This document shows, piece after piece, positions 1 through 64,000 of a stretch of 64,000 nt of DNA. Numbering within the stretch: the stretch's first letter is position 1; each line of letters begins with the position of its first letter. The stretch is from the NCBI RefSeq assembly GCF_000807775.2, contig NZ_CP047385.1, positions 2,046,001 to 2,110,000 of the forward strand. Reading direction: 5' to 3'. The position numbers were made by a program, and so were the translations under genes. The notes beneath the pieces are model-generated. The model ran no database searches. It was not told where the DNA came from and worked only from the letters and a program-made list of their open reading frames with translations. The stretch is from Pandoraea fibrosis (lineage in GTDB: Bacteria; Pseudomonadota; Gammaproteobacteria; Burkholderiales; Burkholderiaceae).

Positions 1-1102
1 GCAGGGCGTCGAGCTTCTGGCGCTCGATGCGCTTTTGCAGTTCCGGTGCGTTTGACTCGTCGATACGGCTGCGATGCACCACGACGTCGTTCAGCCCGTA
101 GGTCATCCAGGCTTCGGCAGGTTCGCCGTCGCGACCGGCGCGACCGGTTTCCTGATAATAGGCTTCGAGACTCTTGGGCAGATCCAGATGGGCGACGAAG
201 CGCACATCCGGCTTGTCGATGCCCATGCCGAAGGCCACCGTGGCCGACATGACCAGACCTTCCTCGCGCAAGAATCGCTGCTGGTGCGTGCGGCGCACCT
301 CGGCGTCGAGCCCGGCGTGATACGGCAGGGCGGGAATGCCTTGCGCTTCGAGCCACGCCGCCGTTTCTTCCACTTTCTTGCGCGACAGGCAGTAGACGAT
401 GCCCGCCTCGCCGCGATGCCGCGCGAGAAAGGCCAGCAACTGCTTGCGGGGATTGTCACGATCGACGATTTCGTAACGAATATTCGGCCGGTCGAAGCTC
501 GAAACGAACAACCGCGCGTCGGTCAGGCCAAGGCGTGACTGGATCTCGTCGCGTGTCGCATTGTCGGCCGTTGCAGTCAGCGCAATGCGGGGCACGCGCG
601 GATAACGCTCGTGCAGGGCCGAGAGCTGGATGTATTCCGGGCGGAAGTCGTGCCCCCATTGGGAAACGCAATGCGCCTCGTCAATGGCGAACAGCGCCAG
701 TTGTCCGCGCTCGTCGAGTCGGTCGAGCAGATCGAGAAACCGTTCCGTCAACAGACGCTCGGGCGCGACATAGAGCAGGTCGAGCTCGCCACGGGCGGCG
801 CGGCGCTCGGTGTCGAGCGCTTCATCGAAGCCGAGACTGGAATTCAGATAGGCCGCGCGCACGCCCGCTTGCAGCAGGGCGTCGACCTGATCCTGCATGA
901 GTGCGATGAGCGGGGAGACGACGATGCCGATACCAGGGCGCAACAGCGCGGGAATCTGGTAACAAAGGGATTTGCCGCCGCCGGTCGGCATCAGGACGAG
1001 CGCGTCGCCCCCGCCGGCCACATGGTCGACGATGGCGGCTTGATCGCCACGGAATGCGTTATAGCCGAATACGGTACGGAGGACTTCGAGTGCGCTTGCC
1101 AT
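1..1102 (-). CDS. recQ: ATP-dependent DNA helicase RecQ (5' part, cut by window edge)
   Basis: Superfamily-2 3'-5' DNA helicase used in recombination and replication-fork repair. Reading leftward from the ATG at 1102, the protein begins [21 protein letters not shown], a typical RecQ start with the Q-motif region. It then shows the Walker A element MPTGGGKS and the motif II box [10 protein letters not shown], which is diagnostic of RecQ. About 367 codons lie in the window, covering the helicase core. The zinc-binding, winged-helix and HRDC parts would lie to the left of base 1. It is divergent from msbA, with about 160 bp between the starts. Confidence 0.93.
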
Positions 1103-1209
1103 GGGCGGGAGTATACCGGTTCCACCCGGGCTTCGGCGTGCCAAAGGCCCCGGATTGCGGGCATTGTGGCGAATTTTGAGGCGGCGTCCGAGTCCGGTCC
1201 GGACGTGTC

Positions 1210-1237
1210 CCGACCGGATCGGTCGGTACGTTAGAAT
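1210..1237. promoter_or_regulatory. Perfect 7-bp inverted repeat before a -10-like box, upstream of msbA
   Basis: CCGACCG-GAT-CGGTCGG at 1210-1226 is a perfect inverted repeat with a 3-base centre. It lies just upstream of TAGAAT (1232-1237), which could be the -10 of msbA. The element could be an operator or merely a GC-rich hairpin. No matching site was noticed elsewhere in the window. Confidence 0.3.
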
Positions 1238-1265
1238 AGCGGTTTTTCCGCTGTCCCCAATTGAC

Positions 1266-3017
1266 ATGAGCGCACCCCACAAGCCCACTGGCCCGATTCT
1301 GCGGCGTTTGCTGGGCTATCTCCAGCCGTATTGGCATATGGGCCTGCTGGCCGTGCTCGCCATGGCGCTCGTGGCGGCGACCGAAGCCGCCATTCCGGCG
1401 GTTCTCAAGCCGGTGCTCGATAAGGGGTTCGCGGGCGGCGATCCGTGGAAGCTCTGGTATGTCCCGGCTGCCGTGATCGGCCTGGCCGTCATCCGGGGGC
1501 TGGCACAGTATGGGGCCAACTACATGCTTTCTTGGGTGTCGAATCGTGTGCTGCTCGACCTGCGCGTGCGCATGTTCGAGCGTCTGCTGCACGCGCCGGC
1601 GTCCTTCTTTCAGCGCGAGACGACCAGCACACTCATCAACGCCCTCGTCTACGAGGTCAACCAGGTGCTCGGCGTGCTCACCACGGTGCTCATCACGCTC
1701 GTGCGCGATTCGCTGACGGTCATCGGCCTGCTGGGCTATCTGTTTTACCTGAACTGGCGCCTCACACTCGTGGTGGCCGTGATCCTGCCGCTTATCGGTT
1801 GGCTGGTCGGCAAGATCAATCGTCGTCTGCGCCGCCTGAACCGTGACCAGCAGACGCTGACCAACGCGCTCTCGTATGTGGTCGAAGAAGCGGTGGGCGG
1901 CTACAAGGTGGTGAAGATCCACAATGGCGAGGCGTATGAGAAGTCGCGCTTTGACAAGATGACCAGCAAGCTGCGCGGCTATGCCATGCGGGTGACCGTC
2001 TCCGGCGGTTTGGCGCAGCCGGTCACGCAGGCGCTTGCTTCGCTGGCGCTGGCCATCGTGATTACGGTGGCGATGATCGAGTCGTCGTCGGGCGAGATGA
2101 CCGTCGGTGGCTTTACGGCATTCGTCACGGCGTTGCTGCTCGTTGTCTCGCCGCTCAAGCATCTGATGGACGTCAACCAGCCGCTGCAACGCGGCGTGAC
2201 GGCCGCCGAGCTGATTTTCGAAGTCATGGACGTCGAAGTCGAGCCGGTCGGCGGCGACCGCGCGCTCGAGCGTGCCAAAGGTCGCGTGACGTTCGATCAG
2301 GTGAGCTTCAATTACGGCGCCAGCGAGCGCCCGACGCTCGACCGGATTTCGCTCGATGTGGCGCCCGGCGAGATGGTGGCGCTGGTGGGCCCGTCAGGCA
2401 GCGGCAAGACCACGTTGGTCAATCTGGTGCCGCGCTTCTTCGACCCGACGGGCGGCCGGATTCTGCTCGACGATATTCCGCTGACCGATCTGCGTCTGGC
2501 CGATTTGCGCCGTCAGATTGCGTTCGTGAGTCAGGACGTCGTGCTCTTCAACGACACCGTGGCGGCAAATGTGGCATATGGTCAGGAGATCGACGCCGAG
2601 CGCGTGCAGGCAGCGCTGCGCGCGGCCAATCTGGCCGATGCGGTAGCGGCCATGCCTGAAGGGGTAGAAACGCTCGTGGGCGATAACGGCATGCGCTTAT
2701 CGGGCGGTCAGCGCCAGCGTCTGGCGATCGCACGGGCCATTTACAAGGACGCCCCGATCCTGATTCTCGACGAGGCGACGTCCGCCCTCGATTCGGAGTC
2801 GGAACGTCACGTGCAGGCGGCACTCGAAGTGTTGATGGAAGGGCGTACCACGCTGGTGATCGCGCACCGTCTCTCGACCATCGAGCGTGCGGATCGCATC
2901 GTCGTGCTTGAGCATGGCCGGATCGCGGAGCAAGGCTCGCATCAGGCGCTGGTGGCGCATAATGGCCTCTACGCGCATCTGCACCGCATTCAGTACGCAC
3001 AACAGCAGGAAGCCTGA
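1266..3017 (+). CDS. msbA: Lipid A / lipid exporter MsbA (ABC transporter with fused TMD and NBD)
   Basis: Inner-membrane ABC half-transporter that flips lipid A-core from the cytoplasmic to the periplasmic leaflet as a homodimer. The 583-residue length matches MsbA (about 580). The N-terminal half has the six-helix exporter fold. The C-terminal half has Walker [10 protein letters not shown], signature LSGGQRQR, Walker [13 protein letters not shown] and the switch His in IAHRLSTI. I start at ATG 1266 (MSAPHKPTG); the frame is open further upstream, but that part looks non-coding and overlaps the recQ promoter region. The nearby rfb genes fit an LPS-related neighbourhood. Confidence 0.93.
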
Positions 3018-3068
3018 GCTCGGCATGGCGAGCGTCAGACCCTATCCGCCGGTTTTGAGGAGATCACG

Positions 3069-3653
3069 ATGAGCCAGCCACCGATCAGTCGTTTCCCCGT
3101 GCCTGACCTCGCCACGTTGCCGGCCGATATTCGTGCGCGGATCGACGAGGTGCACGAAAAAGCCGGCTTCATCCCGAACGTGTTCTTGACGCTAGCACAC
3201 CGTCCCGACGAGTTTCGCGCGTTTTTCGCGTATCACGATGCGCTGATGCTCAAGGACGGTAATCTGAGCAAGGGCGAGCGCGAGATGATCGTGGTGGCCA
3301 CGAGCGCCGTGAATCAGTGCCTGTATTGTGTCGTTGCTCATGGTGCGCTGGTGCGCATCTATGAGAAGCAGCCACTGCTGGCCGATCAGGTGGCCGTCAA
3401 TTACCTCAAAGCCGACCTCACGCCTCGCCAGAAGGCGATTCTCGCCTATGCGATGAAGGTCTGCGAGCGATCGCACGAAGTGGGCGACGCCGACTACGTG
3501 ACGTTGCGCGAACACGGCCTCGACGACGAGGACATCTGGGACATTGCTGCGATCACCGCATTTTTTGGCATGTCCAACCGCATCGCCAATGCGATCTCGA
3601 TGCGACCCAACGATGAATTCTTCTTGATGGGGCGCGTACCGCGCACCCGCTGA
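3069..3653 (+). CDS. AhpD-like peroxidase-related protein (carboxymuconolactone decarboxylase fold)
   Basis: Protein of 194 residues in the AhpD/CMD superfamily, in the group annotated as uncharacterised peroxidase-related enzymes. The redox motif is seen as CLYCVVAHGA, with the CxxC followed by the catalytic-site His. The start is supported by a strong GAGGAG ribosome site 8 bases before ATG 3069. It lies 51 bp after msbA and 27 bp before rfbB in the same direction and could be cotranscribed. Family knowledge suggests a thiol peroxidase or disulfide role; the substrate is unknown. Confidence 0.85.
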   Translation: MSQPPISRFPVPDLATLPADIRARIDEVHEKAGFIPNVFLTLAHRPDEFRAFFAYHDALMLKDGNLSKGEREMIVVATSAVNQCLYCVVAHGALVRIYEKQPLLADQVAVNYLKADLTPRQKAILAYAMKVCERSHEVGDADYVTLREHGLDDEDIWDIAAITAFFGMSNRIANAISMRPNDEFFLMGRVPRTR

Positions 3654-3680
3654 ACCAACTTCTCACATTCTTCAATATTT

Positions 3681-4745
3681 ATGATCTTCGTAACTGGCGG
3701 CGCCGGGTTCATCGGTGCAAATTTCGTTCTCGACTGGCTGGTGCAACATGACGAGCCTGTCGTGACCATCGACAAGCTGACCTACGCCGGCAATCTGGCG
3801 AATCTGGCGAGTCTGGAGCGCGATCCGCGTCATCACTTTGCGCAAGTCGATATTTGCGATCGTGCCGCACTGGATCGACTGTATGCGGAGCATCGTCCGC
3901 GCGCCGTATTGCATTTTGCAGCGGAAAGCCACGTTGACCGCTCCATCCATGGCCCCGGCGACTTTGTGCAGACGAATATCGTCGGCACGTTCACGATGCT
4001 TGAGGCGGCGCGAGCCTATTGGGGAACGCTCGACGACGAGGCGCGCGACACCTTCCGCTTCCTGCATGTTTCGACGGACGAAGTCTATGGCTCGCTGAGC
4101 CCGACCGATCCGGCATTCACCGAGACGACCCCATATGCCCCGAACAGCCCGTACTCGGCGTCGAAGGCGGGCTCCGATCACCTTGTGCGTGCCTACCATC
4201 ACACCTACGGTCTGCCGACGCTGACGACCAACTGCTCGAACAACTACGGTCCATATCAATTCCCGGAAAAGCTCATTCCGCTGGTGATCGCGAATGCACT
4301 GGCCGGAAAGCCGTTGCCGATCTATGGCGACGGCAGCAATGTGCGCGATTGGCTGTACGTCGGCGACCACTGCTCGGCAATTCGCGAGGTGCTGGCCAAG
4401 GGGACCTTGGGTGAGGTGTACAACGTCGGCGGCTGGAACGAACAGAACAATCTGTCGGTGGTCAAGCACCTGTGCACATTGCTCGACGAGCTGTCGCCGC
4501 GTGCGGATGGCAAGTCATACGTTGATCAAATCACTTTCGTGACGGACCGCCCGGGACATGATCGCCGCTATGCGATCGATGCCCGCAAACTCGAACGCGA
4601 GTTGGGCTGGCGCCCGGCCGAGACGTTCGAGACGGGCATGCGCAAGACGGTGCAGTGGTATCTCGCCAATGCGGAGTGGGTGCGCCAGGTACAGTCGGGT
4701 GAGTACCAGCGCTGGATTGAAACGCACTATCAAAAGAACGACTGA
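3681..4745 (+). CDS. rfbB: dTDP-glucose 4,6-dehydratase
   Basis: Converts dTDP-glucose to dTDP-4-keto-6-deoxyglucose, the second step of dTDP-L-rhamnose synthesis for O-antigen or other glycans. The 354-residue protein begins with the NAD-binding motif TGGAGFIG. It carries the [11 protein letters not shown] segment, the STDEVYG motif and the YSASK catalytic Tyr/Lys pair, all typical of RfbB/RmlB. The ATG at 3681 puts the glycine motif at residue 5 as expected, although no clear Shine-Dalgarno sequence precedes it (the upstream bases are AT-rich). First gene of rfbBAC. Confidence 0.95.
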
Positions 4746-4752
4746 GGCTGGC

Positions 4753-5640
4753 ATGAGCATCAAACGTAAAGGCATTATTCTCGCCGGAGGCTCCGGTACC
4801 CGTCTGTATCCGGCAACGCTGGCTGTGTCGAAGCAGTTGCTGCCGGTGTACGACAAGCCGATGATCTATTACCCGCTCACCACGCTGATGTTGGCGGGCA
4901 TTCGCGACGTACTGATCATCTCGACACCACAGGACACACCGCGTTTCCAGCAACTGCTGGGTGACGGCAGCCAGTGGGGGTTGAATCTGCAATATGCTGT
5001 GCAGCCCTCGCCGGATGGGCTGGCTCAGGCCTTCCTGATCGGGGCGGACTTTATCGGCAACGATCCGTGCGCATTGGTGCTGGGCGACAATTTGTTCTAT
5101 GGGCACGACTTTGCAGGACTGCTCTCGGCGGCCAATGCGCAGACCGATGGCGCCTCCGTGTTCGCGTATCCGGTGCATGATCCTGAACGCTACGGGGTGG
5201 TGACGTTCGATTCGAACGGGAAGGCGGTTGACCTCGTCGAGAAACCGAAAGAACCCAAGTCGCGTTACGCCGTGACCGGCCTGTATTTCTGCGACAACGA
5301 CGTGATTGAGATTGCCCGTTCGATCAAGCCGTCGCCGCGTGGCGAGCTGGAAATTACGGACGTCAACAACGAATACCTGCGCCGCGGCAAGCTCAACGTG
5401 CAAATCATGGGCCGAGGCTACGCCTGGCTCGATACCGGCACGCATGAGTCGATGCTCGAAGCGAGCACATTCATCCAGACGATCGAGTCGCGTCAGGGGC
5501 TGAAGGTCGCGTGTCCTGAAGAGATCGCATTCCGCCGCGGGTGGATTGACGCCGCTGCGATCGAAGCCCTGGCGCAACCGCTGGCCAAGACCGGATACGG
5601 GCAGTATCTGCTGTCGATGTTGCGTGAACGGGTGTTCTGA
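4753..5640 (+). CDS. rfbA: Glucose-1-phosphate thymidylyltransferase
   Basis: Makes dTDP-glucose from dTTP and glucose-1-phosphate, the first committed step to dTDP-rhamnose. The 295-residue length matches RmlA. The nucleotide-binding signature [14 protein letters not shown] lies at the N-terminus, followed by [14 protein letters not shown] and, later, [10 protein letters not shown] and [12 protein letters not shown] 4753 lies 7 bp after the rfbB stop, which implies cotranscription. An in-frame upstream extension exists but overlaps rfbB and has no homology. Confidence 0.95.
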
Positions 5641-5682
5641 GCCTGCGCAACGCTTTCCTTCGATTCTTACCGGTATCTCATC

Positions 5683-6231
5683 ATGCAAGTGATTCCCACC
5701 GCCATTCCGGCCGTTCGTGTGATCGAACCCAAGGTGTTCGGCGACTCTCGCGGCCATTTCTTCGAGAGCTTCAACCAGCGCAACTTCGACGATGCGCTGG
5801 GCGAGACACTGACGTTCGTGCAGGACAACCAGTCGCGTTCCGCACGCGGCGTGCTGCGAGGGCTGCACTATCAGGTCAAGCAGCCGCAGGGCAAACTCGT
5901 GCGTGTGCTGCAGGGCGAAATCTATGACGTCGCGGTCGATATTCGTGAAGGCTCGCCCACGTTCGGCAAATGGGTCGCGGAAGTCCTGAGCGCCGAGAAC
6001 AAGAAGCAGTTGTGGATTCCGGCGGGCTTCGCCCACGGTTTTGTCGTGACGTCGGAGACGGCCGAAGTGCTGTACAAGACGACCGACTATTGGGCGCCGC
6101 AGTTCGAGCGCTGCATCCGCTGGGACGATCCTACGCTGGCCATTCCCTGGCCGCTCGACGGCATCACGCCCATCGTTTCGGACAAGGATCGGCAAGGCAT
6201 GCTGTTTTCGGACTATCAGCACGAAGACTGA
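5683..6231 (+). CDS. rfbC: dTDP-4-dehydrorhamnose 3,5-epimerase
   Basis: Cupin-fold epimerase giving dTDP-4-keto-L-rhamnose. The 182 residues match RmlC. The key segments are seen: FGDSRGHFFESFNQ, the substrate-loop QDNQSRSARGVLRGLHYQ with the catalytic His, and IPAGFAHGFVV. Last of the rfbBAC set. The expected rfbD (reductase) does not follow; the next gene is a metal transporter on the other strand. A GC hairpin at 6241-6262 (CGGGGTGC/GCACCCCG) lies 9 bp after the stop, without a T run. Confidence 0.95.
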   Translation: MQVIPTAIPAVRVIEPKVFGDSRGHFFESFNQRNFDDALGETLTFVQDNQSRSARGVLRGLHYQVKQPQGKLVRVLQGEIYDVAVDIREGSPTFGKWVAEVLSAENKKQLWIPAGFAHGFVVTSETAEVLYKTTDYWAPQFERCIRWDDPTLAIPWPLDGITPIVSDKDRQGMLFSDYQHED

Positions 6232-6295
6232 CGGCACCTGCGGGGTGCGGCCCAGCACCCCGGAAAGCATGGTTTCGGCCGCCGTGTTCTTGTCG

Positions 6296-7588
6296 TCAGT
6301 CGACGGCGGGACCGGCGGCCGTTGTGTTTTTAGGCACAGCCCCGAGACCGGTGTTGCCGGACTCTCCCGATGCCGCTGAGGTCTCTCCCGTTACCCGCAG
6401 CACCCGGACATAGCGCAGCCCGAAGCGGGCCGCCAGCGCATCGGCCACGGTCTGCGACGCAGGTTCCATGCCGTCAATGTCGCCGTTGCCTCGCCCGGTG
6501 GGCGCGTCCGCGCGGGTGGCTTCGTGCAGGCCTTCGACGATGACGTCGGCCTCCAGGCCATTGTTCAGATAGTGCAGCTTGACGTCGTGCAGCGCGAGCG
6601 CGTTGGCCCGGCACAGCACTTCTGCCGCGCCAACCACCGCGGCGCGTGCGGGCCACTGCTGCAAGGCGGTGCCTTTGGTGTCGCTCTCCGGATCGACGTG
6701 CACCAGCACGTCGAGAATCTGCGGCTCGCGCATGACGGCAGTACGGGCCTGCTCGGCGATGTAATGCCCTTCGGAGACCGACAGGCGTGCATCGACGAGG
6801 ATGTGCACGTCGACGACGATCTCGTCACCCATGCGCCGCGTGCGCAGCATATCGATCGCACGCACGCCGGGCGTGCTCAGCAGGTGATCGCGAATGTTGA
6901 CGGTGGTGGCGTCGTCGACACCGCGATCGATGAGGTCCTGCAATGCGTTCCAGCCGAACTTCCAGCCGGTGCGGCCAATCATCAGACCGACAAGCGCGGC
7001 AGCGAGCGGATCGAAAATGCGATAGCCGGCCAGATTGCCCAAAATACCGCACGCGACGACAAGCGACGACAGTGCGTCGGAGCGTGCATGCCAGGCGTTG
7101 GCCACGAGCATGGCGGAGCGCACGCGCTGCGCCGCACGCAGCATGTAGCGAAAAAGCCCCTCCTTGCTGAGCAGCACGAGCACGGCAACGCCGAGGGCAA
7201 CGGTGTGGACTTCCGGAATCTCTTCCGGGTGCAGCAGTCGTTCGATGCCGCGCCATAGCATGCCCGCGCCGACCACCAGCAGAATGACACCCAGAAACAG
7301 CGACGCCGCGTTCTCATAACGGCTGTGGCCGTAAGGATGATCGGCATCTGGCGCCCGGGCGCTGCCACGTGCGGCGGCCAGCACGACGAAATCTGACACG
7401 ATGTCCGACAGCGAGTGAATGCCGTCGGCGATCAATGCCTGCGAGCGGGCAAAAATGCCGATGACGATCTGCGCCGTCGTGAGCACGACATTGACCCAGA
7501 TGCTGACCCAGGTCGAATGGCGTGCGACGGCATGTTTGTCGAGCGCCTCGCTCGATGCTGCCAGATTGTCGTAGTTCGAGTAGGGCAT
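6296..7588 (-). CDS. Cation diffusion facilitator (CDF) divalent-metal exporter
   Basis: Inner-membrane metal/proton antiporter of 430 residues. The two CDF metal-site motifs are present: HSLSD in helix 2 (in LIADGIHSLSD) and HARSD in helix 5 (in ANAWHARSD). The membrane-proximal DHPYGHSRYE loop is also seen. A cytoplasmic ferredoxin-like domain follows (VDVHILVD...HVDPESD). The roughly 130 residues after it form an extra C-terminal part seen in some longer CDF proteins. The metal (Zn, Mn, Fe or Co) cannot be decided. Its start is 29 bp from the end of rng, in the same direction, so it may be read through from rng. Confidence 0.92.
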   Translation of the reverse strand: MPYSNYDNLAASSEALDKHAVARHSTWVSIWVNVVLTTAQIVIGIFARSQALIADGIHSLSDIVSDFVVLAAARGSARAPDADHPYGHSRYENAASLFLGVILLVVGAGMLWRGIERLLHPEEIPEVHTVALGVAVLVLLSKEGLFRYMLRAAQRVRSAMLVANAWHARSDALSSLVVACGILGNLAGYRIFDPLAAALVGLMIGRTGWKFGWNALQDLIDRGVDDATTVNIRDHLLSTPGVRAIDMLRTRRMGDEIVVDVHILVDARLSVSEGHYIAEQARTAVMREPQILDVLVHVDPESDTKGTALQQWPARAAVVGAAEVLCRANALALHDVKLHYLNNGLEADVIVEGLHEATRADAPTGRGNGDIDGMEPASQTVADALAARFGLRYVRVLRVTGETSAASGESGNTGLGAVPKNTTAAGPAVD

Positions 7589-7617
7589 GACGTCGGGGCG
7601 CGCGGGTTAGGAGGGCA

Positions 7618-9087
7618 TTACATCAGAATGATGTCGTACTGCTCCTGATGGAACGACGATTCCACCTGAAGCGAAATCGGCTTGCCGATGAAGTCGATCA
7701 GCATCGCGAGATGTTGCGATTCCTCTTCGAGGAACAGATCGACCACTTCCTGCGATGCAATCAGGCGGAACTCGCGCGGATTGAACTGGCGCGACTCGCG
7801 CAGAATCTCGCGCAGGATGTCGTAGCACAGCGTGCGCGGTGTCTTGACCTGTCCCTTGCCCTGGCAGATGGCGCACGGCTCGCACAGCACATGGGCGAGC
7901 GATTCGCGAGTGCGCTTGCGGGTCATCTCCACCAGTCCGAGCTGCGAGAAGCCGTTCACCGTGATACGCGTGCGGTCGCGGGCGAGTGCTTTTTTCAACT
8001 CGGCCAGCACGGAGTCCCGATGCTCGGCGCTCTCCATGTCGATGAAGTCGATGATGATGATCCCGCCCAGATTGCGCAGTCGCAACTGACGCGCGATCAT
8101 CAGCGCCGCTTCGAGGTTCGTCTTGAAGATCGTGTCGTCGAAATTGCGCGCACCGACATAGCCGCCGGTGTTCACGTCGATGGTCGTCATCGCCTCGGTC
8201 TGATCGATCATCAGATACCCGCCGGACTTCAGATCGACGCGACGCGACAGCGCCCGCTCGATTTCCGTCTCCACGTTGTACAGATCGAACAGCGGACGCT
8301 CACCGGTGTAATGCGTGAGCTTGCCGAGTACCGCCGGCGTGTAGGTCGTGGCGAATTCGGCCAACTTCTGGAACGTCTCTCGCGAGTCGACGAGAATCTT
8401 GCCGGTCTCCTCATGCACGAAGTCGCGCAGCACGCGCTGTGCCAGATTCAGATCCTGATACAGCAGCGAGGGGGCGGGCAGGCGTGTGCTTTGTTCGCCG
8501 ATGGTCTGCCACGACTTGCGCAGATAGGCGATGTCGTTGGCCAGTTCGGCATCGGCCGCGTCTTCGGCGATGGTGCGCACGATGAAGCCGCCTTTCTCGT
8601 CGGCCGGCACGAGCGCCTGGATCTTGCTGCGCAGCGCTTCGCGCTCCGCTTCACTCTCGATGCGCTGCGAGATGCCGATATGCGGTTCTTGCGGCAGATA
8701 AACGAGCGTGCGTCCGGCAATGCTGATCTGTGTCGACAGACGTGCGCCCTTGGTGCCGATCGGGTCCTTGATGACCTGCACCATGAGCGTTTGCCCTTCG
8801 AAAACGGTCTTCTCGATGGGCGGCTGCGGGTGCGGCGTGGAGGTGTCGTTGTTCGTGCGGGGATGCCAGATATCGGCAACGTGCAGGAACGCCGCGCGCT
8901 CCAGTCCGATATCGATGAAGGCCGATTGCATGCCCGGGAGCACGCGCACGACCTTGCCCAGATAGATGTTGCCAACCAGGCCGCGCGAGAGCGTGCGCTC
9001 GATGTGCAATTCCTGCACGGCGCCGAGCTGCATAAGCGCCACACGGGTTTCCTGTGGCGTGATGTTGACCAGAATGTCTTCGTTCAT
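7618..9087 (-). CDS. rng: Ribonuclease G
   Basis: Endoribonuclease of the RNase E/G family that matures the 16S rRNA 5' end and degrades some mRNAs. The 489 residues match RNase G and lack the RNase E scaffold tail. An S1 domain comes first (GNIYLGKVVRVLPGMQSAFIDIG). The DNase I-like catalytic part has TIDVNTGGY and IIIIDFIDME, whose Asp residues bind the metal. The zinc-link motif CEPCAICQGKG follows. It lies 41 bp downstream of maf, as in many proteobacteria. Confidence 0.95.
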   Translation of the reverse strand: MNEDILVNITPQETRVALMQLGAVQELHIERTLSRGLVGNIYLGKVVRVLPGMQSAFIDIGLERAAFLHVADIWHPRTNNDTSTPHPQPPIEKTVFEGQTLMVQVIKDPIGTKGARLSTQISIAGRTLVYLPQEPHIGISQRIESEAEREALRSKIQALVPADEKGGFIVRTIAEDAADAELANDIAYLRKSWQTIGEQSTRLPAPSLLYQDLNLAQRVLRDFVHEETGKILVDSRETFQKLAEFATTYTPAVLGKLTHYTGERPLFDLYNVETEIERALSRRVDLKSGGYLMIDQTEAMTTIDVNTGGYVGARNFDDTIFKTNLEAALMIARQLRLRNLGGIIIIDFIDMESAEHRDSVLAELKKALARDRTRITVNGFSQLGLVEMTRKRTRESLAHVLCEPCAICQGKGQVKTPRTLCYDILREILRESRQFNPREFRLIASQEVVDLFLEEESQHLAMLIDFIGKPISLQVESSFHQEQYDIILM

Positions 9088-9128
9088 AAGTGTCGACCAG
9101 ACTCGAAATGCTTAGGCATCGGTACGCG

Positions 9129-9728
9129 TCAGAAGTCGACGCCCGCTTGTCGCAACAGCGCAGCGGTCTCGCACAACGGCAACCCCATGATGCCCGAGTA
9201 GCTGCCGTCGATGCGCATGACAAATTCAGCGGCTTTGCCCTGAATCCCGTAGGCGCCAGCCTTGCCCCTCGGTTCTCCCGAGGCAACGTAGCGCTCGATG
9301 TCTTCGCGGCGCAACGGTCGGAACCAGACATGCGAGATGTTGACCGCCTGATGCACCTGCCCATCTGCACACACGGCCACGGCGGTGAGCACGCGATGTC
9401 GGGTGCCCGACAGGCGGGCGAGGACGGCGCAGGCGTCGGCGTCGTCGAAGGGTTTGCCGAGGATGGTGCCGTCCAGACACACCGTGGTATCGGCGGCCAG
9501 AATGGGGGCATTGGGCAGGCCGGCGCGCGCCAGACGCGTGAGGGCCGCTTCGGCCTTGGCGCGTGTGACACGCTGCACGTAATCGTCGGGCGGCTCTCCA
9601 GGCAGCACGGCTTCGAGCGCTTCGGCGTCTTCGTCGGCACCCGGCAACAGCAGTTCGAAACGAACACCGAGCTGTTGCAACAATTCCTGACGGCGGGGGC
9701 TTTGCGAAGCGAGATAGATGTACGGCAT
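9129..9728 (-). CDS. maf: Maf-family nucleoside triphosphate pyrophosphatase
   Basis: House-cleaning NTP pyrophosphatase that hydrolyses non-canonical or modified dNTP/UTP (YhdE/Maf type). The 199-residue protein starts [17 protein letters not shown], containing the family's SxSPRR motif. It also has [14 protein letters not shown] with the catalytic Asp, KPFDDADA, and [15 protein letters not shown] 9728 was chosen because the family motif begins within ten residues; the frame stays open for about 230 more codons upstream, but that part is the shadow of ugpQ. Precedes rng. Confidence 0.93.
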
Positions 9729-9919
9729 GGCGGCTTGGCTTGAATTCGTCCAGCCCGGCGCACAATGTTGCAGGGATTTGCAGCACGTGTACCGGGCCGC
9801 TGGATGGGCTGGGCGAGGGAACGCCCTATTATGCCGCCTTGCGCCCACGCCCGCCACCACGGGCGGGCGTGAAAAGGGGGGCGACGAGCACGGGATGTCC
9901 CCCCGGCGGTTCTTTGCGC

Positions 9920-10699
9920 TCAGGCGTCGGCGAGGAAGTCGGCGCCGATCAGGTCGATGCGATCGGTGCAAATGGCGTCCACGCCCCATGCGGCCAGCTC
10001 GCGCGCCCGCGCCGGCTCGTTGACCGTGTAGACGAGCATCTGCAGGCCTGCGGACTTGATTTCGGAGACCTGCGGGCCGTCGAGATGCTTGTGACTCGCG
10101 TGCAGCGAGACGGTGCCGAGCTTGCGGGCATCGTCGCGCCAATGTGCCGGCACGGCCTCGTACAGCATGCCGCGAGGCAATTCGGGCGCGGCCGCGGCCG
10201 CGGCTTCGAGGGCTTCGTATGAGAACGAGGAGAGCAGGGGCGGCTGCGGATGCCCCGCCCACAGCGTGCGGACGGCCTCGGCCACAAGCTTGCCCGTCTC
10301 CACCTCGCGGCCCGGGCACGGCTTGATCTCGACATTCGCGGCCAGTCCCAGCGTCAGGCAGCGCTCGGCCACCTGCGCGAGGGTCGGCATCACCTGACCG
10401 GCGAAGCGCTCGTCGAACCAACTGCCGGCATCGAGCTTGGCGATGTCGGCATAAGTCATCTGCGCGGCGGCACCGTGACCATTGCTCGTGCGCTCGACGG
10501 TGTCGTCGTGCAGCAGAAAGACGACGTTATCTGCCGAGAGCTTGGCGTCGAACTCGACCATGCGCAGGCCGAGCGAGGCGCCCATCTCGAAGGCGGCCAG
10601 CGTGTTCTCCGGCGCCAGCTTGCCACCACCGCGATGCGCGACGATGCGCGGATAGGGCCAGTGGCGCCACAGATGGGCAGGGGTGGGGGTATCGCTCAT
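9920..10699 (-). CDS. ugpQ: Glycerophosphodiester phosphodiesterase (cytoplasmic, UgpQ)
   Basis: Hydrolyses glycerophosphodiesters imported by the Ugp system to glycerol-3-phosphate plus an alcohol. The 259-residue TIM barrel shows [19 protein letters not shown] with the catalytic His and metal Glu, [12 protein letters not shown], and [10 protein letters not shown]. There is no signal peptide. Start ATG 10699 ([11 protein letters not shown]) overlaps the ugpC stop by four bases (ATGA), so the two genes are translationally coupled. An upstream in-frame extension lies inside ugpC and is rejected. Last gene of ugpBAECQ. Confidence 0.93.
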
Positions 10700-11793
10700 G
10701 CTTCGACTCGCTTGCCGGACACCGGATCGAACAGGTGCAGTGTCTTGGCCGACATGGCCAGCGGTACGACCGTGCCTGCGGCCGGACGCAGTTCGTGCGG
10801 CAGACGTACCGTGACGTGTTGATTGCCCCAACGGCCATGCGCCAGATTGTCGGCACCCAGCAGTTCGAGCTGATCGACCAGGATGTTGGTCTGTGCGGCG
10901 AAGGCGCCAAGGCCGTTCTGTTGTTCGGCGGGCACCAGATGTTCGGGGCGCACGCCGAGCACCAGTTCGCGGTTGGCATGCGCCATGCTCGTGGGCGGCA
11001 GTCGCAGCGACGGCCCACCGCCGTCGACCTGGAACGTGCGGCCTTCCGAGTCGACGCGACCCTTGAGCAGGTTCATCGCGGGGGAGCCCATGAAGCTCGC
11101 GACGAACAGCGACGCCGGACGCTCGTACACGTCGGTCGGCGTGCCGATCTGTTCGGCGTAGCCCTTGTTCATGACGATCACGCGGTCGGCCAGCGTCATG
11201 GCTTCGACCTGATCGTGCGTCACGTACAGGCTCGTTGTCTTCAGGCGGGCATGCAGACGTTGAATTTCCAGGCGCATTTGCACGCGCAGCTTGGCGTCGA
11301 GGTTCGAGAGTGGTTCGTCGAACAGGAACACCGCCGGCTCGCGCACGATGGCACGGCCCATGGCCACGCGCTGACGCTGACCGCCGGAGAGTTCGCGCGG
11401 CTTGCGTGCGAGCAGCGGCTCGAGTTCCAGAATACGCGCGGCGGCGAGCACACGCTCGTCGATGGTTTTCTTGTCGATGCCACGAATCTTCAGACCATAC
11501 GACATGTTCTGACGCACATCCATATGCGGATAGAGCGCGTAGTTCTGAAACACCATCGCAATGTTGCGATCCTTCGGCTCCAGTTGATTGACGACCTGCG
11601 AGCCGATCAGGATGCTGCCTTCGCTCACCGACTCGAGGCCGGCGACCATGCGCAGCAGCGTCGACTTACCGCAGCCCGAGGGGCCGACGATGACCACGAA
11701 TTCGCCATCCTGAATGTCGATGTCGACACCGTGCAGGATGTAGTTGGTCTGGTCGTAGGTTTTCTTGACGCTATGGAGTTTGAGATTTGCCAT
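10696..11793 (-). CDS. ugpC: sn-glycerol-3-phosphate import ATP-binding protein UgpC
   Basis: ATPase subunit of the G3P/glycerophosphocholine ABC importer, 365 residues as expected for UgpC/MalK-type proteins. Walker [11 protein letters not shown]-loop [11 protein letters not shown], signature [14 protein letters not shown], Walker [13 protein letters not shown] and switch His YVTHDQVEA are all present. A C-terminal TOBE/OB regulatory domain follows ([10 protein letters not shown]). It lies 2 bp after ugpE and overlaps ugpQ by 4 bp. Confidence 0.95.
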
Positions 11794-11795
11794 GA

Positions 11796-12641
11796 TTACT
11801 TTTCCGAATCAACCAGACCACGCACGAACCAGCGCTGCATGAGCAGGACCACCGCGAGCGGTGGCAGCATGGCGAGCAGCGTGGCACTCATGACGAGTTG
11901 CCATTGGGTGGCGGTGTCACCGCTGCCGATCATGCTCTTGATGCCCACCACGGCCGTCGTCATCGACGGGGCGTTGGTCACGAGAATCGGCCACAGGTAC
12001 TGATTCCAGCCATAGATGAAGGTGATGACAAACAGCGCGGCGATGTTCGTCTTCGACAGTGGCAGCACCACGTCGAAGAAGAATCGCATCGGGCCGGCAC
12101 CGTCGATGCGCGCGGCTTCGATAAGCTCGTCGGGCAGCGTCATGAAGAACTGCCGGAACAGGAACGTGGCCGTGGCCGACGCGATGAGCGGCACGGTCAG
12201 ACCCATGTAACTGTTGATGAGCCCGAGGCTCGAGATCACCTGCACCGTCGGGAAGATCCGCACTTCGACCGGCAGCATCAACGTGACGAAGATCAGCCAG
12301 AAGAACAGATTGCGCAACGGGAAGCGGAAATACACGATGGCGAAGGCCGACAGAATCGACACCGAGATCTTGCCGATGGTGATGACCAGTGCCATGAGCA
12401 GGCTGTTGCCGAGCATCAAGCCGAACGGCATGGCGGTATCGCCCGTGCCCTGACCCCACACGGTGGCGAGGTTCTGGAACAGGTGAGTGCTCGGAATGAG
12501 CGACAGGGGAACGGAGAAGATTTCCTGCTCGTTCATGGTGGCGGCGACGAACGCCACATAGAGCGGGAAAACCACCAACAGCACGCCGATGGCCAGCATG
12601 ACGTGGCAGAAGATATCCAGGCCGCGACGGTTCTCGATCAT
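11796..12641 (-). CDS. ugpE: sn-glycerol-3-phosphate ABC transporter permease UgpE
   Basis: Inner-membrane permease of 281 residues with six predicted hydrophobic helices. The EAA loop contacting UgpC is seen as [17 protein letters not shown]. The start ATG 12641 ([14 protein letters not shown]) overlaps the ugpA stop by 4 bp (ATGA). The frame stays open for about 150 codons further upstream, but that is the out-of-frame image of ugpA. Confidence 0.94.
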
Positions 12642-13534
12642 GCGTATTGCACCTTGCGTTCGATGAATCGGAACTGCACGACCGTGAGCACGATGACGAT
12701 TGCCATCAGCACCACCGACTGGGCAGCCGAGCTGCCGAGGTCGAGCCCCTTGAAGCCTTCCGAGTAGATCTTGTAGATCAGCGTCATGGTCGACTGGCCC
12801 GGGCCACCGCCGGTCGCGGCGTCGATCACCGGGAAGGTGTCGAAGAACGAGTACACGAGATTGACCACGAGCAGGAAGAATGTCGTCGGCGAGATCAGCG
12901 GCAACACCAGACCGAAGAAGCGGCGAACCGGGCCGGCGCCGTCGATCGCGGCGGCTTCCACGAGCGAGCGCGGAATTGCCTGCAACCCGGCGTAGAAGAA
13001 CAGGAAGTTGTAGCTGATCTGTTTCCAGATGGAGGCGAGCACAACGAGGAACATGGCCTGTCCGCCGTTGAGCGCGTGATTCCACTCAATGCCGAACTTC
13101 GCCAGCCCGTACGTGACGAGACCAATACTCGGATTGAACAGGAACGCCCACAGCACGGCGGCAATGGCAGGCGCCACGGCGTACGGCCAGATGAGCAAGG
13201 TCTGATAGGCGCGCTTGCCGCGTGTCACGCGATCGGCCATGGCGGCGAGCAGCAGCGAGATGACCAGCCCGCAGACCGTGACCAGACCACTGAAGATCAT
13301 CGTGGTGCGAAACGAGGCGAGGTAGAGCGGATCGCGCCACAGCGCACTGAAATTGTCGAGTCCGACGAACTCGCTGGACAGCCCGAAGGCGTCTTGTGCC
13401 GACGTCGATTGCCACAGGGCTTCGCCTGCGGGCCAAAGGAAGAACACGACCGTGATGAAGAGCTGCGGCGCGACGAGCGCGTAGGGCAGCCAGCCGGTTC
13501 CGAAGCGGGGGCGTTCTCTGGAGTTGTGCGCCAT
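12638..13534 (-). CDS. ugpA: sn-glycerol-3-phosphate ABC transporter permease UgpA
   Basis: First permease of the Ugp importer, 298 residues with six hydrophobic segments and the EAA loop [18 protein letters not shown]. It begins [26 protein letters not shown]. It is separated from ugpB by 136 bp holding a strong intrinsic terminator, so it probably receives only part of the ugpB transcription. Confidence 0.94.
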
Positions 13535-13546
13535 AACGTAGTGACC

Positions 13547-13586
13547 AAAAAAAAACCAACCCGGCCCGCATTGACGGCGGGCCGGG
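13547..13586 (-). terminator. Intrinsic terminator between ugpB and ugpA
   Basis: On the minus strand a perfect 10-bp stem (CCCGGCCCGC with GCGGGCCGGG, 7-base loop) is followed by TTGG and nine T residues. It lies after the ugpB stop and before the ugpA start. Such terminators commonly let the binding protein be made in excess over the membrane and ATPase subunits. Confidence 0.88.
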
Positions 13587-13670
13587 TGGTGTCATTGTAA
13601 CGTCACGATTCGCACGGCAAATGCGGGCGACTTGCCTGCACTGCGTGCGTCATCGCGCGTTGGGGGCCGC

Positions 13671-15002
13671 TTAGCTGCCCTGCTTCTGGAAGCGGCGAAG
13701 CAGATCGTCGCCACGCGATGCCGCCTTGTCCAGTGCCGCTTTGGGCGTTTGCTTGCCGCTCCACACGCCTTCGAGCTCTTCGTCGATCACCGTGCGGATC
13801 TGCGGCATGTTGCCCAGACGCAGGCCTCGCGTGAACGGCAGGGGCGGCTTGTTGAGCATCTGCTTGATGGCCATGTCGGAGCCCGGGTTCTTTGCGTAGA
13901 AGCCTTGCTTCTCGGTCAGTTCGTAGGCAGCCTTCGTGACCGGCAGGTAGCCGGTGTCCTGGTGCCACTTGGCAGCCACGGCCGGCGAAGCGAGGTAGTT
14001 CAGGAACTTGGCCACGCCCTTGTACTCGGCCGACGACTTGCCGGCGAGCACCCACAGGCTCGCGCCACCGATGATGGCGTTTTGCGGCGCGCCCTTCACG
14101 TCGGCGTCGTAAGGCATCATGCCCACGCCGTAGCTGAACTTGGCGTACTTGGCGATGTTGGCGAGCGCACCCGAGGTGGTCATCGCGATACCGCAGTCGC
14201 CGCTGTAGAACTTCGAGGTCACTTCATCCTTGCGGCCCACGTAGGTGAACGTGCCTTCCTTGGCCATGTCTGCCAGGAACTGGATGTGCTTGATCTGTTG
14301 CGGGCCGTTGAAGTTCAGCTTGGCGTCGAGACCGTCGAAGCCATTGTTCTTCGTGGCGAACGGCAGGGCATGCCACGCGCTGTAGTTCTCGAGCTGCGTC
14401 CAGCTCTGCCAGCCCATGGTGAAGCCGCACGACAGACCGGCGGCCTTGAGCTTCTGGGCGTCCGACTTCACGTCGGCCCAGGTCTTGGGCGGGGTGTTCG
14501 GATCGAGGCCGGCCTTCTTGAAGGCGTCCTTGTTGTAGTACAGCACCGGCGTCGAGCTGTTGAACGGCATCGACACGAGGTGATTGGTCTTGCTGTCGGC
14601 GTAGTAGCTCGCCACGGTCGGCACGAAGGCCGCTTCGTCGAACGGCTCGCCGGCGTCCTTCATGACCTGCCACACCGGCTTCACAGCCTTCTGGGCCTGC
14701 ATCATCGTGGCCGTGCCGACTTCGTACACCTGGAGAATGGCCGGCGCATTGCCTGCGCGGAAGGCGGCAATACCGGCTGCCAGACCCTGCTCGTAGTTGC
14801 CCTTGTAGATCGGGACAATCTTGTAGTCGCTTTGCGAAGCGTTGAAATCGTTAGCGATCTGGTTGACGCGCTCGCCGAGGGCCGATTCCATCGAATGCCA
14901 GAACTGGATCTCGGTGGCGGCCAGGGCCGAGGTGCTCATGCCGAGCGCCATTGCAGCGCCAACGCCGGCCAGGGCGATACTGCGCAGGGAAGGTTGCTTC
15001 AT
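13671..15002 (-). CDS. ugpB: sn-glycerol-3-phosphate-binding periplasmic protein UgpB
   Basis: Periplasmic solute-binding protein (family 1) that delivers G3P or glycerophosphocholine to UgpAEC2. The 443 residues match UgpB. A Sec signal peptide lies at residues 1-28 (ending STSALAA). The mature part contains [21 protein letters not shown] and [15 protein letters not shown], both typical of UgpB. A GGAGA ribosome site precedes ATG 15002. No convincing Pho box was found in the 280 bp upstream, so phosphate control cannot be claimed. Confidence 0.94.
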
Positions 15003-15282
15003 GCCAATCTCCGATGGTTCACGAGAAGTCTAGTTGTTCGCGGTGCGAACCTTGTAGCGCCGGCTAGACTATCACGCTGCCATGTTTTTTCCACTCGCAG
15101 CGCACAATGCGTGTTGCATGGGAACGTCTGAGGGGGATTGACAGTTTTCGCCGCGGGCCATCCGGCAAGGCGTTGCACCCCATTTGCAGCCGGATACAAC
15201 GTGGCATTGCGCCGCACAAAGTGGCCTGACTTATTTCTGACTTATTTTCTCGCCACGCATGCCTGGAGGGGCTCCGATACGC

Positions 15283-15753
15283 TCAAGCCCGGTGATACGG
15301 ATGATTGGCGTTGATGCTCCACGCGCGATAAAGCTGCTCGGCCAGCAACACGCGCACCATCCCGTGGGGCATGGTCAGACTGGACAGCCGGATGAGCGTA
15401 TCGGCGCGGGCCTTGAGGGCGGGGTCCAGGCCGTCGGCGCCGCCGATCACGAAGGCCACGTCGCGCCCGTCCTGTTGCCAACCGGTGAGCGACTGGGCCA
15501 GACGCATCGTCGTGAGATCCTGCCCGCGCTCGTCAAGGCACACCAGCCGGCAGCCGCGCGGCAGGGCCGCCTCGATACGCTGGGCCTCGGCGGCCATCAC
15601 CGTTTCGGCGGTGCGGGAGTTGGAGCGTTGCTCCGGCTTGATTTCCTTGAGTTCGATGCGCAGCTCGGGCGGCATGCGCTTGGCGTACTCGGCGAAGGCG
15701 GTCTCGATCCAGCCGGGCATCTTGTGCCCGACTGCGAGAATGAACAGACGCAT
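15283..15753 (-). CDS. rlmH: 23S rRNA (pseudouridine1915-N3)-methyltransferase
   Basis: SPOUT-class methyltransferase acting on helix 69 of 23S rRNA in the 70S ribosome. The 156 residues match RlmH/YbeA. Typical segments are [15 protein letters not shown] at the start, [12 protein letters not shown] for the knot AdoMet loop, and the C-terminal ending [15 protein letters not shown](A) close to the RlmH consensus. Located 24 bp after rsfS in the same direction, the usual rsfS-rlmH pair. Confidence 0.95.
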
Positions 15754-15777
15754 GGCAGCAGAGTCCCGCGCGGGGTC

Positions 15778-16218
15778 TTACTTGGCCTTGCGGCGGGCGG
15801 GCGCCGGCGATTCGAGCGTGTCGTCCTCTTCGTCTTCGTCGTCTTGCGCGCTGGCCTTGGCGCCGGCCTTGGTACCGGCGGCCTTCAGGCGTACTGGCTT
15901 CTCGCCCCAGATCTCTTCGAGGTTGTAGTACTGGCGCAGCGCCGGCTGCATGATGTGCACGATGGCGTCGCCCGTGTCGACCAGCACCCATTCGCCCACA
16001 TCTTCACCTTCCATGCTGATGATGTCGCCGCCGGCTTCCTTGACCTTGTCGCGCACGCTGGCGGCGAGGGCCTTGGTCTGGCGGTTGGAGGTGCCGCTCG
16101 CGATGACCACGCGGTCGAACAGGGCGGTCAGGTGCGAGGTGTTGAACACCTTGATGTCTTGGGCCTTGACGTCTTCGAGGGCGTCGACGATCAGGCGCTG
16201 CAGTTTGCGAATATCCAT
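15778..16218 (-). CDS. rsfS: Ribosomal silencing factor RsfS
   Basis: Binds uL14 on the 50S subunit and blocks subunit joining in slow growth. The 146 residues comprise the RsfS core (LQRLIVDALEDVKAQDI, DRVVIASGTSNRQ, GEDVGEWVLVDTGDAIVHIM) and a 30-40 residue charged tail with an acidic run (DDEDEEDD) then Arg/Lys. Such tails occur in Burkholderiales homologues. It lies between nadD and rlmH, and the three are probably one operon. Confidence 0.94.
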   Translation of the reverse strand: MDIRKLQRLIVDALEDVKAQDIKVFNTSHLTALFDRVVIASGTSNRQTKALAASVRDKVKEAGGDIISMEGEDVGEWVLVDTGDAIVHIMQPALRQYYNLEEIWGEKPVRLKAAGTKAGAKASAQDDEDEEDDTLESPAPARRKAK

Positions 16219-16273
16219 AGTGCGTCTTTTTGGTGAAACAGGGAGTGCGGGGTAGCGGCCCGTCAGCGGGCCG

Positions 16274-17005
16274 TCAAGCGCGGTACAGGTGTTGCGCGCG
16301 GATGTACTGCCACACGGGTTCGGGCAGGTTCGCCGGGGGCGTGGCCTCGTCTCGCGCGTGCGCCAAAGTGGCGCGCAACTCGGTGGCGGAGATGTCGACG
16401 GCGAGTGAGTCGTCGATCAGAATGCCGCCGCATGGCGTGGATTGTACCCCGAGCGCAGACATTTCCCTTTCGGCGAAGACTTGACGCAGTTGGGGCGAGG
16501 CCAAATCGCGGTTGAAACCGGGGCGCGCCGCGGCGCAGATGTTGGCGTAATCGAACAGCTCCCGCCACGCGTGCCACGTATCCAGACGCACCAGTTGGTC
16601 CGAGCCGATGAGCAGCGACAACGACGCCCGAGGCCCGACATCGCGGCGGATGTCGCGCAGCGTATCGACGGTGTAGCTCGGCCCGGCACGCTCGATCTCG
16701 CGCGTGCTGACGATGAGTTCTGTCGCCGGTTGCGTGCGCGCCAGTTCGGCGGCGAGGGTTTCGGCGGCCAGGCGTGTCATCGCCAGCCGGTGCCCGGCCG
16801 GCGTGCTGCCTTGTTTCTGCGGCTGCTGGCCCGCCGGCATCAGCATTAGTTCGTCGAGGGCCAGCGTGCGGGCGAAAAGCGCGCCCAGCGCGAGGTGTCC
16901 GGTGTGAATCGGATCGAATGTGCCGCCCAGCACGCCAATGCGCCGGACCGAACCGGCGGGGGGCCTATGGGGCGTGTGCGGCGCCGCAGCGGAAGAGAGA
17001 GTCAT
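16274..17005 (-). CDS. nadD: Nicotinate-nucleotide adenylyltransferase
   Basis: Forms deamido-NAD from nicotinate mononucleotide and ATP. The nucleotidylyltransferase motif GVLGGTFDPIHTGHL, the substrate element MPAGQQPQK and the ISATELR C-terminal motif (SxTxxR type) are present. The 243-residue reading includes about 20 N-terminal residues before the GGTFDP motif, which is longer than usual, so a later start is possible. It lies 13 bp after hemF and before rsfS. Confidence 0.94.
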   Translation of the reverse strand: MTLSSAAAPHTPHRPPAGSVRRIGVLGGTFDPIHTGHLALGALFARTLALDELMLMPAGQQPQKQGSTPAGHRLAMTRLAAETLAAELARTQPATELIVSTREIERAGPSYTVDTLRDIRRDVGPRASLSLLIGSDQLVRLDTWHAWRELFDYANICAAARPGFNRDLASPQLRQVFAEREMSALGVQSTPCGGILIDDSLAVDISATELRATLAHARDEATPPANLPEPVWQYIRAQHLYRA

Positions 17006-17018
17006 GCGCGGCCGGCCT

Positions 17019-17954
17019 TCACACCCACTCGCGGCGCACGAGGAAGTCGGTATAGAGCTTCGCCTCGGGGGTATCCGGCTCGGGCTTCCAGTCGTAATGC
17101 CATTTCACGATCGGTGGCATCGACATCAGGATGGATTCGGTACGCCCTCCCGATTGCAGGCCGAAGTGCGTGCCGCGATCCCAGACCAGGTTGAATTCGA
17201 CGTAACGGCCACGACGGTGCGCCTGAAAATCGCGCTCGCGCTCGCCATACGGCATGCCGCGGCGGCGCTCGATGATCGGCACATAGGCATCGAGGAAGGC
17301 GTCGCCCACGCTCTGCATGACGGCAAAGCCCGTATCGAAGCCGCCCCCGGAGAAGTCGTCGAAGAAGATACCGCCGATGCCGCGCGGCTCCTGACGGTGC
17401 TTCAGATAGAAGTAGTCGTCGCACCAGGCCTTGAAGCGCGGATACCAGGTGGTGTCGAACGGATCGAGCGCGTCTTTGCACGTCTGGTGGAAGTGCTGGC
17501 AGTCTTCTTCGAACGGGTAGTACGGCGTGAGATCCATGCCACCGCCGAACCAGAACGCCGGCAACTCGCCCGGCGCGGTCGCAATCAGAATGCGCACGTT
17601 GAAGTGCACGGTCGGGCAGTACGGATTGCGCGGATGCAGGACCAGCGAGACGCCGAGGGCTTCGAAGCCGCGTCCGGCCAGCTCGGGGCGCGACGCGCTG
17701 GCCGAGCCCGGCAACTTGTCGCCGACCACATGGGAGAAATTCACGCCGCCGCGCTCGAAGAAGTTGCCATCGTCGAGCACGCGGGTACGGCCGTCACCGC
17801 GCAGCGCACCGTCGGCCGGGCGTTGCCAGTCGTCGGCGAAGAAGCGTTTGCCGTCGAGGCGTTCAAGCGTCTCGACAATGCGGTCCTGAAGCCCGAGCAG
17901 ATAAGTTCGCACCGCGCCCGTATCGGGCGCCGGTGCGGCGTCTTGCACTGTCAT
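17019..17954 (-). CDS. hemF: Oxygen-dependent coproporphyrinogen III oxidase
   Basis: Aerobic haem-synthesis enzyme that decarboxylates coproporphyrinogen III to protoporphyrinogen IX. The 311-residue length and signatures match Hem[52 protein letters not shown], and the C-terminal [18 protein letters not shown] cytoplasmic homodimer in family members. Upstream of nadD in the same direction. Confidence 0.96.
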
Positions 17955-18083
17955 TCTGAGACGTCCCCATGCGTGGTAATAACCGCGATTGTACCGGCAG
18001 CCACACGTTCGGGGGCACGGCGGGGCGGCAAACGGTCTCGCCGAATGCCGCCCGAATGACCTGTATCAAGCCCTTGCGATCGA

Positions 18084-18974
18084 TCAGGGCGTCGGGGCGT
18101 TGGGCAGCGGGTTGACCGGTGCCGCGCCGCCTGCGGCAGGCGGTGCCGGCATTGTCTTGCCCGAGGTGTCGCCGGGTGGCGGCATGAAGATCTGGCGTGG
18201 TGCCGGCACCGGCCAGTGGGCCGTACCACCGACCTCGGCAATCGCCTGATTGGTATCGAAGTACACCTGCCAATAATCCTTGTTATGGCAGTACGGCCGC
18301 ACCGCGAGCAACGGTCCGGCCGATGTGAACTCGAGAATCGCGACATCCACCGCCGGCGTGCCCATCACGTTCGGAATTTGCGCGATGCGGGCTTTCAGGC
18401 GGGCAATCGCGTCCTGCACATCCACCGTGTGTGCCAACTGCGCCTTCAGGTCGACGCGGCGAAACGCATTGGCGTCGTACACCGTGATGTTGTCGCCGAA
18501 GACCTTCGTGTTGCCGACATACACGCGCAGATTGTCGGCCGTGGTGAGTGTAGTGACGAACAAACCGATCTCGTCGACCACACCGGTCACGCCGCCCGCA
18601 CTGATCATGTCGCCAGTCTTGAACGGGCGCAGCACGATGAGGAAGATGCCCGAGGCGAAATTCGACAGCAGTCCGGACCAGGCGGCGCCGATCGCGATGC
18701 CGGCCGCAGCGAGCAGGGCGGCGAACGATGTTGTCTCGATACCGCAGACACTGAGGATGGAGATGATCAGCGCGATGCGCAAGGCGATGCGCAGCGTCGA
18801 TTCGGTGTAGCGAACCAGGGTGGGATCGATGGCCCGGCGGGTCATGGCGGCGCGCACAAGCCGGGCAACCACATTGATGACGATGCCGCCGACAATCCAG
18901 ATGACGATGGCCATCGCGATTTTCAGGCCGAACGGCACCAGATAATCGTTGACCAGTTTGTCGAGATCAAACAT
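18084..18974 (-). CDS. Small-conductance mechanosensitive channel (MscS family)
   Basis: Membrane channel of 296 residues that releases solutes on hypo-osmotic shock. About three N-terminal helices are followed by the pore helix rich in Gly/Ala (AALLAAAGIAIGAAWSGLLSN), then the beta domain (IVLRPFKTGDMISAGGVTGVVDEIGLFVTTLTT). The C-terminus is an unusual Pro/Ala-rich stretch of about 30 residues. ATG 18974 (MFDLDKLVNDYL) has a good GGAG site; an upstream in-frame extension has no membrane or family similarity. Confidence 0.93.
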   Translation of the reverse strand: MFDLDKLVNDYLVPFGLKIAMAIVIWIVGGIVINVVARLVRAAMTRRAIDPTLVRYTESTLRIALRIALIISILSVCGIETTSFAALLAAAGIAIGAAWSGLLSNFASGIFLIVLRPFKTGDMISAGGVTGVVDEIGLFVTTLTTADNLRVYVGNTKVFGDNITVYDANAFRRVDLKAQLAHTVDVQDAIARLKARIAQIPNVMGTPAVDVAILEFTSAGPLLAVRPYCHNKDYWQVYFDTNQAIAEVGGTAHWPVPAPRQIFMPPPGDTSGKTMPAPPAAGGAAPVNPLPNAPTP

Positions 18975-19251
18975 GTGAGTCTCCGTCGAGCGAGGGTCTG
19001 TCGGGAAAACTGTATGAAGTCCGCCGGGGCTGGCCGGATGCGGGTACCCGCCATAAGGCGTGAGTGACGGCACTACGCGGTGCCAGCGTGCCAACTTGCC
19101 CTGCACTTGTCAATCGCGGCAGTGCAGCAACGTGGCAGTGCAAACCATATGGGCGTCTTTCCAAATGACAACGGCCCGGCGGACTTGATGTCCCCCGGGC
19201 CGTGGCAGATCGGTCTGGCGCTTCAGGGCAAGCCTTCAGACGCCGCCGGTC

Positions 19252-20529
19252 TTACTCCGGTTTGCGCGCCAGTGCGCGGTTGCCGATGTCGTGGCGATAT
19301 TGCATGCCGTCGAAATTGATCTGGTTGACGGTCTGATACGCCACGCTCTGTGCGCCGCGCACGGTGTCGGACAGGCCGACCACGCACAACACGCGCCCGC
19401 CGGTGACGGTGAGCACGTCATTCTCGAGCTGGGTGCCCGCGTGGAACGTGACGCAATCGGCCGTCTCGGCCGGCACTTCGGAGATCCGGTCGCCCTTGCG
19501 CGGCGTGTCCGGATAGCCGTGCGCCGCAAGCACTACGCCCAATGCATAACGGCGATCCCAGTCGAGTTCGATCTTGTCGAGTGTGCCGGCAATCGCGTGC
19601 TCGACCACCACCGAAAAGTCGCCCTTCAGGCGCGCCATGATCGGCTGCGTCTCGGGGTCGCCCATGCGGCAGTTGAATTCGAGCGTCTTGATGTTGCCTT
19701 GTGCGTCGATCATCAGGCCGGCGTACAGGAAGCCCGTGAAGCGAATGCCGTCGGTCTCCATGCCGCGCACGGTCGGCAGAATGATCTCGCGCATCACGCG
19801 GGCGTGAATCTGCGGCGTGACGATCGGCGCAGGCGAATAGGCGCCCATGCCACCCGTGTTCGGGCCCTGATCGTTGTCGAGCAGACGCTTGTGATCCTGC
19901 GATGTGGCCAGCGGCAGCACATTCTTGCCGTCGACCATCACGATGAAGCTGGCTTCCTCGCCTTGCAGGAATTCCTCGATCACGACGCGGGCGCCGGCAT
20001 CGCCGAGCTTGTTGTCCGCGAGCATCATGTCGACGGCGTTGTGTGCTTCTTCGAGCGACATCGCCACGACCACACCCTTGCCGGCGGCAAGACCGTCTGC
20101 CTTGATGACGATCGGCGCGCCCTTGGCGTCGATATAAGCGTGGGCCAGCGCGGCGTCGGAGAACGTTTCGTAATCGGCGGTGGGAATGCCGTGGCGCTTC
20201 ATGAACGCCTTGGCGAAGTCCTTCGACGATTCGAGCTGCGCGGCTTCCTTCGTCGGGCCGAAGATCTTCAGGCCACGGGCACGGAAGATATTGACGATAC
20301 CGGCAGCCAGCGGTGTTTCCGGGCCGACTACCGTGAGCGCGATGCCTTCGCGCACGGCGAATTCGGCGAGCACGTTCGGATCGCTGATCGGCACATTGCG
20401 CAGGCGCTCGTCGAGCGCCGTGCCACCGTTACCCGGTGCGACATAGACCAACTGAATGCGCGGCGATTGGGCAAGCTTCCACGCCAGCGCGTGTTCGCGG
20501 CCGCCCGATCCGACAACCAGAATTTTCAT
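19252..20529 (-). CDS. purD: Phosphoribosylamine-glycine ligase
   Basis: ATP-grasp enzyme of purine synthesis forming GAR from phosphoribosylamine, glycine and ATP. The 425 residues match PurD. It begins MKILVVGSGGREHALAWKL and has LAAGKGVVVAMS in the ATP-grasp part, QDHKRLLDNDQGPNTGGMG, and EFNCRMGDPETQ. It lies 1 bp after yebC, so the two are probably cotranscribed. Confidence 0.96.
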   Translation of the reverse strand: MKILVVGSGGREHALAWKLAQSPRIQLVYVAPGNGGTALDERLRNVPISDPNVLAEFAVREGIALTVVGPETPLAAGIVNIFRARGLKIFGPTKEAAQLESSKDFAKAFMKRHGIPTADYETFSDAALAHAYIDAKGAPIVIKADGLAAGKGVVVAMSLEEAHNAVDMMLADNKLGDAGARVVIEEFLQGEEASFIVMVDGKNVLPLATSQDHKRLLDNDQGPNTGGMGAYSPAPIVTPQIHARVMREIILPTVRGMETDGIRFTGFLYAGLMIDAQGNIKTLEFNCRMGDPETQPIMARLKGDFSVVVEHAIAGTLDKIELDWDRRYALGVVLAAHGYPDTPRKGDRISEVPAETADCVTFHAGTQLENDVLTVTGGRVLCVVGLSDTVRGAQSVAYQTVNQINFDGMQYRHDIGNRALARKPE

Positions 20530-20530
20530 C

Positions 20531-21256
20531 TTATTCCTCGATGACGGCGTTGGTGAAGACTTCCTGCACGTCGTCGAGGTTTTCGAGCGCGTCGAGCAGC
20601 TTTTGCATTTTCACGGCGTCGTCGCCGGTGAAGACCACTTCCGTTTGCGGTTTCATCGTGACTTCCGCCACTTCGGCCTTCAGGCCGGCCGCTTCGAGCT
20701 TTTCCTTCACAGCCTGAAGGTCGTTCGGCGGGCACACGACTTCGAAGCTGCCGTCCTCATTGGTGATGACATCGTCGGCACCGGCGTCGAGCGCCACTTC
20801 CATCAGCTTGTCTTCCGAAGTTTCCGGCGAGAACAGGAACTGACCGCAGTGAGTGAAGAGGAAGGCCACCGAACCGTCGGTGCCCATGTTGCCGCCGAAC
20901 TTGGAGAAGGCGTGACGCACTTCCGCGACGGTACGCACGCGGTTGTCCGTCATGGTGTCGACGATCACGGCGGCACCGTTGATGCCATAGCCTTCGTAAC
21001 GGATTTCTTCGTAGTTCGCGCCGTCAAGACCGCCAACGCCGCGATCGATCGCGCGCTTGACGTTGTCCTTGGGCATGTTGGCGTCGGCCGCCTTTTCCAC
21101 GGCCAGACGCAGACGCGGGTTGCTGTCGACGTCGCCGCCGCCCAGACGGGCAGCGACCGTGATTTCCTTGATCAGGCGTGTCCAGACTTTACCGCGCTTG
21201 GCATCTGCCGCAGCCTTCTTGTGTTTGATGTTGGCCCATTTGCTATGACCCGCCAT
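20531..21256 (-). CDS. yebC: YebC/PmpR-family translation or transcription regulator
   Basis: Member of the YebC/TACO1 family (241 residues). Family members have been described both as DNA-binding regulators and as factors easing ribosome stalling at proline stretches. It begins [23 protein letters not shown], the family hallmark, and contains [14 protein letters not shown] and [19 protein letters not shown]. First gene of yebC-purD. Confidence 0.94.
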
Positions 21257-21581
21257 GAATTTCTCCGTCGTGCCGCGCTGTGCGGCGAAGTATGCTCTGC
21301 CGGCCCGCGCAGTGCTGCGCGGCCAACCGTTGAAACGGGAGCGCCCGCCACCACTGGGGTCGCGGGCGCCGATTGCCCAATCGCCCCGTGGGTCGCCGGG
21401 ATCGTCCCGATCCCGTCGGTCCCATCCCTGCGATCCATCGGATCCAACATTTCGGGCCGGGGCAGTCCGAGCGGCAACCTGCCGCTATAATCGGAGGCAA
21501 TTTTATCATGCCGCCGCACCGTGCCACGGGTGTTTGCTGCGCCGTGTCACGACCCCGCCGCGTCAAACGCCGAGGTCTCTC
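21257..21581. other. Divergent intergenic region yebC / yjgR-like
   Basis: This 325-bp stretch separates two divergent genes. A TATAAT at 21486-21491 could be the -10 of the rightward gene. The yjgR frame is open across the region, so a longer N-terminus cannot be excluded, but the encoded residues are low-complexity. Nothing else is seen. Confidence 0.5.
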
Positions 21582-23225
21582 ATGCCCCAGAAGCCCGTGT
21601 CGCCGCAAGCGTCGCCGTCTGCGACGCCTGCCGTCTCCCCTTCCACCGACTCCGCGGCCTCCGCTGGCGCGGCGAGTTCCGCTCACGAACCCGGTGAACA
21701 ACTCGTCATCGCCCGTAACGATCAGCACCTCCTTGGCTTGCTGCCCGCGATGGGAAACCGTCACGGCCTGATCACCGGCGCTACGGGCACCGGCAAGACC
21801 GTGACGCTGCAAGTGATGGCGCAAGCGTTCTCCGACATCGGCGTGCCCGTGTTTCTCGCCGACGTGAAGGGCGATCTGACCGGCATCACGCAGCCGGGCG
21901 CCGAGACGCCCAAGCTCAAGGAGCGCATCGCCAATCTCGGCTTCGACACGCCCGACTGGCATGGCAGCCCGGCCACGCTCTGGGACGTATTCGGCGAGCA
22001 GGGCCACCCGGTGCGTGCGACCGTCTCCGATCTCGGCCCGTTGCTGCTCTCGCGCCTGCTCGGTCTGAACGAGACGCAGACCGGCGTCCTCAATCTCGTC
22101 TTCAAGATTGCCGACGATAACGGCCTGCTGCTGCTCGACAGCAAGGACCTGCGCGCCATGCTCCAGCATGTGGGCGATAACGCTTCGACCTTTACCACGC
22201 AGTACGGCAACATCTCCGCCGCCTCGGTCGGGGCGATTCAGCGCGGTTTGCTCACCCTGGAGCAACAGGGGGCAGACAAGTTCTTCGGCGAGCCGATGCT
22301 CAATATCGAAGACTTCATGCAGACAGACGCTCAGGGACGCGGCATCGTCAACATTCTCGCGGCCGACAAGCTGCTCGCCGCACCGCGTATCTACGCCACC
22401 TTCCTGCTGTGGTTGCTTGCCGAGCTGTTCGAGCGACTGCCGGAAGTGGGCGATCCCGACAAGCCCAAACTCGTCTTCTTCTTCGACGAAGCGCATTTGC
22501 TGTTCAACGAAGCGCCCAAACCCTTGCTCGAACGCATCGAGCAGATGGTGCGGTTGATTCGTTCGAAGGGCGTGGGCGTGTATTTCGTGACGCAGAACCC
22601 TGTCGACGTGCCCGACACGGTACTCGGCCAGTTGGGCAATCGTGTGCAGCACGCGCTGCGTGCCTATTCGCCGCGTGACCAGAAGGCCGTGAAAGTGGCC
22701 GCGCAGACGATGCGTGCCAACCCGGCGCTCGACATCGAAAAGGTGATCGGCGAGTTGGGCGTGGGCGAGGCGCTGGTGTCGTTGCTTGACGAGAAGGGCC
22801 GGCCGGCCGTGACAGAGCGGGCGTACATTCGCCCGCCGGCTTCGCGCATCGGCCCGATCACGTCGCAGGAGCGCGCCGCGTTGATGGCCACGTCGCTGGT
22901 CGCGGGCGTGTACGAAAACGCCGTCGATCGCGAGTCGGCTTACGAAAAGCTCGTCGGGCGCACGCAGACGCGTCAGCCCGACGCGCCCGCCACGGGGGGC
23001 GGCACAACGGCGCCGGAGGGCGGTGCGGCGTCTGGCGGCGGGTTGCTCGACGCCGTGAAAGATTCGCTCGGCGGTCTGCTGGGCGGGGCCGGCGGCTCGC
23101 GCCGTAAAGACACGGCTGTCGAGGCCATGGTCAAGAGCACGGCGCGCACCATCGGCAGCCAATTGGGCCGGGAGATCGTGCGCGGCGTGCTCGGCAGCAT
23201 TCTTGGCGGCAACAAGCGTCGGTGA
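21582..23225 (+). CDS. YjgR/DUF853-type HerA-like ATPase
   Basis: Cytoplasmic P-loop ATPase related to HerA/FtsK, in the DUF853 (YjgR) family of unknown function. The 547 residues include a 35-residue Ser/Pro/Ala-rich leader, Walker [13 protein letters not shown] at about residue 65, Walker [14 protein letters not shown] at about 300, and the sensor segment [30 protein letters not shown] glycine-rich linker precedes a C-terminal helix ending in basic residues. ATG 21582 follows a GAGG site. Confidence 0.88.
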
Positions 23226-23343
23226 GCGCGTCCGCCTCGTCTCACGTGAAAGCGCCGGTTCGGCGATTTACCGTCGATGGCGCACGCCGCGCCACGAAGC
23301 CGCTCGCCGGTACCGTCGCTCTGCAAGGATGACCCGCTAGCTC

Positions 23344-24273
23344 ATGTCGCTGAAATCGTCGCTGGATCCGGTGCGTACCGGCGTGGCTCACGACCCGCTG
23401 TGGTTACGTGCTGCGCCGCTGATCTTTCTGTTCCTGTGGTCGGTCGGCTTCACCGTGGCGAAGATCGGTCTGGCGTATGCCGACCCGCTCACCTTCCTCG
23501 CCTTGCGTTACGGACTCGTGCTGGTGCTGTTGGCGCCGCTGGCGGTCATCATGCGTCCGCCACTCCCCAAGACGGCTGCGGCATGGGGACATCTCGTCGT
23601 CATCGGTCTGCTGATTCAGGCGCTGTACTTCAGCATGACGTATCTGGCATTGCGCCTCGGTGTGTCGGCGGGCAGCGTGGCGTTGATCACCTCGCTGCAA
23701 CCGATACTCGTGGCGCTGGCGGTACCGCATCTGGTCGGCGAGCGTGTGAGCGGGCTGAACTGGATGGGTCTCGGGCTGGGGCTGGCCGGGGCGGCGCTTG
23801 TCATTGTGGCGCGCTCGGCGGTGGAGGCGACCTCCACGCTGGGGCTGCTGCTGACGTTCGTCGCGCTCGGCGCGATCACCTGCGGCACGCTCTATGAAAA
23901 GCGTTTCGGCGTGGGTCAGCACCCCGTCACCTCGAATCTCGTGCAATACGCGGTGGGCTTCGCAGTGACGCTGCCGCTCGCAGGGTGGCTCGAGCCGATG
24001 CACGTCGCGTGGACCTGGCAACTCGGTCTGTCGCTCGTCTATCTGGTGATCGGGAATTCGATCGTGGCGATTTCGTTATTGCTGGCGATGATCCGGCGTG
24101 GCGAGGCGTCGCGCGTGTCGGCGTTGTTCTTCCTCGTGCCACCGTCGGCGGCGCTGGCAGCGTGGATCATGGTCGGGGAGCATATGCCGCCACTGGCGTG
24201 GGGCGGGATGGTGTTGGCAGCGATCGGGGTGGCGATGGCCACGCGGCGCAAGGGGAGCAAGGGCCGGTCCTGA
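23344..24273 (+). CDS. EamA/DMT-family drug/metabolite exporter
   Basis: Inner-membrane transporter of 309 residues with ten predicted helices as two EamA repeats (repeat 1 PLIFLFLWSVGFTVAKIGL; repeat 2 FVALGAITCGTLYEKRFG). The conserved helix-4 Pro region LITSLQPILVALAVP and the second copy SALFFLVPPSAALAAWIM are seen. The substrate cannot be read from sequence. It is convergent with upp; a GC hairpin at 24287-24303 between them lacks a T run. Confidence 0.88.
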   Translation: MSLKSSLDPVRTGVAHDPLWLRAAPLIFLFLWSVGFTVAKIGLAYADPLTFLALRYGLVLVLLAPLAVIMRPPLPKTAAAWGHLVVIGLLIQALYFSMTYLALRLGVSAGSVALITSLQPILVALAVPHLVGERVSGLNWMGLGLGLAGAALVIVARSAVEATSTLGLLLTFVALGAITCGTLYEKRFGVGQHPVTSNLVQYAVGFAVTLPLAGWLEPMHVAWTWQLGLSLVYLVIGNSIVAISLLLAMIRRGEASRVSALFFLVPPSAALAAWIMVGEHMPPLAWGGMVLAAIGVAMATRRKGSKGRS

Positions 24274-24327
24274 CGCGAAGGGAGCACCCCGGCGATGCCG
24301 GGGCGCAGTCCCTGCACCTGTGCAACG

Positions 24328-24978
24328 TTAGTTCTTGGTGCCGAACAGGCGGTCGCCGGCGTCGCCCAGACCCGGAATGATGTAGGCGTGATCGTCCAGA
24401 CGTTCATCGAGCGACGCGACATACAGCTTCACGCCAGGGTGGGCGTCATGCAGCACCTTCACACCTTCCGGCGCAGCCACGAGGGCGAGGAACGCGATGT
24501 TCTCTTCGGCCACGCCGCGCTTGCGCAGCACGTCCACGGCGTGCACGGCCGAATAGCCGGTCGCCACCATCGGGTCGCACAGAATGAAGCGGCGGTCGGC
24601 GACATCCGGCAAACGCACCAGATACTCCACCGGACGATGCTGCTCATCGCGATATACACCGATGTGACCGACGCGGGCCGACGGCACCAGATCGAGCAGG
24701 CCGTCGCTCATGCCCACGCCGGCGCGCAGCACCGGCACGATAGCGAGCTTCTTGCCCGCGATGACGGGCGCGTCCATGGCGACCATCGGCGTGTCGATGC
24801 GCTCGGTCGTGAGCGGCAGGTCGCGGGTGATCTCGTAGCCCATGAGCAAGGTGATCTCGCGCAGCAGGCCGCGGAAGGTCCGCGTCGACGTTTCCTTGTC
24901 GCGCATGTGCGAGAGCTTGTGCTGGATCAGCGGGTGATCGCAAATAAAGAGATTCGGGAAGCGGGAGTCTTGTTTCAT
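24328..24978 (-). CDS. upp: Uracil phosphoribosyltransferase
   Basis: Pyrimidine salvage enzyme making UMP from uracil and PRPP. The 216-residue protein begins [23 protein letters not shown]. It has [13 protein letters not shown], the PRPP-loop [13 protein letters not shown] and the uracil site near the C-terminus [19 protein letters not shown] 24978 gives the family length; the in-frame extension of 32 residues upstream has no homology. Confidence 0.95.
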
Positions 24979-25196
24979 GGCAGCAATCTGAAGCAGGGCC
25001 GGTGTGGCCCGCATGGCCGCGATTTTAGCCGATGCGGCTGCTGCCGGTCCGGGTTTCGATGCCGGTTGCCGCAAATGCCCGGGCCATGAGTGCCGTATGC
25101 CGGACGAAGCGGCGCTCGCGCGATTCCCTTAGAATCGCTGCAAGACGGTCGTATGGCCGCATTTTTCCAATGCTTCACTTGTCTTGAAGGCTGATC

Positions 25197-25976
25197 ATGG
25201 ATCTGGGAATCAAGGGCCGCACCGCACTGGTGTGCGGCGCGAGCAAAGGGCTGGGGCGCGCATGTGCCCAGGCGCTGGCCGAGGCCGGCGCGAATGTCGT
25301 GATCGTCGCGCGCACGGCCGACGCACTCAACGCCACCGCTGACGAGATTCGCGCCGCAACGGGCGTCAACGTCACGGCTATCGCTTGCGACATCACCACG
25401 CCACAAGGGCGCGCTCAGGTGCTCGCGGCGTGCGGCCAGCCCGACATTCTCGTGACCAACGCCGGCGGGCCGCCGCCGGGCGATTTTCGGGATTGGGAGC
25501 GCGACGACTGGATTCGCGCGCTCGACGCCAACATGCTCACCCCGATCGAGCTCATCAAGGCAACGGTAGACGGCATGATCGCGCGCGGCTTTGGACGTAT
25601 CGTGAACATTACGTCGTCGGCCGTGAAGGCGCCCATCGATATTCTCGGGTTGTCCAACGGCGCCCGCTCGGGGCTGACCGGCTTTGTCGCGGGGCTTGCG
25701 CGCACGACGGTCGCTCACAACGTCACCATCAACAATCTGTTGCCGGGGGCTTTCGACACCGATCGCCTCGCCGGCACCATGCAGGCATGGGCGGACAAGA
25801 GCGGCCAGACGCTGGACGAGGCGCGCGCCAAGCGGGCCAACGCGATTCCGGCTCGCCGCTTCGGACAGCCCGACGAGTTCGGCGCCACCTGCGCATTTCT
25901 GTGCAGCGCGCACGCGGGCTACATCACGGGGCAGAATGTGCTGATCGACGGCGGCGCCTATCCGGGCACGTTCTAA
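25197..25976 (+). CDS. SDR-family oxidoreductase
   Basis: Short-chain dehydrogenase/reductase of 259 residues, classical type. The cofactor motif is [12 protein letters not shown] near residue 12, and [10 protein letters not shown] replaces the usual NNAG. The catalytic Ser is in ITSSAVKAP. The normal YxxxK is changed: the aligned segment reads LSNGARSGL, so the catalytic Tyr and Lys are both missing. That suggests non-classical chemistry or a non-enzymatic role, as in the SDR subgroup resembling bacilysin-type or 3-oxoacyl reductase-like proteins. The substrate is unknown. Confidence 0.85.
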
Positions 25977-25995
25977 CGCTTCAGGGATCGTTTCC

Positions 25996-26409
25996 ATGAC
26001 CGTATCGACAGTACCGAAAGTCCGGATCGCACTCATCGCGCACGACAAGAAGAAGGACGAAATTCTGGCCGTCGCACGTGACTACGTCGACGTGCTGCGC
26101 CAATGCCAATTGGTCGCCACAGGCACCACGGGCGGACGCATCGCCGCCGAACTGGGGCTCGACGTCGAGCGCAAGCTCTCCGGGCCGCATGGCGGTGACC
26201 TGCAGATCGGCGCGCAACTTGCCGAGGGGCGCGTCGACATGGTGCTGTTCCTGCGCGACCCGATGACACCGCAGCCGCATGAGCCGGATATCAACGCGCT
26301 GGTGCGTGCCTGTGACGTGCACAACGTGCCGTGCGCCACGAATAGCGCCACGGCGCGTCTGTTACTCGAGCAGTTGATGGTGCGTCTGGCGGCGCAGCCG
26401 GCAGCGTGA
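25996..26409 (+). CDS. mgsA: Methylglyoxal synthase
   Basis: Converts dihydroxyacetone phosphate to methylglyoxal and phosphate, a glycolytic bypass when phosphate is scarce. The 137 residues include [13 protein letters not shown], the phosphate site [20 protein letters not shown] with the catalytic Asp, and [14 protein letters not shown] with a second essential Asp and His. It lies 19 bp after the SDR gene in the same direction. Confidence 0.95.
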
Positions 26410-26467
26410 CGCGGACAAACCGCAGACAATCACGACATCACCCGAACGAAAGAGAGAAGGAGCGAGG

Positions 26468-27442
26468 ATGACCAAGGCAATTCGCATCGAACAGAATGGC
26501 GGCCCGGAAGTGATGAAGTACGTGGACGTCGAAGTGGGTGAACCCGGCCCGGGCGAGGCGCGCGTGCGTCACAACGCCGTCGGGTTGAACTATATCGACG
26601 TGTATTTCCGCACCGGTCTGTACCCGCAGCCGCTGCCCGCCGGCCTCGGCATGGAAGCCGCCGGGGTGGTCGAGGCGGTGGGCGAGGGCGTTACGCACGT
26701 CAAGCCGGGCGATCGCGTGGCGTATGCGAGCCGTCCGTGCGGCGCTTACGCGCAGGCGCGCGTGATGCCCGCCGCGCCGCTCGTGCGTGTGCCCGACGCC
26801 ATCAGCGACGATCAGGCCGCCGCGATGATGCTGCAAGGCATGACCGCGCAGTACCTGCTGCGTCGCACGTTCCCGGTCAAGGCAGGGGACACGATCCTTA
26901 TTCATGCCGCGGCCGGTGGCGTGGGCCTCATCGTGTGTCAGTGGGCCAAAGCGCTCGGCGCCACGGTGATCGGCACGGTCGGCTCCGACGAGAAGGCGGC
27001 GCTCGTGCGCCAACACGGCTGCGACCATCCGATCGTCTACACGCGCGAGAACTTCGTCGAGCGCGTGAAAGCGATTACCGGCGACGAAGGCGTGCCGGTC
27101 GTCTACGACTCCATCGGTCAGGACACGTTCATCGGTTCGCTCGATTGCCTGCGTCCGCTGGGCACGATGGTGAATTTCGGTAGCGCATCGGGCCCCGTGA
27201 CGCAGATCAATACGGCGGATCTCGTGTCGCGTGGCTCGCTGTTCTTCACGCGTCCGACGCTGTTCAATTACACGGCCAAGCGCGCCGATCTGGAGGCCAC
27301 GGCGAACGAGCTGTTCGATGTGGTTGCCAGCGGCACCGTCAAGATCGAAGTCAATCAGCGCTACGCACTGGCCGACGTGGCACAGGCACACCGCGATCTC
27401 GAGGCGCGTAAGACCACCGGGTCGACCTTGCTCATGCCCTGA
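26468..27442 (+). CDS. Quinone oxidoreductase (zeta-crystallin-like, NADPH)
   Basis: Zinc-independent medium-chain reductase of 324 residues that reduces quinones with NADPH (Qor family). It has NAVGLNYIDVYFRTGLYP, the signature PAGLGMEAAGVVEAVG, the nucleotide fold HAAAGGVGLIVCQWAK, and VVYDSIGQDTF. No zinc-ligand cysteines are present. A strong intrinsic terminator follows at 27489-27515. The cytoplasmic role is probably redox detoxification. Confidence 0.92.
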   Translation: MTKAIRIEQNGGPEVMKYVDVEVGEPGPGEARVRHNAVGLNYIDVYFRTGLYPQPLPAGLGMEAAGVVEAVGEGVTHVKPGDRVAYASRPCGAYAQARVMPAAPLVRVPDAISDDQAAAMMLQGMTAQYLLRRTFPVKAGDTILIHAAAGGVGLIVCQWAKALGATVIGTVGSDEKAALVRQHGCDHPIVYTRENFVERVKAITGDEGVPVVYDSIGQDTFIGSLDCLRPLGTMVNFGSASGPVTQINTADLVSRGSLFFTRPTLFNYTAKRADLEATANELFDVVASGTVKIEVNQRYALADVAQAHRDLEARKTTGSTLLMP

Positions 27443-27488
27443 CGGGCGGGTGCAGGACAAAACAAGCGGGACTAAAGAAGAAAGAAGA

Positions 27489-27515
27489 AAAGGGATGCCT
27501 CGGCATCCCTTTTTT
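27489..27515 (+). terminator. Intrinsic terminator after the quinone oxidoreductase gene
   Basis: A 9-bp stem (AGGGATGCC with GGCATCCCT, 2-base centre) is followed by six T residues, 47 bp after the stop codon. Confidence 0.85.
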
Positions 27516-27549
27516 CATGACTGACGATGCGGCGAGCGACCGTGCAGGC

Positions 27550-27894
27550 TCAGGCGCGCTGCGTGAAGACATGGGCGCGGGCATCTTCGCGCACGTCCGC
27601 CGGCAGATGCCTGATCAGCCAATGCACGACCATGCCGATCACGATGACATCGTCGAGCAGGCCGAAGACCGGCACGAAATCCGGAATCAGATCGAACGGG
27701 CAGAGCAGGTACACCACGAGCAACGCCATGGCGGGCAATAGCCAGCGCGGGCGGCGCGGATCGCGTGCCGCGTGCCACAAGACACGGAAATCGTGACGGG
27801 CGATTTGCCACAGACGGAGAAAACGCTTCACTTGCAGGCTCCTGATACCGGTATGCTCGAGGGTGTGGCGAGCATTTTCATTCAACCGACGCAA
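27550..27894 (-). CDS. DUF1232 (YkvA-like) small membrane protein
   Basis: Protein of 114 residues with one strong hydrophobic segment (WLLPAMALLVVYLLCPFDLIPD). It contains the DUF1232 signature CPFDLIPDFVPVFGLLDDVIVI followed by a second partly hydrophobic helix, as in YkvA-type proteins. The function is unknown in the family. It is convergent with the quinone oxidoreductase gene. The start may be ATG 27894 or an internal codon, since the first 20 residues are poorly conserved in character. Confidence 0.8.
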   Translation of the reverse strand: MRRLNENARHTLEHTGIRSLQVKRFLRLWQIARHDFRVLWHAARDPRRPRWLLPAMALLVVYLLCPFDLIPDFVPVFGLLDDVIVIGMVVHWLIRHLPADVREDARAHVFTQRA

Positions 27895-28190
27895 ACGTCG
27901 CTCAATATTTGATGAATATCGCGCAACGTGTTCTGATTATACGCATCGTTGTCTTGGCGTGCCGGATGAGGGCGCATACGCGCGATGCGTGATAATTAGC
28001 TTCGACAGTGTCAGGGCCAGACGGTTTCATCGCATGTCTCGCCCGACGGATTTCAACCCATGGCGTCCTGAGAGGCGCTGCGGTCCGTCGGCTTTCTCGG
28101 TTGCGGCAGGATCGGGGCGGCGGGATAATTTGCGAGCCGCCGTGGTCAATCCATTTTTCCCCCCTTCGCGGACGCCTTCCCAACGCCATC

Positions 28191-29684
28191 ATGACCGACG
28201 CTCAAGATCCGAAATCGCCGCAACAGCCGAACAAGCCCGAGTCCGATACGAGTAAGAGCGCGACCCCACCTCAGACACCTGCGGCAAGCGATGCCGGCGC
28301 AACGTCTGCCGCGTCCTCCTCATCCGCCTCGCCCTCGCAGGGGCCATCCGAATACGTAGCGCCCGCAACGCCGGCAACGCCGCATCAGACGGGCAAGCCT
28401 GTTGCCGGTACGGCCGAAGGGTCGGGCAGCATGCCGCCGAACCCCGACACGCTAACGCGCCCGGCCCATGCGACCGAGGCCGCCGCGCCCAGCGACGTAC
28501 ACGGGCAGACGCCGCAGCCAGCACACGCCGCGAAACCGGCAACGCCTGCGCCGCAGGCCGTGGCCGCACAGGTGGCCTCCGACAGCAACCCCATCGCCAC
28601 GCCTGCCCCCAAGTCGACCGAGGACGTCAAGGCGGCCGGTGTGGGCAGCGCAGGCGGCAACCTCGGTGAGGCGGGCGGCGCGGCGGTGTCTGGCAGTGCT
28701 ACGCCGGCAGGTGCCGGTGGCGCGGGGGGCGGCGAACCGCCGCATCAACCGACGTTCACCCCTGGCGCGGCACGGCCGGGCAGCCCATCGTCGATGGGGG
28801 GGCAGCCGTCGTATCTGCAAGCGGGCGATTCGCCCTGGTCCGTGCTGCGCCGGATCATGTCGGCGCGATTCCGTGCGTGGTACGACCGCGCGGGACAGCG
28901 CATCACGCAACGCACACTGAAGATCGGCATTTCGGCGCGCATCTTCCATCCGGAGCCGGGATCGAAGGGGCTGCGCAGCAAGACGCTGCAATATCTCGAA
29001 GAGTCGATCGCGCACTGGGTGATGTCGCGCGACGTGCTGGTCTTCATGATTCCGACGGTCGACACGCAGGGGCAACTGCACCCGAGCCATATTCGTCTGC
29101 ACGATTACGCGAAGCATCTCGATGGACTGGTGTTGCAAGGCGGGGCAGACGTTGCGCCGCTGACCTATTCGGAAGTGGCAACGCGTCACGAATGGCAGGG
29201 CGACCGTATGCGCGACATGTACGAACTCGAGTTGCTGCATGAGTTCGTGGAGCAGGGCAAGCCGATTCTGGGCGTTTGCCGGGGGTGTCAGCTAATCAAT
29301 GTGGCGTTCGGCGGCACGCTGCACCAGGATATCGCGACCGATCTGCCCGAGGCGATTCCTCACGTCACCGAGACATACGAACATAACCGTCACACGCTGA
29401 CGTTTCCGGAGGGGTCGTCGCTTGCCCAGATGCTGGGACCCGTTGACGTACCGATCGTCAATTCCATTCACCACCAGTCGGTCAAGACGCTGGGGCGCGA
29501 CCTGAGCGTGGAGGCGATGTGTGCGGAAGACGGCGTGGTCGAGGCCATTCGCTATCGCAAGGCGCCCTTCGTGATGGGGCTGCAATGGCACCCGGAATTT
29601 CACCGTGCGGGTGGGCCGGAGTTTCTCGATTGCACGCCGGTGCTCGACAACTTCCTGCGCGCCGCCAGAGAGACGCGCTTCTGA
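28191..29684 (+). CDS. Peptidase C26 / gamma-glutamyl-gamma-aminobutyrate hydrolase-like, with long disordered N-terminus
   Basis: Class-I glutamine amidotransferase-like hydrolase (PuuD family) that may cleave gamma-glutamyl amides such as gamma-Glu-GABA. The catalytic part begins near residue 243 (KIGISARIFHPEPG). It has the nucleophile Cys at about residue 363 in GVCRGCQLINVAFGG and the His/Glu pair near 467 in GLQWHPEF. Residues 1-205 are almost only Pro, Ala, Gly, Ser and Thr, more than doubling the usual 250-residue length. I start at ATG 28191 (MTDAQDPKSPQQ); the open frame runs 61 codons further but without coding character. No puu genes lie nearby. Confidence 0.87.
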   Translation: MTDAQDPKSPQQPNKPESDTSKSATPPQTPAASDAGATSAASSSSASPSQGPSEYVAPATPATPHQTGKPVAGTAEGSGSMPPNPDTLTRPAHATEAAAPSDVHGQTPQPAHAAKPATPAPQAVAAQVASDSNPIATPAPKSTEDVKAAGVGSAGGNLGEAGGAAVSGSATPAGAGGAGGGEPPHQPTFTPGAARPGSPSSMGGQPSYLQAGDSPWSVLRRIMSARFRAWYDRAGQRITQRTLKIGISARIFHPEPGSKGLRSKTLQYLEESIAHWVMSRDVLVFMIPTVDTQGQLHPSHIRLHDYAKHLDGLVLQGGADVAPLTYSEVATRHEWQGDRMRDMYELELLHEFVEQGKPILGVCRGCQLINVAFGGTLHQDIATDLPEAIPHVTETYEHNRHTLTFPEGSSLAQMLGPVDVPIVNSIHHQSVKTLGRDLSVEAMCAEDGVVEAIRYRKAPFVMGLQWHPEFHRAGGPEFLDCTPVLDNFLRAARETRF

Positions 29685-29740
29685 TTGGTAGGTATCGGCC
29701 GCAACGTCTCGAACTGATAGCGAGCGACGGACAGGGCAAT

Positions 29741-29771
29741 AAAAAAGGGCAGCCGCGAGGCTGCCCTTTTT
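29741..29771. terminator. Bidirectional intrinsic terminator between convergent C26 and porin genes
   Basis: GGGCAGCC-GCGA-GGCTGCCC is an 8-bp stem flanked by six A on the left and five T on the right. It can therefore stop transcription from both the rightward hydrolase gene and the leftward porin gene. Confidence 0.88.
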
Positions 29772-29817
29772 ACGTCAGGCGTTCCGGAAAACTGCCCCGG
29801 AACTCACGCCGCTTCGA

Positions 29818-30984
29818 TTAGAAGCGGTGACGGATACCCGTGCCCACAACGGTTTGCGAGCTGGTCGACGACATACCGCCGGCAGCGCCGACACCGGCTT
29901 GGAGGCCCGTGCCTTCGTTGTCGGAGATGTGCTGGTACGAACCCGTCAGGTACACATCGGTGCGCTTCGACAGACGGTAGTCAGCTTGCAGCGTAACGGT
30001 GTGGAACTTCGGCTTCTGGTCCGTCGAATCTTGCTTGGCCATCGTGTACGTGTACGCGGCCGACAGCGAGACTGCCGGGGTCAGCATGTAGCGACCGTTG
30101 ATTTCGAAGTTGTCGAACTTCAGGCCGTCGTTGTTGAACGACACAGCGGTGCTGTTGTAGTTCAGACCTGCCAGACCTTGCAGTTGCGTGTGGGTGTACA
30201 CCAGGCCAACCGTTGCCGGGCCAAAGGCGTAGTTACCACCGATACCCCAGACGCGTTGCTTCGATGCGTTGAACACCGAGTCACCGCCGTTCGACGTGTC
30301 GACAGCGCCCGTGCCGTTGTTGTTACCCGGGTTGCCTTGGCGTTCCAGGTAAGCAGCAGCCACCGTCAGCGGGCCGTTTGCGTAGTTCACACCGGCGCTG
30401 AATGCACGGTTGTTGGCGAAGTCACCCGCCTTGTTCGAGAAGCCATACAGGCCGCCGAAGGTCAGGCCGTTGTAGTTGGCGCTCGAGTACTTGACCGAGT
30501 TGTTCACACGGAACGAGTTGTTCGTGTTGTCGTTATCGTACGGATGCGAAGCGATCGTGCCGCCGAACGACGAACCGTTCAGGGTCAGCGGAGCCAGGTA
30601 GTCAACCAGCGAGTCGTACTGACGGCCGATCGTCACAGCGCCGAACTTGTCGTTCTGCAGGCCAACGAAGGCTTGACGACCGAACATGCGGCCGTTTTGG
30701 CCCGACTGACCGTTGTTGATCGAGAAACCGTTTTCCAGCACGAAGATGGCCTTGTTACCGCCACCCAGATCTTCCGAGCCCTTCAGGCCCCAACGGCTGC
30801 CGTTGATCAGGCCGCTCGTTGCGCGGAAGTTCTTCGAGCCCGAAGCACCTGCCGTGGTGGTGGAGTTGCTCGTGTAAGCAACGCCAGCATCGATCAAGCC
30901 GTACAGCGTGACGCTGCTTTGTGCATGCGCGGCCGTTGCCGAGAACGCGCCGACGACGGCTGCGGCAAGAAGAGTTTTTTTCAT
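29818..30984 (-). CDS. General porin (Gram-negative porin, OmpC/Omp32-like)
   Basis: Outer-membrane 16-strand beta-barrel porin of 388 residues for passive uptake of small hydrophilic solutes. A Sec signal peptide covers residues 1-21 (MKKTLLAAAVVGAFSATAAHA). The mature start QSSVTLYGLIDAGVAYTSN is typical of Burkholderiales porins, as are the GSRWGLKGSEDLGGGNKAIF segment and the C-terminal phenylalanine (GTGIRHRF) needed for BAM recognition. A GGAG ribosome site precedes ATG 30984. It is likely one of several paralogues; another lies at 54161-55234. Confidence 0.95.
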   Translation of the reverse strand: MKKTLLAAAVVGAFSATAAHAQSSVTLYGLIDAGVAYTSNSTTTAGASGSKNFRATSGLINGSRWGLKGSEDLGGGNKAIFVLENGFSINNGQSGQNGRMFGRQAFVGLQNDKFGAVTIGRQYDSLVDYLAPLTLNGSSFGGTIASHPYDNDNTNNSFRVNNSVKYSSANYNGLTFGGLYGFSNKAGDFANNRAFSAGVNYANGPLTVAAAYLERQGNPGNNNGTGAVDTSNGGDSVFNASKQRVWGIGGNYAFGPATVGLVYTHTQLQGLAGLNYNSTAVSFNNDGLKFDNFEINGRYMLTPAVSLSAAYTYTMAKQDSTDQKPKFHTVTLQADYRLSKRTDVYLTGSYQHISDNEGTGLQAGVGAAGGMSSTSSQTVVGTGIRHRF

Positions 30985-31719
30985 GGTTTAAGCTCCAGTA
31001 ACGTGACACGAATCGCAGAATTCGCGTGAAAACAGAACGCGGCGAAACAGAACATGTCGAGGTGACGGTTTGTCATTCGCGGACCCGATCAGGTATCGGC
31101 ACTGTTCTGCTGACAGGGGGCAGTGTATGAGTGACCGTTACTCGCGCCTATTTCAGAATCCGCAAGAATCTATTTCAGATACGAAAAGAATCCATCGCAT
31201 GCGCCGCAAAGCTTTGTGCAGTAAGGGATTGGCTTGATTAAGCCTAGGCGAGAAATAGCGATGCAAGCGACGTGTGTTGCGCTCGGGACACAGTGCGCAG
31301 CGCATGCAACCGCGTGTGTGAAGCGTTGTCTGCAGGGGATTTGCGCGCGACAAGCACAAATGGATTTGGTTCCGGTGATGCGAAAACATGTCACAGTTGC
31401 TGCACGCGCAAGTGACGCATCGAACGATATTGCATCGTCGATGACGAGTGCAGTTCGATACGACTCGCTTCTCGGCGCGTTGCCACGCGAGACGTCTATA
31501 TAGAGAGGTATCGGTGCGGGTGTCAGCTTGCCGCCATGCTCACGTCATCCAGCGATTTGCCATGCGCGTGATGAGGGAAATCCGATATGTTGGCAAGCGC
31601 GAGATTCCGAGGGGCTCGAAAAATCGCTTTATTTACGGGGTTTTACGGACTATTGCGAGTCGCCGAATAATGCATTGCGTCGAATGATGACAATGATTTC
31701 GGGAGCCAGACCTATACTA

Positions 31720-31799
31720 CGTTCCGCGAGAAGTAGACTTTTGCGTTGAGTGAAAAGTCTCCAAACCTTGGCGCGGCCTCATTGGCCGCGCTTTTTTTT
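31720..31799 (+). ncRNA. Candidate small RNA with two hairpins and intrinsic terminator
   Basis: A TATACT box at 31713-31718 precedes a segment that can fold into two stems. The first is AGACTTTT (31735-31742) with AAAAGTCT (31753-31760), perfect over 8 bp. The second is the terminator stem at 31771-31791 followed by eight T. No protein gene on the plus strand ends here; the flanking genes both run leftward. A transcript of about 75 nt is therefore the simplest explanation. The -35 region is poor (TGACAA with a 19-base spacer), so the promoter is uncertain. Confidence 0.4.
31771..31799 (+). terminator. Orphan rho-independent terminator (rightward)
   Basis: GCGCGGCC-TCATT-GGCCGCGC is a perfect 8-bp stem followed by eight T. 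The T run is only on the plus-strand side, so it cannot serve the leftward sigma-54 activator gene whose stop is at 31814. Confidence 0.85.
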
Positions 31800-31813
31800 G
31801 TCCGCGTGATTGG

Positions 31814-33049
31814 CTATGCGTAGAGTCCTGCGCTGATCGCTTCGCCGCAGTCGCGCACGTGGGGAATGCTCAACTGCTTGAGCTTGCGATATAACGACGC
31901 TCGGCAGAAGCCAAGCGTGCGCGCAGCGGCAGAGATGTTCCAGCGATGCTGGGCGAGGGCTTGCAGAATGCGTTCGCGCTCACTGTCATGACGTGGCGTC
32001 GGCGCCATCGTCTCGACCGGCCGGGCAATCGATGTGGGGAGCGCTGCGTCGCTGGATTCGGCGATGCGCTGGAGCATCGACGTGTCGTCGCGTGGCGCCT
32101 GCCCGCGTGAAGCCGCAACCCGGTCTGGCGGCAAATCGTCGACACACAAAAGATTGCCGCTCATCACCGCACAGGCATAACGTAATGCTGCGCGAAGCTG
32201 ACGCAGATTCCCGGGCCACGCCTGCGTCAACAGATACGACAGGGCGTCGGGCGTCACCCGAGCGAGCGCCTGATCGGCCCGCAGTCCCGGCCATTCGTCG
32301 CACAGCATGCGGGCAATCAGTTCGCGCTTGTCGTCGCGCTCGCGCAGTGTGGGCAGCGTGAGCACGCCCACGGCGATACGGTAGTAAAGATCTTCCCGGA
32401 AGGTGCCTTGCGCCACGGCGCGTGAGAGATCCTGATGGGTCGCGCAGATCAACTGTACGTCCACCGGCACCGCATGACTCCCGCCGAGTGGCGTGACTTC
32501 ACGCTCCGAGAGCACCCGCAACAACCGCGTTTGCAGCGCATGCGGCATGTCTCCGATTTCGTCGAGGAAAAGTGTGCCGCCGTCGGCCTGCTGCAATTTC
32601 CCTTTCATGCCACCGGGCAACGCGCCGGAAAACGCTCCACGCTGATAACCGAACAATTCGCTCTCGACGAGATGCTCAGGCAGCGAGGCCGTGTTGATGG
32701 CGACAAACGCTTGCGCGCGCCGCTCGCTGTATTCATGCAATGCCCGGGCCAGAAACTCCTTGCCCGTTCCCGTCTCGCCGAGAATCAATATGGGCAGTCC
32801 GCGATCGACAAAGCGCTTGCCGCGCGCGAGAAGATCGCGCATGCGGGCGTCGGTGCCGCACAGGTCGTCGATGGCGAGATAGTCGGGGCGCATCTGACGC
32901 GCCGCAGTGGGGGCGGTCGGCACGCGTGTGATGCGCTCAGCCAGGGCTGCGATGTTGTTGAAGGCGGTATTGGCACTGGCTGCGCCGGTGGTGCTGGCGT
33001 GGCCGACAGGTCGAGCGGGGGCAGGCGCTACAGCAAGGTGAGCGGGCAT
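31814..33049 (-). CDS. Sigma-54-dependent transcriptional activator (Fis-type), without sensor domain
   Basis: Bacterial enhancer-binding protein of 411 residues. The AAA+ core has Walker A GETGTGKE, Walker B GGTLFLDEIGD and the sigma-54 contact loop GAFSGA, which differs from the usual GAFTGA by a conservative Thr to Ser change. The C-terminal Fis-like helix-turn-helix is NISAAARTLGFCRASLYRKL. Before the AAA+ core only about 75 low-complexity residues are found, with no receiver, GAF or PAS domain. The core resembles AcoR-type activators. ATG 33049 has a perfect AAGGAG site 7 bases upstream. It is divergent from a LysR gene. Its target may include the -24/-12 promoters near 44 kb, but that is inference. 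Confidence 0.92.
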   Translation of the reverse strand: MPAHLAVAPAPARPVGHASTTGAASANTAFNNIAALAERITRVPTAPTAARQMRPDYLAIDDLCGTDARMRDLLARGKRFVDRGLPILILGETGTGKEFLARALHEYSERRAQAFVAINTASLPEHLVESELFGYQRGAFSGALPGGMKGKLQQADGGTLFLDEIGDMPHALQTRLLRVLSEREVTPLGGSHAVPVDVQLICATHQDLSRAVAQGTFREDLYYRIAVGVLTLPTLRERDDKRELIARMLCDEWPGLRADQALARVTPDALSYLLTQAWPGNLRQLRAALRYACAVMSGNLLCVDDLPPDRVAASRGQAPRDDTSMLQRIAESSDAALPTSIARPVETMAPTPRHDSERERILQALAQHRWNISAAARTLGFCRASLYRKLKQLSIPHVRDCGEAISAGLYA

Positions 33050-33212
33050 GACTTGTCTCCTTCTCGTATCGGTACGAAAGGTCGCCGTCGGTGGCTTGTG
33101 GCCTGGCGTTTCCTGACGTCTCTTTATGTCGCAGCCAGCTCGGGTGGCCAACCGCCAATGCAGGATACGACTGCTCAGTCATAACATCCAATACAATATT
33201 GATGTTCTATTA

Positions 33213-33227
33213 ATACCTCTGGGGTAT
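33213..33227. promoter_or_regulatory. LysR-type T-N11-A palindrome at the start of the LysR gene
   Basis: ATACC-TCTGG-GGTAT is a perfect 5-bp inverted repeat with the T-N11-A layout of LysR sites. It lies only 3 bp before the ATG at 33231, where it would overlap the ribosome site. This suggests autoregulation, possibly with control of the divergent sigma-54 activator gene. Confidence 0.5.
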
Positions 33228-33230
33228 CAA

Positions 33231-34175
33231 ATGATCGAGCTGCGTCATTTCCAGTATTTCGTGGTGCTCGCGCAGACGCTGCATTTCGGTCGTGCGGCCC
33301 AGCAGTTGCATATTTCGCAACCACCGCTGTCGCGTCAGATTGCGCTGATGGAGGCGGAGTTGGGCGTGCTGCTGTTCGAGCGCACGCGTCGCAGTGTGCG
33401 GCTCACGCGTGCCGGCGCACGCTTTTATCAGGACGCGGTGGAAATTCTCAACTCGGTCGAACGCGCGCGGCGCAATGTCGTGGCGGCGAGCCGGGGGGAG
33501 GATGGCGCGATCACGGTCGGCTTCATGATGTCCTCCGCGTACAACATCCTGCCCGCGCTTACGCGAACCTATGCGGCGGCGTATGCGCGCGTCGACATGA
33601 AACTGGCGGAGACGCTACCCAACCTGCTGGCCGAGGCGGTGCGTGCGGGGCAAACCGACGTTGGCATCATGTACCGCCCTGAAGACCTCACCGGGCTCGA
33701 CACGGCGACGGTGTTCCGCGAGGAGATGGTGGCGGTGCTGCCGCGCACGCACGCGCTGGCGAAGGCGCGGGTACTGGACGCCTCGCAACTGGCCGAAGAG
33801 TCGTTCGTGAGCATTCCGCGCGAGATTGCGCCGCTGGTCTACGACCTGGTCGTGGACCACTGCCGCCGCGCAGGGTTCTCTCCCCACATCCGGCTGGAAA
33901 CCAACTTGCAGCAGACGATTATCAATCTGGTCGGCGAGGGGCTGGGAGTGGCGATGGTGCCCATGTCGATGAGCAGCGCGAGCGCGTCGGGGAGCGCGGT
34001 TTTCAAGCCGTTGCGCAACGCGCCTGTGGCGGAGGTGGCGCTGTTGTGGAGTCGCGACAATCACAACCCATGTGTCGCGACCTTCGTTGAGAACGCGAGA
34101 ACGGTGTGGCGCGAGATGCAGCACGCACCGGGCGCACGACTGGTGCCGGACAGACCGGACACCAGCGTGCGATGA
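33231..34175 (+). CDS. LysR-family transcriptional regulator
   Basis: Regulator of 314 residues. The N-terminal winged HTH is ELRHFQYFVVLAQTLHFGRAAQQLHISQPPLSRQIALME, close to the CbnR/CatR/BenM branch that controls aromatic and organic acid catabolism. The C-terminal periplasmic-binding-protein-like effector domain is intact (TVGFMMSSAYNILPAL...). It is divergent from the sigma-54 activator; its own targets are not evident. The open frame before ATG 33231 is ignored because the HTH starts right at this Met. Confidence 0.93.
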   Translation: MIELRHFQYFVVLAQTLHFGRAAQQLHISQPPLSRQIALMEAELGVLLFERTRRSVRLTRAGARFYQDAVEILNSVERARRNVVAASRGEDGAITVGFMMSSAYNILPALTRTYAAAYARVDMKLAETLPNLLAEAVRAGQTDVGIMYRPEDLTGLDTATVFREEMVAVLPRTHALAKARVLDASQLAEESFVSIPREIAPLVYDLVVDHCRRAGFSPHIRLETNLQQTIINLVGEGLGVAMVPMSMSSASASGSAVFKPLRNAPVAEVALLWSRDNHNPCVATFVENARTVWREMQHAPGARLVPDRPDTSVR

Positions 34176-34280
34176 ATGGGCAAGGCGGGGTGCATTGATG
34201 CGAATGCATAGCGACCGGCCAGGCACCGTAGTTGTCGCAACGTGCTGTCTGAACGGACATTCCGCCGCTCGGCCAGTTGA

Positions 34281-35003
34281 CTAGACTCGGTCGCCCAACA
34301 CGGTGGCTCGGGTGAATGCTTCGATGTTGTCCAGCAGCGCATCGAGGCCTTCACCCGCTCGTTTCACATCGCCGGCCGCAATCGCTTCGGCGACTTGCGC
34401 ATGCAGCCGCGCCATGGTTGGCAGGTCCGCCGCTTCCTTGTAGTGGTAATACCAGAAGCGGCGTGACAGCCCGTGCATCAGGCGCATGGCACCTTCGGCG
34501 AATTCGTTTCGGGCCGCGACGAGACACAACTCGTTGAACTCACGGTCGGCACGAATGAACTCGACATCCTTGCCGCTACGGGCGGAACTCCTGAACTCCT
34601 TCGCCAGACGCGTAAAGTGTTCCCGTTGCTCCGCCGTGGCCTTCTTCGCAGCACTTCTGGCAATCAGTCGTTCGACCTCGCGTCTCGTCTCCAGCAGGCG
34701 CAACTGCTTGGAGACGTCCATCGGAGGCACCAGCAGGCCGCGCTGCGGCAATACGACAATCAAATGTTCCCGGGCCAGCCGCTGAATCGCTTCACGAATC
34801 GGCGTGCGTCCAAAGCCCGTCATCTCGCTCAACTGTAACTCCGACATTGTTGAACCCGGGGCCAGTCGCAGCGTCACTATCGCCTCTTCGATCCACTCGT
34901 ACGCCATGTCCACCATTCGGCCGCGAGGGATCGCATCCATTCGTTCATCGAGCGCTGCGGCTTCTGGTTTCCCCGTCCGTCGGGGCGCCTTCTTTGTCGC
35001 CAT
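34281..35003 (-). CDS. GntR-family regulator with FCD effector domain
   Basis: Regulator of 240 residues. The wHTH at about 30-95 contains LRLAPGSTMSELQLSEMTGFGRTPIREAIQRLAREHL. The all-helical FCD domain follows, with the metal/effector-site residues in IRADREFNELCL and a His in RLHAQVAEAI. It is divergent from the hydrolase/Fe-ADH operon, sharing a 187-bp intergenic region with a palindrome at 35153-35170. Copies of that palindrome also precede the next two transcription units, so this protein is the likely (probably repressing) regulator of the whole region. The effector is unknown. Confidence 0.92.
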   Translation of the reverse strand: MATKKAPRRTGKPEAAALDERMDAIPRGRMVDMAYEWIEEAIVTLRLAPGSTMSELQLSEMTGFGRTPIREAIQRLAREHLIVVLPQRGLLVPPMDVSKQLRLLETRREVERLIARSAAKKATAEQREHFTRLAKEFRSSARSGKDVEFIRADREFNELCLVAARNEFAEGAMRLMHGLSRRFWYYHYKEAADLPTMARLHAQVAEAIAAGDVKRAGEGLDALLDNIEAFTRATVLGDRV

Positions 35004-35120
35004 TTGGTCAATGCTCAGAGCAAATGTTAATTGTATATCACCTGCTTACAGCGATAGCGCAGACCTGTCTCGGCCCTTGCCGCATCCCGATAGTACGGGC
35101 ATTCCCGGTATCCATATCGC

Positions 35121-35170
35121 TTGTTCGGATCGACTAGTGTGCTATTATTAATCAACTAATATATTACTTG
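35121..35170 (+). promoter_or_regulatory. Promoter plus operator site 1 (CTAATA/TATTAC palindrome) before the hydrolase/Fe-ADH operon
   Basis: A -35 TTGTTC (35121-35126) and a -10 TATTAT (35143-35148) are spaced by 16 bp. Directly downstream, CAACTAATATATTACTTG (35153-35170) is an 18-bp palindrome with a single mismatched pair. Bound protein would cover the expected transcription start. The core matches sites at 37313 and 38943. Confidence 0.65.
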
Positions 35171-35190
35171 TGCTGATGCGAGTGGCGACG

Positions 35191-35952
35191 ATGGACATCA
35201 AGCGGTTAGGGAATTCCGAAGGCCTTCCGATAGTTGCCTTGCACGGCATTCAGGGAACGAACGACTCGTGGACGCCGCTTGCGACGGCGCTTGGCGATAC
35301 GTTTTTCTTCATCCTGCCCAACATGCCGGGGCGCGGCGATGCCCTTGTCCCGCTCTCGCCAACAGCTTGCAGCGCCAGCGAGTTCGCGCGCATCGCCAGC
35401 GAGGTCATCGAAGAGGAGGTCGGCCATCGGGCCTACGTTCTGGCCGGTTGGAGCATGGGGGTTTCCGTGATCTTCGAGCTTCTGCGGGATTTGGCGCACG
35501 GCGGGGCTCGGCACCCGCTACCGGTCGCCGTTGTCCTCATGTCGGGCACCGCACAGTTGAATGAGGTGTCCTGGTTCGAAGCGACCGACGAGGCTGAGCT
35601 TCTCACCGAGATCCGGCAGCGCGAGGCGCGCCTGAAGCTGAAGCAAGCGGCAGCGCCACATGTCGTGGCCTGGACCTGGCGAGCCCTGAAACCCCTCTCG
35701 CATTTGTCGAATCTGGCTCATATCAGCTTGCCCGTCCTCATCGTCCACGGCAGCGAAGACGAGGACTGTCCCATCGAACACGCACAGCGCATGCGCGAAG
35801 GAATTCGTCACGCCACATTGCACGTGATCCCCGGCGGGCGTCATTCGATCCTGACGGAGAACTTCCGCGAGGTCGGGGCAACCATGCGCGAATTCCTGGC
35901 GCCGTACTGCGGGCAGCCAAGGTCACAACTAAATCCACCGGAGAATTCATGA
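35191..35952 (+). CDS. Alpha/beta-fold hydrolase
   Basis: Serine hydrolase of about 253 residues. The nucleophile elbow is GWSMG, an HG oxyanion motif lies in IVALHGIQGTNDSW, the acid is in IVHGSEDEDCP, and the catalytic His is in PGGRHSIL near the C-terminus. There is no signal peptide. I prefer ATG 35191 (MDIKRLGNSEG); GTG 35170 or ATG 35176 would add 5-7 residues but overlap the operator. It overlaps the Fe-ADH gene by 4 bp (ATGA). It could cleave an ester or a C-C bond of the pathway substrate. Confidence 0.88.
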   Translation: MDIKRLGNSEGLPIVALHGIQGTNDSWTPLATALGDTFFFILPNMPGRGDALVPLSPTACSASEFARIASEVIEEEVGHRAYVLAGWSMGVSVIFELLRDLAHGGARHPLPVAVVLMSGTAQLNEVSWFEATDEAELLTEIRQREARLKLKQAAAPHVVAWTWRALKPLSHLSNLAHISLPVLIVHGSEDEDCPIEHAQRMREGIRHATLHVIPGGRHSILTENFREVGATMREFLAPYCGQPRSQLNPPENS

Positions 35953-37214
35953 GGATCGACGACTGCGTACACTTTTGTGCGCCTTCCCGGCTCATCATCG
36001 AGCTGGGATATCGCCACAAGCTTCCCAACCTTCTGCAAACGCTGGGCTACCGGCGCGGGCTGCTTGTGACTGATAGCTTTTTTGCGGAGAAAACCCCCTG
36101 GGTGAGCGAGTACGTGACGGCGTGCAAGCGCCTGGGCGTGCACATGGACGTCTACGCCGGTGGGCAGCCCGACCCGACAACGGAACTCTGCGATCGCGCG
36201 ACGACCGAACTGCGTCTTGCGCTGGCAGGCCGTCTGCCGGACCATATCGTCTCGCTGGGCGGCGGCAGCAACATCGACCTGGCCAAGGCGTTGTGCGTCA
36301 CCCTTTCGGAGGGTCGTCCCATTCGCGACTTTGGGAGCGGTGTGGCGAGCGACGCCCCCGTCATCGATCACATCGCCGTGCCAACCACGGCCGGCACGGG
36401 GTCGGAGCTCACGCCGGGGACGATTCTTTTTGATCCGGCCAGCGGTATCAAGACCGCGGTGATGGACAATCGGCTACGTCCAGTCGTCGCGGCGATCGAC
36501 CCCGAGCTTACCTTCACTTGCCCACCCAAGGTCACGGCCGAGTCGGGTATCGACGCCTTGACTCACGCACTCGAATCGTTCGTCACGCTGGACTCCGATC
36601 GGTTCGATCGAAACGGTTCCTTCGATCCCGGTTATAGCGGCCGTAACGGCCTGACCATGATCTTTGCGCGCGAGTCGATCCGGCTCGCCGTCGCGTATCT
36701 GCTTCGATGTTACGAAAACGGCAATGATGTGCAAGCGCGCGTTGGCATGTGCTACGCGAGCGTCTATGCCGCAATGTCCTATGGAAGCGCAGGCCTCAAT
36801 GCGGTTCATGGCATCGCATACGGCGTCGCTGCGCTGACACACCAGTCGCATGGGGCGACGAATGCGGTTGTGCTGCCGTATGCCATCGATGCACTGCGCG
36901 AATCACGTCACACCGAACTCCTGGAAGTGGCTCAAATGTTCGGCATCGAAGACGACGATGAGGTGCGGGCCGTTGGCGAGTTGCCCCGAAAATTGCGCGA
37001 ACTCGTCGGCAAGCTCGGCATCCCCACCGATCTCAATGCCTTTGGCATTCCCCAGCAATCACTCAATCATTTGCTGATCGACTCTCTGAGCGTGACTCGG
37101 TTGGCCAAAGCATTCCCGGTAGGGAATATCGAAGAAAGCTACGCGCAGATTATCGATAACGCGTGGCGCGGAGGTCTTCGAGACGAGAAGACAGAGAAAC
37201 GGACGGCAGCCTGA
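35949..37214 (+). CDS. Iron-containing alcohol dehydrogenase family protein
   Basis: Group III (Fe-dependent) dehydrogenase of 421 residues. The dinucleotide-site motif is GGGSNIDLAKALC, and VPTTAGTGSELTP is typical. The metal-site segments are SGIDALTHALESF (Asp and His) and VHGIAYGVAALTHQSHGATN (two more His, including residue 287). The His usually found four residues after the third ligand (VHGMAH in FucO) is Tyr 291 here, which may change the metal or catalysis. It is coupled by ATGA to the hydrolase gene. The substrate is unknown; relatives act on alcohols, lactaldehyde or maleylacetate. Confidence 0.9.
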   Translation: MRIDDCVHFCAPSRLIIELGYRHKLPNLLQTLGYRRGLLVTDSFFAEKTPWVSEYVTACKRLGVHMDVYAGGQPDPTTELCDRATTELRLALAGRLPDHIVSLGGGSNIDLAKALCVTLSEGRPIRDFGSGVASDAPVIDHIAVPTTAGTGSELTPGTILFDPASGIKTAVMDNRLRPVVAAIDPELTFTCPPKVTAESGIDALTHALESFVTLDSDRFDRNGSFDPGYSGRNGLTMIFARESIRLAVAYLLRCYENGNDVQARVGMCYASVYAAMSYGSAGLNAVHGIAYGVAALTHQSHGATNAVVLPYAIDALRESRHTELLEVAQMFGIEDDDEVRAVGELPRKLRELVGKLGIPTDLNAFGIPQQSLNHLLIDSLSVTRLAKAFPVGNIEESYAQIIDNAWRGGLRDEKTEKRTAA

Positions 37215-37312
37215 TCGACACGGACGCAATCGATTCGATAGATCGCTGTCGCCGCGCAAAAGACCACACTCACTACTCGGCCGGATACACCGGCCACTTT
37301 TGCGTCTCAATG

Positions 37313-37326
37313 TCTAATATGTTAGA
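37313..37326. promoter_or_regulatory. Operator site 2 (palindrome TCTAATATGTTAGA) before the MFS gene
   Basis: This 14-bp palindrome has one mismatched pair and lies 37 bp before the MFS start. It shares the core CTAAYATRTTAG with the sites at 35153-35170 and 38943-38960, so a common regulator is likely. Confidence 0.65.
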
Positions 37327-37362
37327 TGTTCATCAGTAAGATGTAACGGAGGAGACACAAGC

Positions 37363-38745
37363 ATGGATATGTCCGCAGCCGCGTCGCGGCTAGGTGTTGA
37401 CGTCGTCGCGCGTCTTGAGCGACTACCGATGACGAGCTATCAACGAACGCTTTTCTCTATCATTGCCACTGCCTGGTTCTTCGATTCCATGGACCTCGGG
37501 TTGATGACCTTTGTGCTCGGTTCGATCAAGGCGGAGTTTGGTCTGTCCGCTTCGCAGGCCGGATTGCTCGCCAGTTCCAGCTTTTTCGGCATGTTTATCG
37601 GTGCTGCCACGGCAGGTCTTCTTGCCGACAAGTTCGGACGCAAGCCGGTCTTTCAGGTCAGCATGATCTTCTGGGGCGTGGGCAGCCTGATGTGCGGTTT
37701 TGCTCACAATGTCGAGTCGCTGATGATCTACCGCGTGCTGCTCGGCTTCGGCATGGGCATGGAGTTTCCGATCGGACTGTCGATGGTTTCCGAGATCGTG
37801 CCCGCCAAGAGTCGGGGCAAGTACGTGGCGATTCTCGAGGGATTCTGGCCCATTGGTTTCATAGCGGCAGGCGCGTTTGCCTACTTCACGCTTCCGGTGA
37901 TCGGCTGGCGCGGGATCTTCATCGCGTTGGCGATCCCGGCGGTTTTCGTGTTCGTCGTCAGACGCATGGTGCCTGAGTCGCCTCGCTGGCTGGAAGACAC
38001 CGGACGCATGAAAGAAGCGGCGGACGTCATGAATCACATCGAAGCCAAGGTGCAGACGGCCTATGGCCGTAAGCTGCCCGAGCCTGTACTCGTGGCGGGC
38101 GTGAGGCATCCGCTGAGTGGCCGGAAGGCGCTCTTCGCGGAGATCTGGCGTGGCGTGTATGCGAAACGCACGGTCATGTTGTGGACGACCTGGTTCTTTG
38201 CGCTATTGGGCTATTACGGTCTTACCACGTGGCTCGGGGCCTTGCTTCAACAGGCTGGCTACGAGATCACCAAATCCGTGCTGTACACCGTGTACATCTC
38301 GCTGGCAGGTATCCCGGGCTTTCTCTTCTCTGCCTGGTTGCTTGAGAAATGGGGGCGCAAGCCGACTTGCGCCTTGATGCTGCTCGGGAGTGCGGTTGCC
38401 GCCTATCTTTACGGTCAGGCGGCCGGCGCAAAGGCGCCGATCGAGCAGTTGATCGCCGCAGGGCTGCTGATGCAGTTTTTCCTTTTCGGCATGTGGTCCG
38501 TCCTGTACGCCTACACGCCGGAACTGTACCCGACCCGGACTCGGGCGACAGGCTCGGGCTTTGCCTCGTCCATCGGGCGTGTCGGCTCCCTCGTTGGTCC
38601 GCTCGCCATTGGAGTGCTGCTCCCGGCCTGGGGACAGGCGGGGGTGTTCACGATGGGCGCACTGTCCTTCGTGATCGCCGCGCTTGCCGTACTGCTGCTG
38701 GGTGTCGAGACGAAGGGACGTTCGCTGGAGGACGTTTCGCACTGA
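37363..38745 (+). CDS. MFS metabolite:H+ symporter
   Basis: Inner-membrane transporter of 460 residues with 12 predicted helices. The MFS loop 2-3 signature is GLLADKFGRKPVF, and the sugar-porter-like PESPRWLEDTGRMKEA segment follows helix 6. The second half repeats the signature as WLLEKWGRKPTC. The architecture resembles the AAHS/NicT-type importers for aromatic and heterocyclic acids. A strong GGAGGAG site precedes ATG 37363. It probably imports the substrate or an intermediate of the adjacent catabolic genes. Confidence 0.9.
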   Translation: MDMSAAASRLGVDVVARLERLPMTSYQRTLFSIIATAWFFDSMDLGLMTFVLGSIKAEFGLSASQAGLLASSSFFGMFIGAATAGLLADKFGRKPVFQVSMIFWGVGSLMCGFAHNVESLMIYRVLLGFGMGMEFPIGLSMVSEIVPAKSRGKYVAILEGFWPIGFIAAGAFAYFTLPVIGWRGIFIALAIPAVFVFVVRRMVPESPRWLEDTGRMKEAADVMNHIEAKVQTAYGRKLPEPVLVAGVRHPLSGRKALFAEIWRGVYAKRTVMLWTTWFFALLGYYGLTTWLGALLQQAGYEITKSVLYTVYISLAGIPGFLFSAWLLEKWGRKPTCALMLLGSAVAAYLYGQAAGAKAPIEQLIAAGLLMQFFLFGMWSVLYAYTPELYPTRTRATGSGFASSIGRVGSLVGPLAIGVLLPAWGQAGVFTMGALSFVIAALAVLLLGVETKGRSLEDVSH

Positions 38746-38942
38746 CACGATGTTTGCAATCCACCCGTTGTCACCCGGCGGGGCGCGCTCCCCGCCGGAG
38801 GAATTGAGGCGTCGATCAAGCCTGCCGCCGGCAAGTGCCGGTTGACGAGCCTTCTCCGGCACCCGTGCCGATTCCATGCTTCGGCACCGCCTCCACTCCC
38901 CCCAAAACAGTGAATGCTCGCGGGTTGATTTTTTTGAGTGCT

Positions 38943-38960
38943 CAACTAACATATTAGTTG
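38943..38960. promoter_or_regulatory. Operator site 3 (CAACTAACATATTAGTTG) before the membrane hydroxylase gene
   Basis: An 18-bp palindrome with one mismatched pair, the best of the three copies. It lies 45 bp before the ATG at 39005. A -35-like TTGATT sits at 38925-38930. It matches sites 1 and 2 in the shared core. Confidence 0.7.
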
Positions 38961-39004
38961 TTTATTATTGCGGTTCGCGTCGATTCAAAGACAGGAGACA
39001 AGCC

Positions 39005-39814
39005 ATGATTACAGAGCGTCAGTTGAAGTTCAGGGAGCAATACAAGTCCGACATCAGCCCGATGTACAACGGTTTGTTGCACATTGCGGTGATGTACATC
39101 GTGGCGATTGGCGCGGTCTGGTATGCCGTCAGCCGATTGCAGAGTCCGACGTGGGAATGGTTCCTGATCGTTCCGGTCTTTCTGGCAGGCAATTTTGTCG
39201 AGTGGTTCATGCATCGGTTCGTCATGCATCGCCGCGTAGATGTCTGGGGCCTGCGCGAGATCTACAACCGGCACACGCGTCAGCATCACCAGTATTTCAC
39301 CGACCAGTTGTCGACGATCGACACGACGCGCGAGTTTCGAATCGTGTTTTTCCCGTGGCGTGTGTTGATGACGCTGGGGGTTGGCGGTGGGGTCATGGGC
39401 TATATGACCGCATGGATTTTGAACGAGAACGCCGGCTGGATGGTGTTCCTGACCATGGTCGGTCAGTATGTCGTTTATGAAACCTTCCACTACTGCTGCC
39501 ACTGTCACGAAAACTGGTTCGTGCGCAACATGCCGTTTATCAATACCATTCGGCGTCACCACACGGCGCATCACAACATGGGCATCATGATGAAATACAA
39601 CATGAATCTCACGTTTCCGATTGCCGACTGGTACATGGGAAGCAGCGATTTGCGCCGGGGTCTGATCGGCCATCTGTTCAATGGCTACAGCGAAGCGCAC
39701 ATCAAGGACGAATTGAAACCGATCATCGCCAAGTTCAGGAGCGACCATTCGCAAGTCACGCTGGATGGCCCGATTCTCACCGAGGATGAGCGCAGGGCAA
39801 TGACGGCGCTCTGA
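39005..39814 (+). CDS. Membrane di-iron hydroxylase (sterol desaturase / fatty acid hydroxylase superfamily)
   Basis: Integral membrane protein of 269 residues with about four hydrophobic segments. It has the histidine boxes that bind two irons in this superfamily: HRFVMH, HTRQHH, HCCHCH-like HYCCHCHE, and RRHHTAHH. Family members hydroxylate or desaturate alkyl chains, sterols or carotenoids using O2. ATG 39005 has a GGAG site. It has its own operator copy and probably supplies the oxygenation step for the pathway that the hydrolase and Fe-ADH complete. The substrate is unknown. Confidence 0.88.
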   Translation: MITERQLKFREQYKSDISPMYNGLLHIAVMYIVAIGAVWYAVSRLQSPTWEWFLIVPVFLAGNFVEWFMHRFVMHRRVDVWGLREIYNRHTRQHHQYFTDQLSTIDTTREFRIVFFPWRVLMTLGVGGGVMGYMTAWILNENAGWMVFLTMVGQYVVYETFHYCCHCHENWFVRNMPFINTIRRHHTAHHNMGIMMKYNMNLTFPIADWYMGSSDLRRGLIGHLFNGYSEAHIKDELKPIIAKFRSDHSQVTLDGPILTEDERRAMTAL

Positions 39815-39917
39815 CCTGTTATGTTCACCTGCCCGCACGAGGCGCATCGGCCTGGCGCGCGATAGACCGGGCTTGCCCCATGTCTATCGCGCTCCAACGG
39901 ACATCGTAGCGAGCGCG

Positions 39918-40673
39918 TCAGATCTCCAGAATCCCGGCAGCGACGAAGCCACCGTCGACCGGCAGGATGTGGCCGGTGACATACGAGGCGTCGTCGGACG
40001 CGAGAAAGCTCACGGCGCCAGCGATTTCGCCCGGCTTTCCATAGCGACCGAGCGGCGTCGTCTCCGTATAGTGGCGGCGCGAGATATCGGAGTGCAGCAC
40101 CTGCGTGAGCGGCGTGTCGATGGGGCCGGGGGCGACACCGTTGGCAGTAATGCCGAAAGGCGCAAGTTCGATGGCCATCTGCCGTGTGAGACCGATGACT
40201 GCCGCCTTCGACGTGCCGTAAGCGGTACGCCCGGCGCTTGCCAGAATGCCCGCCACGGACGCCAGATTGATGATCCGCCCCCAGCGCTGCTCGCGCATGA
40301 GTCTCGCCGCATGTTGCCCGCACAGCAGCGTGCCCGTGAGATTCACGTTCATCACCTGATGCCAGTGATCGAGCGGATAGTCGAGAAACGGAAACGTCTT
40401 CGCGATCCCGGCATTGTTCACGAGCACATCGCAGCGGCCATGACGTTGCGCAATCTGCGCGAAGCCGTCGGCAATCGATGCCGCATCACCCACATTCATT
40501 CCCAACGCCCAAGCCTTGCCGCCCGCCGCGCCAAGCGCCGCTGCCGTCTCGGCCGCCGCTCCTTCGTTCAGGTCGGCGACAACCACGGTCATGCCGTCTT
40601 TCGCCAGCCGTTCGCAGATCGCGGCGCCGATGCCCATGCCACCGCCTGTCACTACCGCAACTTTCTCCGTCAT
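39918..40673 (-). CDS. SDR-family dehydrogenase (FabG-like)
   Basis: Classical short-chain dehydrogenase of 251 residues. It has the cofactor motif TGGGMGIG, NNAG at residues near 90, the catalytic Ser in NLASVAG and the YGTSK active-site Tyr/Lys. Asp in VVVADLNE suggests NAD preference. It lies 101 bp downstream of the TRAP transporter gene in the same direction and is probably the last gene of that operon, oxidising a hydroxy-acid or hydroxyacyl substrate after uptake. Confidence 0.92.
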   Translation of the reverse strand: MTEKVAVVTGGGMGIGAAICERLAKDGMTVVVADLNEGAAAETAAALGAAGGKAWALGMNVGDAASIADGFAQIAQRHGRCDVLVNNAGIAKTFPFLDYPLDHWHQVMNVNLTGTLLCGQHAARLMREQRWGRIINLASVAGILASAGRTAYGTSKAAVIGLTRQMAIELAPFGITANGVAPGPIDTPLTQVLHSDISRRHYTETTPLGRYGKPGEIAGAVSFLASDDASYVTGHILPVDGGFVAAGILEI

Positions 40674-40774
40674 GCTATGGACTCCTAAATTTATTGATTT
40701 CTACAGCACGGACCCCGCCGCCAGCAGCGCGGCGGAGCCCGTCGGTGATTCGGATGAACCGTTAGTCGGGGGTC

Positions 40775-42652
40775 TTACTTCAGGAAACCGATAGAGATCC
40801 AGGGGATGAAGACCACGATCAGCAGCGCGATGAGCAGCGCACCCATGTAGGTCCACATCCGGTTGAAGACTTTGTCCGGCGATGTCTTGCCGATGGCGCA
40901 TGCTGCATAGAAGCCCACGCCGAGCGGCGGCGCGAACAGCCCCATGCCCATCGACAGGATCACGACCATGGCGTAATGCACGTCGTGAATGCCGAGCGAG
41001 CGTGCCACCGGGAACAGCAGCGGTCCGAACAGCACGATGGCGGGAATGCCTTCCAGCACGCTGCCCAGCACGATGAACACGACCATTGAAATGAGCAGGA
41101 AGCCGATCTGTCCGCCCGGCACGCCGTGCATCAGTCCGACGAGCTTGGCCGAGAAGCCCGACTGCGTGAGCGCCCAGGCCATGGCTGTCGCCATGCCGAT
41201 GATGAGCAGGATCGCGCCCGAGAGTGCTGCCGTTTCCGTGAGCAGCGGGTACAGACGCTTGAAGTTCAGGTGCTTCTTGAACGCGTGCACGATAAGGCCG
41301 ATCACAATCGTGTAGGCGATACCGACCGTGGAGACTTCCGTTGCCGTGGCGGCGCCTTCGATCACCGCCGTGCGGATGAGAATCGGCAGCGCAAGGGCCG
41401 GCAGCGCCACGATAAACGTCTTGCCGATCACGCTCCACGGCGCGCGGCGCGCGGCATTGGGCGCTTCCTTGCGTGAGCGGGCGAAGCAAACGACGACGAT
41501 GGCAAGCGTGGCGATCACGGCGGGCAGCAGGCCGCCGACGAACAGCGCGGTGATCGACACCCCGCACACTGCGCCGATGGTGATGAGCACCAGACTCGGC
41601 GGGATCGTCTCCGTCATGGCGCCGGTTGACGAGAGCAGCGCGACGAGGTCTTCCGGTTTGGAGCCGCGCCGTTGCATCTCGGGAAAGAGGGCGGGCGCGA
41701 CGGCCGCCATGTCGGCCGCTTTCGAGCCCGAGATCCCCGAGACGAGGAACATCGCGCCGAGTAGCACGTATTGCAGGCCGCCGCGCACGTGGCCGAGCAG
41801 CGAGGCCATGAACTCGATCAGGCTGCGCGCAAGACCGCTCATCTCAATCAGCGCGCCGAGCAGCACGAACAGCGGCACCGACAGCAGAATGAGGCCCGAC
41901 ATGCCCTCGTCCATGCGGCTCACGACGATTTGCAGCGGGGCATCGGTCACGAGCGCCAGATACGCCAGCGTTGCGGTACCGAAAGCGAATGCGATCGGAA
42001 TCCCGCCCGCTACGCACGCGCCGACGATCAGCACGAAGAAGACCAGCAGGTTGTAGTTCCCCATGGCGATGAGCGCCGGGCGGCCCAGCCAGAGTGCCGC
42101 GCCCAGTGCGGCGACGAACAACACGCCGAGGCCAAACTGGCGTAGCGATGAGCACCGCGCCATGCGCGAGATGGCGGCGATGAGCATCAGCGCTGCGCCG
42201 ACCGGCAGCGCGGCGGCGCGCAGCCCGTCGGGAATTTCCAACGCCGGGGTGGTGATATCCATCTGTTCGATGGCATGGGTGTACGCGGGCATGATGATGA
42301 GCGCGACGAACACGCAGACCGTCAGCGCAGCCATGGTCTGGAACCAGTCGCGCCATGCCGCCGGGAGCTTGTTGACGATGGCGGAAAGCCGCATGTGCTC
42401 GCCCCGGTCGAGGGCCAGCACCGCGCCGAGCATCGATAGCCAGATGAACAGGATCTGTGCCAGCTCGTCCGACCAGGTGAGGGGATTGTCGAACCCGTAA
42501 CGCGAGATTACGCCCGCGAGCAGGATGAGAGTCTCCGCCACCACCAGCAGCACGGCAGCCGCTTCGGTGACTTTCATCACCGCGCGGTTGACGTGGCAGA
42601 AGAGGCGGGCGAGCGCGTGCGTCGGCTCGGCCGTCATCGTCAACGTTTCCAT
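40775..42652 (-). CDS. dctQM-like: Fused TRAP transporter, DctQ small permease plus DctM large permease
   Basis: Single protein of 625 residues joining the 4-helix DctQ subunit (residues 1 to about 175, with ISRYGFDNPLTWSDELAQILFIWL) to the 12-helix DctM subunit. DctM signatures are IPIAFAFGTATL, FVLLGALIEMSG, GISGSKAADMAAV, ALLSSTGAMTETIPPS and GLFAPPLGVGF. It carries an organic acid together with Na+ across the inner membrane after capture by DctP. The start ATG 42652 directly abuts the dctP stop, so the genes are coupled. Confidence 0.95.
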   Translation of the reverse strand: METLTMTAEPTHALARLFCHVNRAVMKVTEAAAVLLVVAETLILLAGVISRYGFDNPLTWSDELAQILFIWLSMLGAVLALDRGEHMRLSAIVNKLPAAWRDWFQTMAALTVCVFVALIIMPAYTHAIEQMDITTPALEIPDGLRAAALPVGAALMLIAAISRMARCSSLRQFGLGVLFVAALGAALWLGRPALIAMGNYNLLVFFVLIVGACVAGGIPIAFAFGTATLAYLALVTDAPLQIVVSRMDEGMSGLILLSVPLFVLLGALIEMSGLARSLIEFMASLLGHVRGGLQYVLLGAMFLVSGISGSKAADMAAVAPALFPEMQRRGSKPEDLVALLSSTGAMTETIPPSLVLITIGAVCGVSITALFVGGLLPAVIATLAIVVVCFARSRKEAPNAARRAPWSVIGKTFIVALPALALPILIRTAVIEGAATATEVSTVGIAYTIVIGLIVHAFKKHLNFKRLYPLLTETAALSGAILLIIGMATAMAWALTQSGFSAKLVGLMHGVPGGQIGFLLISMVVFIVLGSVLEGIPAIVLFGPLLFPVARSLGIHDVHYAMVVILSMGMGLFAPPLGVGFYAACAIGKTSPDKVFNRMWTYMGALLIALLIVVFIPWISIGFLK

Positions 42653-43672
42653 TTACGCGAGCTTCCCGGTGTACTTTTCCAACACGGCCCACGCCTCGTC
42701 ACCGAACTTTTTGTGCCATTCGGCATAGAAGCCGGCCGCGCGAAGCTTCTCGCGGAATTGTTCGTTGTTCGGTGCATTGAACACGAGTCCCTTCTGCTTG
42801 AGTTCGGCCATGACGCCGTCGTTGAGCTTGCGCACGTCGTCGCGCTGCGCCATCGCTGCGGCGTTCACGTTGGCGGTCACGATCGCCTGCAAGTCTTTCG
42901 GCAGCTTGTCCCATTTCTGCTTGTTGGCGAGGAACCAGAAGCCGTCCCACATGTGGTTCGTCATCGACACGTACTTCTGCACTTCGTACAGCTTGGCCGT
43001 GGTCAGCAGGGCAAGGGGGTTTTCCTGCGCTTCGACGATGTGCGTTTGCAGGGCGGAATACACTTCGGCGAAATTGATCGAGGTGGGCGACGAGTCGAAG
43101 GCGCGGAACATCGAGGTCCACAGCGGGCTTGTCGGTACCCGGATCTTCAGGCCCTTGAGGTCGGCAGGCGAGTTGATCGGACGGCTGCTCGTAGTGATCT
43201 GGCGATACCCGTTCTCCCAGATCTTGTCGAACGCGAACACCGACGTCTTGGCGATCTGGCCGCGCACATGCGCACCGAGGTCACCATCCATCGCGGCCCA
43301 CACCTGACCGTAATCCTTGAACGCGAAGCCCACGCCGGAGATCTGCGCCGAGGGCACCAGCGTGCCGAGAATCAGCGGCGAGAGCGTGAAGAAGTCGATC
43401 GCGCCCGAGCGAATCTGGCTCAGCATGTCGCTGTCGGTGCCGAGCTGGTTGTTCGGATAGATCTGGAAGTCGATACGGCCCTTCGATTGCTCCGCGATTT
43501 TCTGCGCCATTTCTTTGGCGCGAACGTTCATCGGGTGGCTGATGGGGAGGTTGTTGGCGAACTTGACCGTGAATTCGGCCGCGTGGGCCTGCGTCTGATA
43601 CAACCCCGTGGCGGCGGCGGCCGATGTGGCGGCCACAACCTTGATGAAGTGGCGGCGATCCATGTTGCTCAT
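42653..43672 (-). CDS. dctP-like: TRAP transporter solute-binding protein (DctP family) with Tat-like signal
   Basis: Periplasmic substrate-binding protein of 339 residues. The N-terminus MSNMDRRHFIKVVAATSAAA carries a twin-arginine motif (RRHFIK) before a hydrophobic stretch ending AHA, suggesting export by Tat. The mature part has the DctP hallmarks QLGTDSDMLSQIRSGAIDF, LKGLKIRVPTSPLW and AEVYSALQTHIVEAQENP, with the conserved Arg that pairs with the carboxylate. The AGGAG site is 9 bp before ATG 43672. First gene of a leftward operon driven by a -24/-12 promoter at 43806-43821. Confidence 0.94.
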   Translation of the reverse strand: MSNMDRRHFIKVVAATSAAAATGLYQTQAHAAEFTVKFANNLPISHPMNVRAKEMAQKIAEQSKGRIDFQIYPNNQLGTDSDMLSQIRSGAIDFFTLSPLILGTLVPSAQISGVGFAFKDYGQVWAAMDGDLGAHVRGQIAKTSVFAFDKIWENGYRQITTSSRPINSPADLKGLKIRVPTSPLWTSMFRAFDSSPTSINFAEVYSALQTHIVEAQENPLALLTTAKLYEVQKYVSMTNHMWDGFWFLANKQKWDKLPKDLQAIVTANVNAAAMAQRDDVRKLNDGVMAELKQKGLVFNAPNNEQFREKLRAAGFYAEWHKKFGDEAWAVLEKYTGKLA

Positions 43673-43805
43673 ACTGCATGTCTCCTGATTTATAGGTTTG
43701 GTGACTGCGTCTGAAGCACGAGGCGTGCGAACGTGTTGCCCTGCAACGTCCCGGCCAACTCGGAACGCAAACGTGAGGCGGCTCGCAAGTGGCTTGGCTA
43801 TCTTA

Positions 43806-43821
43806 CGCAAGTCGAATGCCA
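43806..43821 (-). promoter_or_regulatory. Sigma-54 (-24/-12) promoter for the TRAP operon
   Basis: Read leftward, TGGCATTCGACTTGCG fits the consensus TGGCAYRNNNNTTGCW, with GG and GC exactly 10 bases apart. Transcription would start near 43795, about 120 bp before dctP. It mirrors the rightward promoter at 44291-44306 (both contain TCTGGCAT). Confidence 0.8.
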
Positions 43822-44008
43822 GATCGTGGCCTGAACGGGAAAACCCTTACGTTGTTAAGCATCAGTGAAATCCCGCGCCCGGCATCTTGCATCGCTCTCC
43901 TTCCTTTTATCTGGCGGAACCCGGCAGCGCCGTGCGCGACTGTCGCCAACCGTGTTTGGTGCATCTGCGATTGACGCGCGGTGACGCGCATCTGGCACGC
44001 CGATGGGG

Positions 44009-44088
44009 GGCGACACCTGTCGCATTTCCCGCTCGCCTTGCGACACCTGTCGCAGGCCAGTGGCGATCGTCGTGCGACAGGTGTCGCA
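44009..44088. promoter_or_regulatory. Array of three palindromic enhancer-like sites (GCGACA-NN-TGTCGC)
   Basis: Three 14-bp perfect palindromes lie at 44010-44023, 44040-44053 (both GCGACACCTGTCGC) and 44074-44087 (GCGACAGGTGTCGC). Copies 2 and 3 extend to 16 bp (TGCGACA-NN-TGTCGCA). Their spacings are 30 and 34 bp, close to three helical turns, so they would face one side of the DNA. The array sits about 190 to 280 bp upstream of both sigma-54 promoters, the usual distance for an activator that loops to RNA polymerase. The bound protein is not known. Confidence 0.85.
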
Positions 44089-44290
44089 GGGTGCCGCCCC
44101 GTGCCCGTTGTGTTGCGGCACAGCAAATTGGCCTCACCCGATCGGCATTCGAATTCACTTGATGGCGCAGTGAATGCGGCCTTACGCTTACGTCAATTGC
44201 GACAGCGCCATAAGCGCGGGCGTCGCAATCGAGACGCAATGCGATGCAAAGGCCGTTGGCGCTTCATCGGGGTTTGGATGGGCCCATGTC

Positions 44291-44306
44291 TGGCATCGAA
44301 ATTGCT
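44291..44306 (+). promoter_or_regulatory. Sigma-54 (-24/-12) promoter for the thiolase operon
   Basis: TGGCATCGAAATTGCT matches the consensus TGGCAYRNNNNTTGCW at all but one position, with GG at 44292-44293 and GC at 44304-44305. The expected start near 44317 gives a 30-base leader before the thiolase ATG at 44347. Confidence 0.85.
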
Positions 44307-44346
44307 CACCGGAGTCTGGATGACCCCAATTTTCCGGAGACACTTC

Positions 44347-45513
44347 ATGGTTGCTGCATGCCTTACCGGCTGGGCCCACTCCCAGTTCGGAAAACTCGAT
44401 AACGTCGATGCCGAAGTTCTGCTGGCCGATGTTGCTCAAGCCGCGCTCGACGACGCGGGCCTCGCGCCCGAACAGATCGATTCCATTCACGTCGGCACGT
44501 TCAATGGCGGTTTCCTGTATCAGGACTTCCCGTCGTCTCTCGTCTTCAATCGCATTCCAGGACTTCGTTTCAAACCCGCTACGCGCTACGAAAATGCCTG
44601 CGCGACGGGTTCGGCTGCCGTGCATGGCGGACTGCAATCCATCGAGGCGGGCAAGGCCACGCACGTTCTCGTGATCGGCTTCGAGAAGATGACGGAGCTG
44701 GCCACGCCGCAGGTTGGCGAAGTGTTGCTCAAATGTTCTTACGCCCGTGAAGAGGCTGACATTCCGGGCGGCTTTGCGGGCGTTTTCGGCACCATCGCGC
44801 AAGCCTATTTCGAGCGCTATGGCGATCAGTCCGACGCGCTCGCGCGCATTGCGGCGAAGAACCACCGCAATGGCTCGGTCAACCCCTATGCGCACATGCG
44901 TCGAGACTTCGGTTACGACTTCTGCCGCAACGTTTCCGAGAAGAATCCGTTCGTTGCCGGCCCGCTCAAGCGGACCGATTGCTCGATGGTGTCGGACGGC
45001 GCTGCGGCGCTGGTCATCTCGAGCGCCGACGTGGCGCGCACGATGCCCAAGGCCGTTGGCTTCCGCGCGGCGGTGCAGGTCAACGACTACCTGCCGCTCT
45101 CGCGTCGCGATCCGCTGGCGTTCGAAGGCGGCCAGCACGCGTGGCGTCAGGCATTGGGCGTCGCCGGCGTCTCGCTCAAGGATCTGTCGCTGGTCGAAAC
45201 CCATGACTGCTTCACCATCGCCGAACTCATCGAGTATGAAGCGATGGGACTCGCCAAGCCGGGCCAGGGGGCGAATGTGGTGGCCGAAGGGTTGACCGAG
45301 AAGAACGGTCTGCTGCCGGTCAATCCGTCGGGCGGCTTGAAGGCGAAGGGCCACCCGGTCGGGGCCACGGGCGTGTCGATGCACGTCATGGCTGCCATGC
45401 AACTCACGGGAACCGCCGGGCAAATGCAGATTCCCGACGCGAAACTCGCAGGCGTCTTCAATATGGGCGGCGCGGCAGTGGCGAACTACGTGAGCATTCT
45501 CGAAGCGCGTTGA
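44347..45513 (+). CDS. Thiolase-family acyltransferase (SCP-x-like)
   Basis: Thiolase-fold enzyme of 388 residues that would cleave or condense a 3-ketoacyl-CoA. The nucleophile is Cys85 in NACATGSAAVHGG. The GHP segment is KAKGHPVGATGV, and the C-terminus has FNMGGAAVANYVSI. The classical second Cys motif (CxGGG-type) is absent, and the sequence looks like the SCP-x/lipid-transfer group (thiolase II-like). ATG 44347 has a GGAG site at 7 bp and follows the sigma-54 promoter. An in-frame Met at 44320 is possible but has no ribosome site. First gene of the rightward operon. Confidence 0.9.
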   Translation: MVAACLTGWAHSQFGKLDNVDAEVLLADVAQAALDDAGLAPEQIDSIHVGTFNGGFLYQDFPSSLVFNRIPGLRFKPATRYENACATGSAAVHGGLQSIEAGKATHVLVIGFEKMTELATPQVGEVLLKCSYAREEADIPGGFAGVFGTIAQAYFERYGDQSDALARIAAKNHRNGSVNPYAHMRRDFGYDFCRNVSEKNPFVAGPLKRTDCSMVSDGAAALVISSADVARTMPKAVGFRAAVQVNDYLPLSRRDPLAFEGGQHAWRQALGVAGVSLKDLSLVETHDCFTIAELIEYEAMGLAKPGQGANVVAEGLTEKNGLLPVNPSGGLKAKGHPVGATGVSMHVMAAMQLTGTAGQMQIPDAKLAGVFNMGGAAVANYVSILEAR

Positions 45514-45607
45514 GCGATTGCGCATCAGGGTGTCAGGCAGGCTGCCCGGCGTTGGCCGGGCAAGACAGATCGCAAGACTGAGAAAGAAGAAAGAGGAGAC
45601 GAGCGAA

Positions 45608-47185
45608 ATGCTCAAGAAGGTCATGAATCTCGGCCGCCTGCTGGCCGACGTTGCCCGGCGTCATCCCGACGCGCCCGGCGTGATCATCGGTGAGAAGGTC
45701 CACACATGGAGCGAGATCGACGCTCGTGTGAACGCCGCCGTCGAGGCTCTGCGCAAGCTGGGCGTAGGCCACGGCGACAAGCTGCTGGTGCATTCGCGCA
45801 ACAATCTGCCGATCTTCGAGAGTGCGTGGATCGCCTTTCGGCTGGGGGCGATCTGGGTGCCGACGAATTTCCGTATCACGGCGCCGGAAGCCGCATATCT
45901 GGGCCAATCGAGCGGCGCATGCGTGATGATTTACGACGCCGGCTTCGAGGGGCATGTCGACGCCGTACGTGCCGCGTCGCCCGCGCTGCGACATGTCATT
46001 GCGCTGGGTGCGCCGCGTGCGGGTGAGCTGCACTACGAGACGCTTGTTGCCGAACATCTCGGCGTGCCCGGCTACGAAGCCGAAGTCGAATACGAAGACC
46101 CCTTGTGGTTCTTCTACACGTCGGGCACCACCGGTCACCCCAAGGCCGGTGTGTTGTCACACGGGCAGATGGCCTTCGTGGTGACCAACCATCTGGCCGA
46201 TCTGATGCCCGGCATCACCTATCGCAGCCGGTCGATGGTGGTGGCGCCGCTCTCGCATGGCGCGGGCATTCACGCCATCGTCAATACCGCGCGGGGGGCC
46301 GCGAGCGTGTTGCTGCCGGGCGAGAAGATGGACGCGGAGCAGGTCTGGCAGGCGATCGAGCGTCATCGTGTCGACAACATGTTCACGGTGCCGACCATCG
46401 TGAAGATGCTGGTCGAGGATCCGGCTGTCGATCGGTACGACCACAGCTCGCTGCGTTTCGTGATCTACGCCGGGGCGCCGATGTATCGCGCAGATCAGAA
46501 ATACGCGCTGCAAAAGCTGGGTCGCGTGCTGGTGCAGTACTACGGACTGGGCGAGGTGACGGGCAACATCACCGTGTTGCCGCCGTGGTTGCACAGCGAG
46601 GACGACGACGCTCCCGACGCGCGCATCGGCACCTGTGGCGTGCCGCGTACCGGCATGGAGGTGGCAATTCTCGATGAACATGGCGAGCGCCAGCCGCCGT
46701 TCGCTTCCGGGGAGATCTGCGTGCGCGGGCCTGCCGTCTTCATGGGGTATCACAACAACCCTGATGCGAACGCCAAGGCCTTCAAGAACGACTGGTTCCA
46801 CACCGGCGATCTCGGGCATGTGGATGCCCAGGGCTTCCTGTACATCACGGGGCGCGCGTCGGACATGTACATCTCGGGCGGCTCGAACGTCTATCCGCGC
46901 GAGATCGAGGAAGCGTTGCTCACGCACCCGGCCGTATCGGAGTGCGCGGTGCTCGGCGTGCCCGACCCCAAGTGGGGCGAGAGCGGGCTCGCGGTGGTGG
47001 TCGCCCGGGAAGGCATGGCCGCTCAGGCCGATGAACTGCTCGGACATCTCGAAGCGCGTATCGCCCGCTATAAGTGGCCGCGTCGCTTCGTATTCTGGAA
47101 TGCCATGCCCAAGTCGGGCTACGGCAAGATCGTGAAGAAGCAAATCAAGACGATGCTCGAAGAGCAAGGAGACTATCGACTATGA
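45608..47185 (+). CDS. AMP-forming acyl-CoA ligase
   Basis: ANL-superfamily enzyme of 525 residues that activates a carboxylic acid with ATP and CoA. The P-loop is YTSGTTGHPKAG at about residue 170, the A5 motif is YYGLGEVTGN, the A7/A8 region is FHTGDLGHVDAQGFLYITGRASDMYISGGSNVYP, and the catalytic Lys is in SGYGKIVKK near the C-terminus. A GAGGAG site precedes ATG 45608. It lies 94 bp after the thiolase gene and overlaps the next gene by 4 bp. It probably activates the acid brought in by the TRAP transporter. Confidence 0.92.
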   Translation: MLKKVMNLGRLLADVARRHPDAPGVIIGEKVHTWSEIDARVNAAVEALRKLGVGHGDKLLVHSRNNLPIFESAWIAFRLGAIWVPTNFRITAPEAAYLGQSSGACVMIYDAGFEGHVDAVRAASPALRHVIALGAPRAGELHYETLVAEHLGVPGYEAEVEYEDPLWFFYTSGTTGHPKAGVLSHGQMAFVVTNHLADLMPGITYRSRSMVVAPLSHGAGIHAIVNTARGAASVLLPGEKMDAEQVWQAIERHRVDNMFTVPTIVKMLVEDPAVDRYDHSSLRFVIYAGAPMYRADQKYALQKLGRVLVQYYGLGEVTGNITVLPPWLHSEDDDAPDARIGTCGVPRTGMEVAILDEHGERQPPFASGEICVRGPAVFMGYHNNPDANAKAFKNDWFHTGDLGHVDAQGFLYITGRASDMYISGGSNVYPREIEEALLTHPAVSECAVLGVPDPKWGESGLAVVVAREGMAAQADELLGHLEARIARYKWPRRFVFWNAMPKSGYGKIVKKQIKTMLEEQGDYRL

Positions 47186-47718
47186 AACCTGCGCTTTCAC
47201 GGATCTATCGGCATGCAGGCGCCCCCACGTTACCCCGTGTGGAAGACTGCGTGTTGAACGGGCAGCACGAACTGCGCGTGACGATCCGGTCTGGTGCGAA
47301 TCTCGGCGAAGCCCTGCGCGCGGCGTTATCCCGCTATGCGTATGGCGGCGGCGTCGGCCGTTTCTGCGCGGGCACCGCGCGAGGTCTGCGGTATCACATG
47401 ATCGAGAACACCGCAGACACGGAGCGTCCCTTTGGCTATGGGGCGCCGGTCGACGAAACCCGGGAAGTGGATCTGATCGGCGGCGCGATCACGGTCGGCC
47501 GAACCGCCGACGGCGCCACGCTTCTGCATTGCCATGCGGGGTTTTCCGACCCGTCCGGCGAATTGCACGGCGGACATCTGATTCTCGATCACACCTGGGC
47601 CGGCGACGAGCCCGTGGTGATCCGCCTGTGTTTGTTCGAGCACGGCGGATACGTGACCGCAGATGACGAGGAAACGCGTTTTCACCTGCTCCATCCCGTG
47701 GCTGGAGGTCTCTCATGA
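47182..47718 (+). CDS. DUF296/PPC-domain protein 1
   Basis: Protein of 178 residues with the PPC/DUF296 fold. The conserved segment is LHCHAGFSDPSGELHGGHLI, in which His residues and GGHL form the presumed metal-site pocket. In plants the domain is fused to AT-hooks, but stand-alone bacterial forms have no agreed function. It overlaps both neighbours by ATGA, so it is translationally coupled to the CoA ligase and to the second DUF296 gene. The start ATG 47182 is fixed by this overlap. Confidence 0.85.
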   Translation: MKPALSRIYRHAGAPTLPRVEDCVLNGQHELRVTIRSGANLGEALRAALSRYAYGGGVGRFCAGTARGLRYHMIENTADTERPFGYGAPVDETREVDLIGGAITVGRTADGATLLHCHAGFSDPSGELHGGHLILDHTWAGDEPVVIRLCLFEHGGYVTADDEETRFHLLHPVAGGLS

Positions 47719-48128
47719 GCACGGCACAGGACGTTCCGGTCGCCATCGAAAACGGCACGCTGGGCAGGTTGGTCGTGGCGCGACTCAAACCGAATCAGGA
47801 TCTGACGGAAAGCATTGAAGCGCTGTGTGCGGAGCATGCCATCTCGCGTGCCATTGTGCGCGGCGCGGTGGGGAGTCTGATTGACGCACGTCTGGCGTTC
47901 CGCGCAGGTGAGGGCTGGCGTGAGCAACTGGTGAGCGGCCCCGGGGTGGAAATCCTCAACGTGTTCGGCGAGGTCGATGTTCGACCCGAGACGGCGCACT
48001 CGTTGCCGATGCTGCATGGCATGGTGGCGGATACCGGCGGGCGCATGTTCGCCGGGCGCTTCGTGCGTGGCGGGAATCTCTCGTTCATCACCATCGAAGT
48101 GACGCTGCAGGAGTGGTTGCCGGCGTAG
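47715..48128 (+). CDS. DUF296/PPC-domain protein 2
   Basis: Protein of 137 residues and a second, divergent PPC domain: RLKPNQDLTESIEALC, AIVRGAVGSLIDARLAF, MLHGMVADTGGRMFAGRFVRGG and the C-terminal ITIEVTLQEW. The GGHL of copy 1 reads AGRFVRGG here, so the His pocket is altered. The two copies may form a heteromer. Last gene of the rightward operon; an intrinsic terminator follows. Confidence 0.85.
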   Translation: MSTAQDVPVAIENGTLGRLVVARLKPNQDLTESIEALCAEHAISRAIVRGAVGSLIDARLAFRAGEGWREQLVSGPGVEILNVFGEVDVRPETAHSLPMLHGMVADTGGRMFAGRFVRGGNLSFITIEVTLQEWLPA

Positions 48129-48160
48129 CGGCAGCGGGCATTGCGCAACGCAAGGGGAAT

Positions 48161-48186
48161 GGGGAGTCTGCGGACTCCCCATTTTT
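48161..48186 (+). terminator. Intrinsic terminator of the thiolase-ligase-DUF296 operon
   Basis: GGGGAGTC-TGCG-GACTCCCC is an 8-bp stem followed by ATTTTT, 33 bp after the last stop codon. Confidence 0.85.
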
Positions 48187-48208
48187 CATCGGCGCCGTGT
48201 GTCGCGCG

Positions 48209-49426
48209 TTAGACGACCGTCGGCTGGACTAGCCCATCGTCCCGGAACATGTGCTTGATGCCGCGCACTGCCTGACGGATGCGCGACTCGTTCTCGATCA
48301 GTGCGAAGCGAACGTACTCATCGCCGTACTCTCCGAAGCCGATTCCCGGCGAGACCGAGACCTTGGCCTGCGCGAGCAGCTTCTTGGCGAATTCAAGCGA
48401 GCCCGCCGCGCGATACGGTTCGGGAATGCGCGCCCAGATGTACATCGATGCACGCGGCAGATCGACGGCCCATCCGGCTTCGGTCAATCCCTTGTAGAGC
48501 ACGTCTCGGCGGCGCTGATATTGCGCGCGAATGGCTTCGACGCACTGCTGATCGCCTTCCAGCGCGGCAATGGCGGCAACCTGCACCGGCGTGAACGTGC
48601 CGTAGTCGTGATAGCTCTTGATGCGGGCGAGCGCGGCGACGAGTTCGGCATTGCCGACCATGAAGCCGATGCGCCAGCCGGCCATGTTGTAGCTCTTCGA
48701 CAGCGTGAAGAATTCGACGGCGACGTCTTGCGCGCCGGGCACCTGCATGATCGAGGGCGCCTTGTAACCGTCATAAACGATATCGGCATAGGCCAGATCG
48801 TGCACCACCAGAATGTCGTGCTTGCGCGCGAGGTCGACCACGCGCTCGAAGAATTCGAGTTCGACGCACTGCGCCGTGGGGTTCGACGGGAAGCCGAGAA
48901 TCACCATCTTCGGCTTCGGGTGGCTCTCGCGAATGCCGCGTTCGAGTTCGGTGAAGAAGTCGATGCCGGGCGTCATCGGCACGGAGCGGATGTTGGCGCC
49001 CGCAATGACCGCGCCGTAGATGTGGATCGGATACGACGGGTTCGGCACCAGCACCGTGTCGCCCTGATCCAGGGTGGCGAGCATCAGGTGGGCGAGGCCT
49101 TCCTTGGAGCCGATGGTGACGATGGCTTCGCGCTCGGGATCGAGGTCCACGTCATAGCGATCCTTGTACCAGTGCGTGATGGCGCGGCGCAGGCGCGGGA
49201 TGCCGCGCGAGGTCGAATAGCCGTGTGTGTCGGGACGTTGGGCGACTTCGACGAGCTTGCTGACGATATGGGGCGGTGTCGCACCGTCGGGATTGCCCAT
49301 CGACAGATCAATGATGTCCTCGCCACGGCGACGTGCCGCCATCTTCAGCTCGGCGGTGATGTTGAAAACGTAGGGGGGAAGACGATTGATGCGCGCAAAG
49401 CTGCGCGAGCCCTGGGAGCTAGACAT
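48209..49426 (-). CDS. PLP-dependent aminotransferase (AlaC/YfdZ-like, glutamate-pyruvate)
   Basis: Fold-type I aminotransferase of 405 residues, class I/II. The PLP Lys is in [47 protein letters not shown] and [11 protein letters not shown] are typical of the AlaC branch, which makes alanine from pyruvate and glutamate. ATG 49426 ([10 protein letters not shown]) was chosen because the family start [10 protein letters not shown] lies shortly after. An in-frame extension upstream has no similarity. Confidence 0.9.
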
Positions 49427-49604
49427 GGGGAACCTTGAACGTAAGCGCCCGGAACCGTCCGAGCGACGCCGGTGTGCTGGCCACACCGTGACGGCGACTT
49501 TAGCGCGGCGCGGCGCGCTTAGGCAAGCGATTTTTGCGGGGTGTGGCGTGCAACCGGTCGGTTATGATGGGCGCCTCTTGAGTTCGGGCAAACGGGGGAT
49601 TTCG

Positions 49605-49934
49605 ATGGCGTATCTATATCTGCTGGTGGCGATTGTGGCGGAGGTGATTGCCACGTCGGCGCTAAAGGCGTCGGAGGGATTCACGCGCGTGGGGCTGGTG
49701 GCGTTGGTCGTCGTGGGATACGGCGTGGCGTTCTACATGCTGTCGCTCACGCTGCGCACGATCCCCGTGGGCATCGCCTACGCGATGTGGTCGGGGCTGG
49801 GCATCGTGCTCATTTCGATGGCGTCGCGCGTGCTGTTCGGGCAGAAGCTCGACGCGCCGGCGATGGTCGGCATGGCGCTGATTATCGCGGGCGTTCTCGT
49901 GATGAACCTCTGGTCGAAATCGTCGGCGCATTGA
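49605..49934 (+). CDS. Small multidrug resistance (SMR) efflux protein
   Basis: Four-helix inner-membrane protein of 109 residues, an EmrE/SugE-type proton antiporter working as a dual-topology dimer. The essential Glu is at position 13 ([12 protein letters not shown]). The core segment [25 protein letters not shown] is typical of the EmrE/QacE branch rather than the Gdx branch. The substrate (quaternary ammonium compounds or other cations) is inferred from the family only. Confidence 0.92.
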
Positions 49935-49972
49935 GTCGCGTCTTCGTTTCGCATGGCGCCCGGCCGTGGTGG

Positions 49973-51178
49973 CTATGTGTCAGCCTCGGCTTGCGCAAGC
50001 ACAGCCTTGAGCGCGGAAATGCAGGTGTCGATCTCGGCACGCTCGATGACCAGTGGCGGCGCGAGACGCAACACGGTCGAGCGCGTTTCCTTCGCCAACA
50101 CGCGACGGTGCAACATGCGCATCGACAGATCGTGCGCATCGGCGCGTGCCGGATCGATTTCGATGCCGGCCCAGAGACCGCGTCCGCGCACCTCCCGAAT
50201 CAGCGGCGAATGAATCGCGTGCAATCGCGCGAGCAGGTATTCCCCCATTTCGGCGCTTCTTCCCGGCAAGTCTTCGTCTGCCATCACGTCGAGCGCTTCC
50301 AGAGCGACGGCTGCGGCGAGGGCATTGCCACCGAAGGTCGACCCGTGGCTGCCGGGTTCGAACAGGTCGATGACGTCACGCCGCGCCACGAACGCCGACA
50401 CCGGCAGCAGGCCGCCACCGAGGGCTTTGCCGAGCATGACGCCGTCGGGCACGACGTCCTCATGCTGATAGGCGAACCAACGGCCGGTGCGCCCGAGCCC
50501 CGATTGAATCTCGTCGAGCAGCATGAGCACGTTCTGTTCGGTGCAGAGTTGCCGCAGGGCGCGCAGAAACCCGTCGGGGGGCACCACGATGCCGCCTTCG
50601 CCCTGAATCGTCTCGAACAGGACGGCGCAGGTGTTGGGGGTGATGGCGGCACGAACGGCGTCGATATCGCCGAAGGGGACGCGAACGAATCCGGGGGCGA
50701 ACGGCCCGAAGTCGGCGCGATAGGCGGGCTCGGAGGAGAAGCCGACGATGGTGGTCGTGCGTCCGTGGAAATTGCCGTCGGCGACGATGATCTCGGCTTT
50801 GTCGGCGGGGATGCGCTTGACGCTGTAACCCCAGCGACGCGCGGCCTTGATGGCGGTTTCGACGGCTTCGGCACCGGTGTTCATCGGTATCGCCCCGCCG
50901 AGTGTCGTGAGGTCGCACAGGCGCTCAAGGAAGGCGCCGAGCCGGTCGGTATAAAAGGCGCGGGAGACGACGGCGAGGCGTTGCGCCTGCGTCGTGAGCG
51001 CGGCAACCAGACGCGGATGCGCGTGGCCGTGGCTGACGGCAGAGTAGGCGCTCATCATGTCGAGATAGCGATTGCCTTCGACATCCCAGACCCAGACCCC
51101 TTTGGCGTGCGATAACACCACGGGTAGCGGCGCGTAGTGATGGGCGCCAAAGCGTTGTTCGCGTTCGATTTCGTTCAT
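49973..51178 (-). CDS. rocD: Ornithine delta-aminotransferase
   Basis: Class III PLP enzyme of 401 residues transferring the delta-amino group of ornithine to 2-oxoglutarate, giving glutamate semialdehyde. The PLP Lys is in GVMLGKALGGGLLPVSAF. The start ERFGAHHYAPLPVVLSHAKGVWVWD (here EQRFGAHHY) is the ornithine transaminase hallmark, as are YLDMMSAYSAVSHGHAHP and MNTGAEAVETAIKAAR. ATG 51178 has a GGAGGAG site. Upstream of the tRNA-Arg gene on the opposite strand. Confidence 0.94.
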   Translation of the reverse strand: MNEIEREQRFGAHHYAPLPVVLSHAKGVWVWDVEGNRYLDMMSAYSAVSHGHAHPRLVAALTTQAQRLAVVSRAFYTDRLGAFLERLCDLTTLGGAIPMNTGAEAVETAIKAARRWGYSVKRIPADKAEIIVADGNFHGRTTTIVGFSSEPAYRADFGPFAPGFVRVPFGDIDAVRAAITPNTCAVLFETIQGEGGIVVPPDGFLRALRQLCTEQNVLMLLDEIQSGLGRTGRWFAYQHEDVVPDGVMLGKALGGGLLPVSAFVARRDVIDLFEPGSHGSTFGGNALAAAVALEALDVMADEDLPGRSAEMGEYLLARLHAIHSPLIREVRGRGLWAGIEIDPARADAHDLSMRMLHRRVLAKETRSTVLRLAPPLVIERAEIDTCISALKAVLAQAEADT

Positions 51179-51371
51179 GACGCGCTCCTCCACGTCAGCA
51201 GTCTAGATGCGAACGGGATGGCACGTAAAGGGGACATATCCTGAAGGCGCGGCAATGAAATCGGCATCCGCGTGCGCTATAATCGTGGATTACTCGAACG
51301 CGATGCACATTTCATGCGCATCGCGACATCGAGTCCTGCCGGCAGCGACACTCGGTCGCCGCCATCACGCA

Positions 51372-51448
51372 CTGCCCATAGCTCAGTTGGATAGAGCATC
51401 GGCCTTCTAAGCCGACGGTCGGGGGTTCGAATCCCTCTGGGCAGGCCA
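51372..51448 (+). tRNA. tRNA-Arg (anticodon UCU)
   Basis: A complete 77-base cloverleaf including an encoded CCA. The acceptor stem CTGCCCA pairs with TGGGCAG. The D-arm is GCTCAGTTGGATAGAGC. The anticodon stem TCGGC/GCCGA closes the loop CTTCTAA (anticodon TCT). The T-arm contains GGTTCGAATCC. A TATAAT box lies at 51278-51283, about 90 bp upstream. It reads the rare AGA codon and sits at the left edge of the accessory catabolic cluster. Confidence 0.97.
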
Positions 51449-51470
51449 GCTATCTCAACGCAACGACTCG

Positions 51471-51563
51471 ATGGCGCACGTTGGCGTGCATTCCATTGAT
51501 CATTTTTCGCTGACCGTTCCTTCCGTGTCCGACGCTCGGCGACGCTTCGACGCTGTCGGTGAA
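51471..51563 (+). pseudogene. Remnant of a VOC/extradiol dioxygenase-like gene (N-terminal 31 codons only)
   Basis: From ATG 51471 the first 31 codons read MAHVGVHSIDHFSLTVPSV and continue with DARRRFDAVGE. Residues 6-31 are identical at 17 of 26 positions to residues 13-38 of the VOC protein encoded at 60065-61006. After about 51563 the similarity stops in all frames I compared, and the next sequence belongs to the tail of the opposite-strand LysR gene. It is most simply a truncated duplicate or a relic left by a recombination beside the tRNA. Confidence 0.6.
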
Positions 51564-52591
51564 CTTGCCACTTTTGTGGGTTTCACTTTCGCACCGCTAC
51601 CCCGATTCGCCCGATTCGCCCGACTCGCAGCGCTCGACTTATCCGCCTCCTTTTCACCGTGCCCCGAAACTGCGGGCAAGCATTGTGCTGTCTCACGAAA
51701 CAGGGAGCGCAGCCAGCTAATGGCCGGATCACGCTCTTGATACTTGTGCCATTGGAGGTTTTCGACGAAGGCCCGGATCTTGATCGGGCATTCCAGCACG
51801 CGCAGCGGGAAGCGTTGCGCCATTTGATGTGCCAGCCGGGAAGGGAGCGTGGCGATGCGCGAGGTGCCTACCAGCAACGCGGGGACCAGCGTGAAGGTCG
51901 GCGCGATCACGGTCTGGCGCCGCGCGCGTTTGCTTGTGGAAAGCATGCGCGCGTCGAAGGTAATGCGACGGCCACCCCCCCATTCCACACCCACGTGAGC
52001 CGCGTCGAAGTATTCGTCTTCCGTCAGGCTGTCGCCGGCCTTGCCGGACTCGGCGCACACCAGGCAGGAAAACGTGTCTTCGAACAACGGCTCGGCCGGG
52101 TGACCGGCGACCCGTGCGAACTCCGGTGCGATCAGCAACTCGGCTTCCCCGCTTTCCAGATGCTCCGGCGTTTGAGGACTGATCGCGCGCAAGTCGAACT
52201 GCATCAGGGGAGCCAGCGTCGCCGCTCGCTTGACCACTTCCGACAGGAACACACTGATCACATAGTCAGACGCTTCGATCGTGAAGCGTCGCGTTGAGGT
52301 CGCGGGATCGAACGTCGGGCGCGCTCGCGTGATCGTCTGAATCTGCAACAGGACATCCCGTACCGGCTTGGTCAGTTCCTCGGCCAGTGGCGTGAGTACT
52401 TGAGTCTTGCCTACCGGAACGAGCAATTCGTCCTCGAAGTACTCGCGAAGACGCGCAAGCGAGCAACTGGTTGCCGGCTGACTCAGGAACAGACGTTCCG
52501 CAGCTTTGCCAACGCTGCGCGTGGATAGCAGGGCGTCAAGCACCACGAGCTGGTTGAGATCGAGTTTGTTGAAGCGCACGGCATACCTCAT
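51500..52591 (-). CDS. NodD/PcpR-like LysR-family regulator with a basic C-terminal extension
   Basis: LysR regulator of 363 residues. The HTH is FNKLDLNQLVVLDALLSTRSVGKAAERLFLSQPATSCSLARLREYF, typical of the NodD/NahR/LinR branch that controls aromatic catabolism. The effector domain ends near residue 305 (WLRSLFRETAQCL). About 58 extra Ser/Lys/Arg-rich residues follow, encoded opposite the VOC remnant, so the native stop was probably lost by a rearrangement. It is divergent from the MFS gene of the aromatic cluster and is its likely regulator. Confidence 0.88.
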   Translation of the reverse strand: MRYAVRFNKLDLNQLVVLDALLSTRSVGKAAERLFLSQPATSCSLARLREYFEDELLVPVGKTQVLTPLAEELTKPVRDVLLQIQTITRARPTFDPATSTRRFTIEASDYVISVFLSEVVKRAATLAPLMQFDLRAISPQTPEHLESGEAELLIAPEFARVAGHPAEPLFEDTFSCLVCAESGKAGDSLTEDEYFDAAHVGVEWGGGRRITFDARMLSTSKRARRQTVIAPTFTLVPALLVGTSRIATLPSRLAHQMAQRFPLRVLECPIKIRAFVENLQWHKYQERDPAISWLRSLFRETAQCLPAVSGHGEKEADKSSAASRANRANRGSGAKVKPTKVASSPTASKRRRASDTEGTVSEK

Positions 52592-52656
52592 ATTTACAGC
52601 ATAGATGCACCGTATTTAAGCAATAAATTTTGTAAATGTCATGTCAAACCTATAAT
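52592..52656. promoter_or_regulatory. Divergent promoter region with inverted repeat and TATAAT
   Basis: The AT-rich intergenic stretch between the LysR and MFS genes holds 7-bp arms ATTTACA (52592-52598) and TGTAAAT (52631-52637), separated by 32 bp. A perfect -10 TATAAT lies at 52651-52656 for the rightward operon. The arms may be part of a LysR operator; no clear T-N11-A box was found. Confidence 0.4.
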
Positions 52657-52714
52657 CGGCTGCAACGGGCAGACATAGCCTGCAAACCGACAAGCATCAC
52701 GGAGACATGAAGAT

Positions 52715-54058
52715 ATGCAGGCGTATCGTAAGGCGAGTCCGTCGCTCGCCCAGTGGGGGCTGGTCGCCACCTTGACGCTGATGACCATGCTTGCCCAGAT
52801 CGACAAGAACATCCTGGTGCTCATGGTTGTGCCGATCCAGCGGGACTTCGGCGTGAGCGACGTGCAGATCAGTTTTCTGATCGGCGCGGCATTTGCCGTC
52901 GCCAATATCGTGGTGGGACTGCCGGCGGGATGGCTGGCAGATCGCTTCGACCGCCGCCTGATCATTGCCGCCGGTGTGCTGGTGTGGTCGCTGGCGGTTG
53001 CCGCCAACGCCGCGGCGACCACCTTCGCCGTGCTGGTCGCCGCTCGCGTGATTGTCGGCGGGGCGGAGGCACTGATCCCGCCGTCGTCCTATTCCCTGAT
53101 ACGCGACGGTGTGGAAGAAAGTCGCCGCGCCCGCGCGCTGTCCGTCTACACGATGGCGTTGATACTGGGTACCGGACTATCGCTGGTGCTTGGCGGGCCG
53201 ATGATGAGCGCCATCCAGTCATCCGGCATGAAATCCATCCCGTTGTTGGGCGACGTGTCGGCCTGGCAGATGACGCTGTTTCTGATCGGTCTGGTTGGCG
53301 TGCCCATGAGCCTGATGATTTTCCTGAGCAAGGACCCGGGCCGTCAGCGCGATGGCGCAGTGGATCAACGTCGGGGGGCGCACGGAATCACGGCGTATCT
53401 CTGGACGCATCGAGCCATCTTCGGGCCGTTGTTCCTCTTTGTCGTGGCGAACGCCGTCATCACGTTCGGTCTGGCGGCCTGGCTGCCGACGGTGATTGTC
53501 CGCCGCTTTCATCTCGGCATGAAGGAGATCGGTCTGATTCAGGGCTCGGTACTGCTGGTCATGGGGCCGATCGGACTTTGGCTGGCGGGCCTGGCGATGG
53601 AGCGCAAAGGGTCGGCATTGACGGGTGTGGCCCGGGTGGGGATGGTGACGAGCGTCGCTGTTGCAGCACTCACGGTGACCTTGGCGTTGACGGAGACATT
53701 GCTGACGTTCTGGGTGATCGACGCGCTGGTCGTGCTGTTCTCCTGGACGTTCATGTCGGTGACCTCGACGATCGTGGCGCGTGTCGTGCCCACACGTTCG
53801 GTCGGCATCGTCATGGCGATGGTGCTGGTTCTGAACGGGTTGCTCGGACAGGGACTCTCGCCCACGCTGATCGCTCTCGTCGGCCGCCACCTGTTCGATG
53901 GCAACGCCACTTCCTTGCCCAACGCGATGGCCGTCGTGTTCGCGGTTGCCGGCGTGGTCGCGCTTGTGGCATCCATGGCGCTGTACCGAAACCTCTCACG
54001 CCTTTCACGCAATGAGGACGCCGTCACGCCAGTGGCAACGCAGGTAGGCGCACCTTGA
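52715..54058 (+). CDS. MFS transporter (spinster-like/aromatic acid type)
   Basis: Inner-membrane transporter of 447 residues with 12 hydrophobic helices. It contains AQIDKNILVLMVVPIQRDFGVSD with the Asp of helix 1, and the signature GLPAGWLADRFDRRLII. The family includes importers and exporters of carboxylates and sphingolipids; here context points to uptake of the aromatic substrate. First gene of the rightward cluster; the porin follows about 100 bp later. Confidence 0.9.
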   Translation: MQAYRKASPSLAQWGLVATLTLMTMLAQIDKNILVLMVVPIQRDFGVSDVQISFLIGAAFAVANIVVGLPAGWLADRFDRRLIIAAGVLVWSLAVAANAAATTFAVLVAARVIVGGAEALIPPSSYSLIRDGVEESRRARALSVYTMALILGTGLSLVLGGPMMSAIQSSGMKSIPLLGDVSAWQMTLFLIGLVGVPMSLMIFLSKDPGRQRDGAVDQRRGAHGITAYLWTHRAIFGPLFLFVVANAVITFGLAAWLPTVIVRRFHLGMKEIGLIQGSVLLVMGPIGLWLAGLAMERKGSALTGVARVGMVTSVAVAALTVTLALTETLLTFWVIDALVVLFSWTFMSVTSTIVARVVPTRSVGIVMAMVLVLNGLLGQGLSPTLIALVGRHLFDGNATSLPNAMAVVFAVAGVVALVASMALYRNLSRLSRNEDAVTPVATQVGAP

Positions 54059-54160
54059 TTCCCAAGTTCGACAGCAGATAGACATCGGCCCGCTCGCACC
54101 CCGATTCCGAGGAGCGAGTGAGGTCGGGGTACCGGCATAACGAAGCCAGGAGACAGTTTC

Positions 54161-55234
54161 ATGAAGTTCGGAAAGCTCAAGTTTATTAGTAGTACGATAT
54201 TTTTGTTGATGACCATTTCAGCGCATGCCCAATCGGGCGTGACGCTTTCCGGGCTGCTCGGGATGGGGGTGTCATACACCAGCAACGCGAGTCCCGTCGG
54301 CAGCGGAGCGTTGTTCCAGGCTTCGAATACCCACGCCGTGCCGTTCTTCGCAATGTCGGGCAAGGAAGTGATTGATAGCGATACGTCCGCGATATTTCGC
54401 CTGAGCCGCTACGCCTTTCTTAACAATGGCACCGACGCCCCCTTCGAGAGCTTCGTGGGATTGAGTTCGGCGAGCCAGGGGACGCTGACGATGGGCTCGA
54501 TGTATGACTTGCTGGCCGATCTGGTGCCCTTTACCTCCGAGCGTTACACGTCGCTCCTGGCGACGCACCCGGGCAATCTCGACCGTACCGTCGGCAATTC
54601 CCTGAACAACTCGTTCAAGTACAAATCCCCCCTCTACGGCGGATTCCAGTTCGGTCTGATGTACGGGTTCGGACAAGCGGGTTCGACCACCAACACGGGA
54701 CGCGTCGTTGGTGCCGAAGTCGCTTACGCGACGGGACCGTGGCAATCCGTGGCTGTCTGGGAGTCTGTCAACGGTGTTCCGTACACCCCCGGGCTCAAGC
54801 TCGGAGTGCCGACGCTGTATGGCATCGATTTCACCAAGACGCCGACGGCATCCGTATCGCAGAACCAGAATACCGGCACGGTCGGCATTGCCTACGCCGA
54901 CGATGGCTGGCGCGTCATGGGTAACTACAGCTACACGCGGTTGTCGGCAAACGGTGTGTCCGCTACGGCGCAATCGATTGACGTCGGTGCCTACAAGTAT
55001 GTGACGTTGCGGACCCGGATCGGCGGCGGCTACTCGTACACGAAGCTTGAAACCTACCGGTGGAACCAGTTCCACGCCCATATCGACTACGCCCTTTCCA
55101 AGCGCACCAGTCTCTACGTTCTCGGCGTGTTGCAACTCGCCGGATCGGGGCAATTCGCGGTGCTTCGAAATCAACCGCCGGCTTCCGCGTCGCATCAGAC
55201 GGTGCTTGAAGCCGGTATTACGCACTTCTTTTAA
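54161..55234 (+). CDS. Outer-membrane porin, cluster-specific
   Basis: Porin of 357 residues with an N-terminal signal (MKFGKLKFISSTIFLLMTISAHA). The mature start QSGVTLSGLLGMGVSYTSN and C-terminal phenylalanine (EAGITHFF) are typical of trimeric porins. It lacks the strongly conserved GSRWGLKGxEDLG region, reading AMSGKEVIDSDTSAIFRLSRY, so it is a divergent, probably substrate-specific channel. The first 15 codons are more AT-rich than the neighbours. It lies between the MFS gene and the hydroxylase gene, suggesting both membranes carry a dedicated uptake route. Confidence 0.88.
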   Translation: MKFGKLKFISSTIFLLMTISAHAQSGVTLSGLLGMGVSYTSNASPVGSGALFQASNTHAVPFFAMSGKEVIDSDTSAIFRLSRYAFLNNGTDAPFESFVGLSSASQGTLTMGSMYDLLADLVPFTSERYTSLLATHPGNLDRTVGNSLNNSFKYKSPLYGGFQFGLMYGFGQAGSTTNTGRVVGAEVAYATGPWQSVAVWESVNGVPYTPGLKLGVPTLYGIDFTKTPTASVSQNQNTGTVGIAYADDGWRVMGNYSYTRLSANGVSATAQSIDVGAYKYVTLRTRIGGGYSYTKLETYRWNQFHAHIDYALSKRTSLYVLGVLQLAGSGQFAVLRNQPPASASHQTVLEAGITHFF

Positions 55235-55290
55235 CCGGCCGTGCGCAAGTGTCCAATGGTTCGGTTCCGGTATCTGATGGAGAAAATGCA

Positions 55291-56802
55291 ATGCAGTGGG
55301 ATGTGATTGTTGTCGGTGGCGGCCCGTCGGGTTTGACGATGGCTGCGGAGTTGGCCGGCTCGGGCGCGAAGACGCTTGTCCTTGAGCGACGGACCGAAGG
55401 CGTGCAGTCGCGCGCCGGCACGATTTTGCCCCGCGTTCTGGAGCTGTTCGATGCACGAGGCATTGCCGATCGCCTGATTCGGAAGACGCGCGACATTGCG
55501 GACTATCCGTACCGCCCGTCGCACATCTGGGCGGGATTCCATCCGATCGAGTGGAAGTACCTTGAAACGCGCTTCGGTTTCACGCTGGGGCTGCCGCAGA
55601 ACAAGACCGAGGAAGTGTTGTGGGAATGGGCCGCCGAATGCGGTGCGGTGATTCGACGTGGCACGGAAGTTCGCGACGTCCGTGAGCTGGATGACGGTGT
55701 TGTGCTTGAACTATCCGATTCCGCGGGAAACCTCTCGAAGTTGCGCGCCCGGTATGTCGTTGGCGCGGATGGCGGGCGAAGCGTTGTGCGCTCGAAGCTG
55801 GGGCTGCCGTTCGAGGGGCATTCGGGGACGTTTCGCGGCATTGTCGTCGATGCCGAGCTTGAGACGCCTTGGCCGGGCGGGCGCATCAACGTTGACAACG
55901 AGATGGGTTGGGTTCGCGGCTACGTGTTCGGCGAAGGCATCACGCGATTCAATATCGTGCATCGCGATCGACGTCATGCGCCGAAGGAGGAACCCGTCAC
56001 CCTCGAGGAGGTGTTGCAGTGCATTCGTGACGTGCATGGCACCGATTACGGCATCAAGGGATACCGCTGGGCCTCGCGTTTCGATGACCAGATGCGGGCA
56101 GTGCCGACGCTTCGACAGGGACGTGTCTTCCTGGTGGGAGAGTCCGCTCGCATCCACTATCCGGCCAGCGGCGTCGGCATGAATTTCTGCTTGCAGGATG
56201 CCTTCAACCTCGGCTGGAAGCTGGCCAATGTCGTCAACGGTGTGGCAGACGCCGAAACGCTCGACACCTACGATGCGGAGCGCCTTCCGGTCATGCACCG
56301 GCTGCTTGAGAGTGTGAAGGCGCAGTGCGCACTGCAATTCAACTTTGGTGCCGAGGCCGTCGCGCTCAAACGGCGGATGCAGGAGCACTTGATTCCGCTG
56401 CCGGACGTGCAGCGAAAACTGGTGCTGGAACTCAGTGGTCTGGAGACGCCCTATCCGCGAGATCCGGGCAGCCATGCGTTGACCGGAGAGCGTTGCCCCG
56501 ATGTCGACCTGATGTTGCTCGACGGCCGATCGGTCGCGATCACGCAGACGTTGCGCGAGCGGCAGTTCGTGCTGATCGATCTGGAGGGCTTCGGGCGCCA
56601 GTTCGAATCGTTCGATGTAGCCGGCCGGCCGGTAAAGGTGCTGCGGGCACGCGCTGCCCGTATTCCCGCGGCGCTGGATGGCGTCAAGGGGCTGCTGGTG
56701 CGTCCCGACGGCTATGTGGCCTGGGCAAGCGACACCCTGGCGCGCGATGAGGACATCGAAGTTCAACTTGGCAAATGGCTGAAGCGGTGCCCTCATGAAT
56801 GA
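55291..56802 (+). CDS. FAD-dependent aromatic hydroxylase (class A flavoprotein monooxygenase) with altered GD motif
   Basis: NAD(P)H-dependent ring hydroxylase of 503 residues resembling phenol- and 3-hydroxyphenylpropionate-type monooxygenases. The Rossmann FAD motif is VVGGGPSGLTMAAEL, the DG motif is VVGADGGRSVVRSKLG, and the C-terminal thioredoxin-like domain follows residue 400. The GD motif (normally GDAAH) reads GESAR at residues 283-287, so the ribityl-binding Asp is Glu and the His is Arg. ATG 55291 has a GGAG site at 8 bp. It overlaps the amidohydrolase gene by 8 bp. Confidence 0.9.
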   Translation: MQWDVIVVGGGPSGLTMAAELAGSGAKTLVLERRTEGVQSRAGTILPRVLELFDARGIADRLIRKTRDIADYPYRPSHIWAGFHPIEWKYLETRFGFTLGLPQNKTEEVLWEWAAECGAVIRRGTEVRDVRELDDGVVLELSDSAGNLSKLRARYVVGADGGRSVVRSKLGLPFEGHSGTFRGIVVDAELETPWPGGRINVDNEMGWVRGYVFGEGITRFNIVHRDRRHAPKEEPVTLEEVLQCIRDVHGTDYGIKGYRWASRFDDQMRAVPTLRQGRVFLVGESARIHYPASGVGMNFCLQDAFNLGWKLANVVNGVADAETLDTYDAERLPVMHRLLESVKAQCALQFNFGAEAVALKRRMQEHLIPLPDVQRKLVLELSGLETPYPRDPGSHALTGERCPDVDLMLLDGRSVAITQTLRERQFVLIDLEGFGRQFESFDVAGRPVKVLRARAARIPAALDGVKGLLVRPDGYVAWASDTLARDEDIEVQLGKWLKRCPHE

Positions 56803-58132
56803 GCGACGCGTGTTGTTGCAAGGCGGCTGGGTGCTGAGCATGGACCCGGCGATCGGCGACCTGCGTGTGGGCGACGTGCTGGTCGAGGGCGAGCGCATTC
56901 TGGCGGTCGCGCCGCATATCGATGCCACCGATGCCGAGCGCATCGACGCGGGCGGCATGATCGTGCTGCCGGGTTTTGTCGATACCCATCGACATACCTG
57001 GCAGAGTTGCGTGCGTCATCGCTACGCGGATATCGACCCGCAGATTTACTTCGCGGAGATGTTGGGTGCGAAGGGGGCTGCGTTCCGGCCGGAAGACGTT
57101 CATATCGCCACGATGCTAGGCGCGGTTGCCGCACTCGACGGTGGCATCACCACGATGCTGGATTGGTCGCACGTCCAGAACAGCCCGGATCATGCGGATG
57201 CCGCAATTCTGGGGCTGCGCGATGCCAACATTCGGGGGGTCTTCGCACACGGTTGGCCGCTCGTGGATGGCGCTTCGTGGATGTTCGACAGTCAACGAGG
57301 CCATCCGGACGATATTCGTCGATTGCGCACGCGATACTTTTCGTCAGACGATCAGTTGCTCACCCTCGCCATGGCGGCACGCGGCCCCGAGATGGCGCGC
57401 CGCGACGTCTGGCTCGACGATTTGCGCCTCGCACGTGAGCTAGGGATTCGATCGAGCATTCACATGGGGGCGTATGCGCGCAACGCCTCGGTGCGTGCGA
57501 TTGCGCAAATGCATGACGCCGGTGTGTTGGGCGACGACCTGACGTTCGTGCACTGCTGCTTCTCCGGTGCCGACGAGATCGCCATGATGGCGGACGCTGG
57601 CGTAAGCGCTTCGCTTGGCGTGCATTGCGAGTTGAACGCGCAAGGTATTGGCGATATTCCGTTCGATCGCCTGCTTGCGGTGGGTATTCGGCCAAGCCTG
57701 AGCGGCGATACCGAGACCAAATGCTCGGGCGACATGTTCACGCAGATGCGTCATGCGTTTGCCTACTACCGCTCGTGGATGGGCGGCAATCACTCGCGCG
57801 TTCACAACGCGCCCGCAACGCTCTCGATGCGCGATGTACTGGAGTTCGCCACGATGGCGGGGGCGCGGGCCAACGGCCTGGATCACAAAGTCGGTTCACT
57901 CACGCCGGGCAAGCAGGCCGACATCATCATGATTCGCGGCGAGGACCTCAATCTCACGCCGGTGTCCGACGCGGTGGGCGCCGTGGTGCTCGCCGCTCAT
58001 CCCGGCAATGTGGATTCGGTTTTTGTCGCTGGCCGCGCGGTGAAGCGGCACGGCCGGATGGTGGGCATCGACCTGGATGCACTGCGACAACGCGCCCGGG
58101 CTTCGCAGCAATACATCCTCGATCTGAAATGA
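56795..58132 (+). CDS. Amidohydrolase (AtzA/TrzN/SsnA-like deaminase or hydrolase)
   Basis: Metal-dependent TIM-barrel hydrolase of 445 residues. The metal ligands are seen as HRH at 65-67 (DTHRHTW), His223 (SIHMGAY), His253 (TFVHCCF) and Asp305 (LSGDTETKCSGDMF). This is the one-metal subtype typical of deaminases and dechlorinases of heteroaromatic rings. The start is MNERRVLLQGGWVLSMDPAIGDL. It is translationally coupled to the hydroxylase and to the esterase, so it acts in the same pathway, perhaps removing an amino or other leaving group. Confidence 0.9.
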   Translation: MNERRVLLQGGWVLSMDPAIGDLRVGDVLVEGERILAVAPHIDATDAERIDAGGMIVLPGFVDTHRHTWQSCVRHRYADIDPQIYFAEMLGAKGAAFRPEDVHIATMLGAVAALDGGITTMLDWSHVQNSPDHADAAILGLRDANIRGVFAHGWPLVDGASWMFDSQRGHPDDIRRLRTRYFSSDDQLLTLAMAARGPEMARRDVWLDDLRLARELGIRSSIHMGAYARNASVRAIAQMHDAGVLGDDLTFVHCCFSGADEIAMMADAGVSASLGVHCELNAQGIGDIPFDRLLAVGIRPSLSGDTETKCSGDMFTQMRHAFAYYRSWMGGNHSRVHNAPATLSMRDVLEFATMAGARANGLDHKVGSLTPGKQADIIMIRGEDLNLTPVSDAVGAVVLAAHPGNVDSVFVAGRAVKRHGRMVGIDLDALRQRARASQQYILDLK

Positions 58133-59118
58133 AAAACGTCCCATTGCCACCGCCGTTGGATCCCGAACTGGCGGCCATCGTGTCGGCGATGCGTGCGGCG
58201 AACGCCCCGCCGCCGTTTTCCGGAACGGCGGATCAAGCTCGCGAACGCATGCGTCGCAGCATCATGGCGGCGCGCGAGCGCACGCCGTTGCCGGTTGTCG
58301 GCGCGGTGGAGGATCGCGTGGCCGAGTTTGATGGCGAACGGGTCCCGGTACGCATCTATCGGCCGCAAGACAGTGAGTCCGGGGTGCCGACGGTGGTGTT
58401 TTTTCATGGCGGCGGATTCGTGCTTGGCAGCGTTGCGTTGATGGACGACGTCGCGCGCAAGCTCTGCCGGGACATGCGGGCAGTGGTGGTGTCAGTCGAA
58501 TATCGTCTGGCGCCGGAGCACCCATTTCCTGCCGCGCATGACGACGCGTTGAGCGCGACACGCTGGGCCATCCGCAATGTCTCGACACTGGGCGGAGATC
58601 CCTCTCGGATCGCGGTAGCGGGCGAGAGCGCCGGCGCCAATCTGGCCACCTCGGCGGCGCTGTCGTTGCGTGAAGACGGCGTCAATCTGGCTGCGCAACT
58701 GCTTGTCGTGCCGGGAGTCGACATGGCCCGCGATGTCGCGCGCATCGAAGCGAAGGGCATCGATTTTCCGATGCTCTCGCCGTCCGATCTGCGCGACATT
58801 TCGCGGCTCTACATGGGTTCGGCATCGGCGCGCGCGGAGGCATTTCCTCCTTCGCCGCTGCGTGCCGATGATCTGCGCGGCATGCCCGCTGCGGTGATTG
58901 CGATTGCCGGCCACGATCCGCTCCACGACGAAGGCGTCGCCTACGCGAGACGTCTTGAGGCGGCAGGCGTGCCGGTGCAACTGTTGTGCTTCGAAGACAT
59001 GTTTCATCCGTTCTTCGGCTTCTTCGAGGCATCGCGTTCGGCGTGCCGGGCCAACGACACTATTTGCCACGCTTTTTCGACGTGGCTTGACCAATATGCG
59101 TTGCCGCGTGATCAGTGA
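58129..59118 (+). CDS. Alpha/beta hydrolase, hormone-sensitive-lipase (esterase) family
   Basis: Esterase of 329 residues. The oxyanion motif is HGGGF at about residue 93 and the nucleophile motif is GESAG with Ser167. YRLAPEHPFPAAHDDA and the C-terminal catalytic His region CFEDMFHPFFGF complete the HSL signature. The start overlaps the amidohydrolase stop (ATGA). Within the cluster it may release an acid or alcohol from the substrate or a ring-cleavage product. Confidence 0.9.
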   Translation: MKNVPLPPPLDPELAAIVSAMRAANAPPPFSGTADQARERMRRSIMAARERTPLPVVGAVEDRVAEFDGERVPVRIYRPQDSESGVPTVVFFHGGGFVLGSVALMDDVARKLCRDMRAVVVSVEYRLAPEHPFPAAHDDALSATRWAIRNVSTLGGDPSRIAVAGESAGANLATSAALSLREDGVNLAAQLLVVPGVDMARDVARIEAKGIDFPMLSPSDLRDISRLYMGSASARAEAFPPSPLRADDLRGMPAAVIAIAGHDPLHDEGVAYARRLEAAGVPVQLLCFEDMFHPFFGFFEASRSACRANDTICHAFSTWLDQYALPRDQ

Positions 59119-59155
59119 GCGGCTGCGTCAACCCAACATTCTCTGGAGATAACCC

Positions 59156-60004
59156 ATGCGCTATGTGTCGTTCGTTAAAGATGGAAAAGCCACGCTGGGC
59201 GTGCGCGATGGCGATGCCATTCGCGTGCTCGGCGAAGATTCGCTGGAGTCCCTGCTGGCGAGCGGTGTGGACCTTGCCGCCTATGGCCGTGATCACGCAG
59301 GACAGGAAATCGTGAGCACGGACGGTATCGTGTATCTGCCGCCTCTGACCCGTCCGCCGAAGATTATTTGCGTCGGGCTCAACTACACCGACCATACCAA
59401 GGAGAGCCAGTACGAGCAGCCGGACTATCCGACGATTTTCTTCCGTGTCGCAACCAGTCTGGTCGCGCATGCGCAGCCGTTGGTGCGCCCGGCAGTATCG
59501 GATAGCGAGGGGCTCGACTTCGAAGGCGAAATCGCCGCCGTGCTGGGCAAGGGCGGCCGCCACATCCGCAAGGAAGACGCGCTGGCTTGTGTGGCGGGCT
59601 ATACGCTTTTCAACGACGCTTCGGTCCGTGAGTACCAGTTCAAGTCGCCGCAATGGACGGTCGGCAAGAATTTCGACGGCACCGGGGCGTTCGGCCCCGA
59701 CCTCGTAACGGCCGACGAGTTGCCGGCCGGCGCGAAAGGCTTGTTGCTCGAGACGCGGTTCAACGGAGAAGTGGTGCAGTCGGCCAGTACCGACGACATG
59801 GTGTTCGACGTTGCAGAACTTATCAGCATCGTGAGCGAAGCCATCACCCTTGAGCCGGGCGATGTGATCGTGACGGGGACGCCGTCGGGGATCGGCTGGG
59901 CGCGCACGCCGAAGCTTCTGATGAAGCACGGTGACGTCTGCGAAGTCAGCGTGCAAGGAATCGGAACGCTTCGCAATCCCGTCGTCGACGAAGCGGCCCT
60001 TTAA
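59156..60004 (+). CDS. Fumarylacetoacetate hydrolase (FAH) family protein
   Basis: FAH-fold hydrolase of 282 residues. The N-terminal domain is followed by the catalytic part with ICVGLNYTDHTKES, the metal-site Glu in GLDFEGEIAAVLGKG, DASVREYQFKSPQWTVGKNFDGTGAFGPDL and the closing GDVIVTGTPSGIGWAR. Relatives hydrolyse acylpyruvates or 2,4-diketo acids formed after meta cleavage of aromatics. It follows the esterase by 37 bp and precedes the VOC dioxygenase. Confidence 0.92.
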   Translation: MRYVSFVKDGKATLGVRDGDAIRVLGEDSLESLLASGVDLAAYGRDHAGQEIVSTDGIVYLPPLTRPPKIICVGLNYTDHTKESQYEQPDYPTIFFRVATSLVAHAQPLVRPAVSDSEGLDFEGEIAAVLGKGGRHIRKEDALACVAGYTLFNDASVREYQFKSPQWTVGKNFDGTGAFGPDLVTADELPAGAKGLLLETRFNGEVVQSASTDDMVFDVAELISIVSEAITLEPGDVIVTGTPSGIGWARTPKLLMKHGDVCEVSVQGIGTLRNPVVDEAAL

Positions 60005-60064
60005 ATCGCGGCAGACTTCATCGGCGGTGAACGCACCGCCGATGACTCGCGAGGAGTGTGAAAC

Positions 60065-61006
60065 ATGACCGAACTTTCATCGGCACATCCGCAGGCGGCG
60101 GTGCATTCGATTGATCATTTCGCCTTGAACGTGCCGTCGCTCGACGAGGCGCATCGATTCTTCGATGCTTTCGGGCTGACGGTCAGCCGCGCGGGAAGGC
60201 AGAACGACGAACTGGAGATCAGGGCAGCGGATGGGCATCGCTGGGGGCGTGTACTGGCCGGGGACCGAAAGTCCATGGCTTACCTGAGCTTCAATTGCTA
60301 CGCGAGCGATCTGGCACAACTGCGGGCGCAGACCATCTCTGCCGGCGCGACCGCGGTCTCGTCCGTGCCCGGAAATGCGGATGTCGGTTTTTGGTTCCGC
60401 GATCCGGACGGTAACCTGATTCAGGTGCAGGTCGGCCCGAAAACCAGCCCGGATGGCAAGGCGGCAAGCGTGGCTGTCGGTGTGGCGGGCGATGCCCGTG
60501 GCGCCTGCACCCGGGCCGAAGTGCTGCGTGTGAATCCGCGACGGCTATCGCACGTTCTCTTGTTCACGCCGGATGTCTTGCGGGCAGTCTTATTCTACGA
60601 GCGCGCGCTGGGCCTGCGCTTGTCGGATAAATCCCGGGACCTGATTGCATTCACGCACGCACCACATGGTTGCGACCATCATTTGGTGGCATTCGCCAAA
60701 AGTAGCGCGCGCGGTTGGCATCATGCTTCGTGGGATGTCGACAGCGTCGATCTTGTTGGCGCGGGGGCGGCCCAGATGGCGGCCGCCGGCTACGCGAAGG
60801 GGTGGGGGACGGGACGACATGTATTGGGATCGAACTACTTCCACTATGTCGAGGACCCGTGGGGATCATTTTGCGAGTACTCGGCCGACATGGATTTTGT
60901 TTCTGCCGGACGGGAATGGCCGGCCGGTGATTTTGCACCCGAGGATTCGCTATACCTCTGGGGGCCATCCGTTCCGGAAAATTTTATCCACAACACCGAG
61001 GCATAG
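60065..61006 (+). CDS. Two-domain VOC protein, extradiol ring-cleavage dioxygenase-like
   Basis: Protein of 313 residues with two VOC modules. The second carries the Fe(II) triad expected of extradiol dioxygenases: His163 (RRLSHVLLFTPD), His219/220 (GWHHASWDV) and Glu271 (DPWGSFCEYSADMD), with the family segment GRHVLGSNYFHY. The first module (VHSIDHFALNVPSLDEAHRF) keeps the fold only. It probably opens a catecholic or related ring made by the FAD hydroxylase. Its N-terminus matches the remnant at 51471-51563. Confidence 0.9.
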   Translation: MTELSSAHPQAAVHSIDHFALNVPSLDEAHRFFDAFGLTVSRAGRQNDELEIRAADGHRWGRVLAGDRKSMAYLSFNCYASDLAQLRAQTISAGATAVSSVPGNADVGFWFRDPDGNLIQVQVGPKTSPDGKAASVAVGVAGDARGACTRAEVLRVNPRRLSHVLLFTPDVLRAVLFYERALGLRLSDKSRDLIAFTHAPHGCDHHLVAFAKSSARGWHHASWDVDSVDLVGAGAAQMAAAGYAKGWGTGRHVLGSNYFHYVEDPWGSFCEYSADMDFVSAGREWPAGDFAPEDSLYLWGPSVPENFIHNTEA

Positions 61007-61077
61007 CGTTGGCGCGTCGTGCGGGAATTCGCGATGCACTTGATCGATCGCCGACTCGGGAGAGCAGGAGTCTTCTT

Positions 61078-61641
61078 ATGGAACCCAGATTGCCAGCGCT
61101 TGACCCAAGTCAGGCTTCAGATGCCCAGCGCGCTGTGTTGAACGCCATCCTGACAGGGCCTCGGGGAAATCTGGACGGCCCATTCCTTTCCTGGATACAT
61201 AGTCCGGAATTGGCCAGACGCGCACAGGAGCTGGGCGCGTTTTGTCGATATGACAGCGGATTGCCGCTGCGGCTGTCCGAATTCGCCATATTGTGTACGG
61301 CCGCACGTTGGCGCTCTCAGGCTGAGTGGCACATTCACTACCCGATCGGAGTGAAAGCAGGCTTGTCGGTGGACATGCTGGAGACCATTCGTACCGGAAA
61401 GTCCCCCGAAATATCGGATGCCGACGAAGCGCTGGTTTGGCGTCTCGTCAGCGAACTGTACGATTTGAAGCGAATTACTGAGGCAACGTATCAAGACGCG
61501 ATTGCACGATTCGGAACGGAAGTCCTAGTCAACTTGATCGGACTCCTGGGGTATTACGCCCTCGTCGCCATGACGCTTAACGTATTTCATGTGTCAGCGC
61601 AGGGGCAGAGGGAATTGCCTTTCGGGCCAGAGGGGCTTTGA
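61078..61641 (+). CDS. Carboxymuconolactone decarboxylase (CMD) family protein
   Basis: All-helical protein of 187 residues of the CMD/AhpD fold. The segment LCTAARWRSQAEWHIHYPIGVKAGLS corresponds to the active-site region, with Glu and two His but no CxxC pair, so it is not a thiol peroxidase. Relatives are linked to aromatic catabolism. ATG 61078 has an AGGAG site at 7 bp. Last gene of the rightward cluster; its exact reaction is unknown. Confidence 0.85.
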   Translation: MEPRLPALDPSQASDAQRAVLNAILTGPRGNLDGPFLSWIHSPELARRAQELGAFCRYDSGLPLRLSEFAILCTAARWRSQAEWHIHYPIGVKAGLSVDMLETIRTGKSPEISDADEALVWRLVSELYDLKRITEATYQDAIARFGTEVLVNLIGLLGYYALVAMTLNVFHVSAQGQRELPFGPEGL

Positions 61642-61880
61642 TTCGGGATTCGATCCTTGCGTCGTCCGACGATCAGGTCGTGTGGGCCGTGTGGGGTGAG
61701 ACGGTGGAGTCCTGACATTCGTCTGCGCAAGCGTCACAGACCTCAAAGGGGACTGGAAATCCCCCACCTCGGGGTTCAATCGCAGGGAATTTTATTCGTA
61801 CTACGACTTTAGTCCAATGCGCTAACACAGCGTTGCCACTAGCCTGCCCTCATCGACAAGAAAGAATTCGGGGGGCTAGC

Positions 61881-64000
61881 ATGAATCGCATTTATCGAGT
61901 GGTGTGGAACACGAGCCTGGGCGTATGTCAGGCCGTATCGGAGACGGGACGTTCGCGCGCTCGCGGGGCTGGCCGCCGCGCCCGCCGGGTGGCGATGGCC
62001 ACCGCGATCGCGCTGGGTGCGAGTGCCAGCGCGACGGGGGTGCAGGCGTCGGGTGCGGGTGGCGATGGCGGTGCGGGTATCGGCGGTACGCCGCCAGCGG
62101 CGGGCGGCGTGGGCGCCAGCGATGCCGTCGGCGGCAACGGGCAAAGCAGCGTGCTGGATCCGGCGAACAGTTTCGGTGGTGGCGGCGGTGGCGGCGGACG
62201 GAACGGTGGCGCCGGTGGTGCCGGCGGCAGCGATTCGCTGGGGAACGCGGGTGGGGCGGGCGGCGTGTCGGGCACCTCGGCCGGCGCGGGCGAGGATGGC
62301 ACCGGGAATGCCGGCGGTGGCGGTGGTGCATCCGGGGCCTATGGCGCCACCGCGGTTCAGGGGCAGATTGACGACCTGATCGCATTGGGGGGCAGCGGTG
62401 GGCGTGGCGGAAACGGTGGTATCTCGGCCCCTGGTGTCGGCGGAGGAGGTGGTGGCGGTGGTGCTGGCGGCACCGGCATTCGGATCGAGGGAAATGTCGT
62501 ATCGGGCAGCACGTCCAGCGCCATTGTCGGGGTTGGAGGCGACGGCGGCGAGGGCGGTGCCGGAGCGACAGGTGGCAGTGGCGGCGACGGTGGCGACGGC
62601 GCCTACGTTCAGGGGGGCTATCAGATCACCCTCGACCAACTGAACCCCGCTGGGTTTGTCGGGGGCGGCGGCGCTGGCGGTGGAAGTGGCCAGGTGGGTG
62701 GTGCCCAAGGGGCTGCTGGTGCCGGCGGGATCGGTTTTCGCGGTGGCGATGGCATCACGCTATTTTTTGGCGCGACGTGGGTTGCGATGGGGGGCAACGG
62801 CGCTGATGGCGTGATGGGCCGTAGCGTTGAAAAGGGCAACGGCGGCGCGGGAGGCGTCGGCATCGCTTTGGGCAACGGCAGCGTCGTGACCCTGCGTGGC
62901 CGATCGGTGGGAGGATACGGCGGGGTGGGGGCTGATGGCGTGGCAGGGGATGCTCTGGGACAGGGCAGTCACGACGGTGGGGCGGGATCGAATGGGGGCG
63001 CCGGGGGAGACGCGCTGCGTGTCGGGGACAGGAGCACGGTGGTCATCGACGGTACGAGTGCAGTGATTGGTCCGGACAGTACATTAGGCTTGGGCAGCGG
63101 CGGAAATGGTGGCAGCGGCGGTGCCGGCGCCACTTTCGCGATGCAACAGGGCGCGACCGGTGTGCGCGGCGGTGCCGGTGCAAGCGGTGGCACGGGCGGT
63201 TCGGGCGGCATGGGACTGGTGACAGGGAGCTTCGCGACGATCACCAACGGCAATACGATCTCCGGCGCAGCAGGTGGCGATGGTGGTGCAGGCGGTGTGG
63301 GCGGCGATAGCGTCATTTTTCTCGACGTGATCGGCACATCCGGCGGCAGCCGTGGCGACGGGGGCATCGCAGGCGTCGGGGGCGCAGGCGGTCGTGGTGG
63401 CGTAGGCGGTACGGGGGTTCGGACGGCGTCGGGGTCGCAGGTTCAGAATGCCGGTTGGATCAATGGCGGTGCAGGCGGGCGCGGTGGGAGTGGCGGAGCG
63501 GGGGGATTGGGGAGTGTAGTCTTCAGCGACCAACAGGGCAATCCGCTCGGCATTGAGGGCCTTAGCGGGAACGGTAGCGCTGGCGGCGCTGGCGGGGACG
63601 GTGGTATCGGGGTTGTCGCCGACGCGGGGACGACCATTTCAAACCAGGCGGGGATCGTCGGCGGCATGGGCGGGAACGCTGGCAGCGGCGCCGCAGGTGG
63701 AGTGGGCGGTCTTTCATCCGCGAGTAGCGACCCGGGGAACACGGGCGGCGACGGTGGTAATGGCGGTCGTGGCGGCGCGGGTGGTGCCGGGGCGTCGCTC
63801 ACGGGACGTGCGTCGTTCATCAATGCAGGGATGACCCAAGGCGGCGCAGGCGGCAATGGGGGGGATGGCGGTTTCAACGGCGGCGGCACGAGTGCCGCGA
63901 CGGCCGGCAAGGCTGGCGCAGGGGGTGTCGGCGGCGCAGGCGGTGCAGGGATTGTGGCGAGTGCAGGCGCCACGATCGACAACCTCGCGGGCAATGGCAT
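61881..64000 (+). CDS. Giant glycine-rich autotransporter with extended signal peptide region (ESPR), 5' part only
   Basis: A frame open without stops from ATG 61881 to the end of the window (706 codons and still open). The N-terminus MNRIYRVVWNTSLGVCQAVS is a clear ESPR, the extended signal used by many large type V secreted proteins. A second, conventional signal core follows at about residues 34-58 (MATAIALGASASATGVQA). The passenger is almost only Gly, Ala, Ser, Asp, Asn, Val and Thr in GG-x motifs, with short inserts such as TLFFGATWVAMGGNG and TASGSQVQNAGWINGG typical of beta-helical repeats. A C-terminal barrel is expected beyond the edge. The gly-rich passenger resembles mycobacterial PGRS only in composition. 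Confidence 0.88.
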   Translation, partial: MNRIYRVVWNTSLGVCQAVSETGRSRARGAGRRARRVAMATAIALGASASATGVQASGAGGDGGAGIGGTPPAAGGVGASDAVGGNGQSSVLDPANSFGGGGGGGGRNGGAGGAGGSDSLGNAGGAGGVSGTSAGAGEDGTGNAGGGGGASGAYGATAVQGQIDDLIALGGSGGRGGNGGISAPGVGGGGGGGGAGGTGIRIEGNVVSGSTSSAIVGVGGDGGEGGAGATGGSGGDGGDGAYVQGGYQITLDQLNPAGFVGGGGAGGGSGQVGGAQGAAGAGGIGFRGGDGITLFFGATWVAMGGNGADGVMGRSVEKGNGGAGGVGIALGNGSVVTLRGRSVGGYGGVGADGVAGDALGQGSHDGGAGSNGGAGGDALRVGDRSTVVIDGTSAVIGPDSTLGLGSGGNGGSGGAGATFAMQQGATGVRGGAGASGGTGGSGGMGLVTGSFATITNGNTISGAAGGDGGAGGVGGDSVIFLDVIGTSGGSRGDGGIAGVGGAGGRGGVGGTGVRTASGSQVQNAGWINGGAGGRGGSGGAGGLGSVVFSDQQGNPLGIEGLSGNGSAGGAGGDGGIGVVADAGTTISNQAGIVGGMGGNAGSGAAGGVGGLSSASSDPGNTGGDGGNGGRGGAGGAGASLTGRASFINAGMTQGGAGGNGGDGGFNGGGTSAATAGKAGAGGVGGAGGAGIVASAGATIDNLAGNG

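What the first reader, a model, noticed from the sequence alone, without database searches (positions are those of the whole stretch)
43806..44306. Two opposed sigma-54 promoters around a central array of three perfect palindromes
Rightward TGGCATCGAAATTGCT (44291) and leftward TGGCATTCGACTTGCG (43821) both fit the -24/-12 consensus. They face away from three copies of GCGACA-NN-TGTCGC at 44010, 44040 and 44074. The array lies about 190 to 280 bp from each promoter and is close to the exact midpoint (about 44056) of the two. Enhancer sites shared by two divergent sigma-54 operons in such a symmetric layout are unusual. They imply one activator controlling both TRAP uptake and CoA-linked catabolism.
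Basis: partly seen in the sequence, partly recalled or inferred. Interest (0 to 1): 0.85.

Follow-up and report, generated by a model that had tools for sequence, protein, structure and literature searches.

The report
Shared enhancer for two divergent operons
Between an uptake operon and a breakdown operon of a Pandoraea-like bacterium lies a conserved cluster of near-identical binding sites that most likely lets one activator protein, encoded about 11 kb away beside a probable sensor gene, switch both operons on together.

Summary
Both -24/-12 (sigma-54) elements are present in 30 of 30 Pandoraea loci; three palindromes in 26 of 30, with near-constant site spacing although the spacers diverge. 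The three window sites are the only ones at <=1 mismatch in the 5.59-Mb genome. The exact symmetry is not conserved.

The likely activator is in the window: a 411-aa sigma-54 activator without sensor domain (31814-33049, -). Activator and thiolase orthologues are both in 30 of 32 Pandoraea genomes and both missing in the other two. In 12 of 24 other genomes with the array, the best homologue of this activator lies within 10.5 kb of it. Its gene is divergent from a LysR gene, with an ATAC-N7-GTAT box between them in 29 of 30 loci.

Best model: LysR senses the substrate and controls a sensorless activator, which binds the array and fires both promoters. Binding, starts and induction are untested. 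Divergent operons sharing one sigma-54 activator are published; the LysR/sensorless-activator cassette with its invariant GAFSGA loop is the less familiar part.

The parts
43806..43821 (-). -24/-12 element of the leftward (TRAP operon) promoter, TGGCATTCGACTTGCG
   Evidence: present in 30 of 30 Pandoraea loci; 13 of 16 bases invariant in 26 loci
44291..44306 (+). -24/-12 element of the rightward (thiolase operon) promoter, TGGCATCGAAATTGCT
   Evidence: 30 of 30 loci, beginning 49-57 bp before the thiolase ATG; 15 of 16 bases invariant in 26 loci
44009..44024 (.). activator site 1, GGCGACACCTGTCGCA
   Evidence: 11 of 16 bases invariant
44039..44054 (.). activator site 2, TGCGACACCTGTCGCA, 30 bp centre-to-centre from site 1
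   Evidence: spacing 30 in 23 and 31 in 3 of 26 three-site loci
44073..44088 (.). activator site 3, TGCGACAGGTGTCGCA, 34 bp from site 2
   Evidence: spacing 33 or 34 in 26 of 26 three-site loci
44347..45513 (+). thiolase-domain protein (PRK07516), first gene of the rightward operon
   Evidence: NCBIfam NF005704, 658.8 bits against cut-off 412; Pfam
45608..47185 (+). acyl-CoA synthetase (PRK07470); start taken at an internal ATG of the 45518 ORF, by eye
   Evidence: NCBIfam NF005676, 893.9 bits against cut-off 774
47182..47718 (+). PCC-domain-like protein
   Evidence: Pfam PF03479, 24.0 bits, just under its cut-off of 25; a homologue lies in all 7 loci L186-L192
42653..43672 (-). TRAP solute-binding protein DctP; start chosen by eye
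   Evidence: Pfam/NCBIfam; 65% identical to PDB 4oan over 316 aligned residues
40775..42652 (-). fused TRAP permease DctQM
   Evidence: Pfam PF04290 + PF06808
39918..40673 (-). short-chain dehydrogenase
   Evidence: Pfam PF00106/PF13561; stays beside DctQM in the Pandoraea stretches that reach it
31814..33049 (-). sigma-54 activator without sensor domain (411 aa): AAA+ from residue 64, GAFSGA loop, Fis-type HTH; proposed binder of the array
33231..34175 (+). LysR-type regulator divergent from the activator gene
   Evidence: Pfam (longer ORF); start re-assigned; orthologue at 70% identity or more in 30 Pandoraea genomes
33213..33227 (.). ATACCTCTGGGGTAT, LysR-type box ATAC-N7-GTAT just before the LysR start
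   Evidence: the only such site in the window; strict in 29 of 30 Pandoraea loci, one mismatch in the other
44180..44198 (.). conserved block CCTTACGCTTACGTCAATT of unknown role between array and rightward promoter
   Evidence: only copy in the genome at <=3 mismatches
44113..44126 (.). conserved TTGC-N6-GCAA palindrome, unknown role
44151..44164 (.). conserved GAATTCACTTGATG, weak IHF-like candidate
   Evidence: about 3 mismatches from the IHF consensus as I recall it
43836..43850 (.). conserved block CGGGAAAACCCTTAC behind the leftward promoter, unknown role
43735..43747 (.). conserved GTTGCCCTGCAAC in the DctP leader, unknown role

Best explanation
The region is a bidirectional sigma-54 control region. 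Three 16-bp sites form one enhancer for two divergent -24/-12 promoters: leftward for dctP-dctQM-SDR (uptake), rightward for thiolase-acyl-CoA synthetase-PCC (catabolism). The cognate activator is the 411-aa AAA+/Fis-HTH protein at 31814-33049. Shown by sequence and comparison: the sites, the promoter elements, their conservation, linkage of activator and array, absence of a recognised sensor domain, intact Walker motifs, and the conserved LysR-type box between activator and LysR genes. Inferred: the activator binds the array as an oligomer and contacts each promoter by DNA looping; because it has no sensor, it is controlled by its own supply, which the LysR protein (33231-34175) sets in response to the substrate or an intermediate.
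For: Both promoters in 30 of 30 Pandoraea loci; at least one site at <=2 mismatches in 30 of 30 and three in 26 of 30, with diverged spacers. Activator and thiolase orthologues are both in 30 of 32 genomes and both missing in the same two, G017 and G026. In 9 of 12 Pandoraea stretches that cover the junction, the activator-side LysR directly adjoins the SDR-DctQM-DctP-array-thiolase block. Of 24 distinct non-Pandoraea array genomes followed, 12 have the best match to the activator within 10.5 kb of the array and 2 more have the second or third best within 1.5 kb. Six other Burkholderiaceae genomes (7 loci, L186-L192) carry LysR + sensorless activator with module genes; 5 of the 7 loci have an exact site, against 0 of 9 LysR-only loci at <=2 mismatches. 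A paralogous LysR/activator pair has its own palindrome (0-2 mismatches) between divergent sigma-54 elements in 3 of 3 loci read. Distances from array to rightward promoter vary from 130 to 288 bp in near whole helical turns (9 distance clusters, r=0.75 at 10.5 bp, p about 0.006). One RpoN gene. LysR box in 29 of 30 loci. Of the 8 strong sigma-54 activators in this genome, this one's HTH is most like those of 8 betaproteobacterial activators beside the array elsewhere (mean identity 0.43 against 0.22-0.38).
Against: No binding, transcript or mutant data. For the leftward promoter the helical phasing fails by cluster (8 clusters, p about 0.41); unclustered distances fit 11-11.25 bp better than 10.5. 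All loci are related by descent. The two genomes lacking both genes are weak controls: G017 is a reduced 1.2-Mb genome and G026 an 89%-complete draft. Among L186-L192, L186 keeps both promoters but no site at <=2 mismatches, L190 has no site, L188 has its site before the PCC gene and L191 before a second thiolase gene, so only L187, L189 and L192 have a site between divergent dctP and thiolase genes. Five non-Pandoraea array genomes show no activator on the array contig in the (capped) list, and four gammaproteobacterial genomes none near it. In 7 of 7 gammaproteobacterial loci read, the two palindromes flank a CTTG element, and 4 of the 7 have no sigma-54-like element (<=3 mismatches) within 600 bp, so the motif alone does not name its protein. 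The strict LysR box is missing near LysR in the paralogous pairs (0 of 4: L172-L174, L200) and in L191. The HTH means leave out two array-linked activators (L166, L167) whose HTH looks different.
Confidence: 0.77

Rival explanations
1. The array is a true sigma-54 enhancer, but a different activator binds it (one of the other seven in the genome, or one acting together with 31814-33049).
For: The genome has 8 strong sigma-54 activator matches (plus 4 weak ones); in the non-Pandoraea genomes fetched the activators beside the array are long forms (666-984 aa open frames), not the sensorless form.
Against: Linkage and joint absence point to the sensorless one; its HTH is closest to the array-linked ones; no other <=1-mismatch site exists in this genome.
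Confidence: 0.12
2. The palindromes are operators of a repressor and the sigma-54 promoters are activated through other sites, such as the conserved blocks at 44113-44126 or 44180-44198.
For: In Gammaproteobacteria the same double palindrome (33 bp apart) flanks a -35-like CTTG element, a repressor-like layout; several other blocks are about as conserved as the array.
Against: The array lies 111-288 bp from the -12 elements, far for simple occlusion; a simple consensus scan found no sigma-70-like promoter in 43660-44360; linkage to an activator in 14 of 24 non-Pandoraea genomes followed.
Confidence: 0.06
3. The activator is regulated by something other than LysR (an anti-activator, or a ligand bound by the short variable N-terminus); LysR merely neighbours it and controls itself.
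For: The LysR box lies 3 bp before the LysR start, a usual place for autoregulation; paralogous pairs lack the strict box; sensorless PspF is held by an anti-activator (recalled; of PMC3791423 only the start of the abstract was seen, in the listing).
Against: The pair is together in 30 of 30 Pandoraea loci, in 6 other genomes of the family and in 1 of another family with the same box; the activator-LysR intergenic region is nearly invariant.
Confidence: 0.3

Closest known systems
Desulfovibrio vulgaris orp divergent operons with activator DVU2106, sigma-54 and IHF (PMC3897727: abstract and Introduction read)
   Different: IHF sites are shown there and only weakly suggested here; different genes. 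Whether that activator has a sensor domain or a LysR partner was not examined.
DVUA0100 type III secretion operons of D. vulgaris (PMC4641369: passages read)
   Different: There the activator gene is inside one of the two operons; here it is a separate unit paired with LysR.
Long sigma-54 activators (about 670-700 aa) near 2-oxoacid dehydrogenase-type operons in Hydrogenophaga and Cognatazoarcus (AcoR-like; that name is recalled, no family match tested it)
   Same: Same palindrome; in 8 of 10 fetched array loci of other genera (L159-L168) a sigma-54-like element (<=2 mismatches) lies within 200 bp and faces away; shared HTH residues such as WNI and CRAT-YR in most; in Cognatazoarcus a divergent sigma-54 pair round the sites.
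   Different: The two long forms checked have about 340 residues before the AAA+ domain, the window protein 63; their loop, where the pattern matched (8 of 10), is GAFTGA, GAFTGG or GSFTGG, not GAFSGA. Operon content differs.
Klebsiella nifH-nifJ divergent sigma-54 promoters with shared NifA sites (recalled, not read)
   Same: Shared enhancer between divergent sigma-54 promoters.
   Different: NifA has a sensor domain; nitrogen fixation genes (recalled).
PspF (sensorless sigma-54 activator; T86S variant in PMC7229158: passages read)
   Same: No N-terminal sensor domain (recalled for PspF); the window protein naturally has the Ser that T86S introduces into the loop.
   Different: PspF is negatively regulated by another protein; here a LysR partner is proposed. 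[quoted passage not shown] GAFSGA is natural and invariant here.

Membership tests
sigma-54 (-24/-12) promoter | GG-N10-GC with TGGC and TTGC context | tested here: met
sigma-54 (-24/-12) promoter | rpoN in the genome | tested here: met
   one PF04552 match, E=7.5e-67
sigma-54 (-24/-12) promoter | transcription start about 12 bp past the GC, RpoN-dependent | not testable with these tools
   needs 5'-end mapping in wild type and rpoN deletion
sigma-54 enhancer-binding protein | AAA+ domain with Walker A, Walker B and a GAFTGA-type loop | tested here: met
   GETGTGKE, GGTLFLDEI, GAFSGA; PF00158 213.6 bits. Ser for Thr in the loop; PMC4641369 (passage) lists GAFSGA among variants that would keep activity
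sigma-54 enhancer-binding protein | C-terminal Fis-type HTH | tested here: met
   PF02954 47.8 bits
sigma-54 enhancer-binding protein | N-terminal sensor/receiver domain (usual, not obligatory) | tested here: not met
   AAA+ match starts at residue 64 of 411, and at 26 of 390 in L189; no N-terminal Pfam family at E<=1e-5
AcoR (acetoin operon activator) | N-terminal sensor region and acetoin dehydrogenase genes nearby (features recalled) | tested here: not met
   no N-terminal domain; no 2-oxoacid dehydrogenase gene among the 20 window proteins scanned
Shared-enhancer divergent sigma-54 pair (orp type) | one activator-site cluster between two opposed sigma-54 promoters | tested here: met
   (sequence level only)
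Shared-enhancer divergent sigma-54 pair (orp type) | both operons lose expression without the activator | not testable with these tools
   needs mutants or reporters
Shared-enhancer divergent sigma-54 pair (orp type) | IHF sites between enhancer and promoters | tested here: inconclusive
   one conserved block (44151-44164), about 3 mismatches from the recalled consensus
LysR-controlled divergent gene pair | divergent genes with an ATAC-N7-GTAT / T-N11-A box between them (consensus recalled) | tested here: met
   33213-33227; strict in 29 of 30 Pandoraea loci
AlsR (LysR of acetoin synthesis) | score over the NCBIfam AlsR cut-off | tested here: not met
   NF045775 253 bits against cut-off 430

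The most novel reading that the evidence does not exclude
A distinct regulatory cassette: a LysR sensor gene divergent from a sensor-stripped sigma-54 activator with an invariant GAFSGA loop (41 of 41 LysR-linked rows), which turns a ligand signal into co-firing of two divergent sigma-54 promoters through one central enhancer. It has been reused (a paralogous pair in Pandoraea) and the LysR-activator-box unit occurs outside the family (G495). The ligand decision is moved out of the activator into a partner gene, and a weakened sigma-54 contact may offset an activator that is always 'on' once made.
Probability: 0.45. Interest if true: 0.65.

Novelty: new variant of a known kind. Interest (0 to 1): 0.5.

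Why it matters
It gives a fully specified candidate sigma-54 circuit (sensor, activator, enhancer, two promoters) whose parts are conserved and separable, so it can be moved into a laboratory strain. It raises a testable question: how a sigma-54 activator without a sensor is kept off, and whether the natural GAFSGA loop lowers its strength as the T86S change does in PspF. It also proposes the regulation of an uncharacterised TRAP/thiolase pathway, with a ligand hint from a solved relative.

Tried and rejected
Symmetry as a functional feature: rejected, because the offset between array centre and promoter midpoint runs from -57.5 to +14 bp over 30 loci.

Motif alone as proof of the binding protein: rejected because of the gammaproteobacterial arrays and hits in unrelated phyla (Solirubrobacter, Streptomyces, Prevotellaceae and others). 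Of the 76 stretches, 23 were followed (with 3 loci, 26 in all, 24 distinct genomes), 13 are Pandoraea, and 40 were not followed; some of those 40 are Proteobacteria (mostly Rheinheimera and other Gammaproteobacteria). The match list was capped, so 'none listed' is not proof of absence.

A wider regulon in this genome: none found at <=1 mismatch; (<=3 mismatches) gave 436 hits against 385 for the control, mostly noise. The block CCTTACGCTTACGTCAATT looked to me like a MerR/LiuR-type box (recalled); no second copy at <=3 mismatches exists in the genome, so this was left open. Sigma-70 promoters: none by simple consensus. AcoR papers for a published motif: the listings gave nothing that I followed up. 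Papers with all of TRAP transporter, thiolase, sigma-54 and enhancer binding protein: none. A LysR/sensorless-activator cascade was not seen in the listings; only titles and abstract starts were seen for most, and the library lacks most subscription journals. PMC6449761: only reference-list passages seen, not used.

Four divergent loci (L027-L030) were left out of the alignment but are in the counts. One search did not turn minus-strand loci and is replaced. One search was an empty placeholder script.

Full report
What is there. The window is part of a 5.59-Mb single-contig genome (G000:C1:2046001-2110000). Named relatives carrying the same operons (e.g. L119 Pandoraea communis, thiolase 99%, DctP 98%) place it in Pandoraea. 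Between dctP (-) and a thiolase gene (+) lie two opposed -24/-12 elements and three copies of TGCGACA-NN-TGTCGCA (the first with one outer mismatch), as reported. The leftward genes are DctP, fused DctQM and an SDR. The rightward genes are a thiolase-domain protein (NF005704), an acyl-CoA synthetase (NF005676) and a PCC-domain-like protein.

More than chance. As single motifs, neither the promoter pattern nor the palindrome is rarer than shuffled or reversed controls give. Clustering and conservation decide it. The double-palindrome pattern is found in 22 of 299 genomes of the family (19 Pandoraea, 3 of genus g3), with no hit for the reversed control. Thirty of 32 Pandoraea genomes have an orthologous thiolase (the tool's 31st match, G026, is only E=2e-4). 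In all 30 loci both -24/-12 elements are present, the right one beginning 49-57 bp before the ATG. Twenty-six have three sites at <=2 mismatches, one has two, and three (the most divergent, thiolase 78-81%) have one. Spacings are 30/34 (12 loci), 30/33 (11), 31/34 (3) and 22 (1). In the alignment of 26 loci the promoter elements and sites stand out (13/16, 15/16, 11/16, 10/16 and 10/16 invariant) against 0/14 and 0/18 in the spacers and 172/651 overall.

Geometry. The array-to-promoter distance changes by indels. For the right promoter, eight of nine distance clusters (130 to 288 bp) keep nearly one helical phase (r=0.75 at 10.5 bp, p about 0.006; best period 10.5 on the unclustered values). 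For the left promoter (112 to 214 bp) the clusters show no such signal (p about 0.41), and the unclustered values fit 11-11.25 bp better. The right-hand result is what looping from one face of the DNA would leave, but the loci share ancestry, so the p-value is only a guide. The midpoint symmetry is not kept.

The activator. The genome has 12 matches to the sigma-54 activator domain, 8 of them strong, and one rpoN. One strong match is in the window at 31814-33049 (-), 411 aa from its best start: AAA+ from residue 64, Fis-type HTH, no N-terminal domain. Its orthologues occur in 30 of 32 Pandoraea genomes; G017 has no match and G026 only a 58% paralogue. These are the same two genomes that lack the thiolase, though one is a reduced genome and the other an incomplete draft. 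In 9 of the 12 Pandoraea stretches that cover the junction (L088, L097, L100, L101, L102, L170, L171, L176, L177) LysR directly adjoins the SDR; L169 has about 1.7 kb between them, and L119 and L175 carry extra genes there, as the window does at 34281-39814 (some stretches may be of the same species).

Test outside the genus. A scan of genome contigs (84,980 species genomes by the tool's description) gave 76 stretches with the double palindrome, many in unrelated phyla. I followed 26 genomes (23 stretches and 3; 24 distinct, since L104 and L054 lie in the same assemblies as L031 and L033). In 12 of 24 the genome's best match to the window activator lies within 10.5 kb of the array. In two more (Derxia, Methylopila) the third and second best lie within 1.5 kb. 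In one MAG a partial activator is on the array contig, 5.5 kb away. Five (four MAGs and one draft) show none on the array contig, and four Gammaproteobacteria none near it, in a capped list. Of ten such loci fetched (L159-L168), eight have a sigma-54-like element (<=2 mismatches) within 200 bp of the double palindrome; L161 has one only beside a separate single palindrome and L162 none. In Hydrogenophaga the nearby operon encodes E1-beta and E2-type 2-oxoacid dehydrogenase parts, a lipoyl-ligase-like protein, a GMC oxidoreductase and a 703-aa activator. In Cognatazoarcus an E1 gene faces a MetA-pathway-type gene followed by a PQQ dehydrogenase gene, and two opposed sigma-54 elements flank the sites. 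In 7 of 7 gammaproteobacterial loci read the two palindromes flank a CTTG element, which suggests another protein and another logic. So the palindrome alone does not identify its protein; linkage does.

The LysR partner. Matches to the LysR gene at E<=1e-75 occur in 51 of 299 family genomes (the tool scored at most seven candidates a genome). I read 17 stretches. Eight hold a sensorless activator next to LysR (L186-L192, L200). Of L186-L192, five have an exact palindrome: L189 and L192 between opposed sigma-54 elements in front of DctP and thiolase; L187 between thiolase and DctP and again before PCC; L188 before PCC only; L191 before a second thiolase gene. L186 has the opposed elements without a site at <=2 mismatches, L190 has none, and the contig of L200 ends about 0.8 kb after the activator. 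The nine stretches with LysR but no activator have no palindrome at <=2 mismatches (0 of 9). A paralogous LysR/activator pair in Pandoraea has a palindrome (0 to 2 mismatches) between opposed sigma-54 elements in 3 of 3 loci read; one side encodes an aldo/keto reductase. In an order-wide sample (399 genomes, E<=1e-95) only this genome and one of another family matched the activator; the latter has the LysR-activator pair with the box but no array or module genes within the 19.9 kb read. Between activator and LysR lies ATAC-N7-GTAT, which I recall as the consensus of the CatM/BenM/CbnR group: strict in 29 of 30 Pandoraea loci, in 6 of 7 of L186-L192 and in L211; not strict near LysR in the paralogous pairs (0 of 4) or the LysR-only loci (0 of 9). 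The activator-LysR intergenic region is almost invariant in Pandoraea.

The loop. All 41 LysR-linked activator rows (30 orthologues L129-L158, paralogues L172-L174, L186-L192 and L200) read GAFSGA. Of the ten long array-linked activators, eight read GAFTGA, GAFTGG or GSFTGG and two did not match the search pattern. GAFSGA is a known natural variant, listed among those that would keep activity in D. vulgaris (PMC4641369, passages read). In PspF the same change, T86S, is described as reducing affinity for the closed complex (PMC7229158, passages read).

How it most likely works. Shown by sequence: the promoter elements, sites, conservation, linkage and domain content. Inferred: LysR detects the substrate and sets the amount of activator; the activator, having no sensor of its own, binds the sites, oligomerises, and loops to either promoter, so uptake and catabolism rise together. 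The substrate is open. DctP is 65% identical over 316 residues to PDB 4oan, which I recall as modelled with 2-acetolactate; a review passage confirms only that 2-acetolactate was found as a TRAP ligand (PMC5812351, one passage). The LysR protein's only NCBIfam match at E<=1e-60 is AlsR, well below its cut-off. A small branched hydroxy-keto acid is a fair first guess.

Comparison with what is known. Divergent operons co-controlled by sigma-54 and one activator are published for the D. vulgaris orp genes (PMC3897727, abstract and Introduction read), and a shared motif is predicted for the DVUA0100 operons (PMC4641369, passages). The layout is therefore a member of a known kind. What I did not see in my searches is a LysR gene paired with a sensorless sigma-54 activator. 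I rate the whole a new variant of a known kind.

Limits. No wet data. Counts treat related genomes as separate. Starts of the activator, LysR, DctP and synthetase genes were re-assigned by eye.

Noticed in passing
window 34281-39814: GntR/FCD regulator, alpha/beta hydrolase, iron ADH, MFS transporter and a FA_hydroxylase-like protein sit between LysR and the SDR here; most of them also in L175, and in L119 as far as it reaches. 9 of 12 Pandoraea stretches covering the junction lack them there.
   Followed up: partly
window 43735-43747, 43836-43850, 44113-44126, 44180-44198: Four further conserved blocks in the divergent region, two of them inverted repeats (GTTGC-N3-GCAAC, TTGC-N6-GCAA), with no assigned role; a second regulator may act here.
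   Followed up: partly
window 33050-33230: The activator-LysR intergenic region is nearly invariant across 26 Pandoraea loci although the activator proteins of the others are only 66-87% identical to the window's.
   Followed up: partly
L057, L059, L092, L111, L112, L117, L121: Gammaproteobacteria carry two copies of the same palindrome 33 bp apart round a CTTG element; looks like operators of an unrelated regulator.
   Followed up: partly
L164 4265-4654 (Cognatazoarcus): An independent divergent sigma-54 pair round three copies of the palindrome, between an E1 dehydrogenase gene and a MetA-pathway-type/PQQ-dehydrogenase gene pair.
   Followed up: partly
L189 10240, L192 10306, L187 9057: In other genera the PCC-domain gene has a sigma-54-like element of its own, in L187 with a palindrome, so it may be a functional part of the module.
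   Followed up: no
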